Shown: positions 1 through 64,000 of the stretch, one piece after another
How the letters are laid out: each line of letters opens with the position of its first letter
Numbering within the stretch: position 1 is the first letter of the stretch
Source: Candidatus Zhuqueibacterota bacterium
GTDB taxonomy: Bacteria > Zhuqueibacterota > Zhuqueibacteria > Thermofontimicrobiales > Sulfurfontimicrobiaceae
Direction: 5' to 3'
Length of the DNA stretch: 64,000 nt
NCBI GenBank assembly: GCA_016927835.1
Contig: JAFGMA010000171.1
Coordinates: forward strand, 1 to 64,000
Notes under the pieces: generated by a model
What the model was told of the DNA's origin: nothing
The model's database searches: none
Seen by the model: only the letters and a program-made list of their open reading frames with translations
Position numbers and translations under genes: made by a program

Positions 1-164
1 AGTAAGTTATGAGATTGCTTCGTCGCTCGTACCTCGCTACTCGCAATGACAAACTAATGTTACTTTTTAACCCTTAACGAGTATAATATCCCTCACTCTC
101 GTTTACTTCAGCGAGTGTCAATTCAAAGGCACGGGCTCCGGTTTCCATAAGAAAGCTGCCTCAA

Positions 165-2150
165 TCACTTGCGTCGGAATTCATTTATTCGCACGCTGTA
201 AATAAGTGGGAAGCATACCGAGTGCCAGGGATAATATGCTTTTTCATGCTGCAAAAATAGGCAACCCGAATTCGAAAAGGCGATCAGTGAGTCCTTTCCG
301 AGCAAATCGATTTCGCGTGTGCCGGCGGGAATCGGAAAATAGGCGATTGAGTGCTGAAAACCTGTTTGCTCATCGAACGGGTATTTCCGCAAGAAATTGG
401 TCTCCTCGGCATAGCCCTCGGAAAAAATCCAGTATAGTAGCCCATTTTCCCGGATGAGCGCGCCGCCGTTAATATTGCTCAATTGCGCGTCCTTGCCATC
501 CTTGAAATATGTTGGCATGCGCCAGGCACGCTGGTACATTACATTTGTGCCGCTGACAAGATTTTCTTCACCGGATGCCGGATGTTTCAGATTTCCGTCA
601 TTGCTCACCAGAAATTTATAAAGCCAGCCCAGGCTGTCGTTATGCGCAACCTTTGATGAATTCACCAGATGAGCGAATGCTCCCAACCATAGCGCAGAAT
701 TGTCGCCTTCCGCGGGCACAAATTTCATCCAACCCTGACCGCCATCCCAAATATCATTTTTCGAAGCAAAAATTGGCAATCGCCAGTATCGCATGGGCCA
801 GGTTGCATTGTCAAACCGGAAGGTACTTCTAAGTTCATATTTGCCCAATAATTGATATATCTCGTTGGATTCGGTATGGCGTTCACCCGAAAGCACAAAT
901 AAATATTGTTTCATGCCAAGATTGAATGCAGCCAACGCGGCGATGGATTCTTTTCTTAATTCGCCATCAAGTTTGAAAAAGCGTTCAACTTTGTACCTGC
1001 CTTCGTCCGGCACGAGATCGACAATAATCGGTGGATGTTTTCCTTCTTTATCGATGCGCCCGGTTTCATCTTTCCAGTTTAAGCCGAGAAAAATATGGTG
1101 CGGAAATTTCGGATCCGTCTCATCTTCGAGGACTGCGAGCCCTGATGCGATATAACCACTATTTTGAAAAGGGAGATAGCATTCGGCTTTGACTCCCGGC
1201 ATTAGCGAAGCTAAAATCCGCTTCTCGGCGACACCTCCGGCGGAATCAAGGGAGCGATCCAGATACATGGGGATTCCGAAACACATTGTCAGATCGTCCG
1301 GCGGGTAAAGCTGAAGATAACCGGGATCGGCGGGGTAATTTTTCATTTCCAATGCCATGACCATCCCATCAAAGAAGCGGATTGGTCCGCGTTTATCACC
1401 GATATCAATCTGGTGAACGCCAATGCCGGCGACGGTTGCTTTTCCGTTGCACTGCGCACGAACCGCATAATGAGCACCGCTGCTTGAGATGGTTTTAGTG
1501 CTGATTTTTCTATGGTCGATCCAAAGTTCTAAATGATGCATCGCCGAGGTAGTGTCAGATTTGATCACGCTATCGCGAAACGCGAGCATAATCCATTCGT
1601 TCGCTTTTAGCAGATTGGATTCAGTGGAAATTTCCAGCGATTCCCGGTTTGACTCCGGCGTTTTAATGGTAACCTCGCCAATAAGTGCGCCGTGTTCGAT
1701 TGATAGTGAAAATCCGTTTTCGATCCAGAATACAGGTTGATAGTCATCGACATATTCCGGGCAAATCCACGCCGTGATTGTGAATCCTTCTGCAACACCG
1801 TTTTCAAAAGCGCTGATATCGATATCCTCATCCAAATCAAAATGAATATAACTCGAGGTGCCATTCAACCACGCCACGCGGACCGGATCGAAGTAATTGG
1901 GAGAGGGGTACGCCATATCGCGGACATTCTTTTCGCGGTGCCGACTCGCAATATTCGAATTCTCGCCTTCCAGGTCAGAGCGGTAGCGTAAAATGACTTT
2001 TTTTTCATACGCATCGGGATTCGCTCCGGGATGCGCTGAAACAGAAATGCTCAATAGAAGAGTTGTCATTGCCCAAAAAAAACACGAATTTCTTCCTTTT
2101 TTCCATTGAAAATGCGATACGTTTGCATTCATTCGCTTTGAGGTTTGCAT
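165..2150 (-). CDS. Secreted LamG/concanavalin A-like domain protein
   Basis: 661-aa ORF; signal-peptide-like N-terminus (WAMTTLLLSISVSA); LamG-like segment 'VAWLNGTSSYIHFDLDEDIDISAF...FTITAWICPEY'. Confidence 0.75.
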   Translation of the reverse strand: MQTSKRMNANVSHFQWKKGRNSCFFWAMTTLLLSISVSAHPGANPDAYEKKVILRYRSDLEGENSNIASRHREKNVRDMAYPSPNYFDPVRVAWLNGTSSYIHFDLDEDIDISAFENGVAEGFTITAWICPEYVDDYQPVFWIENGFSLSIEHGALIGEVTIKTPESNRESLEISTESNLLKANEWIMLAFRDSVIKSDTTSAMHHLELWIDHRKISTKTISSSGAHYAVRAQCNGKATVAGIGVHQIDIGDKRGPIRFFDGMVMALEMKNYPADPGYLQLYPPDDLTMCFGIPMYLDRSLDSAGGVAEKRILASLMPGVKAECYLPFQNSGYIASGLAVLEDETDPKFPHHIFLGLNWKDETGRIDKEGKHPPIIVDLVPDEGRYKVERFFKLDGELRKESIAALAAFNLGMKQYLFVLSGERHTESNEIYQLLGKYELRSTFRFDNATWPMRYWRLPIFASKNDIWDGGQGWMKFVPAEGDNSALWLGAFAHLVNSSKVAHNDSLGWLYKFLVSNDGNLKHPASGEENLVSGTNVMYQRAWRMPTYFKDGKDAQLSNINGGALIRENGLLYWIFSEGYAEETNFLRKYPFDEQTGFQHSIAYFPIPAGTREIDLLGKDSLIAFSNSGCLFLQHEKAYYPWHSVCFPLIYSVRINEFRRK

Positions 2151-2596
2151 AATCTTCCAGCCTTCAATCGTTCGTCTGTCAACTTATTTATCATAACACG
2201 ACGTAGTTTAACCGAGTTTTTCAGGAGCGCCTTCAGACTGCGCCTGTCAGCTTTTTTAAATGAACAATTTTCGATCCAAACACCCACACGGGAACGCCGC
2301 CCACAAAAAACGGAAATTTTCAGGCAAGTTCCGATATATAAAAGATTACGAGCGATTTTCGATCCCTGGATCGGGGCAATTGCGATCAGGTTTTAATCAT
2401 GATACGTCTATTCCTTTTCCGGAGAATATCGCTTGTCCCAGGATTCAGAATATGAAGCTGCGGATCGCTAGCGGTTGATCGAATCTTTTCGGATGAATTG
2501 CGCTGATAGAAATAAAGACAGTAATATTCACAAGATGAGAGATTTCGACGCTAATATTTCCGATGAATTTCAAATCAGAATTGTTAAGTTCAGGAC

Positions 2597-2633
2597 AAAA
2601 AAAAGCCTCCGGTAAATGGTTATTACCGGAGGC
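2597..2633 (-). terminator. Rho-independent terminator downstream of the GAF-domain gene
   Basis: Perfect 11-bp inverted repeat gcctccggtaa/ttaccggaggc flanked by A8, which is a T8 tract when read on the minus strand; about 110 bp 3' of the minus-strand ORF ending at 2747. Confidence 0.85.
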
Positions 2634-2746
2634 TCTTTCAATGATTTCACAAGAGGTCGTCCTTCGAAAGGAGCGATCGTCCACATATTTATGCAGTGCG
2701 ATTTTAATAAAATGCAAAGCGTGAAACCTGTGTGCCTGAAAATGGA

Positions 2747-3796
2747 TCAGGGCTTTTTGACTTTTTCAGCCTTAGCCAGGAGAGTATCCTGGTAGCGCCG
2801 CTCAATATCCAATGCCAATCCCTTTTTGAATTCATCGTTCAAATTGATGATATTTTTTCCCGATTTGAGAACCAAAATTCCCATTTTAATATAATCCATC
2901 AACGTTTGATGAACCTTTCTCAATTCTTCATATCGGGTTTCCAGCCCTTTGATGCGGTTTTGGGAACTTGTCAGCGAGCGTTGGAGTGAATTCAGATTCC
3001 GGTGCGTTGTGGCGTTTTCGATTGCCTGAGCGGTTTTAGTTGCTACCTCAAACAGCAGTTGAATCTCTTCCTCGAAATAAACCTTATTTTTGGGTTTTGA
3101 GCTCAGAAGCAACACACCGGTGAGCCGGTCTTCATAAACGAGCGGCAAACAGAGTGCGGCTTGCAGTTTTTTTAATTTTTCCTTTTCCTCGCGCCCAAGA
3201 TATTGATATTTCTCCGATTGGGTCAGTCTGGCAAGATATAATGGCTTTTTGGTCATCGTCATCCATACCATGAAACCGCCGCTTGCTTTGAACTGGTATT
3301 TTCTATTATCTTTCATGTTTAAGCCAAAGCAATCGGATAGTTCATGAATCTCCCCTGACGAATCCAGAGTGAAGAGGCTGACTGCCTGCAAATTGAAGAT
3401 TTCAGATATTCGACGCACGATGACGCGCCGCAGTCTCAGCAAATGAGTGATGAATTTTACTTCCTCTGCCAGATGTCGGAGTTGAGTTGTTACCCAGATA
3501 GCTTCACGGTTCAACAGATGATTGAGTGCATCGACTATTCTTGCATGAATGACCGAATACAAAAGCAACACAAGAATCAGCGAGCATAAATCGATGCAAT
3601 ATTGCGGAAGCTGAATCGTCCGGGTTGAATGGGTGAATGCTATTTGGAGCGAGATAAAAATGCCTGCAAGCACACAGAATGTTAGAATTGTGCCGGACAG
3701 CTTAAAGACTTTCATAGCGTTAACTACCGAATTTTTGTAAGTACTAGGAATTAAATATTTAAAGGTAAACGTGTGCTTCCGGAAGCCATGTCCCAT
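2747..3796 (-). CDS. Membrane-anchored GAF domain protein with C-terminal coiled coil
   Basis: 349-aa ORF; two hydrophobic N-terminal segments; GAF-like region 'ISEIFNLQAVSLFTLDSSGEIHEL...AALCLPLVYEDRLTGVLLLSSKP'; no kinase or output domain seen. Confidence 0.7.
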   Translation of the reverse strand: MGHGFRKHTFTFKYLIPSTYKNSVVNAMKVFKLSGTILTFCVLAGIFISLQIAFTHSTRTIQLPQYCIDLCSLILVLLLYSVIHARIVDALNHLLNREAIWVTTQLRHLAEEVKFITHLLRLRRVIVRRISEIFNLQAVSLFTLDSSGEIHELSDCFGLNMKDNRKYQFKASGGFMVWMTMTKKPLYLARLTQSEKYQYLGREEKEKLKKLQAALCLPLVYEDRLTGVLLLSSKPKNKVYFEEEIQLLFEVATKTAQAIENATTHRNLNSLQRSLTSSQNRIKGLETRYEELRKVHQTLMDYIKMGILVLKSGKNIINLNDEFKKGLALDIERRYQDTLLAKAEKVKKP

Positions 3797-4749
3797 GACG
3801 CTTTCGGTTCATTTGCTTTTTGGTACCATGCCGATTGAATGCTAACACAAAGGGCGATAGAGCACGTATGAACCTTATTCCGGTGAGCACAATGGCTGCA
3901 GCTTTTTTGATTGCAGTACCTTGAAAATGACCCTGCTGGTGCAGAATCCTTTGGAGGTGAAGGACCGGGCGCAATTTATCATGCAGTTGAAATGCTCGTT
4001 TCTATCAGACTTCAGATATGTCAAAGAACAATTCAGCTAATGATTGCATTTGCGTACCAATGGCACAATCACTTTCCGAGTTGAATTGAGATTCATGTCC
4101 GTATGCGCGCTTTTTGCCAATCTGGCGATATCAGCAAATTTGAGACGCTTAGTCAGCTTGAATTGCCAACGCTGTCTGATAACGAGCTGCCGCGGTGCTC
4201 CGCTGAATCTGTCTGCCATGACAAAATCCGGCGCTTTACCGGAATTGTAGATTTTGACGAAATGTGTTGTGCTTTCACCTTTGTGTAGCATAAAGCGTAT
4301 CTAAAACAGAAGTTAACTCATAGCCCGCATGGTGAAAAAATGTTGATGGTCGCAGCGATGAAACCATAAGCCTGATGACTTCTGATAGCAACAAAAAAGC
4401 ATGGCTTATTAATTTACTAAAAAAAATATCTTTGTCAAGTATAAAATTTGATTTTCAATGAATTCAAATCTGACTGCAAAAAATCCGATTTTGGGACAGC
4501 TTTTTAAAACCGCCAATCGAGGCACAAAGGGCAAGCTCTATTGGCAACATTGAAGCTCAATTCTTGTCAACCGTTCGATTATTTTTTGAGGTGAAAGCGA
4601 TCTTATGCTGCATTGATTCATGCCTGGGCAAACACATTTTCGAAAACATCGCGGAACTCCAAATTCCCACGGGAGATATAAAACAAAATGATATTCAGCA
4701 ATCGAAGAATTTCTTCAAAGCTACCCTCATTTAACGGAGAAATATCACC

Positions 4750-7700
4750 ATGGCGTACTCACCCGAATCGGAACCCCGAATGTTGTCACGCACCATCGTC
4801 CGGTCAACATCGATCTCCAGAAACGGAGAGACAGATGCGGTAATTATCTTCCCGATGCAGTTTCCTGAATATAAACAACTGGCAGAAACCCTGGCTATCG
4901 CTATTGAGAAACGAAGCGGTGCGCGTCCGGACTGCATCTCGAGCAGCGAGATTTTCACTGCGAGGGACACGCGTTTGCCGGAGCGCTATCGAAGGCATCC
5001 GCTCATTTTGATCGGAAATCTAAATAACAATCCTGCGCTGACACCGCTTTATGCGCGTTTTTATTGCGCAACGGATTCCACCTATCCCGGCAGCGACGGC
5101 TATGATTTGCGCACGCTTGTCAATCCCTACGGAACCGGTTCAAACGTCATTTTGGCTGGAGGAAGCACACTCCGCGGCTGCCAGCGCGCTGTGGAACGGC
5201 TTATCTCACATATCGACGATGCGAATGGGCAGGATGAGCTCACGCTCCCATTCCTGTTGGACGTAGAAATTGAGCCGAATTTGAAGCAGATGCTCATCGA
5301 TTGGCCCGAAGCACCGCCGGATGCCGCGCTGCCCAAAGTCGAGGATGGTATGAAAAAAGCCCTGGGATTCAATGAGGGGCTTACGAGGGCGATCGGCTCT
5401 TATACAAGTCTTTATTCATGGACCGGCGATGAACGTTACGCGCTATATGCCCGCAATTGCCTGAAAATGCTCAACGAAATGGTGACCGATAGCTACGGTG
5501 ACTGGCACTATCGCGCTGAACGATTATTAATTGCATTACCGTTGCTTATCGCCGGCGGATTTCTCGAAGATGCGGATATTTTGCGAGCCGATGAATTGCT
5601 TCTGGGTACCGCCCTGGCAACGCAGGATATGTGGTGGCGCATGCGCCACGATAAGCCGCCGCTCGGGCATCGCCATCATGGCAAAGGCACGCATGAGTTT
5701 TATTTGCTGGCGCGCTACCTGCGCTTTCAGGCAAATCCGAATCCGGCTGCAAAATCGCTATGTGATCGCTGGATTAAAGAATGCGAAACTTTTCTGGATG
5801 CACTGGGATGCACCTGCGGCACGGATGATCAGGATGATGAGTCTTCGTTGAATAATATGGCCACGCTGTACTGGTATGCGCTGAGTGCGGAAAAATATGG
5901 CTTTTTTGAAAGCGGTCATGCCAGACGGATTGCCAGTCGCGCATTGGCACTGCACGATAACAAGGGCGCAGGAGCGGGTCAGGGCGGATACGGTGAGGGT
6001 TTGTCCGGGGCGCTGTACGTCCAACAGGAAGCCACTGCTCCGGTTGCCGCCTGTGTGTTTTATTACCAGGACAGCCAACTAAAATGGATTTTGGAGAACA
6101 TGCCAAATCTCAGCGTTCCCATCCGCTATGGATTTCTGCATTTTTCACCGCCATTCATGCACAAATTCGACACCGGACCGGAACTCCCTCCGGAGCCGCC
6201 GGACGATCTGGGTGGCATTCAGCGCCTGCCGGTTACGTCGCATCAATTCGCAATTGATAACAACCCACCGGAGCACATCGAACCGGCGGGTCACCTGGTG
6301 AATGCGCCCGAAACCTGGTTGATGGCAGAAGGCGTGGGCGTCAACAAGCTTCCGCAGGAGAAGGGATTTGACAAGCTGGTGATGCGCAGCGGATTTACCA
6401 CCGACGACAGCTATTTGCTTTTGCAGGGCTATCAGGGCGGATATCGCTGGCAGGGGCACATGCAGGCTGCCAACTGCATCGTCCGCTTCAGTCAATTTGG
6501 ACATAGCTTCCTGATCCAGAATACCGCGCGGCATTCGCTGTTTCACAAAAATGGTGTATTCGTCAGCAATGGATTTAATAATTCGCCGCTTCAACCCATC
6601 GCCGAATGGCTGGCAATTGACGATTTTTCCGGATTGGGTTTGAGCACAACGAGGTTGTCCGAATATCATGGCGCTGAATGGGTACGTTCCATTTTCTGGG
6701 CGAAATCAGGAAACGGCTATTTTGTAGTCATCGATTCCATCTTGCCGGATGCGAACGGATCCGCTTCGCTCACCTGCACCTGGCGTACACCAGCGTACGC
6801 CACTTTGAAAGAGCGAACGTGGCAATCTCGGCAGGGGGCGCACCAATTTATATTAAAATGCAGTGAAACATTGAAAATGACCAATGAGTCCTGTAGCGAA
6901 GCAGATAAGCAGGGCGCGGCGAATCCGTTCGTCCTGCGCCAGGTTAAAACAGGAAATTTTAACCAGAACACGCGCATTTCTTTTGAAAATATATTCTATG
7001 TCAAATCACAGGCAGCAACTGCAAGTCTGGATATCCGGCACATTGCGCCGGGACAGGTTGTCATCCTGGAAAACGAGGCTCCGGTGACATGGTGCGGAGT
7101 TGGCGATAAAACTCGACATTTAGCCGGTCCGACGTTCACCGCAAAAGCTGTCTGCGGCTGGGTGTCTGAGCATGAAATTGCTTTTTCAGCGCTGCAATCT
7201 TTATCTGCGAAGGACGAAATTAAATGGCATTTTGAGAGCGACCAGCCGGTTGGCTTCCATCTGGATTTGAAATCCGCACAATTGACATTGCGACCGGATA
7301 CGCCGCAAGATCAAACTATCGCGTTTGAATTTGATTTTGGCGGTGAGAAAAGATCGGATCAGGTGGCAGCAGATACCTCTGCAAAATTTGACATGTCAGC
7401 GGAAGTGTGTGCCAGCGTGGCGCAGAGTATCCGCAATCAGGTTTGCGCGATCTCTGCATCCGAAACCAGGGAACCGGAGCCGCGTCAATCAATCACCAGC
7501 CGCAGCGGGTGGGGATCCGACTGGAAATTCGATAATTGGGAGCGGATCCCCGAACGAATTCGTGATGTGACCATCGAGGCAAATCCGGCGCCGGTCGATG
7601 GCTTTCCCGAGCAATTAATCGACACAATGCTCCCTGAATTGAGAGAAACCTGGATCCAGTGGCATAGGGCGCTGCGATATGAGTTGTTGCTGTCATTTCC

Positions 7701-9111
7701 CGCTGAGAAATCCATCGACCGGCTACGCATCGTGGGCGACAGCCACCACGATCCGATTTTGAGAAAATTCAATCCGCTGCCGCAGGAGATTGAAGTCTGC
7801 GTCAGCAGCTATGGCTTCAAGCAGGATGTGCGCCCTTGCGAGGTGAGCCGGGAATCGGGCACTTTGCTGTACAAGCGCTATCGTGACATGGCGGATAGCT
7901 TCGAAACGCGCGAGGTTATGGTAGGGCAGGTGGCGAGACAAATCCGGGTAAACATTGCCGCACCCTCCGATGGGCGTCAGCTCGTTTTAAATGAAATCGA
8001 AATATATAGCACGAACACCGTGAGTCCCGCGATTCGACATATATTCGCGGCAGATTTGCAGAATGATGGGAATCCTGTTGCAATCATCACAAATGAAGCG
8101 AATGAACTCGTTGTACTGGAGGCGGATGGCTCCGTGCGCTGGCGGCAGAAAATGCCCCGGGCGGTTACGCATCTTTCCTGCCTGGAGCTTGATGCTGACG
8201 GCGAAAAATGGCTATGTTTGGGGCTGCTGGGCGGCGAACTGCGAATCCTGTCTGCTGACGGCTCTTTGCGACAATCGATTCAATTAGCCGAGCAATTCAA
8301 AAACCGTACGGATGCATTTTTCGGCTGGTTCGGTACAATTCATTCGATCAATATCTGGCATCGCGAAGCAAGCGGACGGGCAGCACTGGTACTCGGGGGA
8401 TACGCGATCATCATCTTCCTCGATCCCGATGGCAACATCATCGGTCACAGCTTTGGCGATGGTCCCTGGATAACGGATATTCTGGCGACACAACCGGATG
8501 GCTCGGGTGCCCGTGATTTATGGGTGCGCTGCGGCTGGAATCACGGCGTCTTTTATTACGAAGGAACACCGGGAGCGGCGCCTTCTGGTGAATACGTCAC
8601 GTTCGGCGGCGTTGAGCAGCCGATGTTCCGACCATTGCGCAAGGTGATTCCGTTTGTGAATGGCAAAACCGTGACATTCGAGTGGCTTGATGAGAGCGGA
8701 AAATATATCCTGGCAGCAGCGGAAAACGGCGTCGGCGTATTGTCAACGCATACAAAGGATTGGCTCTGCAAAATCGAAGGCGGAACACCGATTTCGGCAT
8801 GCCTTGCGGGTGGCAGTTTGGATGAAATCATCATTGGCGGCGCAGACGGATTTATCACTGCCTTTTCGGCGCAGGATGGTCGTCCGTTGCGCCGGCTGTT
8901 GCTGGGCGCCCCGGTCGTGGGGTGTGCAATGCTTAAGCGAAATAGCGTTCTTGCGGTGGCGACACGCGAAGGGATACATGCAATTGATCCTGATTTCAAG
9001 CAATATGGCTGCTATTCGGCGCGCATCAGGAGAATGATCCGATTCGGAAATGACCGCATTTTGATCGAACGCGATGATGGCGTTCTGGAAATGCTGAAAT
9101 TGGATGTCTAA
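4750..9111 (+). CDS. Large multidomain heparinase II/III-like protein with C-terminal propeller-like repeats
   Basis: 1453-aa ORF; alpha/alpha-toroid-like region with 'MWWRMRHDKPPLGHRHHGKGTHEFYLLARYL', beta-sandwich lyase-like region, discoidin-like segment, and PQQ/FG-GAP-like C-terminus ('LVVLEADGSVRWRQKMP', 'LRILSADGSL'). Confidence 0.6.
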   Translation: MAYSPESEPRMLSRTIVRSTSISRNGETDAVIIFPMQFPEYKQLAETLAIAIEKRSGARPDCISSSEIFTARDTRLPERYRRHPLILIGNLNNNPALTPLYARFYCATDSTYPGSDGYDLRTLVNPYGTGSNVILAGGSTLRGCQRAVERLISHIDDANGQDELTLPFLLDVEIEPNLKQMLIDWPEAPPDAALPKVEDGMKKALGFNEGLTRAIGSYTSLYSWTGDERYALYARNCLKMLNEMVTDSYGDWHYRAERLLIALPLLIAGGFLEDADILRADELLLGTALATQDMWWRMRHDKPPLGHRHHGKGTHEFYLLARYLRFQANPNPAAKSLCDRWIKECETFLDALGCTCGTDDQDDESSLNNMATLYWYALSAEKYGFFESGHARRIASRALALHDNKGAGAGQGGYGEGLSGALYVQQEATAPVAACVFYYQDSQLKWILENMPNLSVPIRYGFLHFSPPFMHKFDTGPELPPEPPDDLGGIQRLPVTSHQFAIDNNPPEHIEPAGHLVNAPETWLMAEGVGVNKLPQEKGFDKLVMRSGFTTDDSYLLLQGYQGGYRWQGHMQAANCIVRFSQFGHSFLIQNTARHSLFHKNGVFVSNGFNNSPLQPIAEWLAIDDFSGLGLSTTRLSEYHGAEWVRSIFWAKSGNGYFVVIDSILPDANGSASLTCTWRTPAYATLKERTWQSRQGAHQFILKCSETLKMTNESCSEADKQGAANPFVLRQVKTGNFNQNTRISFENIFYVKSQAATASLDIRHIAPGQVVILENEAPVTWCGVGDKTRHLAGPTFTAKAVCGWVSEHEIAFSALQSLSAKDEIKWHFESDQPVGFHLDLKSAQLTLRPDTPQDQTIAFEFDFGGEKRSDQVAADTSAKFDMSAEVCASVAQSIRNQVCAISASETREPEPRQSITSRSGWGSDWKFDNWERIPERIRDVTIEANPAPVDGFPEQLIDTMLPELRETWIQWHRALRYELLLSFPAEKSIDRLRIVGDSHHDPILRKFNPLPQEIEVCVSSYGFKQDVRPCEVSRESGTLLYKRYRDMADSFETREVMVGQVARQIRVNIAAPSDGRQLVLNEIEIYSTNTVSPAIRHIFAADLQNDGNPVAIITNEANELVVLEADGSVRWRQKMPRAVTHLSCLELDADGEKWLCLGLLGGELRILSADGSLRQSIQLAEQFKNRTDAFFGWFGTIHSINIWHREASGRAALVLGGYAIIIFLDPDGNIIGHSFGDGPWITDILATQPDGSGARDLWVRCGWNHGVFYYEGTPGAAPSGEYVTFGGVEQPMFRPLRKVIPFVNGKTVTFEWLDESGKYILAAAENGVGVLSTHTKDWLCKIEGGTPISACLAGGSLDEIIIGGADGFITAFSAQDGRPLRRLLLGAPVVGCAMLKRNSVLAVATREGIHAIDPDFKQYGCYSARIRRMIRFGNDRILIERDDGVLEMLKLDV

Positions 9112-9251
9112 AAATGGACTGAGGGATTCGAGCGTTGCGAAGAAAATGCTTGACATTTAAGCGTTTATTTCTTAATAATCAAATTCCGGAATATCGATTA
9201 AGTAACGTGTTGTTTTGAAGAAGCAGCATCAATTAAAGTCAGAGTTGCGTA

Positions 9252-9818
9252 ATGCAGCAGCAATATTTTCAAACTTCCGATGAATGGCGGAACTGGCTTC
9301 AAGAGAATCATGCCAAAGAAAACAAGATTTGGCTGCTCTTTTATAAAAAAGAGACGGGAAAGCCTTCTATCGATTACGAATCGGCAGTGGAAGAAGCGCT
9401 ATGTTTCGGATGGATCGATAGCATCATCAAAAAAATAGATGACCAAAAATATGCCCGAAAATTCACTCCCAGAAAAGATGACAGCAACTGGTCCGAACTG
9501 AATAAAAAACGCGTTAAAAAATTAATCGCTTCAAACCGAATGACAGAGGTTGGCTTGGCAAAAATCAACATAGCGAAGAAGAATGGTCAATGGGATAAGC
9601 CGGACCGACCGAATATACCAGTAGAACTGCCACCTGACTTCCAACATGCACTGGAACAGAATCCAAAGGCGAATGAAAATTTCCAAAAGTTGGCGCTGAC
9701 CTATCAGAAGCATTATATTGGCTGGATTTCGATTGCCAAACGTCAGGAGACGAAAGAAAAGCGGATAAAAGAATCAATAGCGCTTCTCGAAAGAGGTGAG
9801 AAACTGGGGCTTAAATAG
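9252..9818 (+). CDS. YdeI/OmpD-associated family protein
   Basis: 188 aa; characteristic 'SIDYESAVEEALCFGWIDSIIKKIDDQKYARKFTPRKDDSNWSELNKKRVKKLI'. Confidence 0.88.
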   Translation: MQQQYFQTSDEWRNWLQENHAKENKIWLLFYKKETGKPSIDYESAVEEALCFGWIDSIIKKIDDQKYARKFTPRKDDSNWSELNKKRVKKLIASNRMTEVGLAKINIAKKNGQWDKPDRPNIPVELPPDFQHALEQNPKANENFQKLALTYQKHYIGWISIAKRQETKEKRIKESIALLERGEKLGLK

Positions 9819-9826
9819 TCACAATT

Positions 9827-10111
9827 GTGTCTGGTAAGGATATGGAAAATATGGAATGCAGAGCAGGATGTGGCGCGTGTTGCATTGCAATCTCAATTTC
9901 CTCGCCGCTTCCCGATATGCCAAACGGCAAGCCGGCGGGGGTCAGATGTATTCATTTATCGGGCGATAATTTTTGCTCGCTTTATTTAAATGAAAACAGG
10001 CCCGACGTGTGCCGGAATCTGAAGCCATCAAGAGAAATGTGCGGAGACACTTTCGAGCAGGCGCTGCATTTTTTGACAAATCTCGAGCAATTAACAAAGC
10101 CCGATATGTAG
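9827..10111 (+). CDS. YkgJ-type cysteine cluster protein
   Basis: 'MECRAGCGACCIAISIS...GVRCIHLSGDNFCSLYLNENRPDVCRNLKPSREMC': CxxxCGxCC pattern plus downstream Cys residues; likely start at an internal Met. Confidence 0.85.
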   Translation: MSGKDMENMECRAGCGACCIAISISSPLPDMPNGKPAGVRCIHLSGDNFCSLYLNENRPDVCRNLKPSREMCGDTFEQALHFLTNLEQLTKPDM

Positions 10112-10360
10112 ATTATTTTGACACGAAGATCACACGACTTAGAATGATTTCTGGCTATTGATATTACCTTTTCAACTCCCGATGATCCGGAGATAATTCA
10201 TAATAAAATGGGTTTAAAAATCTACAATGCGTAACTTTGTTAAATTTGATCTGTTAAGGCGCATCAACCTGGAACGTTGAACCGCTCAACCCGGGTTCAA
10301 CTTGATTTTTAATTCCAATCCGTTTTAATTTATCATCCCCTAAACCTGGTTAAAAATGCT

Positions 10361-11254
10361 ATGAATTTTATCAACCGGCTCTTAAGTATCCTTGTATTGT
10401 TGTTCTTTTTTGTTGGCTGTCCAAACCGAACGGATTCAAAATTCAGTATTCGTTCGGAAAAACAAAATCCCTGGACTCACCTCAATGTTAATAATCAGCG
10501 ATTTTTCCAATTTGCGATTGTGGGCGATCGGTCGGGAGGACTGCGTCCGGGCGTCTTTAGAAAAGCGGCTTCTCAACTGAATTCAATTCATCCGGATTTT
10601 GTTATGTCAATCGGAGACTTGATCGATAGCAGAGACCTGAAGCATCAAAGCGTGCCTTTCGATGAAACGAAAGTCAGGCAGCGATGGGATGAATTCAATT
10701 CCATTGTTGAATCACTGAAAATGCCTTTTTTTTATGTGAGCGGCAATAATGACATCCGAAATACACAAATGGAACAAATATGGCGCGAGCAGTTCGGTCG
10801 AACTTATTACAGCTTTGTTTATGATCGTGTGTTATTCATCGTTTTGAATAGCGATGATCCGCCGGGAGGCAGAAACGGTAGGTTGAGCGATACGCAAATG
10901 AAATGTCTCGAACAAACGCTTATTCAAAACAAGCATGTCCGTTGGACCTTCATTTTTATACATCGACCAATCTGGCGCTACGAGGGGCATCAGGACTGGC
11001 ACCGAATTCAAGAACTTTTGGGAGACAGGCAACGTACTGTTTTTTCAGGACATCACCATAGATATTCAAAATCTGTGATAAACGGACACGCGCATTACAT
11101 GCTCGCAACAACCGGGGGAAGTAGTGACCTATCGGGCATCGAACAAGGCAAATTTGACCATATCCTCTGGGTAACGATGACGGACAGCGTTCCCGAAATT
11201 GCCAATTTGCTGCTTGATGGAATTCTTGTGGATGAGCCGGCAGAGATGCAATAA
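10361..11254 (+). CDS. Calcineurin-like metallophosphoesterase, putative lipoprotein
   Basis: 297 aa; lipobox-like FVGC; metallophosphoesterase motifs 'IVGDRSGG', 'IGDLIDSRD', 'VSGNNDI', 'FSGHHHRY'. Confidence 0.85.
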   Translation: MNFINRLLSILVLLFFFVGCPNRTDSKFSIRSEKQNPWTHLNVNNQRFFQFAIVGDRSGGLRPGVFRKAASQLNSIHPDFVMSIGDLIDSRDLKHQSVPFDETKVRQRWDEFNSIVESLKMPFFYVSGNNDIRNTQMEQIWREQFGRTYYSFVYDRVLFIVLNSDDPPGGRNGRLSDTQMKCLEQTLIQNKHVRWTFIFIHRPIWRYEGHQDWHRIQELLGDRQRTVFSGHHHRYSKSVINGHAHYMLATTGGSSDLSGIEQGKFDHILWVTMTDSVPEIANLLLDGILVDEPAEMQ

Positions 11255-11420
11255 TTAATTTGGAAACCCGAATTGAATTTTGACATCGAATTGTTTATAG
11301 AATTTTGATGCGAATCCGGGGAAAGGAAAGCCACAGCAAGCGCCGGAAACCATATTAAGATCAGATACAGAATTCTTTGGCTTAACTGAAACACGATTAA
11401 CATTCATAACGAAAACGAAT

Positions 11421-12419
11421 ATGACTTTCAAAATTTGCACAATCGGTTGTGGCAGCCTCGCCACGAGCCAGCACGGACCGGCGTTCGTGAAATATGCAAC
11501 ATCGCATCCGCAAACTGAATTGACCGCGTGCTGCGATTTGGTTGAAGAACGCGCCAGGAGCTACAAAGAAAAATTCGGCTTCAGGCGGTACTATACCGAT
11601 AACGTCGAAATGCTCAATCGGGAAAAGCCCGACGCAGTGTGCCTGATTGCCCCGGTGGATTTGACATGCGAATTGAGCTGCCAGATCCTCCAAATGGGGT
11701 ATCCATTGTTGGTGGAAAAACCGCCCGGCAGAACACCCGAAGAATTGGGCCGGATGATCGCCGCCGCCGAATCGACTGGCGCTATCACCCAGGTATCATT
11801 CAACCGTCGGTACGCACCGCTGATTCGCGAAATAAAAAGCCTGCTTGCCGGGCAACTCGCTGATCGCCCGATTCAATATCTCCGTTACGATTTCTATCGC
11901 TACAATCGAATGGATGCGGATTTTTCGACCACCGCAATTCACGGCATCGACGCGGTCCGATTTCTGACTGGATGCGACTATGAACGAATTCAGTTTCACT
12001 ATCAGCAATTCCCGGAGTTGGGTTATCAGGTTGCCAATATTTTCATGGATTGCAAAATGACGTCGGGCGCCGTCGCGCACCTGAATTTTTGTCCGATTGC
12101 CGGCGTTACTATTGAACGCGCTACGATAAACGCGCTCGATCACACTTTTTTTCTGGACACGCCGATCTGGGGTGAATTCGATTCGCCCGGCAAAATTTTG
12201 CATTTCCAAAATAATCAGCTCAAACTCGAACTCTCCGGCGATGAATTGCCTGAGGGCACCGAAACTTTTGAGTTGAGCGGCTTTTATGGTGAAAATGCGG
12301 CATTCTTCGATGACCTGAGAGCGGGACGCCGGCCGGCATGTGATTTGAAGGACGCACGGCAATCTGTTGAAATTGCGCATTGCATCAGGGAAAGGAAAGA
12401 CGCATATATCCGATCTTGA
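11421..12419 (+). CDS. Gfo/Idh/MocA family oxidoreductase
   Basis: 332 aa; 'ICTIGCGSLATSQHGPAF' Rossmann start; 'PLLVEKPPGRTPEEL' EKP motif. Confidence 0.88.
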   Translation: MTFKICTIGCGSLATSQHGPAFVKYATSHPQTELTACCDLVEERARSYKEKFGFRRYYTDNVEMLNREKPDAVCLIAPVDLTCELSCQILQMGYPLLVEKPPGRTPEELGRMIAAAESTGAITQVSFNRRYAPLIREIKSLLAGQLADRPIQYLRYDFYRYNRMDADFSTTAIHGIDAVRFLTGCDYERIQFHYQQFPELGYQVANIFMDCKMTSGAVAHLNFCPIAGVTIERATINALDHTFFLDTPIWGEFDSPGKILHFQNNQLKLELSGDELPEGTETFELSGFYGENAAFFDDLRAGRRPACDLKDARQSVEIAHCIRERKDAYIRS

Positions 12420-12737
12420 TCCCTGATTTATGGAATACAAACATTCTTATATTCATTTTAAACATCCGGCGAGACGAGAATAATAGTCAGATCGTTCCCA
12501 TTTCAATATTCACACCGCATTTAAAAATCTCACCCGAAAAAATTGGGATCAGCGCATCTGGTCGGCGAATATAATGAATTGCGCGTTTCCGGCTCGGTAC
12601 CTCGCCACAGCTTGAGCGCTAATTAAAAACCCGGAAGGCAGTCCAGACCGCCGATTGACTATTCGTAATCCATTCACCAAACCGGGGAGTTTATAAATCC
12701 GTGGAAATAGCCCATGACTGAGGCATTACAATTGCTT

Positions 12738-12928
12738 GTAATCCCTCAGTGACTGGTTTCTAAACCCCCGTTTGGGAACCCAAGGGGCACTGTAAACGAT
12801 GAAAAGAACCAATATCTGAGGCATTACCTGACATGCGTAATGCCTCAGTTATGGGAAGGGAAATAGCCTTTCAAAGATTTTGAACCTTTGAAAGGTTAAC
12901 TTATGCTGCCAATTACTGAGCGATTACT
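12738..12928. repeat. Stem-loop-rich dispersed repeat, copy 1
   Basis: Reverse complement aligns by eye over about 190 bp with 34385-34576 (e.g. gtaatcgctcagtaattggcagcataa and aaaggctatttcccttcccat are exact); contains perfect stems ctgaggcattac/gtaatgcctcag and cctttcaaag/ctttgaaagg. Confidence 0.85.
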
Positions 12929-13029
12929 GACATGCCTATATTTTTCTTGACATTTTGGATATTTATATTTAATTTATTGAGTGAAGGTCATTGATGTTAT
13001 GAAAGATGTGCATGACAAAATTGTGCGTG

Positions 13030-13093
13030 AAAAGCAAACGACTGTCAATTCGGGTAAAATTCCGTATTACACGAACTGACACTCGTTGCTTTT
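13030..13093. promoter_or_regulatory. Imperfect 22-bp inverted repeat upstream of the Ku gene
   Basis: aaaagcaaacgactgtcaattcg ... cgaactgacactcgttgctttt; reverse complement of the right arm matches the left with two substitutions and one 1-nt indel; 40 bp before the Ku ATG. Confidence 0.6.
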
Positions 13094-13133
13094 GATAATC
13101 CTAATTTGGAAAATACTAAGGGGGTATTAGCCG

Positions 13134-13961
13134 ATGAAACCGGTTTGGAAAGGCAACATTGCACTGGGCAGCATCGAAATCGCTGTAAATCTGGTATCTG
13201 CAGTTTCCACTCGAAATCTGGCGTTGACATTGCTCCATCAACCATGTGCGTCCAAAATCAAACATAAGCGAGTTTGTCCCCTGCATGGCGACGTCCCGGC
13301 AAACGAGATTATCAAGGCTTATTTTTATGAGCAGGATAAATACATTCCGCTTGACGGACATGATTTTGCCAGTATCGAGCTGGGTACTCAGAAATCAATT
13401 TGTTTATCGAAATTTGTAGATATTGAGGCGATTGAGCCTATTTATTTCAATAAAACATATTATTGTATTCCTGATGGACATATTGCCGCAGAAAAATATG
13501 CGCTGTTACGCAACGCGCTAAAAAGGAAGCGGAAAATTGGGATTGCCCAGATAACATACAATCGAAAAGAATCAATCGTTGCACTGTGGCAAAGGAAACG
13601 GGCGATCGCATTATCCACGCTGCATTATGAGAATGAAATACTTCCGCTTTCAGGCTTCGAAGTATTGCAGACGAGTGCACCGCGCAGCCGCACTCAATTT
13701 GATGAGATTGACAAATTAATCGAAATCGCAATTGACCGATTTAATCCGAGGCAGTTCCGGGATCAATTTTTTATTCAATTGATGGAATTGATCAGACAAA
13801 AAATCGATTCATCAAAACATGAAAAATTTTCACAAGCAAAAGCCGAATCGATGGATTCAATCAAATCAGTTGGCAGCAAAAAGCAACGAACAGTGGTGAA
13901 CGCCAGAAAGAGCATGGCTAAAGTTGCCGAACCCGAACTGGCGGATACCGGGAGTGTTTGA
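13134..13961 (+). CDS. ku: Ku family DNA end-binding protein (bacterial NHEJ)
   Basis: 275 aa; Ku pattern 'WKGNIALGSIEIAVNLVSAV', 'CPLHGDVPANEIIKAYFYEQDKYIPL', 'FVDIEAIEPIYFNKTYYCIPDGHIAAEKYALLRNAL', 'KRKIGIAQITYNRKESIVAL', 'LSTLHYENEI'. Confidence 0.88.
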   Translation: MKPVWKGNIALGSIEIAVNLVSAVSTRNLALTLLHQPCASKIKHKRVCPLHGDVPANEIIKAYFYEQDKYIPLDGHDFASIELGTQKSICLSKFVDIEAIEPIYFNKTYYCIPDGHIAAEKYALLRNALKRKRKIGIAQITYNRKESIVALWQRKRAIALSTLHYENEILPLSGFEVLQTSAPRSRTQFDEIDKLIEIAIDRFNPRQFRDQFFIQLMELIRQKIDSSKHEKFSQAKAESMDSIKSVGSKKQRTVVNARKSMAKVAEPELADTGSV

Positions 13962-15076
13962 GCGTTCTGATGAAACCAGTTGAGATAAATTCGCCGCAAG
14001 TGAAAGTGATGACATCGAAGACCAACGTTTTCATGAATCAATCGGTTGTTTTTACCGGGCAGCTTTCTTCGATGACCCGCAAGGAAGCGCAGAACCTGAC
14101 ACGACAGCTTGGTGGAGCCACGCCCCCCGCTTTGGCTCGCAACACGACGTACCTGGTCATCGGAAATGGGGGATATCTAAAAAAAATTACCAGAAGTCAG
14201 AAACTCAAACGCGCCGAAGAACTGAACGAGAAGGGTGCGAAAATAAATATTATTTCTGAAAATTTATTCCTGGAGATGGTCGGTCTTGATACAGAATATA
14301 AGCTTGAAAATAAATACTATGTGCTCTCCGACATTATCAAACTCTATCCCAACCTGCGCAACGACAGAATTCGTTATTTTCAGCGATGGGGATTGCTGAA
14401 ACCTGCTATCAAAACCAATACGAGTCAGTATTTTGAATTCAAAGATTTGTTGATTTTTCGAAAAATCGATGGATATTTGAAACAGGGAAAACCTCTGTTG
14501 GCAATCGCAAAAGGGCTTCGTAACCAAATTGCGCCGATAAAGCAACTCAGGCTGCCTTTCGAGGAGGAGCTTCCCAGGGGCAGAATTTTGGAATTCAGGC
14601 AACCATCGGCACCGCAAAAAAGCGTCGAAGAATGGTACGATATCGGTTACGAAAATGACACAACTCCCGAGACGTATGACAAAGCGATTGATGCATATAA
14701 AAACGCATTGAAACTAGATCCGAATTTCGTGCCCGCTGCGATCAACCTGGGGAATATTTATTATGAAAAGGGCGAAAGGGAAAAGGCGCGCGATTTGTAT
14801 CTGCACGCGCTGAAGCTGGAACCTCATAACTATAAAATATTCTTCAATCTGGGCAATCTCTACGATGATTTGAATGATTTTTCAACTGCGTTATCGTATT
14901 TCAATCAGGCGATTCAACAGCAGCCGCTCTATGCCGATGCGCATTTTAATATCGCAATCGTTTATGAAAAAATTGGCATGAAGCAGGAAGCGCAAAAACA
15001 CTGGAAACTATATTTGAAAATCGATAGCTGCGGTGAGTGGGCAGAAATTGCCAGAGAGCATTTGAAGGAATCATAG
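13958..15076 (+). CDS. BRCT + MerR-like HTH + TPR fusion protein, translationally coupled to Ku
   Basis: 372 aa (TTG start at 13958 or ATG at 13970); BRCT-like 'NQSVVFTGQLSSMTRKEAQNLTRQLGGATPPALARNTTYLVIG'; MerR-like 'YYVLSDIIKLYPNLRNDRIRYFQRWGLLKP...YFEFKDLLIFRKIDGYLKQGK'; three or more TPR units ('AAINLGNIYYEKGEREKARDLYLHALKLEP'). Confidence 0.85.
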   Translation: MSVLMKPVEINSPQVKVMTSKTNVFMNQSVVFTGQLSSMTRKEAQNLTRQLGGATPPALARNTTYLVIGNGGYLKKITRSQKLKRAEELNEKGAKINIISENLFLEMVGLDTEYKLENKYYVLSDIIKLYPNLRNDRIRYFQRWGLLKPAIKTNTSQYFEFKDLLIFRKIDGYLKQGKPLLAIAKGLRNQIAPIKQLRLPFEEELPRGRILEFRQPSAPQKSVEEWYDIGYENDTTPETYDKAIDAYKNALKLDPNFVPAAINLGNIYYEKGEREKARDLYLHALKLEPHNYKIFFNLGNLYDDLNDFSTALSYFNQAIQQQPLYADAHFNIAIVYEKIGMKQEAQKHWKLYLKIDSCGEWAEIAREHLKES

Positions 15077-15339
15077 GAAATTGTGCCGGCAGCATCGGGC
15101 GCAAAAATGCAAGGAATTGCATTGAAATTTTCAAGGTTCTATCATAATTCATACAACGCTGTCCGGAATCGCATACCCTGAGACGAGAAACTGCCTCATT
15201 CTGAAGTCCGGAATGGCTTTTGAGGATTCGAACACGCCACCGGATTTTTCCCAATAATTTTTATGGCGGAGTAAATGCTACCTGATTACCGTCAATAGTA
15301 TAGAATCCGAAGCTAAACCAACTAAAGGAGAAACTCATT

Positions 15340-17562
15340 ATGAAAACAAATACCAAATTACATATAATCAGTTTGTTCGTATTGCTATTTCTTTTCATGC
15401 AATTCCAGCCGGCACAAAGTTTGGCTTGCACAGGCAAAATCAGCGGTGAGATAACTTACGACGGAGATCTGGCAGAATCGATCGTTGTGATGGCAGTCAG
15501 AATTCCGCCGACACCGGAAAAGCTGTATTATGCGACAAAACTTGAATCACCCGGACCGTATGAAATCTGCGACCTCCCGGAAGGCATCTATGTTGTGAGC
15601 GCCTTTATGGACGTCGACGGGAGCGAAGGACCGAATCCGGGAGAACCTGTCGGGCTTTTCATGGAATTCATCATGATCGAAGGCGGTTCTGAATTTGAAA
15701 ACGCGAATATCAGTTTGCAGGAACTGCCGGCAGGAATGGGATCCATCTCTGGCAAAATCAATTATTTCGGAAATAAAACCGGACCGGTGAAAGTCATCGC
15801 GATTGGGCTTTCGTATACACCGTTCAATTACACAATGGTCGATCTCTCAGTCAATAATTCATTCACTATCGATAACCTGATGACCGGCAGCTATATGCTC
15901 TTCGCTTATCTCGATGTGAATCGCGACGGGCTGCCCTGGCTCAATGAACCGTTCGGGGCGGAGACTGATTTGATTTTTGTCATGGACGGAGCCGATACGC
16001 CGAATCAAACGATTACGCTGATCGATCCCGAATCGCATTCCGGCTCGATATCGGGGCAGATCACTTACGATGGCACGCGTTCGGGTCCGGTGTACGTAAC
16101 CGCCATGGGTTTGACATTTACGCCGATGATGACAACCCGCTTAAATAGCGGCGAAACTGAATTCCAACTGCTGAAGCTGGCGCAGGGTGACTATGGCGTG
16201 ATGGCGTTTATTGATGTGAACGGAGACATGCGCCCCAATGCAACGGAACCCATGGGATATTTTACAGACGGTTTTGTGACGGTCACAGAAGGTTCCGAAA
16301 CCGCCGGGATTCATATAAAGCTCATCGATCCGCCGGTGGGGCAGGGAGTTGTCAAAGGAACAATTACCTGTGACTTTTTCAGCCTTGGCAAACCAAATAC
16401 GTGCCACAATATCGTGGTTCAGGCGATGGGGCTTTCGGAAACACCGTTGGTGTCTACTAAAATCACTGACTACGGTGAATATGAATTGGCTGGATTAACG
16501 ACCGGGCTGTATTTCATAATTGCTTACGAGGATATGAACGATAATGGGCTGTACGATCTTACGGAACCGATCGGCTTATTCCAGGGCAATCCGGTCATCA
16601 TCATAGAGCAATGGCAACGCAACGATGTTGACATTGCGATTCAGGATCCGACCACAGCGACCGGATCGCTTTCCGGGACTATCACGTACGAAGGACCACG
16701 AAGCGGCGCAATTCATGTATATACCATCGGATTGTCGCACACGCCATTCCAAAGTCAGGTTATCAACGAACCCGGAGCATATAAATTTACCGATTTGGCG
16801 TTGGGCGTCTATTATGTGATGGCATATATGGATGCCGATAGCGACGGTAAGTACGATATCGGGGAACCGCTGGCATTTTATACCGGTGTTGCTACGGTTG
16901 TTGGCGGATTCGAAAAACAGGGTGTTGATTTAACGCTGTACGACAAAGGCACGGGTTCGATTTCGGGCAATGTGGTTTACGATGGCGAAGAGTCGGGCAA
17001 AATTTACGTGGGTGCTTTCGGATTGTCGAATACGCCTATCGCCAAGATTTCACTGGATACACCGGGAGCTTACACCCTCGACGGACTCTGCAAGGGACGT
17101 TTTGTGGCGTGGGCATTTATGGATTTGAACGGGGATAAGCTGCCGGGCTTGTACGAACCGTTCGCCATCACCAGCCAGGTTATTCATGTCGAGGACAGCC
17201 TCGAAACCGCAAACGTTAACCTTGTATTAAGCACATTCTATCCCACCGATGTTGATGATCAACTGGCGATGGAGGCGATGCCACAGCGATTCCAATTGAT
17301 GCAAAACTTCCCGAATCCCTTTAATTCCAGTACGCTCATCCAATATCAGCTTCCTGACGCATCGCGGGTAACGCTGCGAATTTTCAACATGCTTGGCAGA
17401 GAGATTCGAACGATGGTGCTGGGACAAAACGCAGCGGGTACACATCAACTTGCCTGGGATGCCAGGAGCAATAGCGGTGAGGAAGTCGCCAGCGGTTTCT
17501 ACCTGTATCAAATCGAAGCCGGTGAATTTAAAGCGATGAAAAAATTGCTGCTGGTGCGTTAA
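15340..17562 (+). CDS. Secreted repeat protein with C-terminal T9SS type A-like sorting domain
   Basis: 740 aa; signal peptide; six ~100-aa repeats starting 'GSISGxITYDG' and ending with DxNxDG-like loops; C-terminus 'FQLMQNFPNPFNSSTLIQYQLPDASRVTLRIFNMLG...ASGFYLYQIEAGEFKAMKKLLLVR'. Confidence 0.82.
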   Translation: MKTNTKLHIISLFVLLFLFMQFQPAQSLACTGKISGEITYDGDLAESIVVMAVRIPPTPEKLYYATKLESPGPYEICDLPEGIYVVSAFMDVDGSEGPNPGEPVGLFMEFIMIEGGSEFENANISLQELPAGMGSISGKINYFGNKTGPVKVIAIGLSYTPFNYTMVDLSVNNSFTIDNLMTGSYMLFAYLDVNRDGLPWLNEPFGAETDLIFVMDGADTPNQTITLIDPESHSGSISGQITYDGTRSGPVYVTAMGLTFTPMMTTRLNSGETEFQLLKLAQGDYGVMAFIDVNGDMRPNATEPMGYFTDGFVTVTEGSETAGIHIKLIDPPVGQGVVKGTITCDFFSLGKPNTCHNIVVQAMGLSETPLVSTKITDYGEYELAGLTTGLYFIIAYEDMNDNGLYDLTEPIGLFQGNPVIIIEQWQRNDVDIAIQDPTTATGSLSGTITYEGPRSGAIHVYTIGLSHTPFQSQVINEPGAYKFTDLALGVYYVMAYMDADSDGKYDIGEPLAFYTGVATVVGGFEKQGVDLTLYDKGTGSISGNVVYDGEESGKIYVGAFGLSNTPIAKISLDTPGAYTLDGLCKGRFVAWAFMDLNGDKLPGLYEPFAITSQVIHVEDSLETANVNLVLSTFYPTDVDDQLAMEAMPQRFQLMQNFPNPFNSSTLIQYQLPDASRVTLRIFNMLGREIRTMVLGQNAAGTHQLAWDARSNSGEEVASGFYLYQIEAGEFKAMKKLLLVR

Positions 17563-17636
17563 GCTTCGGATGCCTATTCAGCAAAAATGCCTGAATTAAC
17601 TTCGCATTCAGCAACCGGAGATAATAATTGATCATG

Positions 17637-17698
17637 CGCCCGCAGAATGAAGCCAATTCACAGAAAACCCCTGTATGAAAATCGTCATTCTGCGGGCG
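17637..17698. repeat. 14-bp perfect inverted repeat
   Basis: cgcccgcagaatga / tcattctgcgggcg separated by 34 nt, 3' of the 15340-17562 gene. Confidence 0.75.
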
Positions 17699-17930
17699 TT
17701 GACATTTGTTCCTCAACGATGCTGACGAACAGGCTATTTCCCGCTAAATTCAAAAACAGGGGAAGTTTTGCGTTGGGCAATCCCCTTTTTCGTAGATTCA
17801 GTCCTTTTGGTGGGAACTTATTGCAATCTAAAAAGTTATCAGTCACTTGCACGATTTGCTTTTTGATTACAAAATATCGGGACGATGTATTAACAGATAC
17901 TGGACTTTCACCTGAATCAGAAAACCGACT

Positions 17931-18899
17931 ATGCGACTGGACATCATACCTTATCACCCTCAAAAAGAACCGGAGTGGGACGAATTCGTAGGTCTTTCGA
18001 ATAACGGCACTATTTTCCATACCCGAACCTTTCTCAGCTATCATCCGCCAACGAAATTTGAAGACAGATCTCTGATTTTCCAAAAGGAAGGGAGAATTTT
18101 AGCTGTATTTCCCGCCACCATCTGGCAATTAAACGAGCGGAAGATTTTATCATCCCATCGCGGGGCATCCTACGGCGGCTTCGTGGTAAAATCACCTCTT
18201 TCCGTTCGCGATGCCTTCAGGCTGGTTGAATCGCTGCAAACGTACGCGAAAGCAGAGGGATTCGACGGTATCGATCTGACACCACCGCCGCAAATCTATT
18301 TCAAAAAGCCGTCGAATTATATTGATTTTGCGCTCATTAAAAATGGTTTCTGCTATCGAAAGCGGGAAATCTCCAGCGTGATCCAACTCGATTTCAGCGC
18401 GGCTGAGATATTGCAAACATTCAGTCCGGAATCGCGTCGGGCAGTGCGCCGGGCGAAGAAGCTGGGTATCACCATGCGCGAAAGCGACGATTACGAGGCG
18501 TTTTACAATATCCTCAAAAACAATCTGAAGATGCGCCACCATGTAACTCCCACGCACACACTCGATGAGCTATTGTTGTTGAAAAGGCTGTTTCCGACAG
18601 CCATAAAGCTTTTCGCTGCCTACAAAGACGATGTGATGGTCGCGGGTGTGGTGATATTTATCTGCAATTCAGACGTTGTGCTGGCGTTTTACATCAGTCA
18701 CGATGAGCAATACCAGCGCTTCCGCGGCGTGAATTTCCTGTTTCACAGAATCATCCGCTGGTCAATCGAGAATGGCTTCAAATTCCTGGATTTCGGAATT
18801 TTTACGGTGGATATGGATCCCAATTGGGGACTGGGGCGTTTCAAAGAAAGTTTCGGCGCCCAGGGGATTTTTCGGGATTCTTTCCAAATTTTTTTTTGA
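17931..18899 (+). CDS. FemAB/GNAT-like (BioF2-like) acetyltransferase
   Basis: 322 aa; 'FFSPESRRAVRRAKKLGITMRES'-like region, 'GVNFLFHRIIRWSIENGFKFLDFGIFTVD...GLGRFKESFGA' typical of FemAB-like proteins of polysaccharide clusters. Confidence 0.78.
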   Translation: MRLDIIPYHPQKEPEWDEFVGLSNNGTIFHTRTFLSYHPPTKFEDRSLIFQKEGRILAVFPATIWQLNERKILSSHRGASYGGFVVKSPLSVRDAFRLVESLQTYAKAEGFDGIDLTPPPQIYFKKPSNYIDFALIKNGFCYRKREISSVIQLDFSAAEILQTFSPESRRAVRRAKKLGITMRESDDYEAFYNILKNNLKMRHHVTPTHTLDELLLLKRLFPTAIKLFAAYKDDVMVAGVVIFICNSDVVLAFYISHDEQYQRFRGVNFLFHRIIRWSIENGFKFLDFGIFTVDMDPNWGLGRFKESFGAQGIFRDSFQIFF

Positions 18900-19026
18900 T
18901 GTGACTATGAACGGTGAAATCCCAACACCTATGCAATGATATATTTGGCGCAGAGCGCGATGTTAGCCTGGACTTCGATGGCTTGCACTCAATCCGGTTT
19001 CGTTTCACTCGACATTTCAAAATCCG

Positions 19027-20109
19027 ATGAAAATACTCCATATCGCACCCATAAATACCGCGGGGGTACCGCTGGCACTTGTCAGGGCGGAAAACGCAAT
19101 TGGTATCCAAAGCCGGCTAATCACCTTCCATCGCCATCCGCGTGATTTCGGGGAAGATATTTGCCTCGATTTACCGCTGTTCGATTTTTGGGGTGTGCAT
19201 CTCGCCAAAAAGCTGTTTTCACCGTCTGAACGTGTAGCCGTACGTTACGATGCGAAACTTCCAGAGACTATCCCCCCAACATGGATTCCCGGTCGGATCG
19301 AGCACACCCTGATCAGGATGAGGGAGAGGTTGTGGCAACCGAGAATCGAGCGCGCAATAGCTGACTACGACATTGTCAGTTTCGATGTGATTCAGTTGGA
19401 TGGGGGCATGGGATTCTATCGAGACGGGCGGATCATTCGGCAACTCAAAAGCGGAGGCAAAAAAATTATCTGCTGCTATACCGGCAGCGACCTGCGCGTC
19501 AGGGGAGTTATTCCTGAAATCGATCATATCAGCGATTTAAACGTTTCGGTGGAATTTGACCACCAATTTCTGCATACGAATCTGAAGCATGTTCCGTTTC
19601 CTATCGAGCCGGATCAATACGGACGTGCCGGCGCGCAGAATGGTGAAACAGTCCTCATATCTCACGCACCCACAAACCGGCAGGCGAAAGGCAGCCACAT
19701 CATCATCCCGATTGTGCGTGAACTGGAAAAGGAATATCCGGTCAAACTGGTTCTGATTGAGAATTTGCCGTATCACAAAGCGCTCGAATTGAAGCGCCAG
19801 ACTCAAATTTTTATCGATCAGATTGGTAACCTGGGCTATGGCATCAGTTCGCTGGAAGCGTTGTCAATGGGGATTGCGTGCTGTTCGTGCCTCGCCCCTG
19901 GATTTGAAAATGCATACCCGGAGCACCCGTTCATCGTGATCGATGAACAAAATTTGAAGGAAAAATTAATCCCGCTGATCGAAAATGCAACCCTGCGCCA
20001 GGAGAAAGCGCGACAGGGCATACAATGGGTTCGAAGTGTGCATGATGCGAAAAAAGTTGTACAACGCATTCATCAATTTGCGGGAATCGGGGAGCGCCAT
20101 TTTTCATGA
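19027..20109 (+). CDS. Glycosyltransferase (GT4-like)
   Basis: 360 aa; 'MKILHIAPINTAGVPLALVRAENAIG' start and C-terminal 'GYGISSLEALSMGIACCSC' donor-site-like region. Confidence 0.7.
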   Translation: MKILHIAPINTAGVPLALVRAENAIGIQSRLITFHRHPRDFGEDICLDLPLFDFWGVHLAKKLFSPSERVAVRYDAKLPETIPPTWIPGRIEHTLIRMRERLWQPRIERAIADYDIVSFDVIQLDGGMGFYRDGRIIRQLKSGGKKIICCYTGSDLRVRGVIPEIDHISDLNVSVEFDHQFLHTNLKHVPFPIEPDQYGRAGAQNGETVLISHAPTNRQAKGSHIIIPIVRELEKEYPVKLVLIENLPYHKALELKRQTQIFIDQIGNLGYGISSLEALSMGIACCSCLAPGFENAYPEHPFIVIDEQNLKEKLIPLIENATLRQEKARQGIQWVRSVHDAKKVVQRIHQFAGIGERHFS

Positions 20110-21242
20110 ATCAAAACCTGAATATCCTTTTTGTAAATTCGATCCTGATGTTTGCCGGCGGTGAAATCTGGATGTTGACCACCATGAAAGAACTTGAGAG
20201 GCGCGGTCATCGCGTTTGGTTGATGTGCAATGCCGGAACCGAATTGGAAAAGCGAGCCGGCAAGCTGGGGATCAATGTGATGCCGATTCGACTTCGCGGC
20301 GATCTCGATCCCTGGTCAATTTTCCGCATTTACAGATTTCTGGTGAAAAGCCGCATCGATCTCATATTAACGAATATGGAAAAGGAGCTTCGCCTTTGCG
20401 GCGTGGCAGCAAAGATGGCGGGAAAAATTCCCGTGGTATCTCGCCGGGGAATCGATTATCCGCTGAAGAATAACTGGCGCTATAAATTTACATACAATGT
20501 TCTGGCAACACAAATTGTTGCAAACTCGGAAAGCACCAGGCGTTCGCTTTTACAAAATGCACCCTGGCTGCTGGCGGATCGAATACGCGTCATTTATAAC
20601 GGCATTGATCCCGAATTCTATAAATTAGAAAAAACAACGGATTTGCGTGCCGCCTTGGGCTTGCCTCCGCATGCACCCATTATCGGTTTTGTGGGGCAAC
20701 TGAATGAACGCAAAGGCATCCATGAATTGCTGCCGGCGTTCAGTCGGTGTGTGCGGGATTTCCCGACGGCGCAGTTGCTGCTCGCAGGGGATGGGGACTT
20801 GCGTGAGCATATCCGGCAATTTGCTATCCAAAATGAGCTTCAGGGAAATATTCACATCGCGGGATTCCGGGATGATATTCCGAATATCATGCGCACGATC
20901 GACATGCTGGTGTTGCCATCCAGATGGGAGGGATTCGGGATTGTGTTGATCGAAGCTATGGCAGCGGCGAAACCGGTCATCACCACCAATATCAGCAGTA
21001 TGCCCGAAATCGTCGTTCACGGGGAGACCGGACTCATCGTCGAAGCCCGGAACGCAATCGAATTATACGAAGCCATGCATCAACTTATCGCCCAACCGGA
21101 AACTGCGCGACAGTTGGGGCAAAACGGGCGTGAACGGATTCTGCGTTATTTCACGCTCTCAGAGATGACGGATCAGTACGAAAATTTATTTAATGGATTG
21201 GTAGAAACCCGCACCTTTGAGGCGGGAAAGGAATCTGGTTGA
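20106..21242 (+). CDS. Glycosyltransferase family 4
   Basis: 378 aa; 'VIYNGIDPEFY', 'IIGFVGQLNERKGIHELLPAF', 'VLPSRWEGFGIVLIEAMAAAKPVITTN'; 4-nt overlap with the upstream gene. Confidence 0.93.
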   Translation: MNQNLNILFVNSILMFAGGEIWMLTTMKELERRGHRVWLMCNAGTELEKRAGKLGINVMPIRLRGDLDPWSIFRIYRFLVKSRIDLILTNMEKELRLCGVAAKMAGKIPVVSRRGIDYPLKNNWRYKFTYNVLATQIVANSESTRRSLLQNAPWLLADRIRVIYNGIDPEFYKLEKTTDLRAALGLPPHAPIIGFVGQLNERKGIHELLPAFSRCVRDFPTAQLLLAGDGDLREHIRQFAIQNELQGNIHIAGFRDDIPNIMRTIDMLVLPSRWEGFGIVLIEAMAAAKPVITTNISSMPEIVVHGETGLIVEARNAIELYEAMHQLIAQPETARQLGQNGRERILRYFTLSEMTDQYENLFNGLVETRTFEAGKESG

Positions 21243-22354
21243 CTTTCTGGAATCGAATTGAACAACTTCTGAAAAATAAGGGGATGCGCATTTTAGAACT
21301 CCTCATCGGCAAAACGCCGGTGCATCCCGAAGATGTCGATAAGCTGCGAATCAAACATATTTTGGTGATTCGACAGCACGATCAGTTGGGCGATTTTTTG
21401 CTTTCAACACCGGTTTTGAGAGCACTGCGCGAGCACTTTCCCGCGGCGCACATCGCGTTGCTGGTGAGAAACTATACAAAAGCTGTGGCTTTGCACAATC
21501 AATATATCGATGAATTGATTGTCTTTCAGGAAGTCGGGCACAACTGGACATTTGCATTGGCAAAAATCTTTCTGAAGCAAGTGTTTCGCCGACGGGATTT
21601 GACCATCGTGCTAAACACAGTCTCGCATTCAGTCACCAGCGACCTGTTTGCCCTGTTCAGTCGCGCACCGTTTATTTTGGGATCGAGCCATGTGACATTT
21701 CCCGGCTGCAAACGAAATTTTCTATATAACCTGCTGGCGCCGTATCGGGAAGAAATTCGCAACCAATCGCAACGAAATATGGATGTCGTGCGCTATCTGG
21801 GCATTGATACGGCTGATGCCGGGGAACATATCACGCTTCTCGAAGCGGAAAGGAAATGGGCGCAATCCACGTTGGTTGATGCCGGTATCAATCCGAATGA
21901 CCTGATCATCGGCGTCCATCCGGGGGCGGGCAAACTGGGGAATCGTTGGCGTCTCGAAAATTTTGCCCTCGTCGCCAATGAACTGCACCGAAACCTTCAC
22001 GCAAAAATTGTGATCAATCACGGCCCAAATGAAACGTTGCTGGCAGACATGCTCATCGACTGCCTGCAATTTCAGCCTGTTACGTTTGGTAAATTGGCGC
22101 TGCGGGAATTGGCAGCGATTATTTCGAAATACGATATTTTTATTTGCAACGATACCGGGGTGCTTCATGTGGCGGCAGCGGTTAAGACGCCTCTGGTTGC
22201 TATTTTCGGACCCACCGAATCCCGCGAATGGAAACCGATTGGTGACAAATTTCTCGCCATTCAGGCTGCCGACGGAAGGTGCGACTCAGTGAGCGCCAGG
22301 GATGTACTCGCAGCGGTTGAAATGCTTCTGGGAGATAATCCAAAGCTGAAATGA
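21239..22354 (+). CDS. Glycosyltransferase family 9 (heptosyltransferase-like)
   Basis: 371 aa; 'ILVIRQHDQLGDFLLSTPVLRALREHFP', 'IGVHPGAGKLGNRW', 'FICNDTGVLHVAAAVKTPLVAIFGPT'; 4-nt overlap with the upstream gene. Confidence 0.92.
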   Translation: MTFWNRIEQLLKNKGMRILELLIGKTPVHPEDVDKLRIKHILVIRQHDQLGDFLLSTPVLRALREHFPAAHIALLVRNYTKAVALHNQYIDELIVFQEVGHNWTFALAKIFLKQVFRRRDLTIVLNTVSHSVTSDLFALFSRAPFILGSSHVTFPGCKRNFLYNLLAPYREEIRNQSQRNMDVVRYLGIDTADAGEHITLLEAERKWAQSTLVDAGINPNDLIIGVHPGAGKLGNRWRLENFALVANELHRNLHAKIVINHGPNETLLADMLIDCLQFQPVTFGKLALRELAAIISKYDIFICNDTGVLHVAAAVKTPLVAIFGPTESREWKPIGDKFLAIQAADGRCDSVSARDVLAAVEMLLGDNPKLK

Positions 22355-22465
22355 GGTCGCATTCCTCACCGGCATACGTGCAACGAGCGGCGATGACCGC
22401 TATTTTGCCTGCTGCCTGATACGCCAAACATGAATTTGCCCTGCTTCATCTCCCCCCGATTAATC

Positions 22466-23353
22466 TTACTCGATTCCCAGGTCAAGCAATCGATTCGCAT
22501 TTTTCCAGGTTATTTTCTCAAACGCCTCTGTTGCTATCGATTTCGTACGTTTCAATTTTCGAAAATACTCGACAATCGGCAAATCCTGCGGCACGTTGGC
22601 GATGTCCGTCCCCCAGTACAATCGATCCTGAAATTCTTCCATAAACTGATACCCAAATTCCGGATCGCGGCTGATGGCATTGAAACCGCTGCCGGCTGAG
22701 AGATCGCCATGCAGGTTCGGATAATTGCGCATCAATTCCACCACGCGCCCGGGAGTTACCTTGCCGCCAGGATAACCACCGCGGGTTTCCTCAGTCACAT
22801 CGGCGCTGATTTCCGCCCAGAATGGTTGCGAATGGGCGAGTAAAGTCAGCCTCGGGAATGCTTTCAATATTTTTTCCAGGCGCGGCAGTCCGAGATCATC
22901 ATAGCAGCCGTAAATCGCGCCGATGCGTTGAGCGATGTGAAACGTAAGCGGTAGTCCGACGTCTTCAACCTGGGCGAAAAAATTCATATTGAGGGGATCG
23001 TCGAAGGGAATGTTTGCAAAATACTCTCCGATGCCTTTGCAGCCCATCTCTTTATAGGCTTCGAGCAGCGGCAGAAAGTTGGCGTCGGTATCGTTTCGCA
23101 AAAAACGCGGATCAAAATTACAAAACGGGATCAGCCGATCTGGAAATTGGGCGCACATTTCGAGCGTCTCTTCAGGGGTCACAATCGTGTATCGGTATTC
23201 CGGACTCACAGCGGACATCACCACTGCCCTGTCGATGGCGTGCGCATCCATGGTTTCGATCAACTGCGCCGGTGTCGGATATAAAGAACCATTGAAGCGG
23301 GTGATTTTGGGATGGCGTTTTTTGCATGCATGGACGTGAATATCGATAAGCAT
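22466..23353 (-). CDS. Amidohydrolase family protein (TIM-barrel hydrolase)
   Basis: 'MLIDIHVHACKKRHPKITRFNGSLYPTPAQLIETMDAHAIDRAVVMSA' with HVH motif; start moved to the internal ATG preceded by aaaaggagcg. Confidence 0.82.
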   Translation of the reverse strand: MLIDIHVHACKKRHPKITRFNGSLYPTPAQLIETMDAHAIDRAVVMSAVSPEYRYTIVTPEETLEMCAQFPDRLIPFCNFDPRFLRNDTDANFLPLLEAYKEMGCKGIGEYFANIPFDDPLNMNFFAQVEDVGLPLTFHIAQRIGAIYGCYDDLGLPRLEKILKAFPRLTLLAHSQPFWAEISADVTEETRGGYPGGKVTPGRVVELMRNYPNLHGDLSAGSGFNAISRDPEFGYQFMEEFQDRLYWGTDIANVPQDLPIVEYFRKLKRTKSIATEAFEKITWKNANRLLDLGIE

Positions 23354-23444
23354 TATTCGCTCCTTTTCTGTTTCTTGTAATTGCCGTGCTGGAAAGGATT
23401 CCGAATTGACAGGCACAGCTTTAGAACATCAGAATGGATGGAAA

Positions 23445-26400
23445 TTAGATTGTTCCCTCGATTGCTACAGTTGAACTGCCGTCGCCCTTTTTGTTGACTG
23501 CGATTCGCACCGGGATGCGACGGGTCAATTCCTGCACGTGACTGATGATACCCACCCTGCGACCGGTCAGGCGCAAGCTTTCAAGGGCATCGAGTGCTAT
23601 TTCCAGCGTCTCGCTATCCAGTGATCCGAATCCTTCATCGAGAAAAAGTGCGCCAAGCTTTGCGCCCCCCTTGCTGAGCTCGGAGAGTGCCAGCGCCAGA
23701 GAAAGGCTTGTCAGAAATGATTCGCCGCCTGAAAGCGTTTCCACCGGGCGCTCTTCCCCGGCATTCCATGTATCGACGACGACCATTTCCTTCATGTCCT
23801 TGACTCTCAAAACATAGCGGCTGGTCAATTTTTTCATCTGCTGATTTGCAAATCGGATCAGCAGATCAAACATGCTTTTCAAGGCGTAATCGCGCAGCTT
23901 GTTCGCGCCAATTACATCATTTAACTTGTTCCAGCGCTCATATTCAGCCGTGGCTGTTGTCAGTGCTTTTTCCAGATTTTTATAACGATCAAAATTTTGT
24001 TTTTGGTTGGCTAATTTCTCGTTTGCCTTTCCGATTTCAGAATTGGTGTCCTGGATTGACAACTCGAATTTTTGTTCCTGTTCTTGAAGGGATTTCAGGT
24101 GTTCCGGGTCGAAAGCCTTCTCCTCAAATTCTTTCTGAAGCTGGTGCATGGTTTGTTCAACGGAATATCGTTGTTGTCGGTAATCCTGCAAAGCGTTTTC
24201 GCTTTGATGCAGCCACTGCGCGGTCCTGATAGCATTTTGATGGGCTTCGATGGAATCGAAACCGGCTGCCTTTACCTGCTCGAGATACGCATCCCGAGCC
24301 TCTTCGAAGCGTTTTTGACTTTTTTCATGTTGCTGGCGCTGCTCCCGTTGCAGCGATTCAAACTCGGCTTTCTGCTGCTGAGTCGCCTGGAATTGTTTTT
24401 GCGCCCGCGTGCGCTGATCCTCGGCTGTCTGCAGGTGTGCATCGAGTTTTTTTCGCGCATCCTGTGGGCTCAATCCGCCGGTTTTTTCCGCCACCTGTGC
24501 GCGCAAATTTCCGGCTTGATGGCGGTATTGGTCGATTTCGCTTTTCAACTGCTCGAAGCGCTGCTTCATCTCACCAGCAGTCTTCTCATTTTCAGTGATC
24601 TGCGTTTGGACTTTCGCTAAATCCTGTTTGAGCTGTGCCAGTTTTTTGCTGAATTGCTCGTGGGTTTCAAGCAAGCTCTGCAATTTTTTCAGGCTGGCTT
24701 CGGGATCACGCCCACGAAATTCGGCTGGGAGTTGTGTTTGTATATCCTGTGAAAGCTGTTCAATCCGCTGGCTGGATTTTTTATGCTGCATAAGCAGATC
24801 AGTTCGTTCCTGCGTCAATTTTTCAATATCGGTTTGGCAATGCGACTGCTCGATTTCCTTGCCCGAAAGCGCGGCTTTCAGATCGAGCAATTCATTCTCG
24901 ACTGTCCGACCGCGTTCGAGAGCCTCGCGAAAGCGCTTAGCAGCCTGTTCGCACTGCTGTATTTCATCTTTTATAAACTGGCTGGAGACCGGCTTGTCGT
25001 GAAAGTGTGTCATCCATTGGCGAGTGCATTGATCCATCTCATTTTGCAGGTCATCGAGTTGTTGGTGCAAGCTTTTCGCGTGAGTCTCATGCTGCTCCTG
25101 CACTGCCAGCAATGCAGCTTTCGCGTTTTCGAGCCGCTGGAATTCATCCTGCCGCTGCTGATACTCTTTTTCCGCTGCCAGCAGCTTTTCCCGGATTTCA
25201 TTGATCCTGGCTTCAGTCTCTGGCTCTGCTTTATCTGCCCAGGGATGATCTTTAGACCCGCATACCGGACAGGGTTTTCCGGATTCAAGGTGCTCCTTGC
25301 GAAGGTCAGCGGCGTGGGCAGAGAGGGCAATGCTTTTTTCTTCCTGTTTCAATTGCAGTTGCAGACTCGCGATTCGCGAAAGCTCCTGTTCAACACCGCT
25401 GCGTTCCGTTTCAGCGGATGCCAATTTTTGATTGATTTGCTGAAGTTTCTGATTATCGGCTTCTATTTGTTGCGACAGCGATATCGCTTGATTTCGATTT
25501 CTTTCATAATCGAGAGCCACCTCCTGCAGCGGCTGCAGCCGGTTTCTACGCAATTCCCATGCGCCTTCATCACCTTGCGCAAGAATGGGCTGCATGTCCT
25601 TTGAAATCAGTTCATTGCAATGTAGAAGCCGCGCGCGTTTTTTGAGCAATTGCTCATATTCGGCTTTGAATTGCGCCTGCTTTGCCTTCGCATCATCAAG
25701 TTGAACGCGTTTGGCTTTGCCTTCTTTTACTGTTTCGTCCAGCGTGTTTTTGGTTTCGCGCAAGATTGCCATGTTTTGGCTCACTTGGGCAATGAGCTTT
25801 GTCGGTTCAGGCGGAAGCGGTGTTTTTAAGAGGGTTTCCTCTGCCTGCGTGATCCGTGACTGGAGTTGCGTTTGCTGCTCGCGCCATTCTTTGAGGTTTT
25901 GCTCCGCCAGTCCGATTTCCTTTTGCAGGCGGGCAAGTTCAATTGATCGTTTTTGGGCTTCGTCTTCAAGACCAGCGGCTTGCGTTTCTTCGCGAAAGGC
26001 AACTGAAATCAGCTCCGACTGTTTCGCAGCGGACTCCTTCAATTGCAGATAGGCGGTTTCATATTTTTCCGCTTCAGCCCGATGCTGAGTTAAGGTTTCC
26101 TCTGTCTTCGCCAGTTGCTCTGATGTGGTTTTGCGTGCGGCTTGAATGTCATCGAGATTCGCCTGTTCGATATCGAATGATTTTTTCGGTGTCAATAAAT
26201 CGGCAGCGGAACGCGCCTGCTTGAGTTCTGTCTCCAGACTTTGCATTTCAGCTTGCCTGTCCAATAATTTCGAATGCCGCTCTTCAGCAGCTTTCAATTG
26301 ATTCCATGCATTGGTGCGTTTCGATTCGGCTTCGCGTTTGCGGCTCACTTCGGTGCGCTGTGCCTGCAAAGCGGCTAATTCTTTTTTCAACTTTGATAAT

Positions 26401-27056
26401 TTTTGTTCGGTAGCTTCAATTTCTTTTTTATCGCTCTTATCAATCGTCTCCAGGGACGCCTTCAATCGCTCGTAGGCTGAGCGCACCTCAGCCAGTTTTT
26501 GATTGAGCACTTCCCGCAATTCATCATAAATTCCCATACCGGTTGTGCTTTCCAGCAACTGACGTTTATCGTCGAGTTTAGCCTTGAGAAATGCGGCAAA
26601 TTCGCCTTGCGCAAGCAGCACGGAGCGTCGGAATGAATCGAAATCCAGACCGAGGATTGAGACTATCGGATTGTTTTGCTTTTTGTCATTCAGGAGATGC
26701 CCGGTTTCGGCATCAATCAATTTGACGGAAGACGATAGACAATTGCTTTTCGAACGCTTGACACGCCATTCGGAAAGATACCGCTTGCCATTGGCTTCGA
26801 ATAGTACTTCGGAATAACCCTCGCTGCTGCCCTGGCTCAACAGGTTGTCCGGATTTTTGGCATCTTTCGAGTCGAGTCTGGGAGTTTTGTGATACAGCGC
26901 CACGGAGAGCGCATCTAGCAGTGTGGTTTTGCCGGAACCGGTGGGACCCGTGATCGCAAACAGGGAGGTTTCACTCAAAGGGCTTTTTTCAAGATCGATG
27001 GAAACCTGTTCACGAATGCTATTCAGATTTTTAAGACTTAACCGCAGTAATTTCAT
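23445..27056 (-). CDS. sbcC: Exonuclease subunit SbcC
   Basis: 1203 aa; Walker A 'ITGPTGSGKTTLLDAL', zinc hook 'GKPCPVCGSKDHPWAD', signature 'ETLSGGESFLTSLSLALALSEL', Walker B 'LGALFLDEGFGSLD'. Confidence 0.95.
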   Translation of the reverse strand: MKLLRLSLKNLNSIREQVSIDLEKSPLSETSLFAITGPTGSGKTTLLDALSVALYHKTPRLDSKDAKNPDNLLSQGSSEGYSEVLFEANGKRYLSEWRVKRSKSNCLSSSVKLIDAETGHLLNDKKQNNPIVSILGLDFDSFRRSVLLAQGEFAAFLKAKLDDKRQLLESTTGMGIYDELREVLNQKLAEVRSAYERLKASLETIDKSDKKEIEATEQKLSKLKKELAALQAQRTEVSRKREAESKRTNAWNQLKAAEERHSKLLDRQAEMQSLETELKQARSAADLLTPKKSFDIEQANLDDIQAARKTTSEQLAKTEETLTQHRAEAEKYETAYLQLKESAAKQSELISVAFREETQAAGLEDEAQKRSIELARLQKEIGLAEQNLKEWREQQTQLQSRITQAEETLLKTPLPPEPTKLIAQVSQNMAILRETKNTLDETVKEGKAKRVQLDDAKAKQAQFKAEYEQLLKKRARLLHCNELISKDMQPILAQGDEGAWELRRNRLQPLQEVALDYERNRNQAISLSQQIEADNQKLQQINQKLASAETERSGVEQELSRIASLQLQLKQEEKSIALSAHAADLRKEHLESGKPCPVCGSKDHPWADKAEPETEARINEIREKLLAAEKEYQQRQDEFQRLENAKAALLAVQEQHETHAKSLHQQLDDLQNEMDQCTRQWMTHFHDKPVSSQFIKDEIQQCEQAAKRFREALERGRTVENELLDLKAALSGKEIEQSHCQTDIEKLTQERTDLLMQHKKSSQRIEQLSQDIQTQLPAEFRGRDPEASLKKLQSLLETHEQFSKKLAQLKQDLAKVQTQITENEKTAGEMKQRFEQLKSEIDQYRHQAGNLRAQVAEKTGGLSPQDARKKLDAHLQTAEDQRTRAQKQFQATQQQKAEFESLQREQRQQHEKSQKRFEEARDAYLEQVKAAGFDSIEAHQNAIRTAQWLHQSENALQDYRQQRYSVEQTMHQLQKEFEEKAFDPEHLKSLQEQEQKFELSIQDTNSEIGKANEKLANQKQNFDRYKNLEKALTTATAEYERWNKLNDVIGANKLRDYALKSMFDLLIRFANQQMKKLTSRYVLRVKDMKEMVVVDTWNAGEERPVETLSGGESFLTSLSLALALSELSKGGAKLGALFLDEGFGSLDSETLEIALDALESLRLTGRRVGIISHVQELTRRIPVRIAVNKKGDGSSTVAIEGTI

Positions 27057-28270
27057 TCTCCTGCCTCTATTATTTTATTTTTATGGCGCAAGTCCATCAG
27101 TTCGCTGAATGTTTTTTCAATGGCAGACAGCGCTGCGCGGGTGGCGTCATCATCAGGATCACCGTATTGCTCGATGTAAAATTGCCGGAAGATTTCTTCG
27201 GGTGATCGTGCAGTGACTTCTTCAGCCGATAGCCTGGACTCATCCTGTTGGTGCAGCAGTTGGGTTTGCACGGTGGCGACCTCACCGCCTTTTTCTGAAA
27301 ATGCTTTGCGGATTTGATCGCTGATACCGATTCGCGGGATATCCAGGTCGATGATGACTTCGATCAATTTGCCCTCCCAGTCCCCGCTCTCAGCTTCGTG
27401 CATGATCTGGTCGAACGTACCTGTCACCTGAACCAGCGCTCGGAACACTGGCACGGTGATTGGATGCACCTCAAATGAATTATCCGCAACCAGATCGAAG
27501 AGAAAGATATTTTTTTCATGCCTGGCTTCTTTGAATGTCATGGGAATGGGTGAACCGGAATAAATAATAGGAGTTCCTTCCCTGGCGAACTGTTGCGGGC
27601 GATGCAGATGACCCAGCGCAACGTAGCCGGCTTCCGCGGGCAAATCATCGAGTGTCAGTGGATTCGATCCGCCAACCTGGATGATTTGTTCGCTTTCGCT
27701 GGTCTGGCTGCCGGACAGGAAATAATGCCCCATGATAATAATCGGTATCTCGTGGGGAAGATCGTTTATGGCTTCGCGGTACAGAATTTTGATGGCTTCG
27801 CGGTAGCGTTTCGCACTATCAACCTGACTTTCGAATGAGACGTGCGACAGAATTTCACCTTCGGGTACATAGGGTAAGGCGATGATGTTGACTTCTGTTC
27901 CATTTTTTTTAACGGGAACAACGACCTGCTTTTTATCTTCAGCAATATTTCCGATGACGTGCATTCGAGCGAGTTTTAGAAATTCCCGGGGTGCAGCCAG
28001 GCGTACGGCAGAATCGTGGTTGCCGGCGATGATTACCGCGGTTGTTGAGGTTTCCTGATAGAGGCGGAACAGGAAGTGGTAATATAAATCCATCACCTGT
28101 GCCGGCGGAATCGATGAATCGAAAACGTCACCCGCGCAAAGCAAAACATCGATCCGCTGCTCTATGATGGTTTGAAGCAGCCAATCCAGGAATTGTTTTT
28201 GTTCCGAAATGCGGGGACGATCGTAAAGTTTACGACCCAGATGCCAATCGGATGTGTGTAAAAAGCGCAT
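27053..28270 (-). CDS. sbcD: Exonuclease subunit SbcD
   Basis: 405 aa; 'MRFLHTSDWHLGRKLY', 'LCAGDVFDSSIPP', 'IIAGNHDSAVRL', 'YVALGHLHRPQ'; overlaps sbcC by 4 nt. Confidence 0.95.
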   Translation of the reverse strand: MRFLHTSDWHLGRKLYDRPRISEQKQFLDWLLQTIIEQRIDVLLCAGDVFDSSIPPAQVMDLYYHFLFRLYQETSTTAVIIAGNHDSAVRLAAPREFLKLARMHVIGNIAEDKKQVVVPVKKNGTEVNIIALPYVPEGEILSHVSFESQVDSAKRYREAIKILYREAINDLPHEIPIIIMGHYFLSGSQTSESEQIIQVGGSNPLTLDDLPAEAGYVALGHLHRPQQFAREGTPIIYSGSPIPMTFKEARHEKNIFLFDLVADNSFEVHPITVPVFRALVQVTGTFDQIMHEAESGDWEGKLIEVIIDLDIPRIGISDQIRKAFSEKGGEVATVQTQLLHQQDESRLSAEEVTARSPEEIFRQFYIEQYGDPDDDATRAALSAIEKTFSELMDLRHKNKIIEAGE

Positions 28271-28498
28271 TTATTTAACCAGGATGAATGAAGTGTTGGT
28301 GTCGTGAATTGATTGAGACTGCCCGATGATGATCAGTCGTTCCTGAGATGGGCAAAATAATAAATATTTGCTATTGAATCAAGAAAAATGTTTGATTTTG
28401 CGGGTCTGAAAAAATTTTACTTGCTTTTTTAAAAATATTTTATAACGTTACAGTGAAGTTAATTTTAAAAATGAAATAAACGTTCTCCGAGGAAAGCC

Positions 28499-30295
28499 AT
28501 GCAAATCAAATACATTGATGGCAATCGATTACGGAATGCCATTCTCGCTGGTTCTGAAATTGTATTCAAGATGCGCAGTCATTTAAACAAAATCAATTTT
28601 TTCCCGATTCCGGATAAGGATACGGGTACAAATTTGAGCGCTACGCTCAGAAATGTGGTGGAGAATCTTCGCGGTTCGTCATCTGCTTCAATCGATCAGG
28701 TGAGTCAGAATCTGGCAGAAGCAGCTTTATTGGGTGCACAGGGCAACTCCGGAGCAATTTTAGCCCAGTTTTTCCAGGGATTGGCAGAAGAACTTGAGGG
28801 GAAAATTCAGGTTTCCGCGCGGGCATTCAGCCAGGCAGTGGAAGGCGCCGCTCAAAAGATTTATGAGTCCCTCGCGGCTCCGGTTGAGGGCACGATTTTA
28901 ACCGTCATCAAAGACTGGTCCGCGGCTGTCAAAGCCTCCTGCCAGAAATCACAGGATTTTGTAGTCGTTTTACGAAATGCCTTGAACGAGGCAAAGGTCT
29001 CGCTGGCAGCAACCAGAGACAAAATTGATGTGCTGAAAAAAGCCGGTGTGGTCGATGCAGGTGCCCAGGGATTCGTGAACCTGTTAGAGGGGATCTCACT
29101 ATTCATCGAGCAGGGTACTATCAAAGACCTTTTCAGGGATGGTGTGAGCGATCCGTATAACATGCCTTTGACGACATTCACCGATTTTGAAGCGGATATT
29201 TCACACCAGTTTTGTGTGGAGTGCCTGCTGGTGGCTAAAAATTTAAATAAGAAAGATCTCCAGGATCGTTTGGTTGAGCGCGGAAGCTCACTTGCAATTG
29301 CAACATCGAAACGGTTCGCGAAAATACACATTCACACCAATGAACCGGAAGCGATTAAATCGATATTAGGTGCATTGGGAGAGATGCAATCATTTCGCGT
29401 AAACGATCTGATCAAACAGCAGCAACATGCCTTGAGCGTCCAAAAACAAGCCAGGATTGCACTGGTGACCGATTCCTCATGCGACTTGCCCCACGAACTC
29501 ATTACCCGATATCAGGTGCACGTGGTTCCGGTGCGCATTCATTTCGGTGATGAAACGTTCATTGACAAGCAGACGATCACCCCGCTTGAATTTTATGAAA
29601 AACTCCAGTCATCAGATATTCATCCGACCACCTCTCAACCGACGCCAGCGGATTTCAAAAAAATGTATGAACGCCTGGCAAAACGCTACGATGCCATCCT
29701 GTCAATTCATCTTGCGGATCGATTGAGCGGAACCCTCAAGGCGGCACAAACTGCGGCGAAATATATTGAAAATACCCGGATTGTCATTGTTGATAGCAAA
29801 ACAACCTCATTGGCGCTGGGCTTGCTGATGGTTGAAGCCGGGGAAGCCATTAGCGCAGGGATGGACATCGATCAAATCGCCGAGAAATTGATGTCGATTG
29901 TCCGAAAATTGAATATTTTCATTAACATACCCTCTCTGAAATACCTGGTCAAAGGCGGTCGAATCAGCAAGGGCAAAGGCTTGATTGCCACAATCTTGAA
30001 TATAAAACCGGTGCTGACGTTCGATGAAACGGGTGCCATCGCTGAGGTGACCAAAGCATTCGGACATTTCATGTCGCTGCGAAAAACCTTGAAGATGGTG
30101 AGGGAGGAGACCAAAGATTTGAAAAATGTTCGAATCGGGATCGTCCATGCCAACGCTATCGGGAAGGCGGAATGGGTTTCGAGGAAGTTGGCTGATCTTC
30201 CTAATTTGAGTTCAATCATCACTCACGACGTGGCGCCGGTGCTGGGAGTTCATGCGGGTCCGGGCACAATCGGGGTCGCTTACTGGGGCGAATAG
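28499..30295 (+). CDS. DAK2 (FakA-like) - DegV (FakB-like) fusion protein
   Basis: 598 aa; 'FFPIPDKDTGTNLSATLRNVVENL' and 'LGAQGNSGAILAQFFQGL' (DhaL/DAK2), then 'RIALVTDSSCDLPHELITRYQVHVVPVRIHFGDETFID...HPTTSQPTPADF' (DegV). Confidence 0.9.
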   Translation: MQIKYIDGNRLRNAILAGSEIVFKMRSHLNKINFFPIPDKDTGTNLSATLRNVVENLRGSSSASIDQVSQNLAEAALLGAQGNSGAILAQFFQGLAEELEGKIQVSARAFSQAVEGAAQKIYESLAAPVEGTILTVIKDWSAAVKASCQKSQDFVVVLRNALNEAKVSLAATRDKIDVLKKAGVVDAGAQGFVNLLEGISLFIEQGTIKDLFRDGVSDPYNMPLTTFTDFEADISHQFCVECLLVAKNLNKKDLQDRLVERGSSLAIATSKRFAKIHIHTNEPEAIKSILGALGEMQSFRVNDLIKQQQHALSVQKQARIALVTDSSCDLPHELITRYQVHVVPVRIHFGDETFIDKQTITPLEFYEKLQSSDIHPTTSQPTPADFKKMYERLAKRYDAILSIHLADRLSGTLKAAQTAAKYIENTRIVIVDSKTTSLALGLLMVEAGEAISAGMDIDQIAEKLMSIVRKLNIFINIPSLKYLVKGGRISKGKGLIATILNIKPVLTFDETGAIAEVTKAFGHFMSLRKTLKMVREETKDLKNVRIGIVHANAIGKAEWVSRKLADLPNLSSIITHDVAPVLGVHAGPGTIGVAYWGE

Positions 30296-30353
30296 CTTTC
30301 GAAAATAACGTGGCGTTGAAGCCACCATAAGGCGGCTGATCGCCCGGCATAAA

Positions 30354-30383
30354 AGACGCTCTTCAATACCCTGAAGAGCGTCT
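30354..30383 (-). terminator. Terminator hairpin between convergent genes
   Basis: Perfect 12-bp stem agacgctcttca/tgaagagcgtct with a 6-nt loop; followed by TTTT on the minus strand. Confidence 0.75.
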
Positions 30384-30398
30384 GCCGCTGATGGGTAA

Positions 30399-32849
30399 TT
30401 ATTTCAAAAACAGAAGTTTTTTCGTCTGCTGATATGCTCCCGCCTGCATGCGATACATATAGATTCCGCTGGCAACGCGAATGCCAGCATCATCTTCACC
30501 ATTCCACAAAATTTGATGAAAACCCGGCTTTTTCTTTCCCGAAACCAGACTTCTGATTTTTTGACCCAATGTATTAAAAATTTCAATGTTAACCTGCGCT
30601 GCATCCGGCAATAGATATGATATCATTGTAGAGCAGTTGAACGGATTGGGATAATTCTGATTGAGTTTGAATGCAACCGGCAGTTCCATTTCAGCGGTGC
30701 TCAAATCGATATCCGTTACCAGTCCGTCATCAAACCAGTCGAAAATATTGGTGAAAAATTGCTTCTTCATGCCCGGCGCTGAATCTTCCACTCCTTCCAG
30801 CCCGAACGCCAAATAGACGAGGTGCGAGTTAACCTGCGAATTTTCATATTTTAATCCCGCACCAATTGAATCGGGCATCCAATTGAAAATCAACTGCGCT
30901 TCACCTGTGGCTTCGATCATGTCGGGCGAAGTATGTGTGCTGCCAGGATCGAGATTGAAAGAAATATCCGCGGTTAATGGCTCTTGTGCTATGGGATAAA
31001 TTTGCTGCATGCGGCAGCTATCGGCAACATACCTGGCGTTTAGAGTGGCTGCAAAAAATGCCGAATCTTCAGATGTCCCGCTTTCAATCAAGTCAAAACC
31101 GATATTATCTCCTGACAGAAACAGATTGCCGCCGGCAGCCAAAAATGCTGAAATTGCAATCTGGTCATCTTTCGTCAGCGTTGAATCGCGGCTGTCACCC
31201 GTAAACCAGATGATGTTCTTATATTGCTCGAGTTCCGCTGCTGAAGGTGATCCCTTGACGGCGATATCCCACATTGCTGTTCTGATTTGAAGCTCCTCCA
31301 ACGATTGCTGATAAAATTCCTGGCATTGTGCGCCCTGGTCGTCATCAACGATCAGCGTTGACGGGAAATTGAGGCGCAGGCGGAGGCTGTCGCGATTGGC
31401 GTAGTTGCCATCTGCCGTGATATGGATAAAAAATGTACTCGTATGCGGCATGGCGGATTCATTGACAGAGAAAACAAACGGATTTTCCAGATTGGAGCAA
31501 TTCAGACCGCGTGGCAGATCCGCGAAGCCGGCTGTATCCTGAATAATTTGCAGTTCCGGATCATCGTTGGTCAACGTGACGGTTATGCCGGTACCATCGA
31601 GGCTGGAATTCACCAACGTTACAACGAGATTTACAGTTTCGCCGGCATCAGCCGTGCCGTTTTGGTTGCCCTGGCTATCATCGATAGCAAACGCCAGAAG
31701 TCTGATGTATGGCGCATCCAGATGAAATGTCGGTCGGTAGCCCATATCCGCCCGCGTTCCATCCTCATCCAGCGGGCTGAACGGATCGCCGGCGTCGATG
31801 CAGGGCGAATTCGGGGATAAATTGTAATTCGAATCCAGAAAGCCCGGATCGGCATCGATATTTCCCAGCCCCGGGAATCCGCCTTCGATATCGCAGTACG
31901 ACATGTGGGCAGTGCCGCCGCCGACCTCCGCAATCGGTCCGCCTTTTATCTGCGTATTGCCCCAGATGATGTTATTACGAGCGGTGACGCTGCCGTACCA
32001 GACAAACATGGCACCCCCGCGACCGGCATTCGCCCCGGTGCCAGATGGCGCATCATTTTCGACGATGGTATTATTCTCGATGATAATCGGATAGGAACCG
32101 TTACCGATAACCCATATTCCGGCACCGCCGTACGCTTCGCCACCGACGTTTTTGCATATAAGATTATTCCTGATTTGTGCGCCGGAATAATTGATATCCA
32201 ATCCGGCGCCGTATTCCGCCTGATTGGCAAACACGATATTTTCCAGAATCTGTGGATTGCCGCCGAAAGTGAGTAATCCGCCCCCCTGGACGCCACTCAC
32301 GCCGGTTTTATTCAAGACGATGTTATTGGTTATAATGTTATTTTTAATCGTTGGGGACGAGTTGAAAATAAAGATACCGCCGCCGCCCCGCCAGTTATAA
32401 GCCGGAAATTGCGGGTCGATCCATTTCGTACCCATGCCCGAGGTGATTTTAAATCCCTGCAAAATGGCGGTGGAATCTTCCCCGGAATAGAAAACCACGC
32501 AGCTTGCAGTATCGGGATGCGAAGGCATGATCCCGAGAATGGTTGTCGCTTCGATCAATGACGGATCAGCGTTTAAAATATAATGACTGGCGACTGTAAT
32601 ATTTTTTCCCCAGAAATTTATATTTTCGGCGTATAATCCAGCCGCCACCAGAACCGTATCGCCTTGCTGCGCAATGTCGATTCCGCTTTGAATTGTTGGT
32701 TGATCGTCAGGTACGTTCACGGTGGTTGCCCATGAAGGCGTTTGAAGCAGAACGAAAAGAAAAACTATCCCCAACCACACATCGGCTGACTGACGCTCAT
32801 GTTTGAATCCATGTGTAAAAAAGAAATTGGTTAATTTGAAGCAATTCAT
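30399..32849 (-). CDS. Secreted right-handed beta-helix protein with T9SS type A-like sorting domain
   Basis: ORF track extends to 33026, but ATG at 32849 has an aaaggagcgcgtc RBS and is followed by a signal-like segment; 'PDDQPTIQSGIDIAQQGDTVLVAAGLYAENI' and C-terminal 'FKLNQNYPNPFNCSTMISYLLPD...KKLLFLK'. Confidence 0.85.
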   Translation of the reverse strand: MNCFKLTNFFFTHGFKHERQSADVWLGIVFLFVLLQTPSWATTVNVPDDQPTIQSGIDIAQQGDTVLVAAGLYAENINFWGKNITVASHYILNADPSLIEATTILGIMPSHPDTASCVVFYSGEDSTAILQGFKITSGMGTKWIDPQFPAYNWRGGGGIFIFNSSPTIKNNIITNNIVLNKTGVSGVQGGGLLTFGGNPQILENIVFANQAEYGAGLDINYSGAQIRNNLICKNVGGEAYGGAGIWVIGNGSYPIIIENNTIVENDAPSGTGANAGRGGAMFVWYGSVTARNNIIWGNTQIKGGPIAEVGGGTAHMSYCDIEGGFPGLGNIDADPGFLDSNYNLSPNSPCIDAGDPFSPLDEDGTRADMGYRPTFHLDAPYIRLLAFAIDDSQGNQNGTADAGETVNLVVTLVNSSLDGTGITVTLTNDDPELQIIQDTAGFADLPRGLNCSNLENPFVFSVNESAMPHTSTFFIHITADGNYANRDSLRLRLNFPSTLIVDDDQGAQCQEFYQQSLEELQIRTAMWDIAVKGSPSAAELEQYKNIIWFTGDSRDSTLTKDDQIAISAFLAAGGNLFLSGDNIGFDLIESGTSEDSAFFAATLNARYVADSCRMQQIYPIAQEPLTADISFNLDPGSTHTSPDMIEATGEAQLIFNWMPDSIGAGLKYENSQVNSHLVYLAFGLEGVEDSAPGMKKQFFTNIFDWFDDGLVTDIDLSTAEMELPVAFKLNQNYPNPFNCSTMISYLLPDAAQVNIEIFNTLGQKIRSLVSGKKKPGFHQILWNGEDDAGIRVASGIYMYRMQAGAYQQTKKLLFLK

Positions 32850-33148
32850 GACGCGCTCCTTTCGGTTATTGTTTTTAGAAATCAGCGTTGGCAGATTTGC
32901 ACTCGCCAGATCTCGGTTATATTGTGAAGGATTGCAAGGGGATAAAATATCGCTGTTCCGGGAGCATTTCGCTTTTGATAGCGATTGCATTGACGGATTT
33001 CGATCCCCATACTGTGAATGAAACAACAGAAATATACAAAAACCAAAAGGCGATGTCGTCCGATCCTAGAAATTCGGACACATTTTTGGAAAGAAAATTT
33101 GATTTTTTCGGGATTATTTATTTCAGGCGTGCAGGAGTAAGTATAAGA

Positions 33149-34282
33149 TCAATTTTGAATTTGTTTTTTAAATTCACTTGGCGTCATTCCGGTATACTTT
33201 TTAAAAACATCATTGAAAGTGGATTTCGAGTTGAAGCCCGATTCGTAAAGAATCTCGAGGATGGTTTTTTTTCGGCTGGCTGGTTCTTTGAATTTTTTCT
33301 TGACTTCTTCGATGCGATACCTGTTGATGAAATTGAAAAAATTTTGATTGAAGGAATCATTGATTACTTGTGATAGCCGCCAACTGGGCACGGATAATTT
33401 TTCTGATAGCTCATCAATGGTCAGGGAAGGTGTCAAATACGGCTTTTGAGTTTCCATGAAAGCGTTCAGGTCTTCGAGGTATTTTTGAAGTTCGGATTCC
33501 GGCAATTTTGAATTGGCATATTTCAATTTTTCATTTATCCCGGCGAATAATTCAGCCTGGTTCAAACCTTTCAAAACGATTACGGTTGTGAAGACCAGAA
33601 AAATTGTAATTGAAAACAAATCCAGCGAATTGATGAGAATTGCAATTTTTATGTTCAGCAGGCTCAGCGTTGCTCTCGATACCACAAACAGCCAATGCAG
33701 TGAAATCACTGCCAGCAGCGAAAACACCCACCCGAGGCTGAAGTTGTCAATAGTTGAATAGAGGTTCTTCAATTGCATTCGATAAACATGAATTGTGCGC
33801 AGCATGGCGATGATGTAAAACAGTATCTGCACGAAATTCATCAACCAGAATATCCGCCAGAAATAATTGCCCAGGATGACTTCGATGAATGTGCGGTTTT
33901 GTTCCGACGTTGAGATCTGGATTGCCACGCTGGTTGCTGCCAGCGCGACAAAAATTGCCGCCGGTATCAAATGAAGCAGGTGCGGCAATTTCAGCGCAAA
34001 GTCCTTGTAACAGAGCGATTTTATGTACAGATACAGCAGAGGCACCAGCATCAAAAATCCGGTGCCAGAGACATAATAGATATAAGGGAACTCATTATAT
34101 GAAAGAATATCGAAGCGAAAAGAAAACCAGCGCAGGATTAAAAAAGCCTTTGTCAGCAAAAATGCAACGAGCAGATTTTTATTGATTGGATTACCTTTCT
34201 TCTGCCTCAAAATTACGATTGCTAATAAAATCAATTGGAATCCGGTTATTATGAGCACGATATCTGTGAGTAACGGAATCAT
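33149..34282 (-). CDS. AraC-family regulator with N-terminal multi-spanning membrane domain
   Basis: 377 aa; several hydrophobic segments, then 'LTIDELSEKLSVPSWRLSQVINDSFNQNFFNFINRYRIEEVKKKF...ILEILYESGFNSKSTFNDVFKKYTGMTPSEFKKQI'. Confidence 0.93.
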   Translation of the reverse strand: MIPLLTDIVLIITGFQLILLAIVILRQKKGNPINKNLLVAFLLTKAFLILRWFSFRFDILSYNEFPYIYYVSGTGFLMLVPLLYLYIKSLCYKDFALKLPHLLHLIPAAIFVALAATSVAIQISTSEQNRTFIEVILGNYFWRIFWLMNFVQILFYIIAMLRTIHVYRMQLKNLYSTIDNFSLGWVFSLLAVISLHWLFVVSRATLSLLNIKIAILINSLDLFSITIFLVFTTVIVLKGLNQAELFAGINEKLKYANSKLPESELQKYLEDLNAFMETQKPYLTPSLTIDELSEKLSVPSWRLSQVINDSFNQNFFNFINRYRIEEVKKKFKEPASRKKTILEILYESGFNSKSTFNDVFKKYTGMTPSEFKKQIQN

Positions 34283-34384
34283 TTGACGATTATCCTCCGG
34301 TGTTACCTATTAACATTCCGAAATTTTGTGCAACCATAATTATAAAAAATTCGGGCAAAAATACAAGGGAAAAATTAGCGGGAA

Positions 34385-34576
34385 GGTAATCGCTCAGTAA
34401 TTGGCAGCATAATTTAACCTTTCAAAGGTCCAAAACTTTTGAAAGGCTATTTCCCTTCCCATAACTGAGGCATTACGCGGGAAGGGTAATTCCTTAGTTA
34501 TTGGTTCTTTTCATGATTTGCAATGCCCCCAGGATTCCCAAACGGGAATTTGGGAACCAGTCACTGGGGGATTACC
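34385..34576. repeat. Stem-loop-rich dispersed repeat, copy 2 (inverted relative to copy 1)
   Basis: Reverse-complement match to 12738-12928; abuts the stop codon of the DUF4384 gene. Confidence 0.85.
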
Positions 34577-35968
34577 TTATTCAGTTTTTTTCTGCCTGCG
34601 CTTTGTTTCTGATTTCTTCGAAGTTGTTTTGTTGCTGTCATTCGCTTTGGTTGTCCGGGATTCCGGTGCGGCTTTTTTTCTATCGCTGTCCGGCTTGATT
34701 CTTCTGTCATTCTGTTGAACCGGTTGTTTTTTTGCCCTGTCGGATTCGACTCTCTTTTTTCGTTGCACCGGAATAGCAGGTTTCGGATTATCCGGTTTCT
34801 CAGGAATCGGCGGCTTGGTCCGAATTTGCTTTTTGGTTGAGGGATGTTTATCAGCCGCATTGTCATCTTTTTTCTTCGGATGCGTTCTGACATTCGGTGG
34901 AGGAACGTATTTTTGAACGGCTTTCTTTTTAATGTCCCGCCTTAGAACCGGTTTCTTTTCCGGAGTTTTCGGACGTTTGAAATGCAAAATCGGATCTTTG
35001 TTATCAACCCGCCGCTTCATACCAATATTGTCGTAGCCGTGCCGGTAATTCTTCGTTGGAGGTCCGGGAGCAATCCGCACGCGATCCCTTGGGGCATGCA
35101 CACGATACGGTTCCAGGCGTTTGCGATATTTCCAGAATCCGAACGGATGTCTCGTTTTCAGGTAGATCGGATTATAATCCCAACTCACATCAACCCAGAT
35201 TTGATAATGCACGCAGACATCCGTGTAGGGTCTGTACCTGCGATTCGCGTGACAATTGTAACACAAATAACGCGGGTAATACACCGGTGCGCTGACGTAA
35301 AGCACCGTGAAATCCTGGGTATAATAAATTGGCTCCGGGAAGACTGAAACGATCCGCAGGGCGATATCATCCATGGCTAAATAGGGATCGTAGGTCACAT
35401 ATTCGCCCTGTTCGTATTGATGAAACACACCTCGCCGCAGTGAAGGGTGCACACGCAGCCAGGCTGGAACGGGATGCGGATGCAGCGTGGCGACGGCTGA
35501 AATATATTCGATGCCTTCGGGTCCGTTGGCAACATACTGGAAACCGAAATAGTTGTCCGGAATACAATATGTTACGCCGCCTGAAATAAAGTTCGACTGA
35601 GTCGCTGCGAGTGGATAGAGCAGGTGCATCTGTCCTTCAGTATCAATATTGTACAGCGTAATGTAGCAGTCGCGGTCCGCTCTGAAAAAAATCGTAACCG
35701 GTTCCCCGGGCTGGTAAACCGCCCCATCTTCCCGCGCCTGCCAGACTTCGACCTGCAATGGCTCATCGGGATCAGAGAATCCGACTGGCGTAAACGGGCT
35801 GGCGCTGCGGGCTGTGGTCCAGCCTAGCAGGAGCAGCACAATGCATATTAATTTTAATATTTTCATGGTTAAGTTCCTTTCAATTGGTTTGACTTGCATG
35901 CTCGAAAGCGTCTTTCGCGGGTTTTGCCAATTCCGGGTTGCCAGGATCGATCTGGTATGCCCAGTCAA
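34577..35968 (-). CDS. DUF4384 domain protein with long basic low-complexity C-terminus
   Basis: 'LQVEVWQAREDGAVYQPGEPVTIFFRADRDCYITLYNIDTEGQMHLLYP' is DUF4384-like; C-terminal ~150 aa rich in Lys/Arg/Pro; likely start at the internal Met 'MKILKLICIVLLLLGWTTARSA'. Confidence 0.8.
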   Translation of the reverse strand: MTGHTRSILATRNWQNPRKTLSSMQVKPIERNLTMKILKLICIVLLLLGWTTARSASPFTPVGFSDPDEPLQVEVWQAREDGAVYQPGEPVTIFFRADRDCYITLYNIDTEGQMHLLYPLAATQSNFISGGVTYCIPDNYFGFQYVANGPEGIEYISAVATLHPHPVPAWLRVHPSLRRGVFHQYEQGEYVTYDPYLAMDDIALRIVSVFPEPIYYTQDFTVLYVSAPVYYPRYLCYNCHANRRYRPYTDVCVHYQIWVDVSWDYNPIYLKTRHPFGFWKYRKRLEPYRVHAPRDRVRIAPGPPTKNYRHGYDNIGMKRRVDNKDPILHFKRPKTPEKKPVLRRDIKKKAVQKYVPPPNVRTHPKKKDDNAADKHPSTKKQIRTKPPIPEKPDNPKPAIPVQRKKRVESDRAKKQPVQQNDRRIKPDSDRKKAAPESRTTKANDSNKTTSKKSETKRRQKKTE

Positions 35969-36824
35969 ATTTCACCTGGGTGGGCGAGATTTGCGTCACG
36001 CGGAATTTCGCAAAATGATTATCACTCGTCCAGACAATATATGAATGTCCCTGAATCAATTCGACCCAGCCCAGCCTGGACCAGCCACTTTCCGGCGCAT
36101 AATTAACGGCATCGAGTGTTTCGGTATATCCGAAATCCTGAATATTGGTTTCCGGGTGTCCGATATTCATATAATAGCCGTCATTTTGCCGATTATATTC
36201 AAAGTAAATATCCGTTGAATTCAATGCGTGGTGCTGAATCTGGTACCTCGAAAAATTGTAGCCGGCATCATTGGGATACAGGTTATAATCGTACAAAGTC
36301 ACACCAAAACCTTCAGGTCGTGGTGTATCGAAAACCAGATCGGTGCTTAATTCGCTTTCGTTACGGCTATTGTCATACGCTGTGACTGCGTAATAATATG
36401 TCGTACCATTATCAACATCTGCATCAATAAAATAGGCGGAAGTGGTGTTGCCGATTTTTTTATAGGTTCCTTCAGCCGAAAATGAAAAATAGACATTATA
36501 GCCTGCCAGGTCTGATTCTGCATTCGGATACCACGAGAGATAAACTTTACCGTCACCGGTTACGCTTGTCAGACCACGCGGAATGGCAGGCGGGGTGTTA
36601 TCGGGATCGGTGACATCCTCACAATTCGTGAAGAGCAGCATTGCAGATATAATATTGAGCAACACGAAAATTCGAAATATCATTATAGTTCCTTTCAATG
36701 AGTGAATTATTAGCGCGGGATAATCAAGACATTTCAAAATACAATTATCACGCAAGATTGATTCTGTATTATATATACAGACTTGCGACCGGATTATTCC
36801 CGTTGAAGAATTGTTTACGAGCAA
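35880..36824 (-). CDS. Fibronectin type III domain lipoprotein
   Basis: 'PPAIPRGLTSVTGDGKVYLSWYPNAESDLAGYNVYFSFSAEGTYKKIG...YYYAVTAYDNSRNES'; likely start at internal 'MIFRIFVLLNIISAMLLFTNCEDV' with lipobox-like FTNC. Confidence 0.82.
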   Translation of the reverse strand: MLVNNSSTGIIRSQVCIYNTESILRDNCILKCLDYPALIIHSLKGTIMIFRIFVLLNIISAMLLFTNCEDVTDPDNTPPAIPRGLTSVTGDGKVYLSWYPNAESDLAGYNVYFSFSAEGTYKKIGNTTSAYFIDADVDNGTTYYYAVTAYDNSRNESELSTDLVFDTPRPEGFGVTLYDYNLYPNDAGYNFSRYQIQHHALNSTDIYFEYNRQNDGYYMNIGHPETNIQDFGYTETLDAVNYAPESGWSRLGWVELIQGHSYIVWTSDNHFAKFRVTQISPTQVKFDWAYQIDPGNPELAKPAKDAFEHASQTN

Positions 36825-36955
36825 AAGCTGTTCGCGTTGCCTGGTAAAAGCGAAAATTTAACACAAGGAATAGATTAAGCGGGTGAAGAGATGCAATGGA
36901 AAGGATAAAACAAAAAATGCAGAGCTTAATTATCCTATTTTGCTCCGCATCGGAA

Positions 36956-37243
36956 TTACCTTCTGACAACTGAAATGGCATTCGAAGCGAATTCATCGAT
37001 AATTTTTTCTGCAATTACTGAATAGATATGTCGTTTAAAATAAAATCCTTTTTCAATGTTATCACGAAAATTAGCAAAACGGTCATCCTGGTTTGCTTCA
37101 ATTGACGTTGAGGTTGTACGCAGATATTTCTCCTCGAATGATGATTCGTGTGCCATTTTACGTATGGCTGGGTGACGGTTTGAATTTATTGTTGGTATCA
37201 CCTCCTCCAATATTTGTAGTACGCAGGCAAGGAAAGTCCGCAA
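36956..37243 (-). CDS. Small protein with FlgM-like C-terminus (putative anti-sigma factor)
   Basis: 'DRFANFRDNIEKGFYFKRHIYSVIAEKIIDEFAS' resembles the FlgM C-terminal pattern 'ravxxIxxGxY...iAxkll'; true start uncertain because an RBS-like ggaggaggtg lies inside the ORF. Confidence 0.35.
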   Translation of the reverse strand: MRTFLACVLQILEEVIPTINSNRHPAIRKMAHESSFEEKYLRTTSTSIEANQDDRFANFRDNIEKGFYFKRHIYSVIAEKIIDEFASNAISVVRR

Positions 37244-37458
37244 CGGGCTAATAAGCAGCCTTTATAATCGGGTGCTTCCCTTGCCCACGATTGATGATGA
37301 ATGGCTCAGAGAGAACGATTGCGTTTGTATGATGTTCCTGACAGGATGCGCCTTTCAATGGCGCCAGTGAATTGATCAAGCACATAGAGTATTTTATGCA
37401 CTGCGAATACCCGAATAATTTACTCGATCGTGCCAGGCAAGTAGTATTCTCGGCGAAA

Positions 37459-37845
37459 TCAGCCTGATAGTATCGTATCCAGTTCTTTTTGAAATTTTTC
37501 GCCCTGGTGGCTCAGGATTGTCATGTTATCGGTTTCACTTTCAACAAAATGCTGCATCACAAGATTCAGTTCTGCGATTAAGTTCGTAATTTCAGGAACA
37601 GCATCACTACCGGATGGAAGCCCTGATTTTGTTTCAAGCGCAGAAATTCCGTTATCTGATTGCTGAATCGCATGTAACAAATTCATTTTTTTTGAATTCG
37701 TTGAGAAGACCTTCTGAATATCGCCGTTTTCTATGAAGCTTCTTTGCTGTTGAGATAATTCAAACAAATGATTAGCGATTTCGAGTTGGTGGTTAATATA
37801 CTCAAGTAAAGCCGGTTCAATATTTGCGATAGTTATGTTTTTCAT
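37459..37845 (-). CDS. FlgN-like chaperone (tentative)
   Basis: ~128-aa helical protein 'LLEYINHQLEIANHLFELSQQQRSFIENGDIQKVFSTNSKKMNLLHAIQQ' resembles the FlgN family; next to the FlgM-like ORF. Confidence 0.4.
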   Translation of the reverse strand: MKNITIANIEPALLEYINHQLEIANHLFELSQQQRSFIENGDIQKVFSTNSKKMNLLHAIQQSDNGISALETKSGLPSGSDAVPEITNLIAELNLVMQHFVESETDNMTILSHQGEKFQKELDTILSG

Positions 37846-37948
37846 ATACGATTCCATTATCTAAGATTTGAGACCCGGACTACCCGTTTGTTCCGCCATA
37901 TTCTCGGATCTGCAATGTCATCTGTTGCTGTCACAATATTAGAAATAA

Positions 37949-37979
37949 CACGGTCTGCCCGCTGTTCAGGCAGACCGTG
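37949..37979 (-). terminator. Hairpin, terminator-like on the minus strand
   Basis: Perfect 11-bp stem cacggtctgcc/ggcagaccgtg; followed by TTATTTCT on the minus strand. Confidence 0.55.
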
Positions 37980-38201
37980 CTAATGGAGGACTGATGCTGG
38001 TCAAAGTCAACGTTCTTAGTAATAAGTTGTTATTTTTATCAGGTCTCTAACCGTTCGGTTCATTTCATCCGACTCATCAATTCTTCCAGATTACCCCTGT
38101 ACCTGGTTTCGTTGGAATCGCACACAATCACAACAGCGTGAAAATTCCGCGGGCGAAAATTGACATCTCTCAGTCGAGCGATACAGCAGAATTTAAATAT
38201 G

Positions 38202-38229
38202 CGCACAGGGTCGTGATTGACCCTGTGCG
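38202..38229. terminator. Strong hairpin in gene-poor segment
   Basis: Perfect 11-bp stem cgcacagggtc/gaccctgtgcg with a 6-nt loop. Confidence 0.5.
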
Positions 38230-39289
38230 ATTAAAACGAGTTATTCGGAAAAGGAAAAACGCTCAACTAGCTGCTTTGCCAATGTGCTGCATGTTTTTCA
38301 TAAGCGTCGAAGGGCAACCCGCAGATCGAAGGATTATCATCATTCTTTTATCAGGATTCTTTCAATACACATCTCATTTGTTGTAATCATACTATCAAAG
38401 AATAATCAATCGCTCTGCTCGTATTGCTCCCATTCGAAAAAGCATCTAAGATTTTCACATCATAAACTATATGCAATTCCGAAGGCTGTGAATCTTAGAG
38501 TGCGTCAATGAACATATTTAGCTATCCGCTTCAGATGCAGTCACGATTCAGCGGGAATTGCCGGCTTTTTGGCAAATCAAAATCATTCAATTTCAAATCA
38601 TCTGAATATTTGTCCAAAAACACATTGTGCCCGATTGCCTGTAACTCACTTTTACGCTGGCGTACCGATAACCAATGCAAAGGTGTATTTCTTCGGAACA
38701 GCTTCAGGCGCTCGTTCCCTGTCCAAATAACGTCGTTGTTTCCGTATTGAATTTGTCGACACCACCTCGCTATTTAGCTGAAAAATTAAACTGCGTTAAT
38801 AAAAATGATAGTGCAAGCTAAGGATGACTTTTTTATTCAACTAATTTATGTATCGACTTCTGATGACGAAACTTTAATGGAATTATTGTATTTTTCACAA
38901 ATTTGTATGGAAGTTTCTAAGATGAGCTTAACTTGTTTTCAATGAATTCCCTGATGCGCTAAAGCTGCGCTCGTTGACGGAGCGATGGGAGAGGATGGTT
39001 GAGGAGATGAGTTTGCATTTTGCGCGGATGAAGGTTGTTTTATAGGTTGTCTTTATCTGGCTGCAGACTGCATCCAGCGAGGCGAACCACGGGATGCTTG
39101 AACCAGAGCCCTATTCGGGTTTCTGCGAAGAAAGTGGTGTGCTGCCATTTCAAACGGAATGCAGCGGCGCGAAAAATATGCTTGCCAATCAATATTGAAC
39201 ACTGAAACAGATTTCTCCCCGCGCATGGACACTTTCATCCTTTTTTCAGAATTCGAAACTCGGAACAGCATTAGGGCACTCATTATAGT

Positions 39290-41476
39290 CTACACCTGAA
39301 CGTCGTCTTCCCACCAATCGCGTTTCGGCTGTGCGATTCGGAAAAACTCCCCGTTCGGATGAAAAATGGATGGCTGGGTAGAAGGTGCTTGATAGATCAT
39401 CTGGTTCCGAAATTTTATTTTACTCGCTTCGGCAAAGCCATACCGGAGTCGGTTTTCTGTCTGGCGAATCAGCAGCAAGCGCGCATCGGTTGCCAGCAGT
39501 TGATCGCCAAACGAAATTTCGCCGCGTTCATAGCGATATTTCGGACGAATTTCATCTTCAACCAGATCCAGTTCAAGATCCAGTTTCAGACAAATAATGT
39601 GGCGATACCCATCGAAATCAATAATCAACCCGACACCTTTGGTATTTAGCGATGGCTGCAAATCCGAAATTCGGGCGACCAGTTTTTCGAGATCCGCCCC
39701 TTTGTCATGCGGGATGAGCAGCGTGCAAAAATGCACGATCTCATTTCGTTTGAATTCGCGGAAGAGCGATTGATAGACTGTATAATTTACCATCCGGTTT
39801 CGCAGCAGTTGTTCGCTGCTGATATTCATTCCGACTTGTGGTTTGAACCATATCAAGAGCCGTCGGTCGCCGGGATTGCGCCATCCCATAATTTCATTTA
39901 AGCGTGAATCGAACCAGTTGGGACCAAAATTCAAAAGCTGCTCGGTGTGAAAGAGAGAATTGATATTCAAAAACGTATCATCCAGAATCCTAACACTATC
40001 GATGAGCACGAACATGTCCTCTGCTTTCAGGTAAATGATGCTTCGGTCCCATTCCCATTTTTCTTCGCTGCGCTTTACGCGGGTTCGCGAATAATCCCAT
40101 CGATCGAAATTGAAAAAGTGGATGCGCTCGGTGTGGGTTGGCTGGTACCATGATCGTTTGTGCAGTGAATTCAATAACGGTTCACTGCGATCCGGCGGTT
40201 CGTTACGGAAAACGAGTCTATTATGATAAAAATCCGCTCGATACATGCCGTTAGTCAACGTCTCTCGATATCCGGCATCATTCAAAAGCACGGATCCGCG
40301 GCTCATCAGAAGACAAATCGCATTTTCATCGGCATGACCGTGGTGCATTTTTTCTGCTGGCACATTGATGGTCTGGCGCAGATAATCGCGGTCGCAGCGC
40401 CCGTAATCCTGATCGCCCTTGTAATTGAGCATTAAAAAGCTGCTGTCAGGTTCCCAGCCATTGCGGAAGACGATTTTTTTGCCAGCCAGGTCATCCATCA
40501 CCATTCTGCTGCCTGAAACAGGTTTACGTATTCCCACCGAATCGCCGCAGCATTCGTACAGAAATGGAAAGTCAATGTCGATTTCATCGGGTTTGGCGTG
40601 TTTGGCTTTGGTCTCAAAAATCCGGCTGGCTGCCCATTTAAATTCCTCATTTTTATATTCTTTTGCGCCTCTTTCGAAACAGGTCAGATACCAGTGCCAG
40701 CACTCCTGCCATCGGGCATCGCCATAGTCGGTGACCATTCCGTGCGGCGCCATCAGGTGCAGGAAATAATTCAAATAATACAGCATATTATATTCCCGGA
40801 ACAAATTGGGCAATTCGAGGATATCGGCGATATGCATCATCTTCGATAGCCATAGCGGGAGGTAGATCTGGGCATCTTCGATTGACCATTTTCCCCAACT
40901 GGAATCAAGCAGGTGCCGGCATAGTTTTTTCCAGCGCGGAGTTGCCGGATGGCGTGGCAATAGCGTGATGATGCGCGCAAAGTCACGCGTTGTCCAGAGC
41001 GCCCGGTTATGTGCGCCCCATTCGTGGAAATTAAAAAATGATTCAGCATAATCCGCCAGCCAGCCTTCGATGAGTTTCGTTTCATCCGCAGACAGGATCC
41101 CGTGTTTTTTCAAATAGGAGTATGCTTCGGGCGGAACCTGGGGCACACGCTTCCAGAAGCCATATTTGTCCTGATTCCGGCTCGGACCAAATGCAGTCGG
41201 AAACCATTCTTCAATTTCGCGCAATTGAAGTAAAGCTTTTTTTGCCTGGTGCGCGCAATCCATATCGCCGGAAACATCGAATAAAAACGCCTCGAAAGTG
41301 GCGCTGGTGAATATAAATGACGGGAAATCGCGAGCCAGAATGCTGTCCGGATCGAATTTCAACCGCCACGCTTCGAGCCGCGCATTGTAGGTTTCCCTGA
41401 TGTGTGCAGCAGCGAGTTGTATCAATTCCAGGTAATGTTGACGCGTTGCAGGATTAAATTTTTCATCTTTAGACAT
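39290..41476 (-). CDS. Heparinase II/III-like protein (putative polysaccharide lyase)
   Basis: 728 aa; 'NFHEWGAHNRALWTTRDFARIITLLP', 'KMHHGHADENAICLLMSRGSVLLNDAGYRE' resemble alginate/heparin lyase-like cores. Confidence 0.7.
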   Translation of the reverse strand: MSKDEKFNPATRQHYLELIQLAAAHIRETYNARLEAWRLKFDPDSILARDFPSFIFTSATFEAFLFDVSGDMDCAHQAKKALLQLREIEEWFPTAFGPSRNQDKYGFWKRVPQVPPEAYSYLKKHGILSADETKLIEGWLADYAESFFNFHEWGAHNRALWTTRDFARIITLLPRHPATPRWKKLCRHLLDSSWGKWSIEDAQIYLPLWLSKMMHIADILELPNLFREYNMLYYLNYFLHLMAPHGMVTDYGDARWQECWHWYLTCFERGAKEYKNEEFKWAASRIFETKAKHAKPDEIDIDFPFLYECCGDSVGIRKPVSGSRMVMDDLAGKKIVFRNGWEPDSSFLMLNYKGDQDYGRCDRDYLRQTINVPAEKMHHGHADENAICLLMSRGSVLLNDAGYRETLTNGMYRADFYHNRLVFRNEPPDRSEPLLNSLHKRSWYQPTHTERIHFFNFDRWDYSRTRVKRSEEKWEWDRSIIYLKAEDMFVLIDSVRILDDTFLNINSLFHTEQLLNFGPNWFDSRLNEIMGWRNPGDRRLLIWFKPQVGMNISSEQLLRNRMVNYTVYQSLFREFKRNEIVHFCTLLIPHDKGADLEKLVARISDLQPSLNTKGVGLIIDFDGYRHIICLKLDLELDLVEDEIRPKYRYERGEISFGDQLLATDARLLLIRQTENRLRYGFAEASKIKFRNQMIYQAPSTQPSIFHPNGEFFRIAQPKRDWWEDDVQV

Positions 41477-41822
41477 GGAATGTTCCCACTCATGAGTTCA
41501 GCTTTTCAAATGATTTTGCTAATACACAGTATAACAAATTATTGCCCGTTTCGCCGGAAATTTGCTGCCAGATGTCGATGGAAGCCGATCTCGTAACAGC
41601 TATTTCTTTCCGTTGCGAAATGGGCATGATACTCCGGAGGCGAGCCGAAGACAATACAAAAATAAATGTTAAAAGTCAAGTGAAGATTTCGTGGCGGGTG
41701 TAATCCCTTTGGTAAGGGGACAAAATCCTTCCGGTGTACGATAAAAATGCGGGAGTGATAAAATCTGACCATCTCTAACTAACCGTGTCTGCCAGCCGGA
41801 TACGCAGGATACATTCGAAAGT

Positions 41823-44420
41823 CTACCCTTTGAATTTATAGAAGAAACGCACGGCGCGCACAATGTTTACAAAATTCAAAGCGGTTTTCCACTTCGGGTG
41901 GCTGCGAATGATTTTTTTATTGAAAGTCTTCGGAAAACTATCGAAAAATGCTACCTCATCCGCTGTCAAATCGCTTTTGGAGTATTTTGATTTTAAAAAG
42001 ATCTGGGTAAATTTTTCATACGCCAGATTGAATTTCGGATCGATCACATTCCTGGCAAATTCCAGCGCAGTTTGTCCTACCCTGCGATAGCCGTACATAT
42101 TCAATAGATAGCTCGAAAATTTGTAAATGAAATATGCCCGATTCGCCGGCTTTGATTTCGATTTTGCTTTAGTGTAAAAATAGAGATAACATGCGCCGGG
42201 AAACAAACCTATGATTACGATGAAGCCGATAAGGATGATCATCGCCGATTGTCCGAACTTTTCGCCAAGGATGGGCTTTTCGGGCGTTTGCTTGTCTTTG
42301 ATACCAATTTTCGGCATCAATATGAACTCCCTGACCGGTATGGGCTTCGGGAGCGCGTTATACCATTGCGGCAGCAGCCTGTTTGTGGTCGGTGGTTGAA
42401 TCTGGTCAATTTCACCCTTATGCGACGCAGCCAGAACGATGTCATCTTCGCGTAATTTCAGCAGGGGTATCCTGCCGGCGAAGCTGTTAACGGAATCGGA
42501 ATCCGTCTTCAGAACCAGCGATACATTCGTGGGGCACGGAAGCGGGCTATCCTTGAAGCTCAGTTGCCGGGGCTGTATCTCCACCTCGCGCGACGTCGGG
42601 TGCACCCGCTTGATCCTGCCGAAAACCGCCAGCGTTGATCGTTCGATGATTAGCGGCGGCGTCGGATCGGGTCGCGGTGGCTCTTCTCCCTCGGCGCTGG
42701 GCGTCGTATCAAAATCCAGCCACCCATATTTCGGGAAAAACACCTCAATCCACGCATGCGCCTGGTCCGCGTAAAACCAGTACCAGCCCGGATTGCGATT
42801 GCTGCGATCGAACGTATTGAATCCCACCACAATCCGGCAGGGAATTCCGGCTGCACGCAGCAAAAACAACGTGGCAAACGCATAATAGCTGCAATAGCCT
42901 TTATGATTTTCAAAGAGAAAGTAATTCAACAATGATTGATCGGGATCCGAAGGCTTGCCAGGTGCAAGTGAATAACTGAAAATACGATCACCATTCCCAT
43001 CGGTCGATTCAAAGTAGCTCCGAATTCGATTCAATTTTTCCATCGGCTTCGTGGCTGAACCAGTCAGTCTATTCGCCAGTTGTTGGACCATGGTGTCGCA
43101 TTCCATGGGTTTGGTGTAATAGGCGAGAAATGACGAATCCACCCCGGAATAATCCTCGATCTGATGCAGCAAGCTTTCGCGCTGTTGTTGAAACTGCACC
43201 AGAAACGGATCTTTGATATTATAAACGAAATAGGATAAATTCAAGTCGGATACCATGGATGAACAACGATATGCCAGATGAAACATCGAGTGTCGAAATT
43301 CTGTTTCCGGATTCTCAGGGATCCGCTGGCAATAATAGGCAATGTTGGGTGCCACAAATGATTTTCCGGAAAGATTTTTAAGGAATACGATGATTTCAAC
43401 CGGTCGGCGAAATTTGTAGCCTTTGCTAATCCGGTAAATGTTGGTATCGCGCTCGCTCAGATACATCGGAATTTGAGCGGGATTCGGGCTGAATAAATCC
43501 GATTCGATTGGGGGGGCGGCATCGATTTGAAATGTTTCACTTCCCGGATCATACTGGGATAAAATAAAGCGCCTGAAATGCACCGGCATTGGAACCAATT
43601 TATCTTTGTGTTCGATAAAATTTTTAATATACGCACAAAACAGCGTCTCTTCATTGCGTTGAAGCTCAGGCAGCAATTTGATAAAATTTTGTATATCAAA
43701 TCTGCCATTGGCATCCTTTTCAATAAGGCTGAGATTCTCATTCTGCTTTTGGCGGAGGTGATCCTGAACGCGCTGTTCAATAACACTCAAAAAAACGAAT
43801 AGCGCTGTAAACGGAATGAGCAGGATGAAGATAAACAGGAATGTCCTGTTCACCAGACTGAATACAATTTTCTTGTTGACCGTTTGCAGTTTTCTCAGAA
43901 TTTCATTTATATAAATGATGTACGAACAATACAGCAGGATCGGTGAGAAATAGGAGATGATATAGACCGAGGTCAATTGATCGGTTGATCGGATGAAGAT
44001 GAATCCTGCCAGCGAAAAAATAATAATCGCAAACGGGATCGCGAACCGCCCGAATCTGGCGAAGCCGTATCCGACAATCCACGACAGTAAAAACAGGCAT
44101 GCATACAGTGCGAACCGAATGACCGCAAAAAACAGATCGAATTCGCCCACAAAAACATTATTGATCAGTTTATAGACAAAATAGGCAAGGAGAAATAGAA
44201 TGAGAAACGTGGTTGTGAATCGAATTTGATACGAATACATCGCAAATGAAATGCAAACGCCAATGGTAAAAATTATAAATTGCGTGAAAAAATTTGTGCC
44301 GAATTGTGCCAGATTTTGTGACGCGAGATCAAGAATGAAGCCGATGATTAAAATCGTTGGACCAACCTTGAAAACCAAATTTGCCAGCAGTAAAGAGATA
44401 GAAATCTTCTGAGTCTTCAT
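41823..44420 (-). CDS. Multi-spanning transglutaminase-like (TgpA-type) protein
   Basis: 865 aa; N-terminal TM segments; catalytic Cys/His/Asp in 'GYCSYYAFATLFLLRAAGIPCRIVVGF', 'AHAWIEVFFPKYGWLDFDTTP'. Confidence 0.9.
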   Translation of the reverse strand: MKTQKISISLLLANLVFKVGPTILIIGFILDLASQNLAQFGTNFFTQFIIFTIGVCISFAMYSYQIRFTTTFLILFLLAYFVYKLINNVFVGEFDLFFAVIRFALYACLFLLSWIVGYGFARFGRFAIPFAIIIFSLAGFIFIRSTDQLTSVYIISYFSPILLYCSYIIYINEILRKLQTVNKKIVFSLVNRTFLFIFILLIPFTALFVFLSVIEQRVQDHLRQKQNENLSLIEKDANGRFDIQNFIKLLPELQRNEETLFCAYIKNFIEHKDKLVPMPVHFRRFILSQYDPGSETFQIDAAPPIESDLFSPNPAQIPMYLSERDTNIYRISKGYKFRRPVEIIVFLKNLSGKSFVAPNIAYYCQRIPENPETEFRHSMFHLAYRCSSMVSDLNLSYFVYNIKDPFLVQFQQQRESLLHQIEDYSGVDSSFLAYYTKPMECDTMVQQLANRLTGSATKPMEKLNRIRSYFESTDGNGDRIFSYSLAPGKPSDPDQSLLNYFLFENHKGYCSYYAFATLFLLRAAGIPCRIVVGFNTFDRSNRNPGWYWFYADQAHAWIEVFFPKYGWLDFDTTPSAEGEEPPRPDPTPPLIIERSTLAVFGRIKRVHPTSREVEIQPRQLSFKDSPLPCPTNVSLVLKTDSDSVNSFAGRIPLLKLREDDIVLAASHKGEIDQIQPPTTNRLLPQWYNALPKPIPVREFILMPKIGIKDKQTPEKPILGEKFGQSAMIILIGFIVIIGLFPGACYLYFYTKAKSKSKPANRAYFIYKFSSYLLNMYGYRRVGQTALEFARNVIDPKFNLAYEKFTQIFLKSKYSKSDLTADEVAFFDSFPKTFNKKIIRSHPKWKTALNFVNIVRAVRFFYKFKG

Positions 44421-45832
44421 AATTTAGTTACCTTGAGATTTGAACCAGCCACAAAATTCTGTATTGACATTTCATTATGAGCAATAAATCGCCGGTATTT
44501 TTGACCGCCCAGTTTTCGGCGCGCCGCTCGCATCGGTCCGCTCTGTTCGAACAGGAACAGCTTTTTCCAGGCAAAGCCGGGTTCGGATTTTTGAAACAGG
44601 CTGGATACCTGAAACCAAAAAATTTTGCATGATTCCGCGCGTATGGGAAAAATGCGCATCAAATCATCCACGGGGCACAACGAGGAAAAGAACACAATTT
44701 TGGGTCCTGAAAATGCTTGCGTCCCGGTGCGCGGATCCATGAAAGAAGCAACAGAAAATTCATTTTGCCAGCTTGAACTGCTGATCTGGTAGAGCAATCG
44801 TTCGTGTTCGTTAAGCTGGTAATTGGTCTGAATCTGCTGATCGGTCGTGAGCCGTACGGTAAATCCTCGCGCCACAATGGAATCGATAACCTGCCGGATT
44901 CTGTCTTTGTAGTAATCCAGCATGATCTGACTCAACTCATCTTCGCCATCCGAATGCAATTGATTATAAAAAGTCACCAGCACATCCACATGCGATGCGT
45001 ATGGATGAATTCTATCGGGAATACGAACCACCAGTTCCCGATTCTTCGCATATATTTTCCATACCAGACGCCGAAGATCGTCGCCCGGCTCAAACTTCTT
45101 ATAATTCAGGTATTCGCCAGCCACGATTTTATTCGCATACACTTTGGTAACCGGATCTTTTGTCTGTTCGGTGGGACATTCGAAATCCAGGTGTGTGCCA
45201 GAAGCCGGCGTGGTGAAAATGCCCATATTTTCAATTTCCCGGTAAGGCAGCGAAAAAATGTGAAACATATCTTCAAAATGGATGAAGCTGCTTTTGATGC
45301 GGTAATCCCGAATCGTGGGCAGGGCAATCTCCCGCACACCTTTGATACCGGTTTCCTTGTAGCCCCGCTTACCCCTGGTTCTGATCACCTCATTCAGAAA
45401 AATATCCTCGGTTTGCAGGTAATCATCGAAAACCAGGTTCACCTTTGCGAATCCCATCGCCGGCACGCGAATTCCCTGGATTTCTATCCTCACTTTGACC
45501 AGACCGGCTTCGAAATGCGTGCTGTCAAAATAGATCTTGATGATGTCTCTTCGTTCTTCGGGTCGGTTTTCGAGGATTCGCTTTTTAAATAAAAAATTGA
45601 TCCAGGGCGTCAGGCAGGTGGCAAGGCTGATGGCGAGAACAATTGCAAAAAAGCCCAGCGCAAACAAGCTGATCGTCGCCTGCACGGGTTTGGCGGCTTC
45701 GGAGCCAGTTGAATATGAGTGCCTGAACCAGGCGTAGCAGATCAGGCTGGCGAAAAACAGGAAGAAAAAATTCTGGCGTAAAAAGAAATAATTGCTGTAA
45801 TATTTCAATTTCCGGCGCGTAGTCAATTTCAT
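44417..45832 (-). CDS. DUF58 domain protein
   Basis: 471 aa; 'GEYLNYKKFEPGDDLRRLVWKIYAKNRELVVRIPD' matches the DUF58 signature; overlaps the transglutaminase gene by 4 nt. Confidence 0.88.
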   Translation of the reverse strand: MKLTTRRKLKYYSNYFFLRQNFFFLFFASLICYAWFRHSYSTGSEAAKPVQATISLFALGFFAIVLAISLATCLTPWINFLFKKRILENRPEERRDIIKIYFDSTHFEAGLVKVRIEIQGIRVPAMGFAKVNLVFDDYLQTEDIFLNEVIRTRGKRGYKETGIKGVREIALPTIRDYRIKSSFIHFEDMFHIFSLPYREIENMGIFTTPASGTHLDFECPTEQTKDPVTKVYANKIVAGEYLNYKKFEPGDDLRRLVWKIYAKNRELVVRIPDRIHPYASHVDVLVTFYNQLHSDGEDELSQIMLDYYKDRIRQVIDSIVARGFTVRLTTDQQIQTNYQLNEHERLLYQISSSSWQNEFSVASFMDPRTGTQAFSGPKIVFFSSLCPVDDLMRIFPIRAESCKIFWFQVSSLFQKSEPGFAWKKLFLFEQSGPMRAARRKLGGQKYRRFIAHNEMSIQNFVAGSNLKVTKL

Positions 45833-46130
45833 CAGGCGCTCTCTTCTGACTTGGCTTTTTCAGATAAATTGCATAATTTGCCGTCAACTGCTGAAAATCA
45901 TGTGACCATTTCGGCGACCGGGCTGGCGGCACAATTTTTTTCGTTAGCAGGTGAAAAATTCGCATAGGCTGGACGCGCAATAGCTCGAGCCAATTATTCC
46001 AGCAAATTACCTGCCGACGTGTCGCTATGATCAGATTTATCAGTATTGAAATAATGATAACAAATAATTTTTCGATTGTCAAGGAAAAAAGCTGGGGGTG
46101 AAGTTATCCCACAATAATGAAATGGAGATG

Positions 46131-46175
46131 ACCTTTCAAAGGCTTTGAGCTATGCTGACAATAACCAAACAACGA
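46131..46175. repeat. Possible truncated copy of the dispersed repeat
   Basis: acctttcaaaggctttgagctatgctgacaataac resembles acctttgaaaggttaacttatgctgccaattac in copy 1. Confidence 0.35.
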
Positions 46176-46273
46176 TGAAGCGGTTGAGATTATATAGTCA
46201 AGATTAATATAATGAATGAATTGCTCATAATAACTGAAAGGATGAAGGCAAAACTTGATAAAGCTGCTAATAG

Positions 46274-47098
46274 CTATAACGCCACCAAAAACGGAATCCC
46301 CAACTGCGCGACTTTATAAGTGAGCCTCCCCTCCGCTTGCACCACAAAATCCGCCACATTCGCCGTATTCAGCGTGTACATGTCATAATGCATGGGGATC
46401 ACCTTTTTCGCCTCAATCGCTTCTGCAAATGCAATCGCTTCTTCGATGCTGAAATTGGGCTCGAATTTCAGTTCCGGCGGCTGGTATCCGTTGATGGGCA
46501 GCAACGCCAGATCGATTTTGAAATCCTTGAGATAATCAACCTGACCATCATAAGGGACGGTGTCGCCGGCGTGAAAAATGGTGACGCCTTCAATTTCGAT
46601 CAGATACGAGAGGAAATGATAGCCATTCGCTTCATCGTAAGCCAGCTTTGAATGCGCGGCGGGAATCGCGTGCACCGTCAAATTATGGATGCGCTTATTG
46701 TCTTCGCCGCGCAGCAGAGATAATTTTGCTTCATCAACAAATAGTGACAGCATTCGCTGCCGCGCCACCTGTGGTGCAACAAAGCGGATTTGGGGATTGC
46801 GCAGTGCGATGATCGGGATGGTGAAGGGATCAATATGGTCGGCGTGATCGTGGGTGCAGAGGACAACATCGATGCCGAATAATTCTTTCGGCTGAATGGG
46901 GATGGCGGACATGCGGATGTGCTCATTCTCCCAGCCATAAGTCCATTGTTCGGCAAAATCCGAAAGATAGGGATCGATGAAAAACACACTGGATTGGCTT
47001 TTAATCAAAAATCCGTTTTGCCCCAGCCAGACGATTGCCAGTTGTCGGGCTTCGGGTTGAAAGCTGTACAGCTTTTTTAGTATTGGGTGTGGGTGCAT
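46274..47098 (-). CDS. MBL-fold metallo-hydrolase (UlaG-like)
   Basis: 274 aa; 'VLCTHDHADHIDPFTIP', 'IFHAGDTVPYDGQ', 'VIPMHYDMY'. Confidence 0.88.
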   Translation of the reverse strand: MHPHPILKKLYSFQPEARQLAIVWLGQNGFLIKSQSSVFFIDPYLSDFAEQWTYGWENEHIRMSAIPIQPKELFGIDVVLCTHDHADHIDPFTIPIIALRNPQIRFVAPQVARQRMLSLFVDEAKLSLLRGEDNKRIHNLTVHAIPAAHSKLAYDEANGYHFLSYLIEIEGVTIFHAGDTVPYDGQVDYLKDFKIDLALLPINGYQPPELKFEPNFSIEEAIAFAEAIEAKKVIPMHYDMYTLNTANVADFVVQAEGRLTYKVAQLGIPFLVAL

Positions 47099-47184
47099 GC
47101 GATGGATCTCCAGGGAATAAATATGCGTTTGGGCAAAATGAAACTGTCTGTGAAAAACGCCAAAGTAAACTTTGGCACTCCTTC

Positions 47185-48060
47185 CTATAGATCGGGGCGG
47201 CTGGCGCAGAATCCGAGTGTCAGTCCGCCATCAACCACGAATGAAGCGCCGGTGATATAGTTGGCTTCATCCGATGCCAGGAAACAGATCATCGCGGCGA
47301 TTTCCGGAGGTTGCCCCACTCGTGCTGCGGGAACTGCGGTTAGGAATTGCTGCTGTCTCGCCGGATCGGTGAGATCGGTGGCAATTGCCCCGGGAGTGAC
47401 ATGGTTCACCTGGATATTATATTGAGCCAGTTCGAGCGCCATATTTTTGGTGAGCATCAGCAATCCCCCTTTTGAGGTGCTGTAATGCGCAAAATTACGC
47501 TTGGTTTGAAATTCGTGCACCGAACCGATGTTGATAATTTTCCCCCCGCCCTGTTTCACCATCATTTTCGCTGCCAACTGACTGCTGATAAACGGCGCTT
47601 TGAGATTCACCGCAAAAATCCGATCCCATTCCTTTTCCGGCAGCTCCAGGAACGGATAGCCATTCTGTACCACAGCATTATTCACCAGGATATCAAGTCG
47701 ACCGAAATGCGCTTCGATTATCCGGAACATCTCACGGATTGCATCTGCATCTCCCAATTCGCACGGCAGTTTCAGGCTGTTCGGACTCAACTGCTTGACC
47801 TGGTTGAATGCCTGCTCCAATTTTTCTGATTCAGCGTGACCGTGTACAATGACATGAGCGCCTTCGCTGGCAAATCGAAACGCGGTCTCTCTGCCGATGC
47901 CCCGGCTGGAACCGGTCACCAGCACGACTTTTTCTGCGAATCGCATACTATCCCTCCGGTTGGTGGTTTGGTCTTTTAAAAATTTGATTTGAAAATTCGA
48001 TAGCCGCAATCGGTTCTTGGCAGCTTTTATTGATACACGAAAGCGACATCCGCAGCTCAA
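47185..48060 (-). CDS. SDR family oxidoreductase
   Basis: 291 aa; 'VVLVTGSSRGIGRETAFRFASEG', 'ILVNNAVVQNG', 'YSTSKGGLLMLTKNMALELA'. Confidence 0.93.
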   Translation of the reverse strand: MSCGCRFRVSIKAAKNRLRLSNFQIKFLKDQTTNRRDSMRFAEKVVLVTGSSRGIGRETAFRFASEGAHVIVHGHAESEKLEQAFNQVKQLSPNSLKLPCELGDADAIREMFRIIEAHFGRLDILVNNAVVQNGYPFLELPEKEWDRIFAVNLKAPFISSQLAAKMMVKQGGGKIINIGSVHEFQTKRNFAHYSTSKGGLLMLTKNMALELAQYNIQVNHVTPGAIATDLTDPARQQQFLTAVPAARVGQPPEIAAMICFLASDEANYITGASFVVDGGLTLGFCASRPDL

Positions 48061-49190
48061 TATTTCCCATAAGAGCGCGCGGTCTCAATCATCGCGTGCA
48101 GGTTTTCGAACGGCGTATCTCTTCCGCACTGATCACCGGTTGAAAGAATGAATTTTCCGCCTTCAGCAGCGACATCGATTGCATGCCGGCTGGCAGAGAT
48201 GACATCTTCGACCCTACCTTTGAGCATCACACTGGTGGTATGCAAATTCCCTTTGAGGGCGATTTTTTTGCCGTATAAGCGTTTTATCTCCGCCAGATCG
48301 CAATCTCCCATGGGCGGTCCTTCCAGCGGATCGATCAACGTGAGATTGGTTTCTTCGGCAAAAATTTTCACCAATTCTTTTTCAGGTCCGCAGGAATGCA
48401 CGTGGGTGGGTATGCCAGCTTCGGTCGCCAATTCAATAGCGCGTTTCACCGCCGGCAAAGCGAGCTTGCGGAAAATATCCACCGTCTGGAACACGAGCGT
48501 TCCCGATCCGCCGACACACAGAAAATCCGGCTTGACTTCCATCGCCATCACCTTGCGGAAGCGGTCTTCAGCCTGTTCAATCCGTTCAGATGCCAACGCT
48601 TCATATTTTTTCGGATTGTCATAATAATCGTAAATCGCTTCTTCATTGCCAAGCACGCTGCTAAACGTGACGAAAGCCCCCACCAAACCCTGGTCGCCCA
48701 TCAACTGCTTTGCCCGCTTGAATCCTGCCGGACCGCGATCGTATTCCTTCACGCCCCAGATCGGTTCCCATCGCTTCGGTTCATGCGGCAGCCCGATTTT
48801 TTGCGGCAATAAGCTGCGAGTCGGTGGATCTGCCACATAATACACATCAACGGCATTCCGCCAGATCCGTTTGCCGTTGCTGACTCGCGACGCCTGAACC
48901 ACGATGCGCTCATCATTTTTAAATACAATGAACCGTTCCCATCCGGACTCTTCCTGCTGCTGATCCGGGAATGTCAGCGGGAAATATCCATCCATGAATG
49001 CATCGATATTGAAATATTTTGCGCAATTGACATATGCTTCCCAGCCTGGCGGATCGTTATATAGATAGATATCCCAAAACGGCTTGCCGGTTAATTTTGC
49101 AGGTATCATGTTCGAAAAGTCTGGTGAAACCGGCACACAATCCGGAATCTCACCTCGAAGAACTGCTTGCAGTCGTTCCTTTGAAGTCAT
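48057..49190 (-). CDS. Uroporphyrinogen decarboxylase family (methyltransferase-like)
   Basis: 377 aa; 'MTSKERLQAVLRGEIPDCVPVSPDF', 'HVHSCGPEKELVKIFAEE', 'ALKGNLHTTSVMLKG', 'FILSTGDQCGRDTPFENL'. Confidence 0.88.
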   Translation of the reverse strand: MTSKERLQAVLRGEIPDCVPVSPDFSNMIPAKLTGKPFWDIYLYNDPPGWEAYVNCAKYFNIDAFMDGYFPLTFPDQQQEESGWERFIVFKNDERIVVQASRVSNGKRIWRNAVDVYYVADPPTRSLLPQKIGLPHEPKRWEPIWGVKEYDRGPAGFKRAKQLMGDQGLVGAFVTFSSVLGNEEAIYDYYDNPKKYEALASERIEQAEDRFRKVMAMEVKPDFLCVGGSGTLVFQTVDIFRKLALPAVKRAIELATEAGIPTHVHSCGPEKELVKIFAEETNLTLIDPLEGPPMGDCDLAEIKRLYGKKIALKGNLHTTSVMLKGRVEDVISASRHAIDVAAEGGKFILSTGDQCGRDTPFENLHAMIETARSYGKY

Positions 49191-49299
49191 TTAATCCTTT
49201 CTCTGATCGAGTCGATTTGCATCTGCATTCTAAGCAGCTTTTCTACGAATCCGGGAACACACCGATTTGCCTGGCATATCAGAACTGCTTTGATGCGCC

Positions 49300-50379
49300 T
49301 CAGATCGCGCCATATTTTTTCATCAATTCTGTCACCGTTTTTTCATTTTTAATATCGGTGCTGGCGATGAGGATGATGCCTTCGGCGGATCCAACCTGCG
49401 AGGCGATTGTTTCCAGCGATTCGATTCCGCCCCATATTTGAATCAGCTTGCCGGCATCACGAATTTTGCGGTACACCCGGGGCCATTCGACGACATCGGG
49501 CTGCCCTGCACCGGGGACCCATTGTACGCCTTTCAATTCTTCAATTTCGAGCAGGGAGTCGAGGTGCGGAAGCTGCCCGGGTCCGTCCAGGTGATAAAAC
49601 GGATTGCCCAGTTTTCGACAGGAAGCGATCAATTCCGGCTTGACGAATTCATCGAACATCTCCGGGCTGATCATATAGCAGAAGTCACATTGCAGGATGT
49701 AATAGGGAATTTCAGAGAAAATCTGGGTCCAGGCGGTGTAGCCGGGATTCAGCGGCTGCAGGATGCCATTGATTTGTTCGAAATACGCCCACCATTTTTC
49801 GTGTGCATCCCAGGTGAGCTGCTTCACTTCATCCGGGTGATCAATCAGATCCGTCAGTAATCTGCCGCCCGGTCTGAATGTATACAGGATATCGAGATTG
49901 CCTCCGAGGTCGGTCATTGCCAGTTGCACCTGACCCTGCCAGCGCGCCATAGCCGCCCGGCAAATGTCTGTCACCCGTTTGTACCAGGTATTTTCCGGAT
50001 CGATGTGAAATTTGATGTCACCAATTTCCTGCACCTCCGTCGGTTTGAACCAACAAGTGGAGTCGCCCTTGATCAGGTTTGCGCCGAGAAACGCCCCGAT
50101 GACACCCGGTCCGAAATTAGGCCAAACCGCCGGGAATCCGTCCCCCAGGTATTTTTGGCACGACAGGTTATAATCCCAGCGATCGACAATCTCCTCAGCG
50201 GATATCGAGAAATCATAAAAGGCGGTGAAGTTGTAATGGGGCAGCGAAGGCTCCGGTCGCCCTGGATCCCTTCCCGTGAGTACCATCTGGATGAGGGGGC
50301 GTTTCAATTCACCAGCCCACCATTTGCGCGAATCTTCTTTGATTTTTTCCCAGCGCTCAATGTTGAAATCGATTGGCAT
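49300..50379 (-). CDS. Second, divergent uroporphyrinogen decarboxylase-like protein
   Basis: 359 aa; 'FYHLDGPGQLPHLDSLLEIEELKGVQWVPGAGQ' and 'DFCYMISPEMFDEFVKPEL' are UroD-like. Confidence 0.75.
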   Translation of the reverse strand: MPIDFNIERWEKIKEDSRKWWAGELKRPLIQMVLTGRDPGRPEPSLPHYNFTAFYDFSISAEEIVDRWDYNLSCQKYLGDGFPAVWPNFGPGVIGAFLGANLIKGDSTCWFKPTEVQEIGDIKFHIDPENTWYKRVTDICRAAMARWQGQVQLAMTDLGGNLDILYTFRPGGRLLTDLIDHPDEVKQLTWDAHEKWWAYFEQINGILQPLNPGYTAWTQIFSEIPYYILQCDFCYMISPEMFDEFVKPELIASCRKLGNPFYHLDGPGQLPHLDSLLEIEELKGVQWVPGAGQPDVVEWPRVYRKIRDAGKLIQIWGGIESLETIASQVGSAEGIILIASTDIKNEKTVTELMKKYGAI

Positions 50380-50401
50380 CAGCTATCCTCATTCGTAAAA
50401 T

Positions 50402-51274
50402 TCAGGTTGACAGTTCTTGAAGATCAATCCAGGCTACAGGTTGCAATTCCTGGAGGCATTTCGGCGCAGGTGAATCGGATGTCTCATGGAAACGCCAGCT
50501 AGCTTTTATCCCCCCCGCCTCCATTGCCAAGGAAATATTTGCCATACAAATACCGGCATCGATGTATTTATAATCCTGTTTGACACCGCTGCCATATTGG
50601 GCAGTGCGCCGCTTGATGAAAAGATGCAGCCTGCCATCTTTCCAAATAAACCGCCATGGCTGCGCATTCACCGCTGATGGCGCCAGTCGCACCGCCTCGA
50701 TCAACGGTTTAAGATTTTCCGGCGGAAGATCAGGCTGCTCGAATGACTCGCTGAATAAAATTCGCTCCGCCGGCAGCTTATCGGTCGCCCTGATCACAAA
50801 GCGCGTCACCGAATTGAACGTTTTCCCGCCGATGCTATCCGGAGGCAAGCCAAACGCCAGCAATGAACCGCACCGCGCCGACCGGGGCAATCCGAACATT
50901 GATTTGACGTGCTGCTCCCTGAAAATGCACCCCACGTAACAACTGCCAATTCCCATGGATGTCATGCGAACCGCGAGTTGCTCCAGCCGAAATCCCAGTT
51001 CTTCCAGCAGATGTGTTTCGCCGGTTACGAATGGGACCAGGTAATGTGGTGGTGAAACGATTCGCCCATATCCGCCAACGACGGATGCCAGATTTTCACC
51101 GTCCGTTGTATCGCGGATGATCGCCTCAAATCGATTGTCGCTAACCAGGGGCAACGAGTTTGCAGCCAGATCCCGGATTTTTTCCATGGTATCAGCATCG
51201 AGCGCCTGCTTGCGATATCGGCGGATTGAGCGACGTGATAAAATGGCGTTATACAGAGATTCATCTTTAAACAT
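50402..51274 (-). CDS. Nitroreductase family protein
   Basis: 'MFKDESLYNAILSRRSIRRYRKQALDADTMEKIRDLAANSLP' and 'APSAVNAQPWRFIWKDGRL'; start set to the internal Met. Confidence 0.88.
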   Translation of the reverse strand: MFKDESLYNAILSRRSIRRYRKQALDADTMEKIRDLAANSLPLVSDNRFEAIIRDTTDGENLASVVGGYGRIVSPPHYLVPFVTGETHLLEELGFRLEQLAVRMTSMGIGSCYVGCIFREQHVKSMFGLPRSARCGSLLAFGLPPDSIGGKTFNSVTRFVIRATDKLPAERILFSESFEQPDLPPENLKPLIEAVRLAPSAVNAQPWRFIWKDGRLHLFIKRRTAQYGSGVKQDYKYIDAGICMANISLAMEAGGIKASWRFHETSDSPAPKCLQELQPVAWIDLQELST

Positions 51275-51456
51275 TATTGGTGAGCTCTTGTTCCTTTTGA
51301 TTGCTGATTTAGATTTTGGCATTTGTCGCCTGAGAGATGCCGATCATGAGGATTTACTTTTGTTGTATCTTTTCAATTTCGAGCTGGTTCTCCGAGATTT
51401 CCGTTGATACCAAACAATAAAATTATGTATAGAATTTTGCTTCTTGACCTCAGACT

Positions 51457-51678
51457 CTAATCTGATCTTTGATATCGCTTTTGCCTCGCGATTTCGACTT
51501 CCCGGGTAATTTCGTCCAGGCTAATATCTGTTGTTCTCAATCGATTTAATAACCTCGGAAATCGAATTTCAAAGGTTTGCTTTTCTAAAAAGCGAATCAG
51601 TTCGATTTTCTCTTCAACAGGGAATTGATTGATTAACATTTTTAATTGCTCTATGTTTATTGCTAATTTGGCATCCAT
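51457..51678 (-). CDS. Antitoxin-like small protein
   Basis: 73 aa 'LKMLINQFPVEEKIELIRFLEKQTFEIRFPRLLNRLRTTDISLDEITREVEIARQKRY' resembles VapB-type antitoxins paired with PIN toxins. Confidence 0.5.
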   Translation of the reverse strand: MDAKLAINIEQLKMLINQFPVEEKIELIRFLEKQTFEIRFPRLLNRLRTTDISLDEITREVEIARQKRYQRSD

Positions 51679-52081
51679 TTATAACTCCCTGTTGAAAGTA
51701 AGTGCTATTTCCTGGCAGCAATATATGATTTTATAAAATAATTCCAAACCAATTTTCAAAAAACAAGATAAATTCTATCATCTTCCAGCATGCTGAATGG
51801 AAATGTGCATTCGGCAATGCAGCCAGAGAAAATTCATTTTGTTTCAACCGGAATAGCTCTCCCATAGTGTCAAAATATACAGAAAGAAATATACTATGTC
51901 AAGATAATTATCCGGCTTTGACGCAGGATGCCGAAAGTGACACTGCCTCAATCAAATTTTCCAATCCATCCGATTTGAAAAAACTTGACTTTCAAACTTG
52001 AGTTGATTACCTTAACGAGTAACACGCCGGATGAATTGATTCTTCGGGTTGAACGCATGATTTAACCGGAGAGATACGCTT

Positions 52082-54571
52082 ATGAAAACTCAATTTTTCA
52101 TTGGTATTAATACGATATTATTGATAAGCGGCATCTTGGCGATACCGATTCTCGCCGGCAACCAGTCAGGAGGTTTGAATATGGAACCAGGTACGACGAA
52201 GTCAGCCACATCGACGGAATCAAAAACGAAACAGATTATCGACGAATTTCGCCATCCGCATCCGCACCTTGATCCGCGCCAACCCAGGGATGGTGCCAAA
52301 CCGCGAACCAATCCACCGGTGTTTGCATGGAAGCCCATCGAAAACATACACAAATACACGTTGACCGTTGCCCATGATTCGGCATTCAACGATATTTGCC
52401 TGACGGGTGACCAACTCGAAGACCCGTGCTTTCTGCCCGAAACCACATTCCCCGCCGGCACTTATTTTTGGAAATGGTCTTGCGATGCAGGTGAATCACC
52501 GGCATTTACCCTTGAAATCACCCCCGATGCGCTGCTGTTGGAAATTCCCGCTGTCGATGAATGGTTCAACCGCCTGTCGGTCAAACATCCGCGCGTCTAT
52601 GTTTCACCTGACCAGGTTGGATCATTGCGCAGCGTCTGGCAATCCACTACCGAGTGGCAATACCTGAAGCAGCAGGCAGATTCTCTGCTGGCTGAACCAC
52701 ACGAAATCCGGGAACCGAATTTCCTGCCCGATCGCCATCGCAATTACGAGAAGTGGTTTGCCACGTGGTACCCCATCATGTGGGATTCGCGCAAGTTCAT
52801 CAAGGGATCCGAGACATTGGCGCTAACCTATTTGGTCAGCGGTGAGCGAAAATATGCCCGCGCTGCCTGCGAACGAATGGCTTCGATTTCCCAATGGGAT
52901 CCCGAAGGATCGAGCTACCTCGGGCATAATGATGAAGCCCACATGTCGGTGATCTGGCATGGTCCGCAGGCGTGCGACTGGATCTGGGATGAATTCACGG
53001 AAGCGGAGCGTGCGCTGGTGATTGAGCAATTCCGTCGGCGCGGACAGATTACGTATGAACATACGCATGACCGGGGTATTTACGGCATCACGCGATTCGG
53101 TTCGCACGATGGCAGGGAAATCGTGTTTCTGGCAATGATTGCACTGGTGTTCCACGAGCATATTCCCGAAGCAAAAACCTGGCTGGCGTGGCTGCGTCCG
53201 GTATTGTGCGGCATCTGGCCCGTGTGGGCTGAGGATGATGGCGCATGGGCGGAAGGACCATCGTACGGATTGGCGTATGTCACCATCATGACCATGTTTA
53301 CCTCGGCATTGAAGCGCGCTGCCGGCATTGATCTCTATCGCCGCCCATTCTGGCGCGGACATGCGCAATGGCGACAGTGGATTTTACCGCCGTATGCCGA
53401 ATGGATTGGTTTTGGCGATCATTCGGAACGCTGGGATACGGGCTGGCGCAATAACGCCGATCTGGTTGAGCTGATCGCAGGGGAAACCGGAACGCCGCAA
53501 CTACTGGGCTATGTTTCCGAATTTCGCGAAGCGGTAAAAACCTGCCCTCGAGCGTCTGATGAGCGTCAGATGCCTGGTGTGGTATCGCAAAAATTTCTGC
53601 TGCCGGCAATGGAAGCCGGCGCTTCAGCCGCTGAAGAACAAACATTTCTCAGGGTATTTCCCGGTGCGGGCTGGGCTGCAATCAGAACCGATTTCGAACA
53701 TCCTGAAAAAGATATTGCATTTATATTTCGATCGTCACCTTACGCTGCAATCAGCCATTCGCACGCCAATAATAATGATTTTATCATCCACGTGGGCGGC
53801 AAAGTTATGGCAATGCCCAGCGGGTATTATTCCGGCTACGGTTCGGATCATCACAGCCACTGGGTCTGGCACACCAAATCGCATAATTGCCTGACGCTAT
53901 CCGATGCGTCGCAACTGATGCGTTCGTACGAATCGCGCGGCGCCATCGAAAACGCATTCGAAGACACCCAATTGACCTATTTTCGGGGAAATGCCGACGC
54001 CAGTTACAGCACACGTGCGAAACATTGTCGCCGGCATGTGCTGTTCCTTAAGCCTCATTCGTGCATCGTCCTCATCGATGAATTCGAAGCATTGCCGGGA
54101 ATTGTGTCGTCCATTCAATGGAATATTCACTCGTGGAACCGGTTTCAACTTGATGAAGCGAAACGTAGGTTTCGAGTCGAGCGCGAGGGAAGCGTTCTCG
54201 AAGGCACGTTTATTTTCAATCAGAATGCGTTTTTCTCATTAAGTGAAGGCTGGGATCCCCCGCCAATAACGTCAGTTAAAAGCAGCGATCAATGGCTCCA
54301 GCAGTATCATTTGCGCTTCACGATTTCCGAATTGGCGCACAAACAAAATTTAGGCGTTGTTTTGTGTCCCGGTCATTCGTCGCTGCAACCGGCTAAAATA
54401 GCAACTGAGCGAATTGATGGCACCGAAATCGCCCATATCGGCGATGATCTGGTATTGATAAATCAGGGAGAAGGTATTCGCTATAATAACGTGCAATCAG
54501 ACGCACTAGCTGTCATCACTATGGGCAAGCTGCGCTATTCGATCAAAAGCGAAGGAATCAGTGAGTTTTAA
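52082..54571 (+). CDS. Secreted heparinase II/III family protein with DUF4962-like N-terminus
   Basis: 829 aa; signal peptide; 'HPHLDPRQPRDGAKPRTNPPVFAWKPIENIHKYTLTVAHDSAF'; 'YGITRFGSHDGREIVFLAMIALVF', 'AAISHSHANNNDFIIHVGGKVMAMPSGYY'. Confidence 0.87.
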   Translation: MKTQFFIGINTILLISGILAIPILAGNQSGGLNMEPGTTKSATSTESKTKQIIDEFRHPHPHLDPRQPRDGAKPRTNPPVFAWKPIENIHKYTLTVAHDSAFNDICLTGDQLEDPCFLPETTFPAGTYFWKWSCDAGESPAFTLEITPDALLLEIPAVDEWFNRLSVKHPRVYVSPDQVGSLRSVWQSTTEWQYLKQQADSLLAEPHEIREPNFLPDRHRNYEKWFATWYPIMWDSRKFIKGSETLALTYLVSGERKYARAACERMASISQWDPEGSSYLGHNDEAHMSVIWHGPQACDWIWDEFTEAERALVIEQFRRRGQITYEHTHDRGIYGITRFGSHDGREIVFLAMIALVFHEHIPEAKTWLAWLRPVLCGIWPVWAEDDGAWAEGPSYGLAYVTIMTMFTSALKRAAGIDLYRRPFWRGHAQWRQWILPPYAEWIGFGDHSERWDTGWRNNADLVELIAGETGTPQLLGYVSEFREAVKTCPRASDERQMPGVVSQKFLLPAMEAGASAAEEQTFLRVFPGAGWAAIRTDFEHPEKDIAFIFRSSPYAAISHSHANNNDFIIHVGGKVMAMPSGYYSGYGSDHHSHWVWHTKSHNCLTLSDASQLMRSYESRGAIENAFEDTQLTYFRGNADASYSTRAKHCRRHVLFLKPHSCIVLIDEFEALPGIVSSIQWNIHSWNRFQLDEAKRRFRVEREGSVLEGTFIFNQNAFFSLSEGWDPPPITSVKSSDQWLQQYHLRFTISELAHKQNLGVVLCPGHSSLQPAKIATERIDGTEIAHIGDDLVLINQGEGIRYNNVQSDALAVITMGKLRYSIKSEGISEF

Positions 54572-55131
54572 ATAAGTCCGCAATTTGCTTGCATGAATAT
54601 GTTGCCATGGACTATTCATAAAATTGATAGACGTCGGCATTTTGAAGGTATCCTGGCACATGTAGACGAAAAGAAAAGAGAATAGAATATTACGTAACCA
54701 ATCACGGGATTTTTCATTCAGCAGGAATTTTTTGAAGGCTCTCGGTTTAAGGAATGTAGCAGATATAAAATAGAGCACTGATTTAATGGAGTTGACGGAT
54801 GAAACCGGATTTTTAATCGTACGGAAAAACAGCTTTTAAAATTTTATTGAAACGAAATGATTTAAAGAAAACTGTTCGTTTAAATCCGTTTCATCCATTC
54901 AATCCGTGTTCTTGTTTTACTAATGTGCTATAAACGAGGGAAAACTAAGGCAAAATAATTAACGGCAAAAGTCGTTCAGGAAATGGGATTAAATAACCCG
55001 GACATTTTGCTTAAAAATTATTTTGATAAATAGCCACTCAAGAAAACTAAATGGGTAATTTATTTTATCGCACATCCTTAAAACTTAATGGTATGTCGCT
55101 GTGATCGGTTACAATTTTACTGCTGATAACG

Positions 55132-58100
55132 ATGCATGCAACTCGGAGGGAAACTATGACACGCAAATACCTGACGTATCTTAAGATGTTGCTCTTTTTC
55201 TTTTGCGCATTCAGCTTGCTGCTCATTCAGAATTGTAGCCGGCAATCCGAATCGGACTGGACAACATTCCGGCACGATAATCAACACAGCGGGATCAGCC
55301 AGGCAACGATTCAACCACCATTATCATTGTGTTGGATACATCAACCGATCCACTCGCCGCAGCCCGCGTGGATGGAGCCTGCTGAGGAACTGCCGCGAAT
55401 GCATTATGACAATGCGCATCATGCCACTGTCGCTGCCGGTCTGGTTTATTTTGCTTCCACAGTTGACAATAAAATTTATGCGCTCGATTTAGCCAGTGGT
55501 GAGGTGAACTGGCAATTCTTCACCGAAGGTCCGGTGCGTTATGCGCCGACAATCGATGAGAATCGCCTTTACGCCGGGTCGGATGACGGCTATGTGTATT
55601 GCCTCTCTGCTGATAGGGGGGAATTGGTCTGGAAATATCGTCCGGGTCCGGGTGACGACAAAATACTGGGCAACGGACGCATGATTTCCCGTTGGCCTAT
55701 TCGAACCAGCGTCATTGCAGAAGATGGAATCGTGTACTTCGGAGCCGGCGTTTTCCCGTATGAAGGGCTTTATATTTGCGCACTGGATGCAAAAACCGGA
55801 AATATCATTTGGAAAAATGATACCGTCGGCGATTACACGCATGAACACCGCTTCGGCGGTATCACGCCACAGGGATATCTCATGCTATCGGAAAACATCC
55901 TGTACGTTCCGTCGGGCAGAGACATGCCGGCGGCGTTCGATAAAAATACCGGCGAGTTGCTATTCACGCTCGATCCGGGGAGCAAGGTCGGCGGCATTTG
56001 GGGATTACTAGTTGAAGGGGAACTCATAACGGGCATCGAACGCTCAGGAACGCCGGCTAAGGTGGCTTATGACAGCCGTACCGGCAAACGTATTGGTGAT
56101 GCGTTTGCAACGTATGATGGTATCGATCTCGCAATGACCGGAACAATGGCGTATGTGCTCACCCGCGACGGTGTCTATTCCATCGATCGTCAGCGCTCTG
56201 AATCGAGCAAACAGCGGATTGAAAAAATGTTAGCTGGCTTGAAGTCGAGCGAACAGCAATTGAGAGTGCTGAGGATCAAAATACCATCCGCAGAGGATTC
56301 TCTGCAGCAGGAATTGAATGCCCAAATTGATTCGCTGGTGCAGCATATTGCTGTACTTCACGCAGAAAAAGACAGCCTGAATGACGCCTCATTGAACTGG
56401 CAGTATTCGTGGAAACATTTGCATACGCTGGCTGTCACCAAAACAATCGTATTCGCAGCCGGTGTGAATACCGTGATCGCGCTTGATCGACGAACCGGCA
56501 AGTTAGTCTGGCAGGAAAATATAGAAGGAATTGCCCGGGGACTCACCCCATGCAAAGGGCATTTGCTGGTGAGCAATGATCTGGGCGAAATTTATTGCTT
56601 CAGTCAGCAAAGAACACCGGACGCTCAAATCGTGTCGCCGACACTCAACAACTCGCCGTACGAATCAGCAGCGGAAGATGATTATGAGCGCATCGCTGAT
56701 TCAATTATCTCAATGAGTGACATTCACAAGGGATACTGCCTGATTCTCGGCTGTTCCGACGGACAACTCGCTTTTGAGTTGGCAAAGCGCACACAATTGA
56801 AAATCATAGGTATCGATACTGATGCGGAAAAGCTAACGCTTGCCAAACAACGCCTGGATGCCGCCGGTACTTATGGCGCGCGCATCGTAACCGAACACTG
56901 GTCGCTGGCTTCGTTGCCCGATTATTTTGCGGATCTGATCATCTCCGATGAAATGATTCGCACCGGAAAATTGAGCGATTCGCCCGATGATATTTTCCGT
57001 GTACTCAAGCCAACCGGTGGGGTGCTGCTGCTCGGACAGCCTTCAATCGCATCGGGATTGAAGCCTGATATTGATAGCCTTCTAAGCCGTATAAAACGCA
57101 TCGGCACCGCTCCGCCTGAAACTCTCCGGCGAAACGGCGAGTGGGTGAAATTTGTGCGTGGTGAACTTCCGGGCGCGGGAAGCTGGCTCTCCCAATATGC
57201 CAATCCCCAAAACACTGCCTGCTCCGATGATAAATTGATCAAGGGACCGTTGGGCGTTTTATGGTACGGCGAACCCGGTCCAAATCGAATGGTTGAACGC
57301 CACGCCAAGGCTGCATCCCCTGTTTCCGCCGAGGGACGGTTATTCGTTCAGGGTGAAAATGTCATCATGGCGTATAATGCATACAACGGCACATTGCTCT
57401 GGGAACGGGAGATCGATGGTGCTGTTCGCGCACGGGCGGATGCGGATGGCGGTAACCTGGCGATAGCGAAAGACGGTCTGTTTGTAGCTGCAAAAGACAA
57501 GTGCTATCAATTGGATCCCGCCACAGGGGATGCGTTGAAAATTTACACAATACCGTCAATGGGCAAGGATACCAATCGTCGCTGGGGCGCTATCGCGTGT
57601 GACCAGAACGTTTTGTTCGGCAGCGCTGCCTTCCCGCTCAAAAATGAGTATAACATCGCCTGGCAGGAAATGGTGAATGACGATGGCACCTGGAAACAGC
57701 GCGATGAATTACCACCGGACTATTGGGTGGCGTACGACCGATATGTCGAATCTGATTATCCGCTGCCGGATGAGAATGCAGTTTTCGCTTTCCAGAGGGA
57801 TGGGACCAAGTGGCGCTTCATTGCCGATTTCCCGTACTGGGATGGCGGGAATCACGGGATGAAACCCACGGACGAATCCTTGATGGGTGGCGATGGCGTG
57901 TTTGCAATCGACATTCAAACAGGTGCAACCAAATGGATCCATCGGGGTAAACGCATCTCGAATATAAGCATTTGCATGGATGACGGCGCCGTATATTTCG
58001 TGGATGACAAAGCCACGCAATCCCAACGACGGACGGCACTTCAGGAGCGCCAGGATTTATTCCGCCAGGGCATCTGGGAGGCGCCGGCAGAGGAAATCAA

Positions 58101-60270
58101 GCCGGAAAATATCGATATCCGCGTGGTTGTCGCTTTGAATGCGAATACCGGTAAAACACTATGGGAAAAGCCGATGGACTTAACCGGCTGCGGCGGCAAT
58201 GCACTAGCGACGGCTATTCAAGACGATATTTTGCTGTTTTTCGGTAGCTATGGGTTGCATGATAAGTGGCGTTTCCCCGAAGGGCAACTCACCTGGCATC
58301 GTGTCACTGCGCTGTCCACCAAAATACAAAAAACGCTCTGGTCGCGCCCGCTGAATTATATGACGCGCCCGCTCATCGTCGGCGAAGAGGTTATCATTGA
58401 ACCGCGCGCTTGCGATCTGAAAACGGGCAAAATCAAAACCCGCCGGCATCCGGTGACCGGCAGAGAAGTGCCGTGGGAATTTTATCGTCCCGGTCACACA
58501 TGTGCCGGAACGTCCGCCACCGAGGACGGGCTATTCTACCGCTCATACTGCACAGCTTTTTATGACCTGGAAAAAGATGCCGGCTTAACCTATTTCGGCG
58601 CAATTCGCCCCGGCTGCTGGATCAACCTGATCCCGGCAAATGGCGTACTGCTGTTTCCCGAAGCGAGCAGTGGCTGCACCTGCTCATTTCCGCTTCGCAG
58701 CACGGTGGTGCTGAAAACGAGAAAGCGCGAAGCTGCGGGTGAGTGGAATGTCTATATTTCATCCGGTCCGATGACGCCTGTCAAGCGGCTGGCGATTAAC
58801 CTCGGTGCGCCGGGAGACCGAATCGACGCCGACGGCGCACTCTGGCTGGGCTATCCGCGCCCCGATGTCTGGTATGGCGTCAAGCTAGACCTGCATGAAA
58901 AGACTTTGCCGGGTATGGGCTATTTCAGCTCCGATGTGCGCTATGCGGCTTTTGAAACGCCTGAGAATCCATGGCTATTCAGCTCCGGATGTACAGGATT
59001 AACGGGATGCCAAATTCCGCTTATCGATGATTTTTGGGGCGAGAAACCCGGCGTTTACACAGTAAAACTCGGGTTTGCAGCACCGGCAGGCGATCGTGCG
59101 GGACAGCGAATCTTCGATATGAAGCTTCAGGATGAAACCGTGATGCAAGCATTCGATATTATCGCCGCCGCCGGAAAGCCCCATTCTCCCGTGATCAAGG
59201 AATTCAAAGGGATCCCAGTGAATAACGATCTCAGATTGGCATTCGTGCCTGCAGGATCAATTCCCGATATTTCCAGTGCACCCATTGTGAATTTCATCGA
59301 AATTACCAGGGAAGATGATGCTGAATCTGCGATTAAATCCGGCACGGCAGTACCTGTTAATTTGAAACGAGCCACATCGTTATTGAAGTCCGCCGAAGCT
59401 GCGATGAAACGGAATCAGCGGGACCTGGCACTTGAGCTGTATCAGGGCGCTTTTTATGTCGCTCCCGATGTCGCTCCGAAGGTGGCGGCGTTGAAAGGAC
59501 TGACTCGAATTGCAAGCCTGAAATCGCTGCCGCTTCTGGAACCCTATTGCCGGAATGTCTCACCCATTCTGCACAATTATCAATCGCCTCCGGAAGCGCT
59601 GAAAAATGCTGCAATCAACCTGTTTATCACAATTGCGCGGCAAGCAGCTCATTCGGACCGTTCCCAGGCAGCTAAAATGTTGCGTCATGCCTTCACACTC
59701 GTTGATAATCTCAAGCTGCGCCTGGCGATTACGAAAAGCCTGGATTCGCTCAATGTGAAAATTGACGCGGGAGCGGCAAAAAAAGGCTATGTCACGCGCT
59801 GGCACATCTGCGGGCTTTTCCCCTGGGATCAGGAAAAATATCCACTGGCGAAGCAATTCATCGGTGAACCGGCAGTTGATCTTAGTGTATCGTATTTATT
59901 CGAACAAAAAGCGATAATTTGGCAACCTGTTGTGAGCCAGACTGAAATCGTTAATCTCATTGATATTTTTGGCAGAAACCGGCTCTTTGCCATTTACGCC
60001 TTAACAGAAATCGAAATGACCGATGACTGCGAAGCGACTCTCCGGATTGGCAGCGATGACGGATTCAAATGCTGGTTGAATGGTGAGGTTGTCGGAATGT
60101 TTGATGACGGTCGCGGTTATACGCAAGACGAGGACGTTTTAAAAGTGAATATGAAAAAAGGGGTAAATCAACTACTCTTGAAAATATTCAATTGGAACGG
60201 CAATTCTTCATTCAGCCTGAAAGTGGCGGATGCAGACGGACAGCCGCTGCCGTTTTACATTAAATTTTAG
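55132..60270 (+). CDS. Giant PQQ-like beta-propeller lipoprotein with embedded SAM methyltransferase-like domain
   Basis: 1712 aa; lipobox-like LIQNC; repeats 'KIYALDLASGEVNWQF', 'VIALDRRTGKLVWQENI'; methyltransferase-like 'CLILGCSDGQLAFELAKRTQLKIIGIDTDAEKLTLAKQRL...DDIFRVLKPTGGVLLL'. Confidence 0.85.
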   Translation: MHATRRETMTRKYLTYLKMLLFFFCAFSLLLIQNCSRQSESDWTTFRHDNQHSGISQATIQPPLSLCWIHQPIHSPQPAWMEPAEELPRMHYDNAHHATVAAGLVYFASTVDNKIYALDLASGEVNWQFFTEGPVRYAPTIDENRLYAGSDDGYVYCLSADRGELVWKYRPGPGDDKILGNGRMISRWPIRTSVIAEDGIVYFGAGVFPYEGLYICALDAKTGNIIWKNDTVGDYTHEHRFGGITPQGYLMLSENILYVPSGRDMPAAFDKNTGELLFTLDPGSKVGGIWGLLVEGELITGIERSGTPAKVAYDSRTGKRIGDAFATYDGIDLAMTGTMAYVLTRDGVYSIDRQRSESSKQRIEKMLAGLKSSEQQLRVLRIKIPSAEDSLQQELNAQIDSLVQHIAVLHAEKDSLNDASLNWQYSWKHLHTLAVTKTIVFAAGVNTVIALDRRTGKLVWQENIEGIARGLTPCKGHLLVSNDLGEIYCFSQQRTPDAQIVSPTLNNSPYESAAEDDYERIADSIISMSDIHKGYCLILGCSDGQLAFELAKRTQLKIIGIDTDAEKLTLAKQRLDAAGTYGARIVTEHWSLASLPDYFADLIISDEMIRTGKLSDSPDDIFRVLKPTGGVLLLGQPSIASGLKPDIDSLLSRIKRIGTAPPETLRRNGEWVKFVRGELPGAGSWLSQYANPQNTACSDDKLIKGPLGVLWYGEPGPNRMVERHAKAASPVSAEGRLFVQGENVIMAYNAYNGTLLWEREIDGAVRARADADGGNLAIAKDGLFVAAKDKCYQLDPATGDALKIYTIPSMGKDTNRRWGAIACDQNVLFGSAAFPLKNEYNIAWQEMVNDDGTWKQRDELPPDYWVAYDRYVESDYPLPDENAVFAFQRDGTKWRFIADFPYWDGGNHGMKPTDESLMGGDGVFAIDIQTGATKWIHRGKRISNISICMDDGAVYFVDDKATQSQRRTALQERQDLFRQGIWEAPAEEIKPENIDIRVVVALNANTGKTLWEKPMDLTGCGGNALATAIQDDILLFFGSYGLHDKWRFPEGQLTWHRVTALSTKIQKTLWSRPLNYMTRPLIVGEEVIIEPRACDLKTGKIKTRRHPVTGREVPWEFYRPGHTCAGTSATEDGLFYRSYCTAFYDLEKDAGLTYFGAIRPGCWINLIPANGVLLFPEASSGCTCSFPLRSTVVLKTRKREAAGEWNVYISSGPMTPVKRLAINLGAPGDRIDADGALWLGYPRPDVWYGVKLDLHEKTLPGMGYFSSDVRYAAFETPENPWLFSSGCTGLTGCQIPLIDDFWGEKPGVYTVKLGFAAPAGDRAGQRIFDMKLQDETVMQAFDIIAAAGKPHSPVIKEFKGIPVNNDLRLAFVPAGSIPDISSAPIVNFIEITREDDAESAIKSGTAVPVNLKRATSLLKSAEAAMKRNQRDLALELYQGAFYVAPDVAPKVAALKGLTRIASLKSLPLLEPYCRNVSPILHNYQSPPEALKNAAINLFITIARQAAHSDRSQAAKMLRHAFTLVDNLKLRLAITKSLDSLNVKIDAGAAKKGYVTRWHICGLFPWDQEKYPLAKQFIGEPAVDLSVSYLFEQKAIIWQPVVSQTEIVNLIDIFGRNRLFAIYALTEIEMTDDCEATLRIGSDDGFKCWLNGEVVGMFDDGRGYTQDEDVLKVNMKKGVNQLLLKIFNWNGNSSFSLKVADADGQPLPFYIKF

Positions 60271-60415
60271 ATTCGCCAGGTTTTCCGAAAACGATGACCG
60301 TGTCGACGATGGTTCGGCACGGTCTCGATGTTTCGTATCATCCGACAACTCACTCAAAAATAATATCTCACGCCCCTTAAACACCTTAGTCACCTTAGGC
60401 ACTTTAGCTCGCTTT

Positions 60416-62275
60416 TCAAGGATAAATATCAATGGTTTTTCCGTTATCCGCCCGGGTAATTTCCAGCGATTTGATTTGACTCTGCTTGTTTTCATATAAA
60501 ACCATAAGGCTATACTTGCCAGGATAAATATTGGAGAGTTGATGAGTCAGGCGGCTTTCATAATTTTGCGGAACGCCATTCAAATAAATCCGACCGGGAT
60601 ACAACAATTGAATCGTACAATTTATCGGTTGCCCGGGTAATTTTCTGGTAACATGATACTGCCGTTGATTCGGAGTGACAAATACGGTTGTTTCGGTCTC
60701 CCTGTAACCCGGTTTAAAAAAGCGAATATGCTGCTCACCGGCGTTGGGGACAGTTACTGTCAGCGGAGTTTGTCCATTCATACGCTTGCCATTTATTTCA
60801 ATCTGGGCGCCTGGCGGTTCGCTGTTGATCATTAGCGTGAATGGAAGCGGTTTCAGTACGGCTTCAATGGTCGTTGTCTTTCCTCTTCTCAGGTTAATCT
60901 CGCGTTCATAAACCTGGTAGCCCCCGATATGGATGATCCGAATCGCCAGTTCACCTGCAGGCAGGCTATAAAATCGGGCAGGCGTCCGGCTTTTTCGAAT
61001 CGATCTTCCGCTGTGTAAAATTTCAATCCGCGCATCAGAGGGTATTGAGTTGATCAGCAAAGCAGCGCCTCCGATTCGGGCAGCGGGGCGCTCGATATTC
61101 GGTTCGGAGAGCAATTTGCGCAAAATTTCGTCCTTGCTTTCCCTGGATTCGGCGCGCACACGTCGTGACGACGGCTCCCTGGCGGAATCTGCGATGGCGG
61201 TGACCGCCCCCGGATAACGCACCGGTCCGGCTTGCGGAACATTTTCAGTCAATGTGTTGTTCTCAGCGGGCGCTGGCTGACTGATACTTGCGGACGATTC
61301 ACTTTGCATCCCGGCTTTTCCCGGATATTTATCAATCCAAAGAGCGACGATCAAGGCGATCAAACAAATATTGAGTATGAGCACCATAACTGCCAGACTG
61401 CGTTTCGGTTTGCGTGGATGAGCTTCAGGATGTTTGCGAATCGGCGGGCGCTCGACATTCCTGGTCCGGATGTTAAGTAGTGACTTCATCATTCCTTTAA
61501 TGTTTGGAAACCGTTTTTCCGGCAATGGCTGCAATGCATGATGGATAAATTGCCGCATTGAATCCGGTATATTTTGAGGAAAATTCAGAACAGATAGAAT
61601 CTGTCCGGCGGCGATCCGTTTGCGGATGAGATAGTGATCGGAAATTTGAGAAAATGGCAATTTCCCCGAAAGCATTTGATACGTCAACATGCCGATTTGA
61701 TACACATCGGTCAGAAAGTTGACTTTTGCCGGACGCATGAGCTGTTCCGGCGCAGCATAGGCATTTGATTGCACAAATCGTTCTATCGGCAGCATGTCAT
61801 TTTGTTGGAGCAAATACAACAAGCCAAAATTCACAATTTTGGGTTGATGATAACCTGCCAGAATAATGGAATCGGTTGTCAGATGTCCGCAAATGATCCC
61901 CTGCTGATGGGCAGTTTCGAACGCGTTTAGAACGCGCATCAAAATCGGCAATGCAAATTTCACCGACATGCGCCCCATATCCCGCAGCCATCGACTCAAT
62001 GGTTCGCCGCGCCAGAATTCCTGAATTAAATAAAAATGGTCAGCTTCTTCGAAAGCATCGACGATGGAAATCATATTCGGGTGTTTGAGATGGATCAATG
62101 TGCGCACAATTTCTCGTACACGCCATTGGTAAGCGATGAGATTCGGGGACATAAAATCAAGCCGTCGCAGCATCACCAGCCGATTGCTTCTGGAATCCTG
62201 CGCCTGAAAAAGCGTCCCCAGTTGATCCTGACCGATTCTTCGGAGAAGCTGATATTTTCCGACAACATTCTGCAT
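60416..62275 (-). CDS. Membrane-anchored protein kinase-like (apparent pseudokinase) protein with PEGA domains
   Basis: 619 aa; kinase fold with degenerate motifs (see findings), one TM segment 'SLAVMVLILNICLIALIVALWI', then PEGA-like 'INSEPPGAQIEINGKRMNGQTPLTVTVP'. Confidence 0.88.
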   Translation of the reverse strand: MQNVVGKYQLLRRIGQDQLGTLFQAQDSRSNRLVMLRRLDFMSPNLIAYQWRVREIVRTLIHLKHPNMISIVDAFEEADHFYLIQEFWRGEPLSRWLRDMGRMSVKFALPILMRVLNAFETAHQQGIICGHLTTDSIILAGYHQPKIVNFGLLYLLQQNDMLPIERFVQSNAYAAPEQLMRPAKVNFLTDVYQIGMLTYQMLSGKLPFSQISDHYLIRKRIAAGQILSVLNFPQNIPDSMRQFIHHALQPLPEKRFPNIKGMMKSLLNIRTRNVERPPIRKHPEAHPRKPKRSLAVMVLILNICLIALIVALWIDKYPGKAGMQSESSASISQPAPAENNTLTENVPQAGPVRYPGAVTAIADSAREPSSRRVRAESRESKDEILRKLLSEPNIERPAARIGGAALLINSIPSDARIEILHSGRSIRKSRTPARFYSLPAGELAIRIIHIGGYQVYEREINLRRGKTTTIEAVLKPLPFTLMINSEPPGAQIEINGKRMNGQTPLTVTVPNAGEQHIRFFKPGYRETETTVFVTPNQRQYHVTRKLPGQPINCTIQLLYPGRIYLNGVPQNYESRLTHQLSNIYPGKYSLMVLYENKQSQIKSLEITRADNGKTIDIYP

Positions 62276-63342
62276 TAAATTGGTTTAATCACAATTTCTT
62301 TATTTTCTTGAGACGACTGATAAATGGCATCAATTATCTGCTGCACACGCAGAGATTCCTCCGGGCGCACACGGACCGGCAGGTCTTTTTCGACACATTC
62401 GGCAAAGTGGCGAATCTCCATTCGGTGCGATTTCTGTTCGGGCAGCCAATCGTAGCCGGTGTGTGTCAACGCATTCTCTGAATAGCCGTACAGCCCAGCA
62501 GGATTCGTGGAGATGCCGGCTTTGTCGCCCAAAACGGTTATTTGATTGACCTCATCGCGAATATTGGCAGCCCAGCAGGTTTCCACAATCATGCTGATGC
62601 CGCCTTCCAGCCGAACAAACGCCAGGGCATAATCTTCCACATCAAATTCTTTCAACGGGTAACCGAATCCCCAACTACCGTTACACAAATCCTCACGGTC
62701 GCCGAACATCCGATAAACCTTGCCCACGGTTGAAAGCGGTTTCGGGAAATTCAAGAACCACATACATAGATCGATAAAATGCACACCGATATCGATTAGC
62801 GGACCCCCTCGCGATTCCGCGGCGATATGGAATTTTCCCCAACCCGGGATGCCGCGCCGACGGAGGTAACGCGTGCTTGCGGTATAAATTTGTCCGAGTT
62901 TTCCGGCATCAATTTCGCTCTTGAGCTGCTCGTACGCAGATTCGAAGCGCTGATTTTGAGCGGTCATCAATTTGCGCTTGTTTGCTTTCGCAGTCTGAAT
63001 CATTTTTTGGGCTTCAGCAACGTTCATGGCAATGGGTTTTTCGACTATCACATTCGCGCCCGAATTCAGCGCATCCACTGCAATGGGGCAATGACCGCGA
63101 TTTTGAGTGCAAATATCAATGATGTCGTACTCATCATCTTCGAGCATTTTATTATAATCAACGTATGCCTTTTTTGCTCCGAATTTATTCACAGCAAGTT
63201 GGGCTCGCTCTTCGATCAAATCACATGCGCCCAGAAATTCAACCTTGCCTTCAGATTGGAGTTCCTGCCACGGAGCCAGATGCACTGCCTGGGCTACGCC
63301 ACCTACACCAATAATACCGACTTTTAATTTTTTGTGCGCCAT
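62275..63342 (-). CDS. Gfo/Idh/MocA family oxidoreductase
   Basis: 355 aa; 'KVGIIGVGGVAQAVHLAPWQEL', 'GANVIVEKPIAMNVAEAQKM', 'GGPLIDIGVHFIDLCMWFL'. Confidence 0.93.
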   Translation of the reverse strand: MAHKKLKVGIIGVGGVAQAVHLAPWQELQSEGKVEFLGACDLIEERAQLAVNKFGAKKAYVDYNKMLEDDEYDIIDICTQNRGHCPIAVDALNSGANVIVEKPIAMNVAEAQKMIQTAKANKRKLMTAQNQRFESAYEQLKSEIDAGKLGQIYTASTRYLRRRGIPGWGKFHIAAESRGGPLIDIGVHFIDLCMWFLNFPKPLSTVGKVYRMFGDREDLCNGSWGFGYPLKEFDVEDYALAFVRLEGGISMIVETCWAANIRDEVNQITVLGDKAGISTNPAGLYGYSENALTHTGYDWLPEQKSHRMEIRHFAECVEKDLPVRVRPEESLRVQQIIDAIYQSSQENKEIVIKPI

Positions 63343-63368
63343 AGCTGTTCCTTTCCAGATTCATTCCA

Positions 63369-64000
63369 TCATGATTCCAACTTTTTAGAAAATCCACAAT
63401 TTTTGAAAATATAAAGCCCATCCTTGCCGGGAGCGACAATATCCAGCCTGCCATTGCCATCCAGATCGGCAACCTGGAAATGGATGCCGCAGCCGGTTCC
63501 CACGCGTGCGGGACCAAAATCAATGATCTGTTTGGCGAAGCCTTCGCCGGTCCACTTGAAATAATAAATGCCTACCGGATCATACGCTCCGGGATCATTT
63601 CCGCAATGTGCACGATAGCGTTTTCCCGTTACCAGTTCGCATTGACCGTCGCCATCGATATCAATCCAGAACATGTCATGGTACTGGCTGCAAAAGGGAT
63701 CGATCGGATGCTTAATCCAGTGCCGTTTGCCGCCCTCTATGCTTTGTTCCCACCAATCAAGACCGTATCCGTGCGCCTGCCCGACAATGAGATCATTTAA
63801 TCCGTCGCCGTTGACATCCGCCACCAGTATCGGCACACTTGCGGTTCCCAGGTCGAATTCCTCATGCAGCACCCATCGTTGTTTCAAGGGATTTGCCGGC
63901 GCTTCGAGCCAGCCCTTTGAAAGCACGATATCTCCGCGACCGTTCCCGTTAATATCACCAAATCCCAAACCATGCCCGGACGGCTGGTTGTAAATGATGA
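63369..64000 (-). CDS. FG-GAP/VCBS repeat protein, truncated by window edge
   Basis: 'DINGNGRGDIVLSKGW', 'DVNGDGLNDLIVG', 'DIDGDGQCELVTGKR', 'DLDGNGRLDIVAPG'; frame remains open to base 64000. Confidence 0.85.
   Translation of the reverse strand, partial: IIYNQPSGHGLGFGDINGNGRGDIVLSKGWLEAPANPLKQRWVLHEEFDLGTASVPILVADVNGDGLNDLIVGQAHGYGLDWWEQSIEGGKRHWIKHPIDPFCSQYHDMFWIDIDGDGQCELVTGKRYRAHCGNDPGAYDPVGIYYFKWTGEGFAKQIIDFGPARVGTGCGIHFQVADLDGNGRLDIVAPGKDGLYIFKNCGFSKKLES

Follow-up and report, generated by a model that had tools for sequence, protein, structure and literature searches.

A LigD-less clade of Ku proteins without the LigD-recruiting segment, linked to a BRCT, winged-helix and TPR protein in candidate division KSB1

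The best described bacterial non-homologous end joining (NHEJ) systems pair Ku with LigD. B. subtilis Ku cannot recruit LigD initially unless it has its minimal C-terminal domain (PMC13201618); in M. tuberculosis LigD is also bound by the Ku core (PMC9638933). Ku-only states have been called rare, with cross-talk to LigA suggested (Sharda et al. 2020, PMC7719229), and approximately 90% of the Ku-only cases in that survey are from Bacillus and Fictibacillus. The window analyzed here, a 64,000 nt stretch of contig C316 from an assembly of 7.58 Mb (completeness 93%, contamination 5%), carries a ku gene followed downstream by a gene for a protein with a BRCT domain, a MerR-type winged helix, a linker and a TPR array, named BMT in this work. 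A Ku without LigD is usually regarded as rare and perhaps non-functional; here it is kept throughout a clade, which makes its role testable. In this clade the Ku core is retained, LigD and the LigD-recruiting segment are gone, and ku stays by the BMT gene despite turnover of the flanking genes. The pair may tentatively be read as a LigD-independent Ku module in which BMT acts as a non-catalytic, clamp-tethered repair adaptor with LigA as the likely sealer, a reading held with somewhat more doubt than conviction.

The ku gene (13134..13961, + strand) encodes a divergent Ku of 275 aa, in agreement with the original prediction; it scores 210 bits against TIGR02772 (cut-off 150) and 120 bits against Pfam Ku. 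In the Ku tree it forms one clade with the Ku of eight other BMT genomes (support 98/95), and topology testing rejects a tree that groups it with LigD-type Ku (p-AU 0.0035), although its long end branch (2.44) leaves room for long-branch effects. An alignment of 58 Ku sequences combined with a motif scan shows that 9/9 BMT-type Ku lack the minimal C-terminal segment for LigD recruitment, [VI][DN][LI]M..L[RK].S[LI], which is present in every complete LigD-type KSB1 or acidobacterial Ku compared; 47 Ku pass the strict pattern, L157 has the segment with one change, and L055 is a fragment. The tail that lacks the segment in the window Ku is encoded at 13809..13958 (+). The C-terminal tail of BMT-type Ku is basic and carries another short motif, KRGMEKAPP-like; the pattern common to these Ku, [KR][RK]x[ML][EA]K[AV] (L046-L053 and the window), takes the place of the LigD-recruiting segment of other Ku. 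Its form in the window, ARKSMAKVAEP (13902..13934, +), is a candidate new partner-binding segment.

No end-joining ligase had been seen in the window, and the same now applies to the whole assembly, where LigD ligase and polymerase were not found and LigA was the only ligase recovered. The genome search gave no match to the LigD ligase model TIGR02779 at E 1e-3 in an assembly that is 93% complete; TIGR02779 matches over cut-off are absent from all nine Ku+BMT genomes, the 100%-complete relatives agreeing with the window genome, and no match to the LigD polymerase model TIGR02778 occurs among the ten BMT genomes. Both models (TIGR02779 over cut-off) are matched in 6/6 Ku genomes without BMT. 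Among the Ku genomes LigD and BMT thus never occur together (9 against 6, Fisher p 2e-4); these genomes are kin, so the exclusion is best counted as approximately one contrast between two Ku clades. LigA is found in 16/16 genomes tested, including the window's assembly; no other ligase is common to all Ku+BMT genomes, which makes the NAD-dependent LigA the most likely sealer. A 540-550 aa ATP-dependent DNA ligase that falls below the LigD cut-off is encoded in G075, G076 and G081 (L062, L063, L065), on a contig other than that of ku; it could perform the sealing in those genomes, which counts against a role for LigA there.

The absence of LigD and the loss of the minimal C-terminal segment are also compatible with a Ku that joins no ends, and instead protects them or steers recombination, with BMT loading or unloading Ku at forks through the clamp. 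The window Ku is fast-evolving, as under relaxed constraint, which favors this alternative and counts against a LigD-independent module; Ku on its own, a rare state, could also interfere with recombination (PMC7719229). Against it, intact Ku is retained in nine genomes, and LigA can join some ends with no other ligase, according to work cited in PMC7719229; a non-joining Ku is considered improbable.

The BMT gene (+ strand) encodes 368 aa from the ATG at 13970 (13970..15076), in an ORF that opens with TTG at 13958 (372 aa). The original prediction had noted a 4 nt overlap between this TTG and the ku stop codon (TGA, 13959); the overlap is indeed present, however it is specific to the window, and the ATG codons at 13970 and 14009 are no less likely as starts, leaving the true start uncertain. 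The predicted combination of BRCT, MerR-like and TPR regions is borne out, as all three pass Pfam cut-offs and AlphaFold and Foldseek support each fold: BRCT scores 35.2 bits (cut-off 21.3), MerR_1 scores 23.4 bits (cut-off 21.6), and four TPR_2 repeats are detected (E 9e-23). The AlphaFold model, built with 17 homologues (mean pLDDT 84.6), comprises a BRCT domain, a winged helix, a linker predicted to be disordered (residues 189-212, pLDDT below 50) and a TPR array. A Foldseek search with the full model returned only TPR proteins among the 50 matches listed, and the N-terminal half was therefore modeled alone; this half matches the RFC1 BRCT (E 1e-5) and, more weakly, the TnrA MerR-type winged helix (TnrA-DNA complex 4r22, E 4e-3). 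Designed PPR proteins appeared as BRCT relatives in single-sequence PDB matches; they were rejected as repeat noise that disappears in the profile search. A literature search found no relevant paper on the combination of BRCT, MerR and TPR, and BMT, which the KSB1 lineage has in common with Acidobacteriota, would seem to be a clamp-linked repair protein not yet catalogued.

The BRCT domain (residues 17-107; 14018..14290) is of the RFC1/LigA type; it is found in 17/17 homologues, and its best profile match is the RFC1 BRCT 2k6g (E 7e-10). BMT T29, G30 and R37 align with the T, G and R that contact the phosphate in RFC1; the threonine is replaced by alanine in one of the 17 homologues (L080). 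The MerR-type winged helix (residues 108-188; 14291..14533) is closest by profile search to GlnR/TnrA (E 7e-4). The TPR array (residues 219-366; 14624..15067) is modeled with pLDDT above 90, and its best structural matches are designed and OGT TPR structures.

A complete MerR_1-type winged helix, with the regulators GlnR and TnrA as its closest solved relatives, raises the question of whether BMT is a transcription regulator that uses the winged helix on promoters and the TPR and BRCT regions to sense partners, controlling ku or other damage genes. The original prediction had suggested a damage-responsive regulator, which is possible yet less favored: BMT has no MerR-type C-terminal effector or dimerization segment, MerR_1 scores are weak (detected in 6/17 members, best E 1.4e-8), and the RFC1/LigA-type BRCT together with a clamp-like motif points toward replication or repair. 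A regulatory role is thus considered quite unlikely.

The clamp-like motif and the loss of the Ku segment, both absent from the original prediction, are the most informative features of the locus. The motif, QLRLPF in the window (14543..14560), lies in the disordered linker and is a candidate β-clamp-binding site; Q192 and F197 are the sole invariant positions across residues 184-216 in 17/17 homologues, with hydrophobic residues at 193 and 195. The pattern Q-[LVI]-x-[LIF]-x-F occurs in all 22 first homologues and in all 28 of the Acidobacteriota survey, BRCT-less ones included. QLRLPF and QVALEF fit the β-clamp hexapeptide Q-L-x-L-x-L/F; known clamp motifs include QLxLF and QLxLxL (PMC4564189), and the clamp has been co-crystallized with peptides such as SEQVELEFD (Pol III α) and ERQLVLGL (Pol IV) (PMC4976356). 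The E. coli Pol III α peptide is nearly the same as SAQVALEFEE of the homologue L036. Binding of LigA to the clamp is reported for H. pylori; there is evidence from earlier work for E. coli, and none for M. tuberculosis (PMC4976356).

The phylum sample consists of 83 genomes (candidate division KSB1/Caldithrix-like), ten of which encode BMT: G000 (the window genome) and G001 of family f1, and G075-G082 of family f13. Ku is found in 15/83, namely nine of the ten BMT genomes, five f5 genomes and G016; its presence in 9/10 BMT genomes against 6/73 others gives a Fisher p of 1e-7, not corrected for kinship. The recurrent ku adjacency called for by the original prediction is observed across genera, and within the phylum both the ku association and the BRCT and MerR assignments hold: six genomes (G000, G075-G079) have the two genes side by side in the same orientation, one (G081) has genes for a dodecin and a proline racemase in between, and two (G080, G082) have them unlinked on different contigs. 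G001, which is 100% complete, has BMT without Ku, and no ku remnant was found beside its BMT gene. The flanks of the pair differ among g1, g41, g42 and g43; the upstream neighbor is oxidoreductase-like (judged by eye) in the window, a glutamate dehydrogenase gene in G079, and a sigma-54 regulator gene in G078, and this variation by genus indicates that the linkage outlasts its surroundings. Downstream, at 15340-17562 of the window, is a large secreted repeat protein; judged by eye, its C-terminus resembles a sorting domain for type IX secretion. In G001, too, BMT is followed by a homologue (L032 363-2570).

Translational coupling of ku and BMT, as originally proposed, does not extend to the family. 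Directly adjacent relatives have intergenic gaps of approximately 24-140 nt, and in G075-G078 a terminator-like hairpin lies between the genes (L037 ~9500-9540, L039 9757-9783, L038), which is absent in the window and in G079; coupling is therefore only a local possibility. The hairpin is a possible attenuator, or may mark separate transcription; like the lack of linkage in G080 and G082, it counts against a joint Ku module.

Outside the phylum, a scan of named genome contigs recovers the same architecture in Acidobacteriota at 34-39% identity; 28 genomes in a sample of 297 carry BMT or a BRCT-less MerR-linker-TPR form. No ku was found beside acidobacterial BMT genes in the flanks examined, so a universal ku-BMT link is rejected; in a set of twelve, glucokinase and DEAD helicase genes recur as neighbors. 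Ku is present in 17/28 of these genomes against 83/269 others (p 0.003, uncorrected), and BMT often coexists with Ku and LigD. Since many acidobacterial BMT genomes hold LigD, a replacement of LigD by BMT everywhere is also rejected. The BRCT-less proteins (L125-L127, L130, L132-L136) carry the same GQLxFDF motif, which suggests that BRCT is an add-on to an older MerR-linker-TPR core; some acidobacterial BMT have in-frame insertions within a BRCT loop (L088 8028-9323, L084 868-2019). Viral contigs yielded no BMT relatives, plasmid and phage collections gave BRCT matches only (mostly annotated as exonuclease or DnaQ-type), and PADLOC returned TPR noise only.

As acidobacterial BMT is not by ku and often occurs with LigD, the ancestral role of the protein is not Ku-specific, and was probably Ku-independent, clamp-linked repair. 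BMT may then serve repair or replication in general, as a clamp-associated factor that has no direct part in Ku function; in KSB1 it would lie beside ku through inherited synteny of two housekeeping repair genes. The wide distribution in Acidobacteriota without ku linkage, the retention of BMT without Ku in G001, and the terminator-like hairpin separating the two genes in g41 agree with such a factor; the persistence of ku-BMT while flanks change between genera, and the strong co-occurrence of BMT with the LigD-less Ku clade, speak against it, and this explanation is judged unlikely. The originally proposed Ku partner scaffold is supported in part: BMT looks like a repair scaffold, but Acidobacteriota and G001 argue against a role tied only to Ku.

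The data show gene content, linkage, the absence of LigD and of the recruiting segment of Ku, the domain folds and the conservation of the motif, the genomic facts being firm; BMT is tied to Ku function genetically, within one phylum, and from these we infer a mechanism for the preferred LigD-independent Ku module. The RFC1/LigA-type BRCT would bind DNA ends or nicks at the 5'-phosphate and the winged helix would bind duplex DNA, while the linker motif would dock on the β sliding clamp; the TPR array would engage another protein, perhaps through the tail of Ku, and LigA would seal the ends held by Ku and BMT. This full scheme of end joining, in which a segment-less Ku and a clamp-tethered BRCT/winged-helix/TPR adaptor hand ends to NAD-dependent LigA, is unlikely as a whole. 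The clade has kept Ku, whose LigD-recruiting segment was lost in parallel with LigD, and which is genetically coupled to a specific new partner.

Among described proteins, RFC1 and LigA provide the best profile and fold matches for the BMT BRCT and have the T-G-x7-R signature in common with it; however, BMT has no ATPase, clamp-loader or ligase domain, and its BRCT is fused to a winged helix and TPR. The winged-helix fold is that of the MerR-family regulators GlnR and TnrA; these follow an N-terminal HTH with a dimerization helix and an effector domain, whereas the HTH of BMT is internal, between the BRCT and the disordered linker with TPR, and no effector-binding C-terminus follows. The β-clamp clients Pol IV (QLVLGL) and Pol III α (QVELEF) resemble BMT in the Q-φ-x-φ-x-F motif of its disordered linker; unlike them BMT lacks a polymerase or nuclease domain, and its clamp binding is predicted from the motif. 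When compared to the canonical NHEJ of B. subtilis (YkoV/LigD) and M. tuberculosis, the window Ku has the same core fold, its profile alignment spanning residues 1-225 of B. subtilis Ku (9vnq), but the genome lacks LigD ligase and polymerase, the Ku lacks the minimal C-terminal segment, and a BMT gene is adjacent. The Ku-only genomes of Sharda et al. (2020, PMC7719229) have Ku without LigD, as in the ku-BMT clade; their text makes no mention of KSB1, Calditrichota or BRCT and describes no accessory gene, unlike the ku-BMT pair, which may be an unrecognized way of using Ku.
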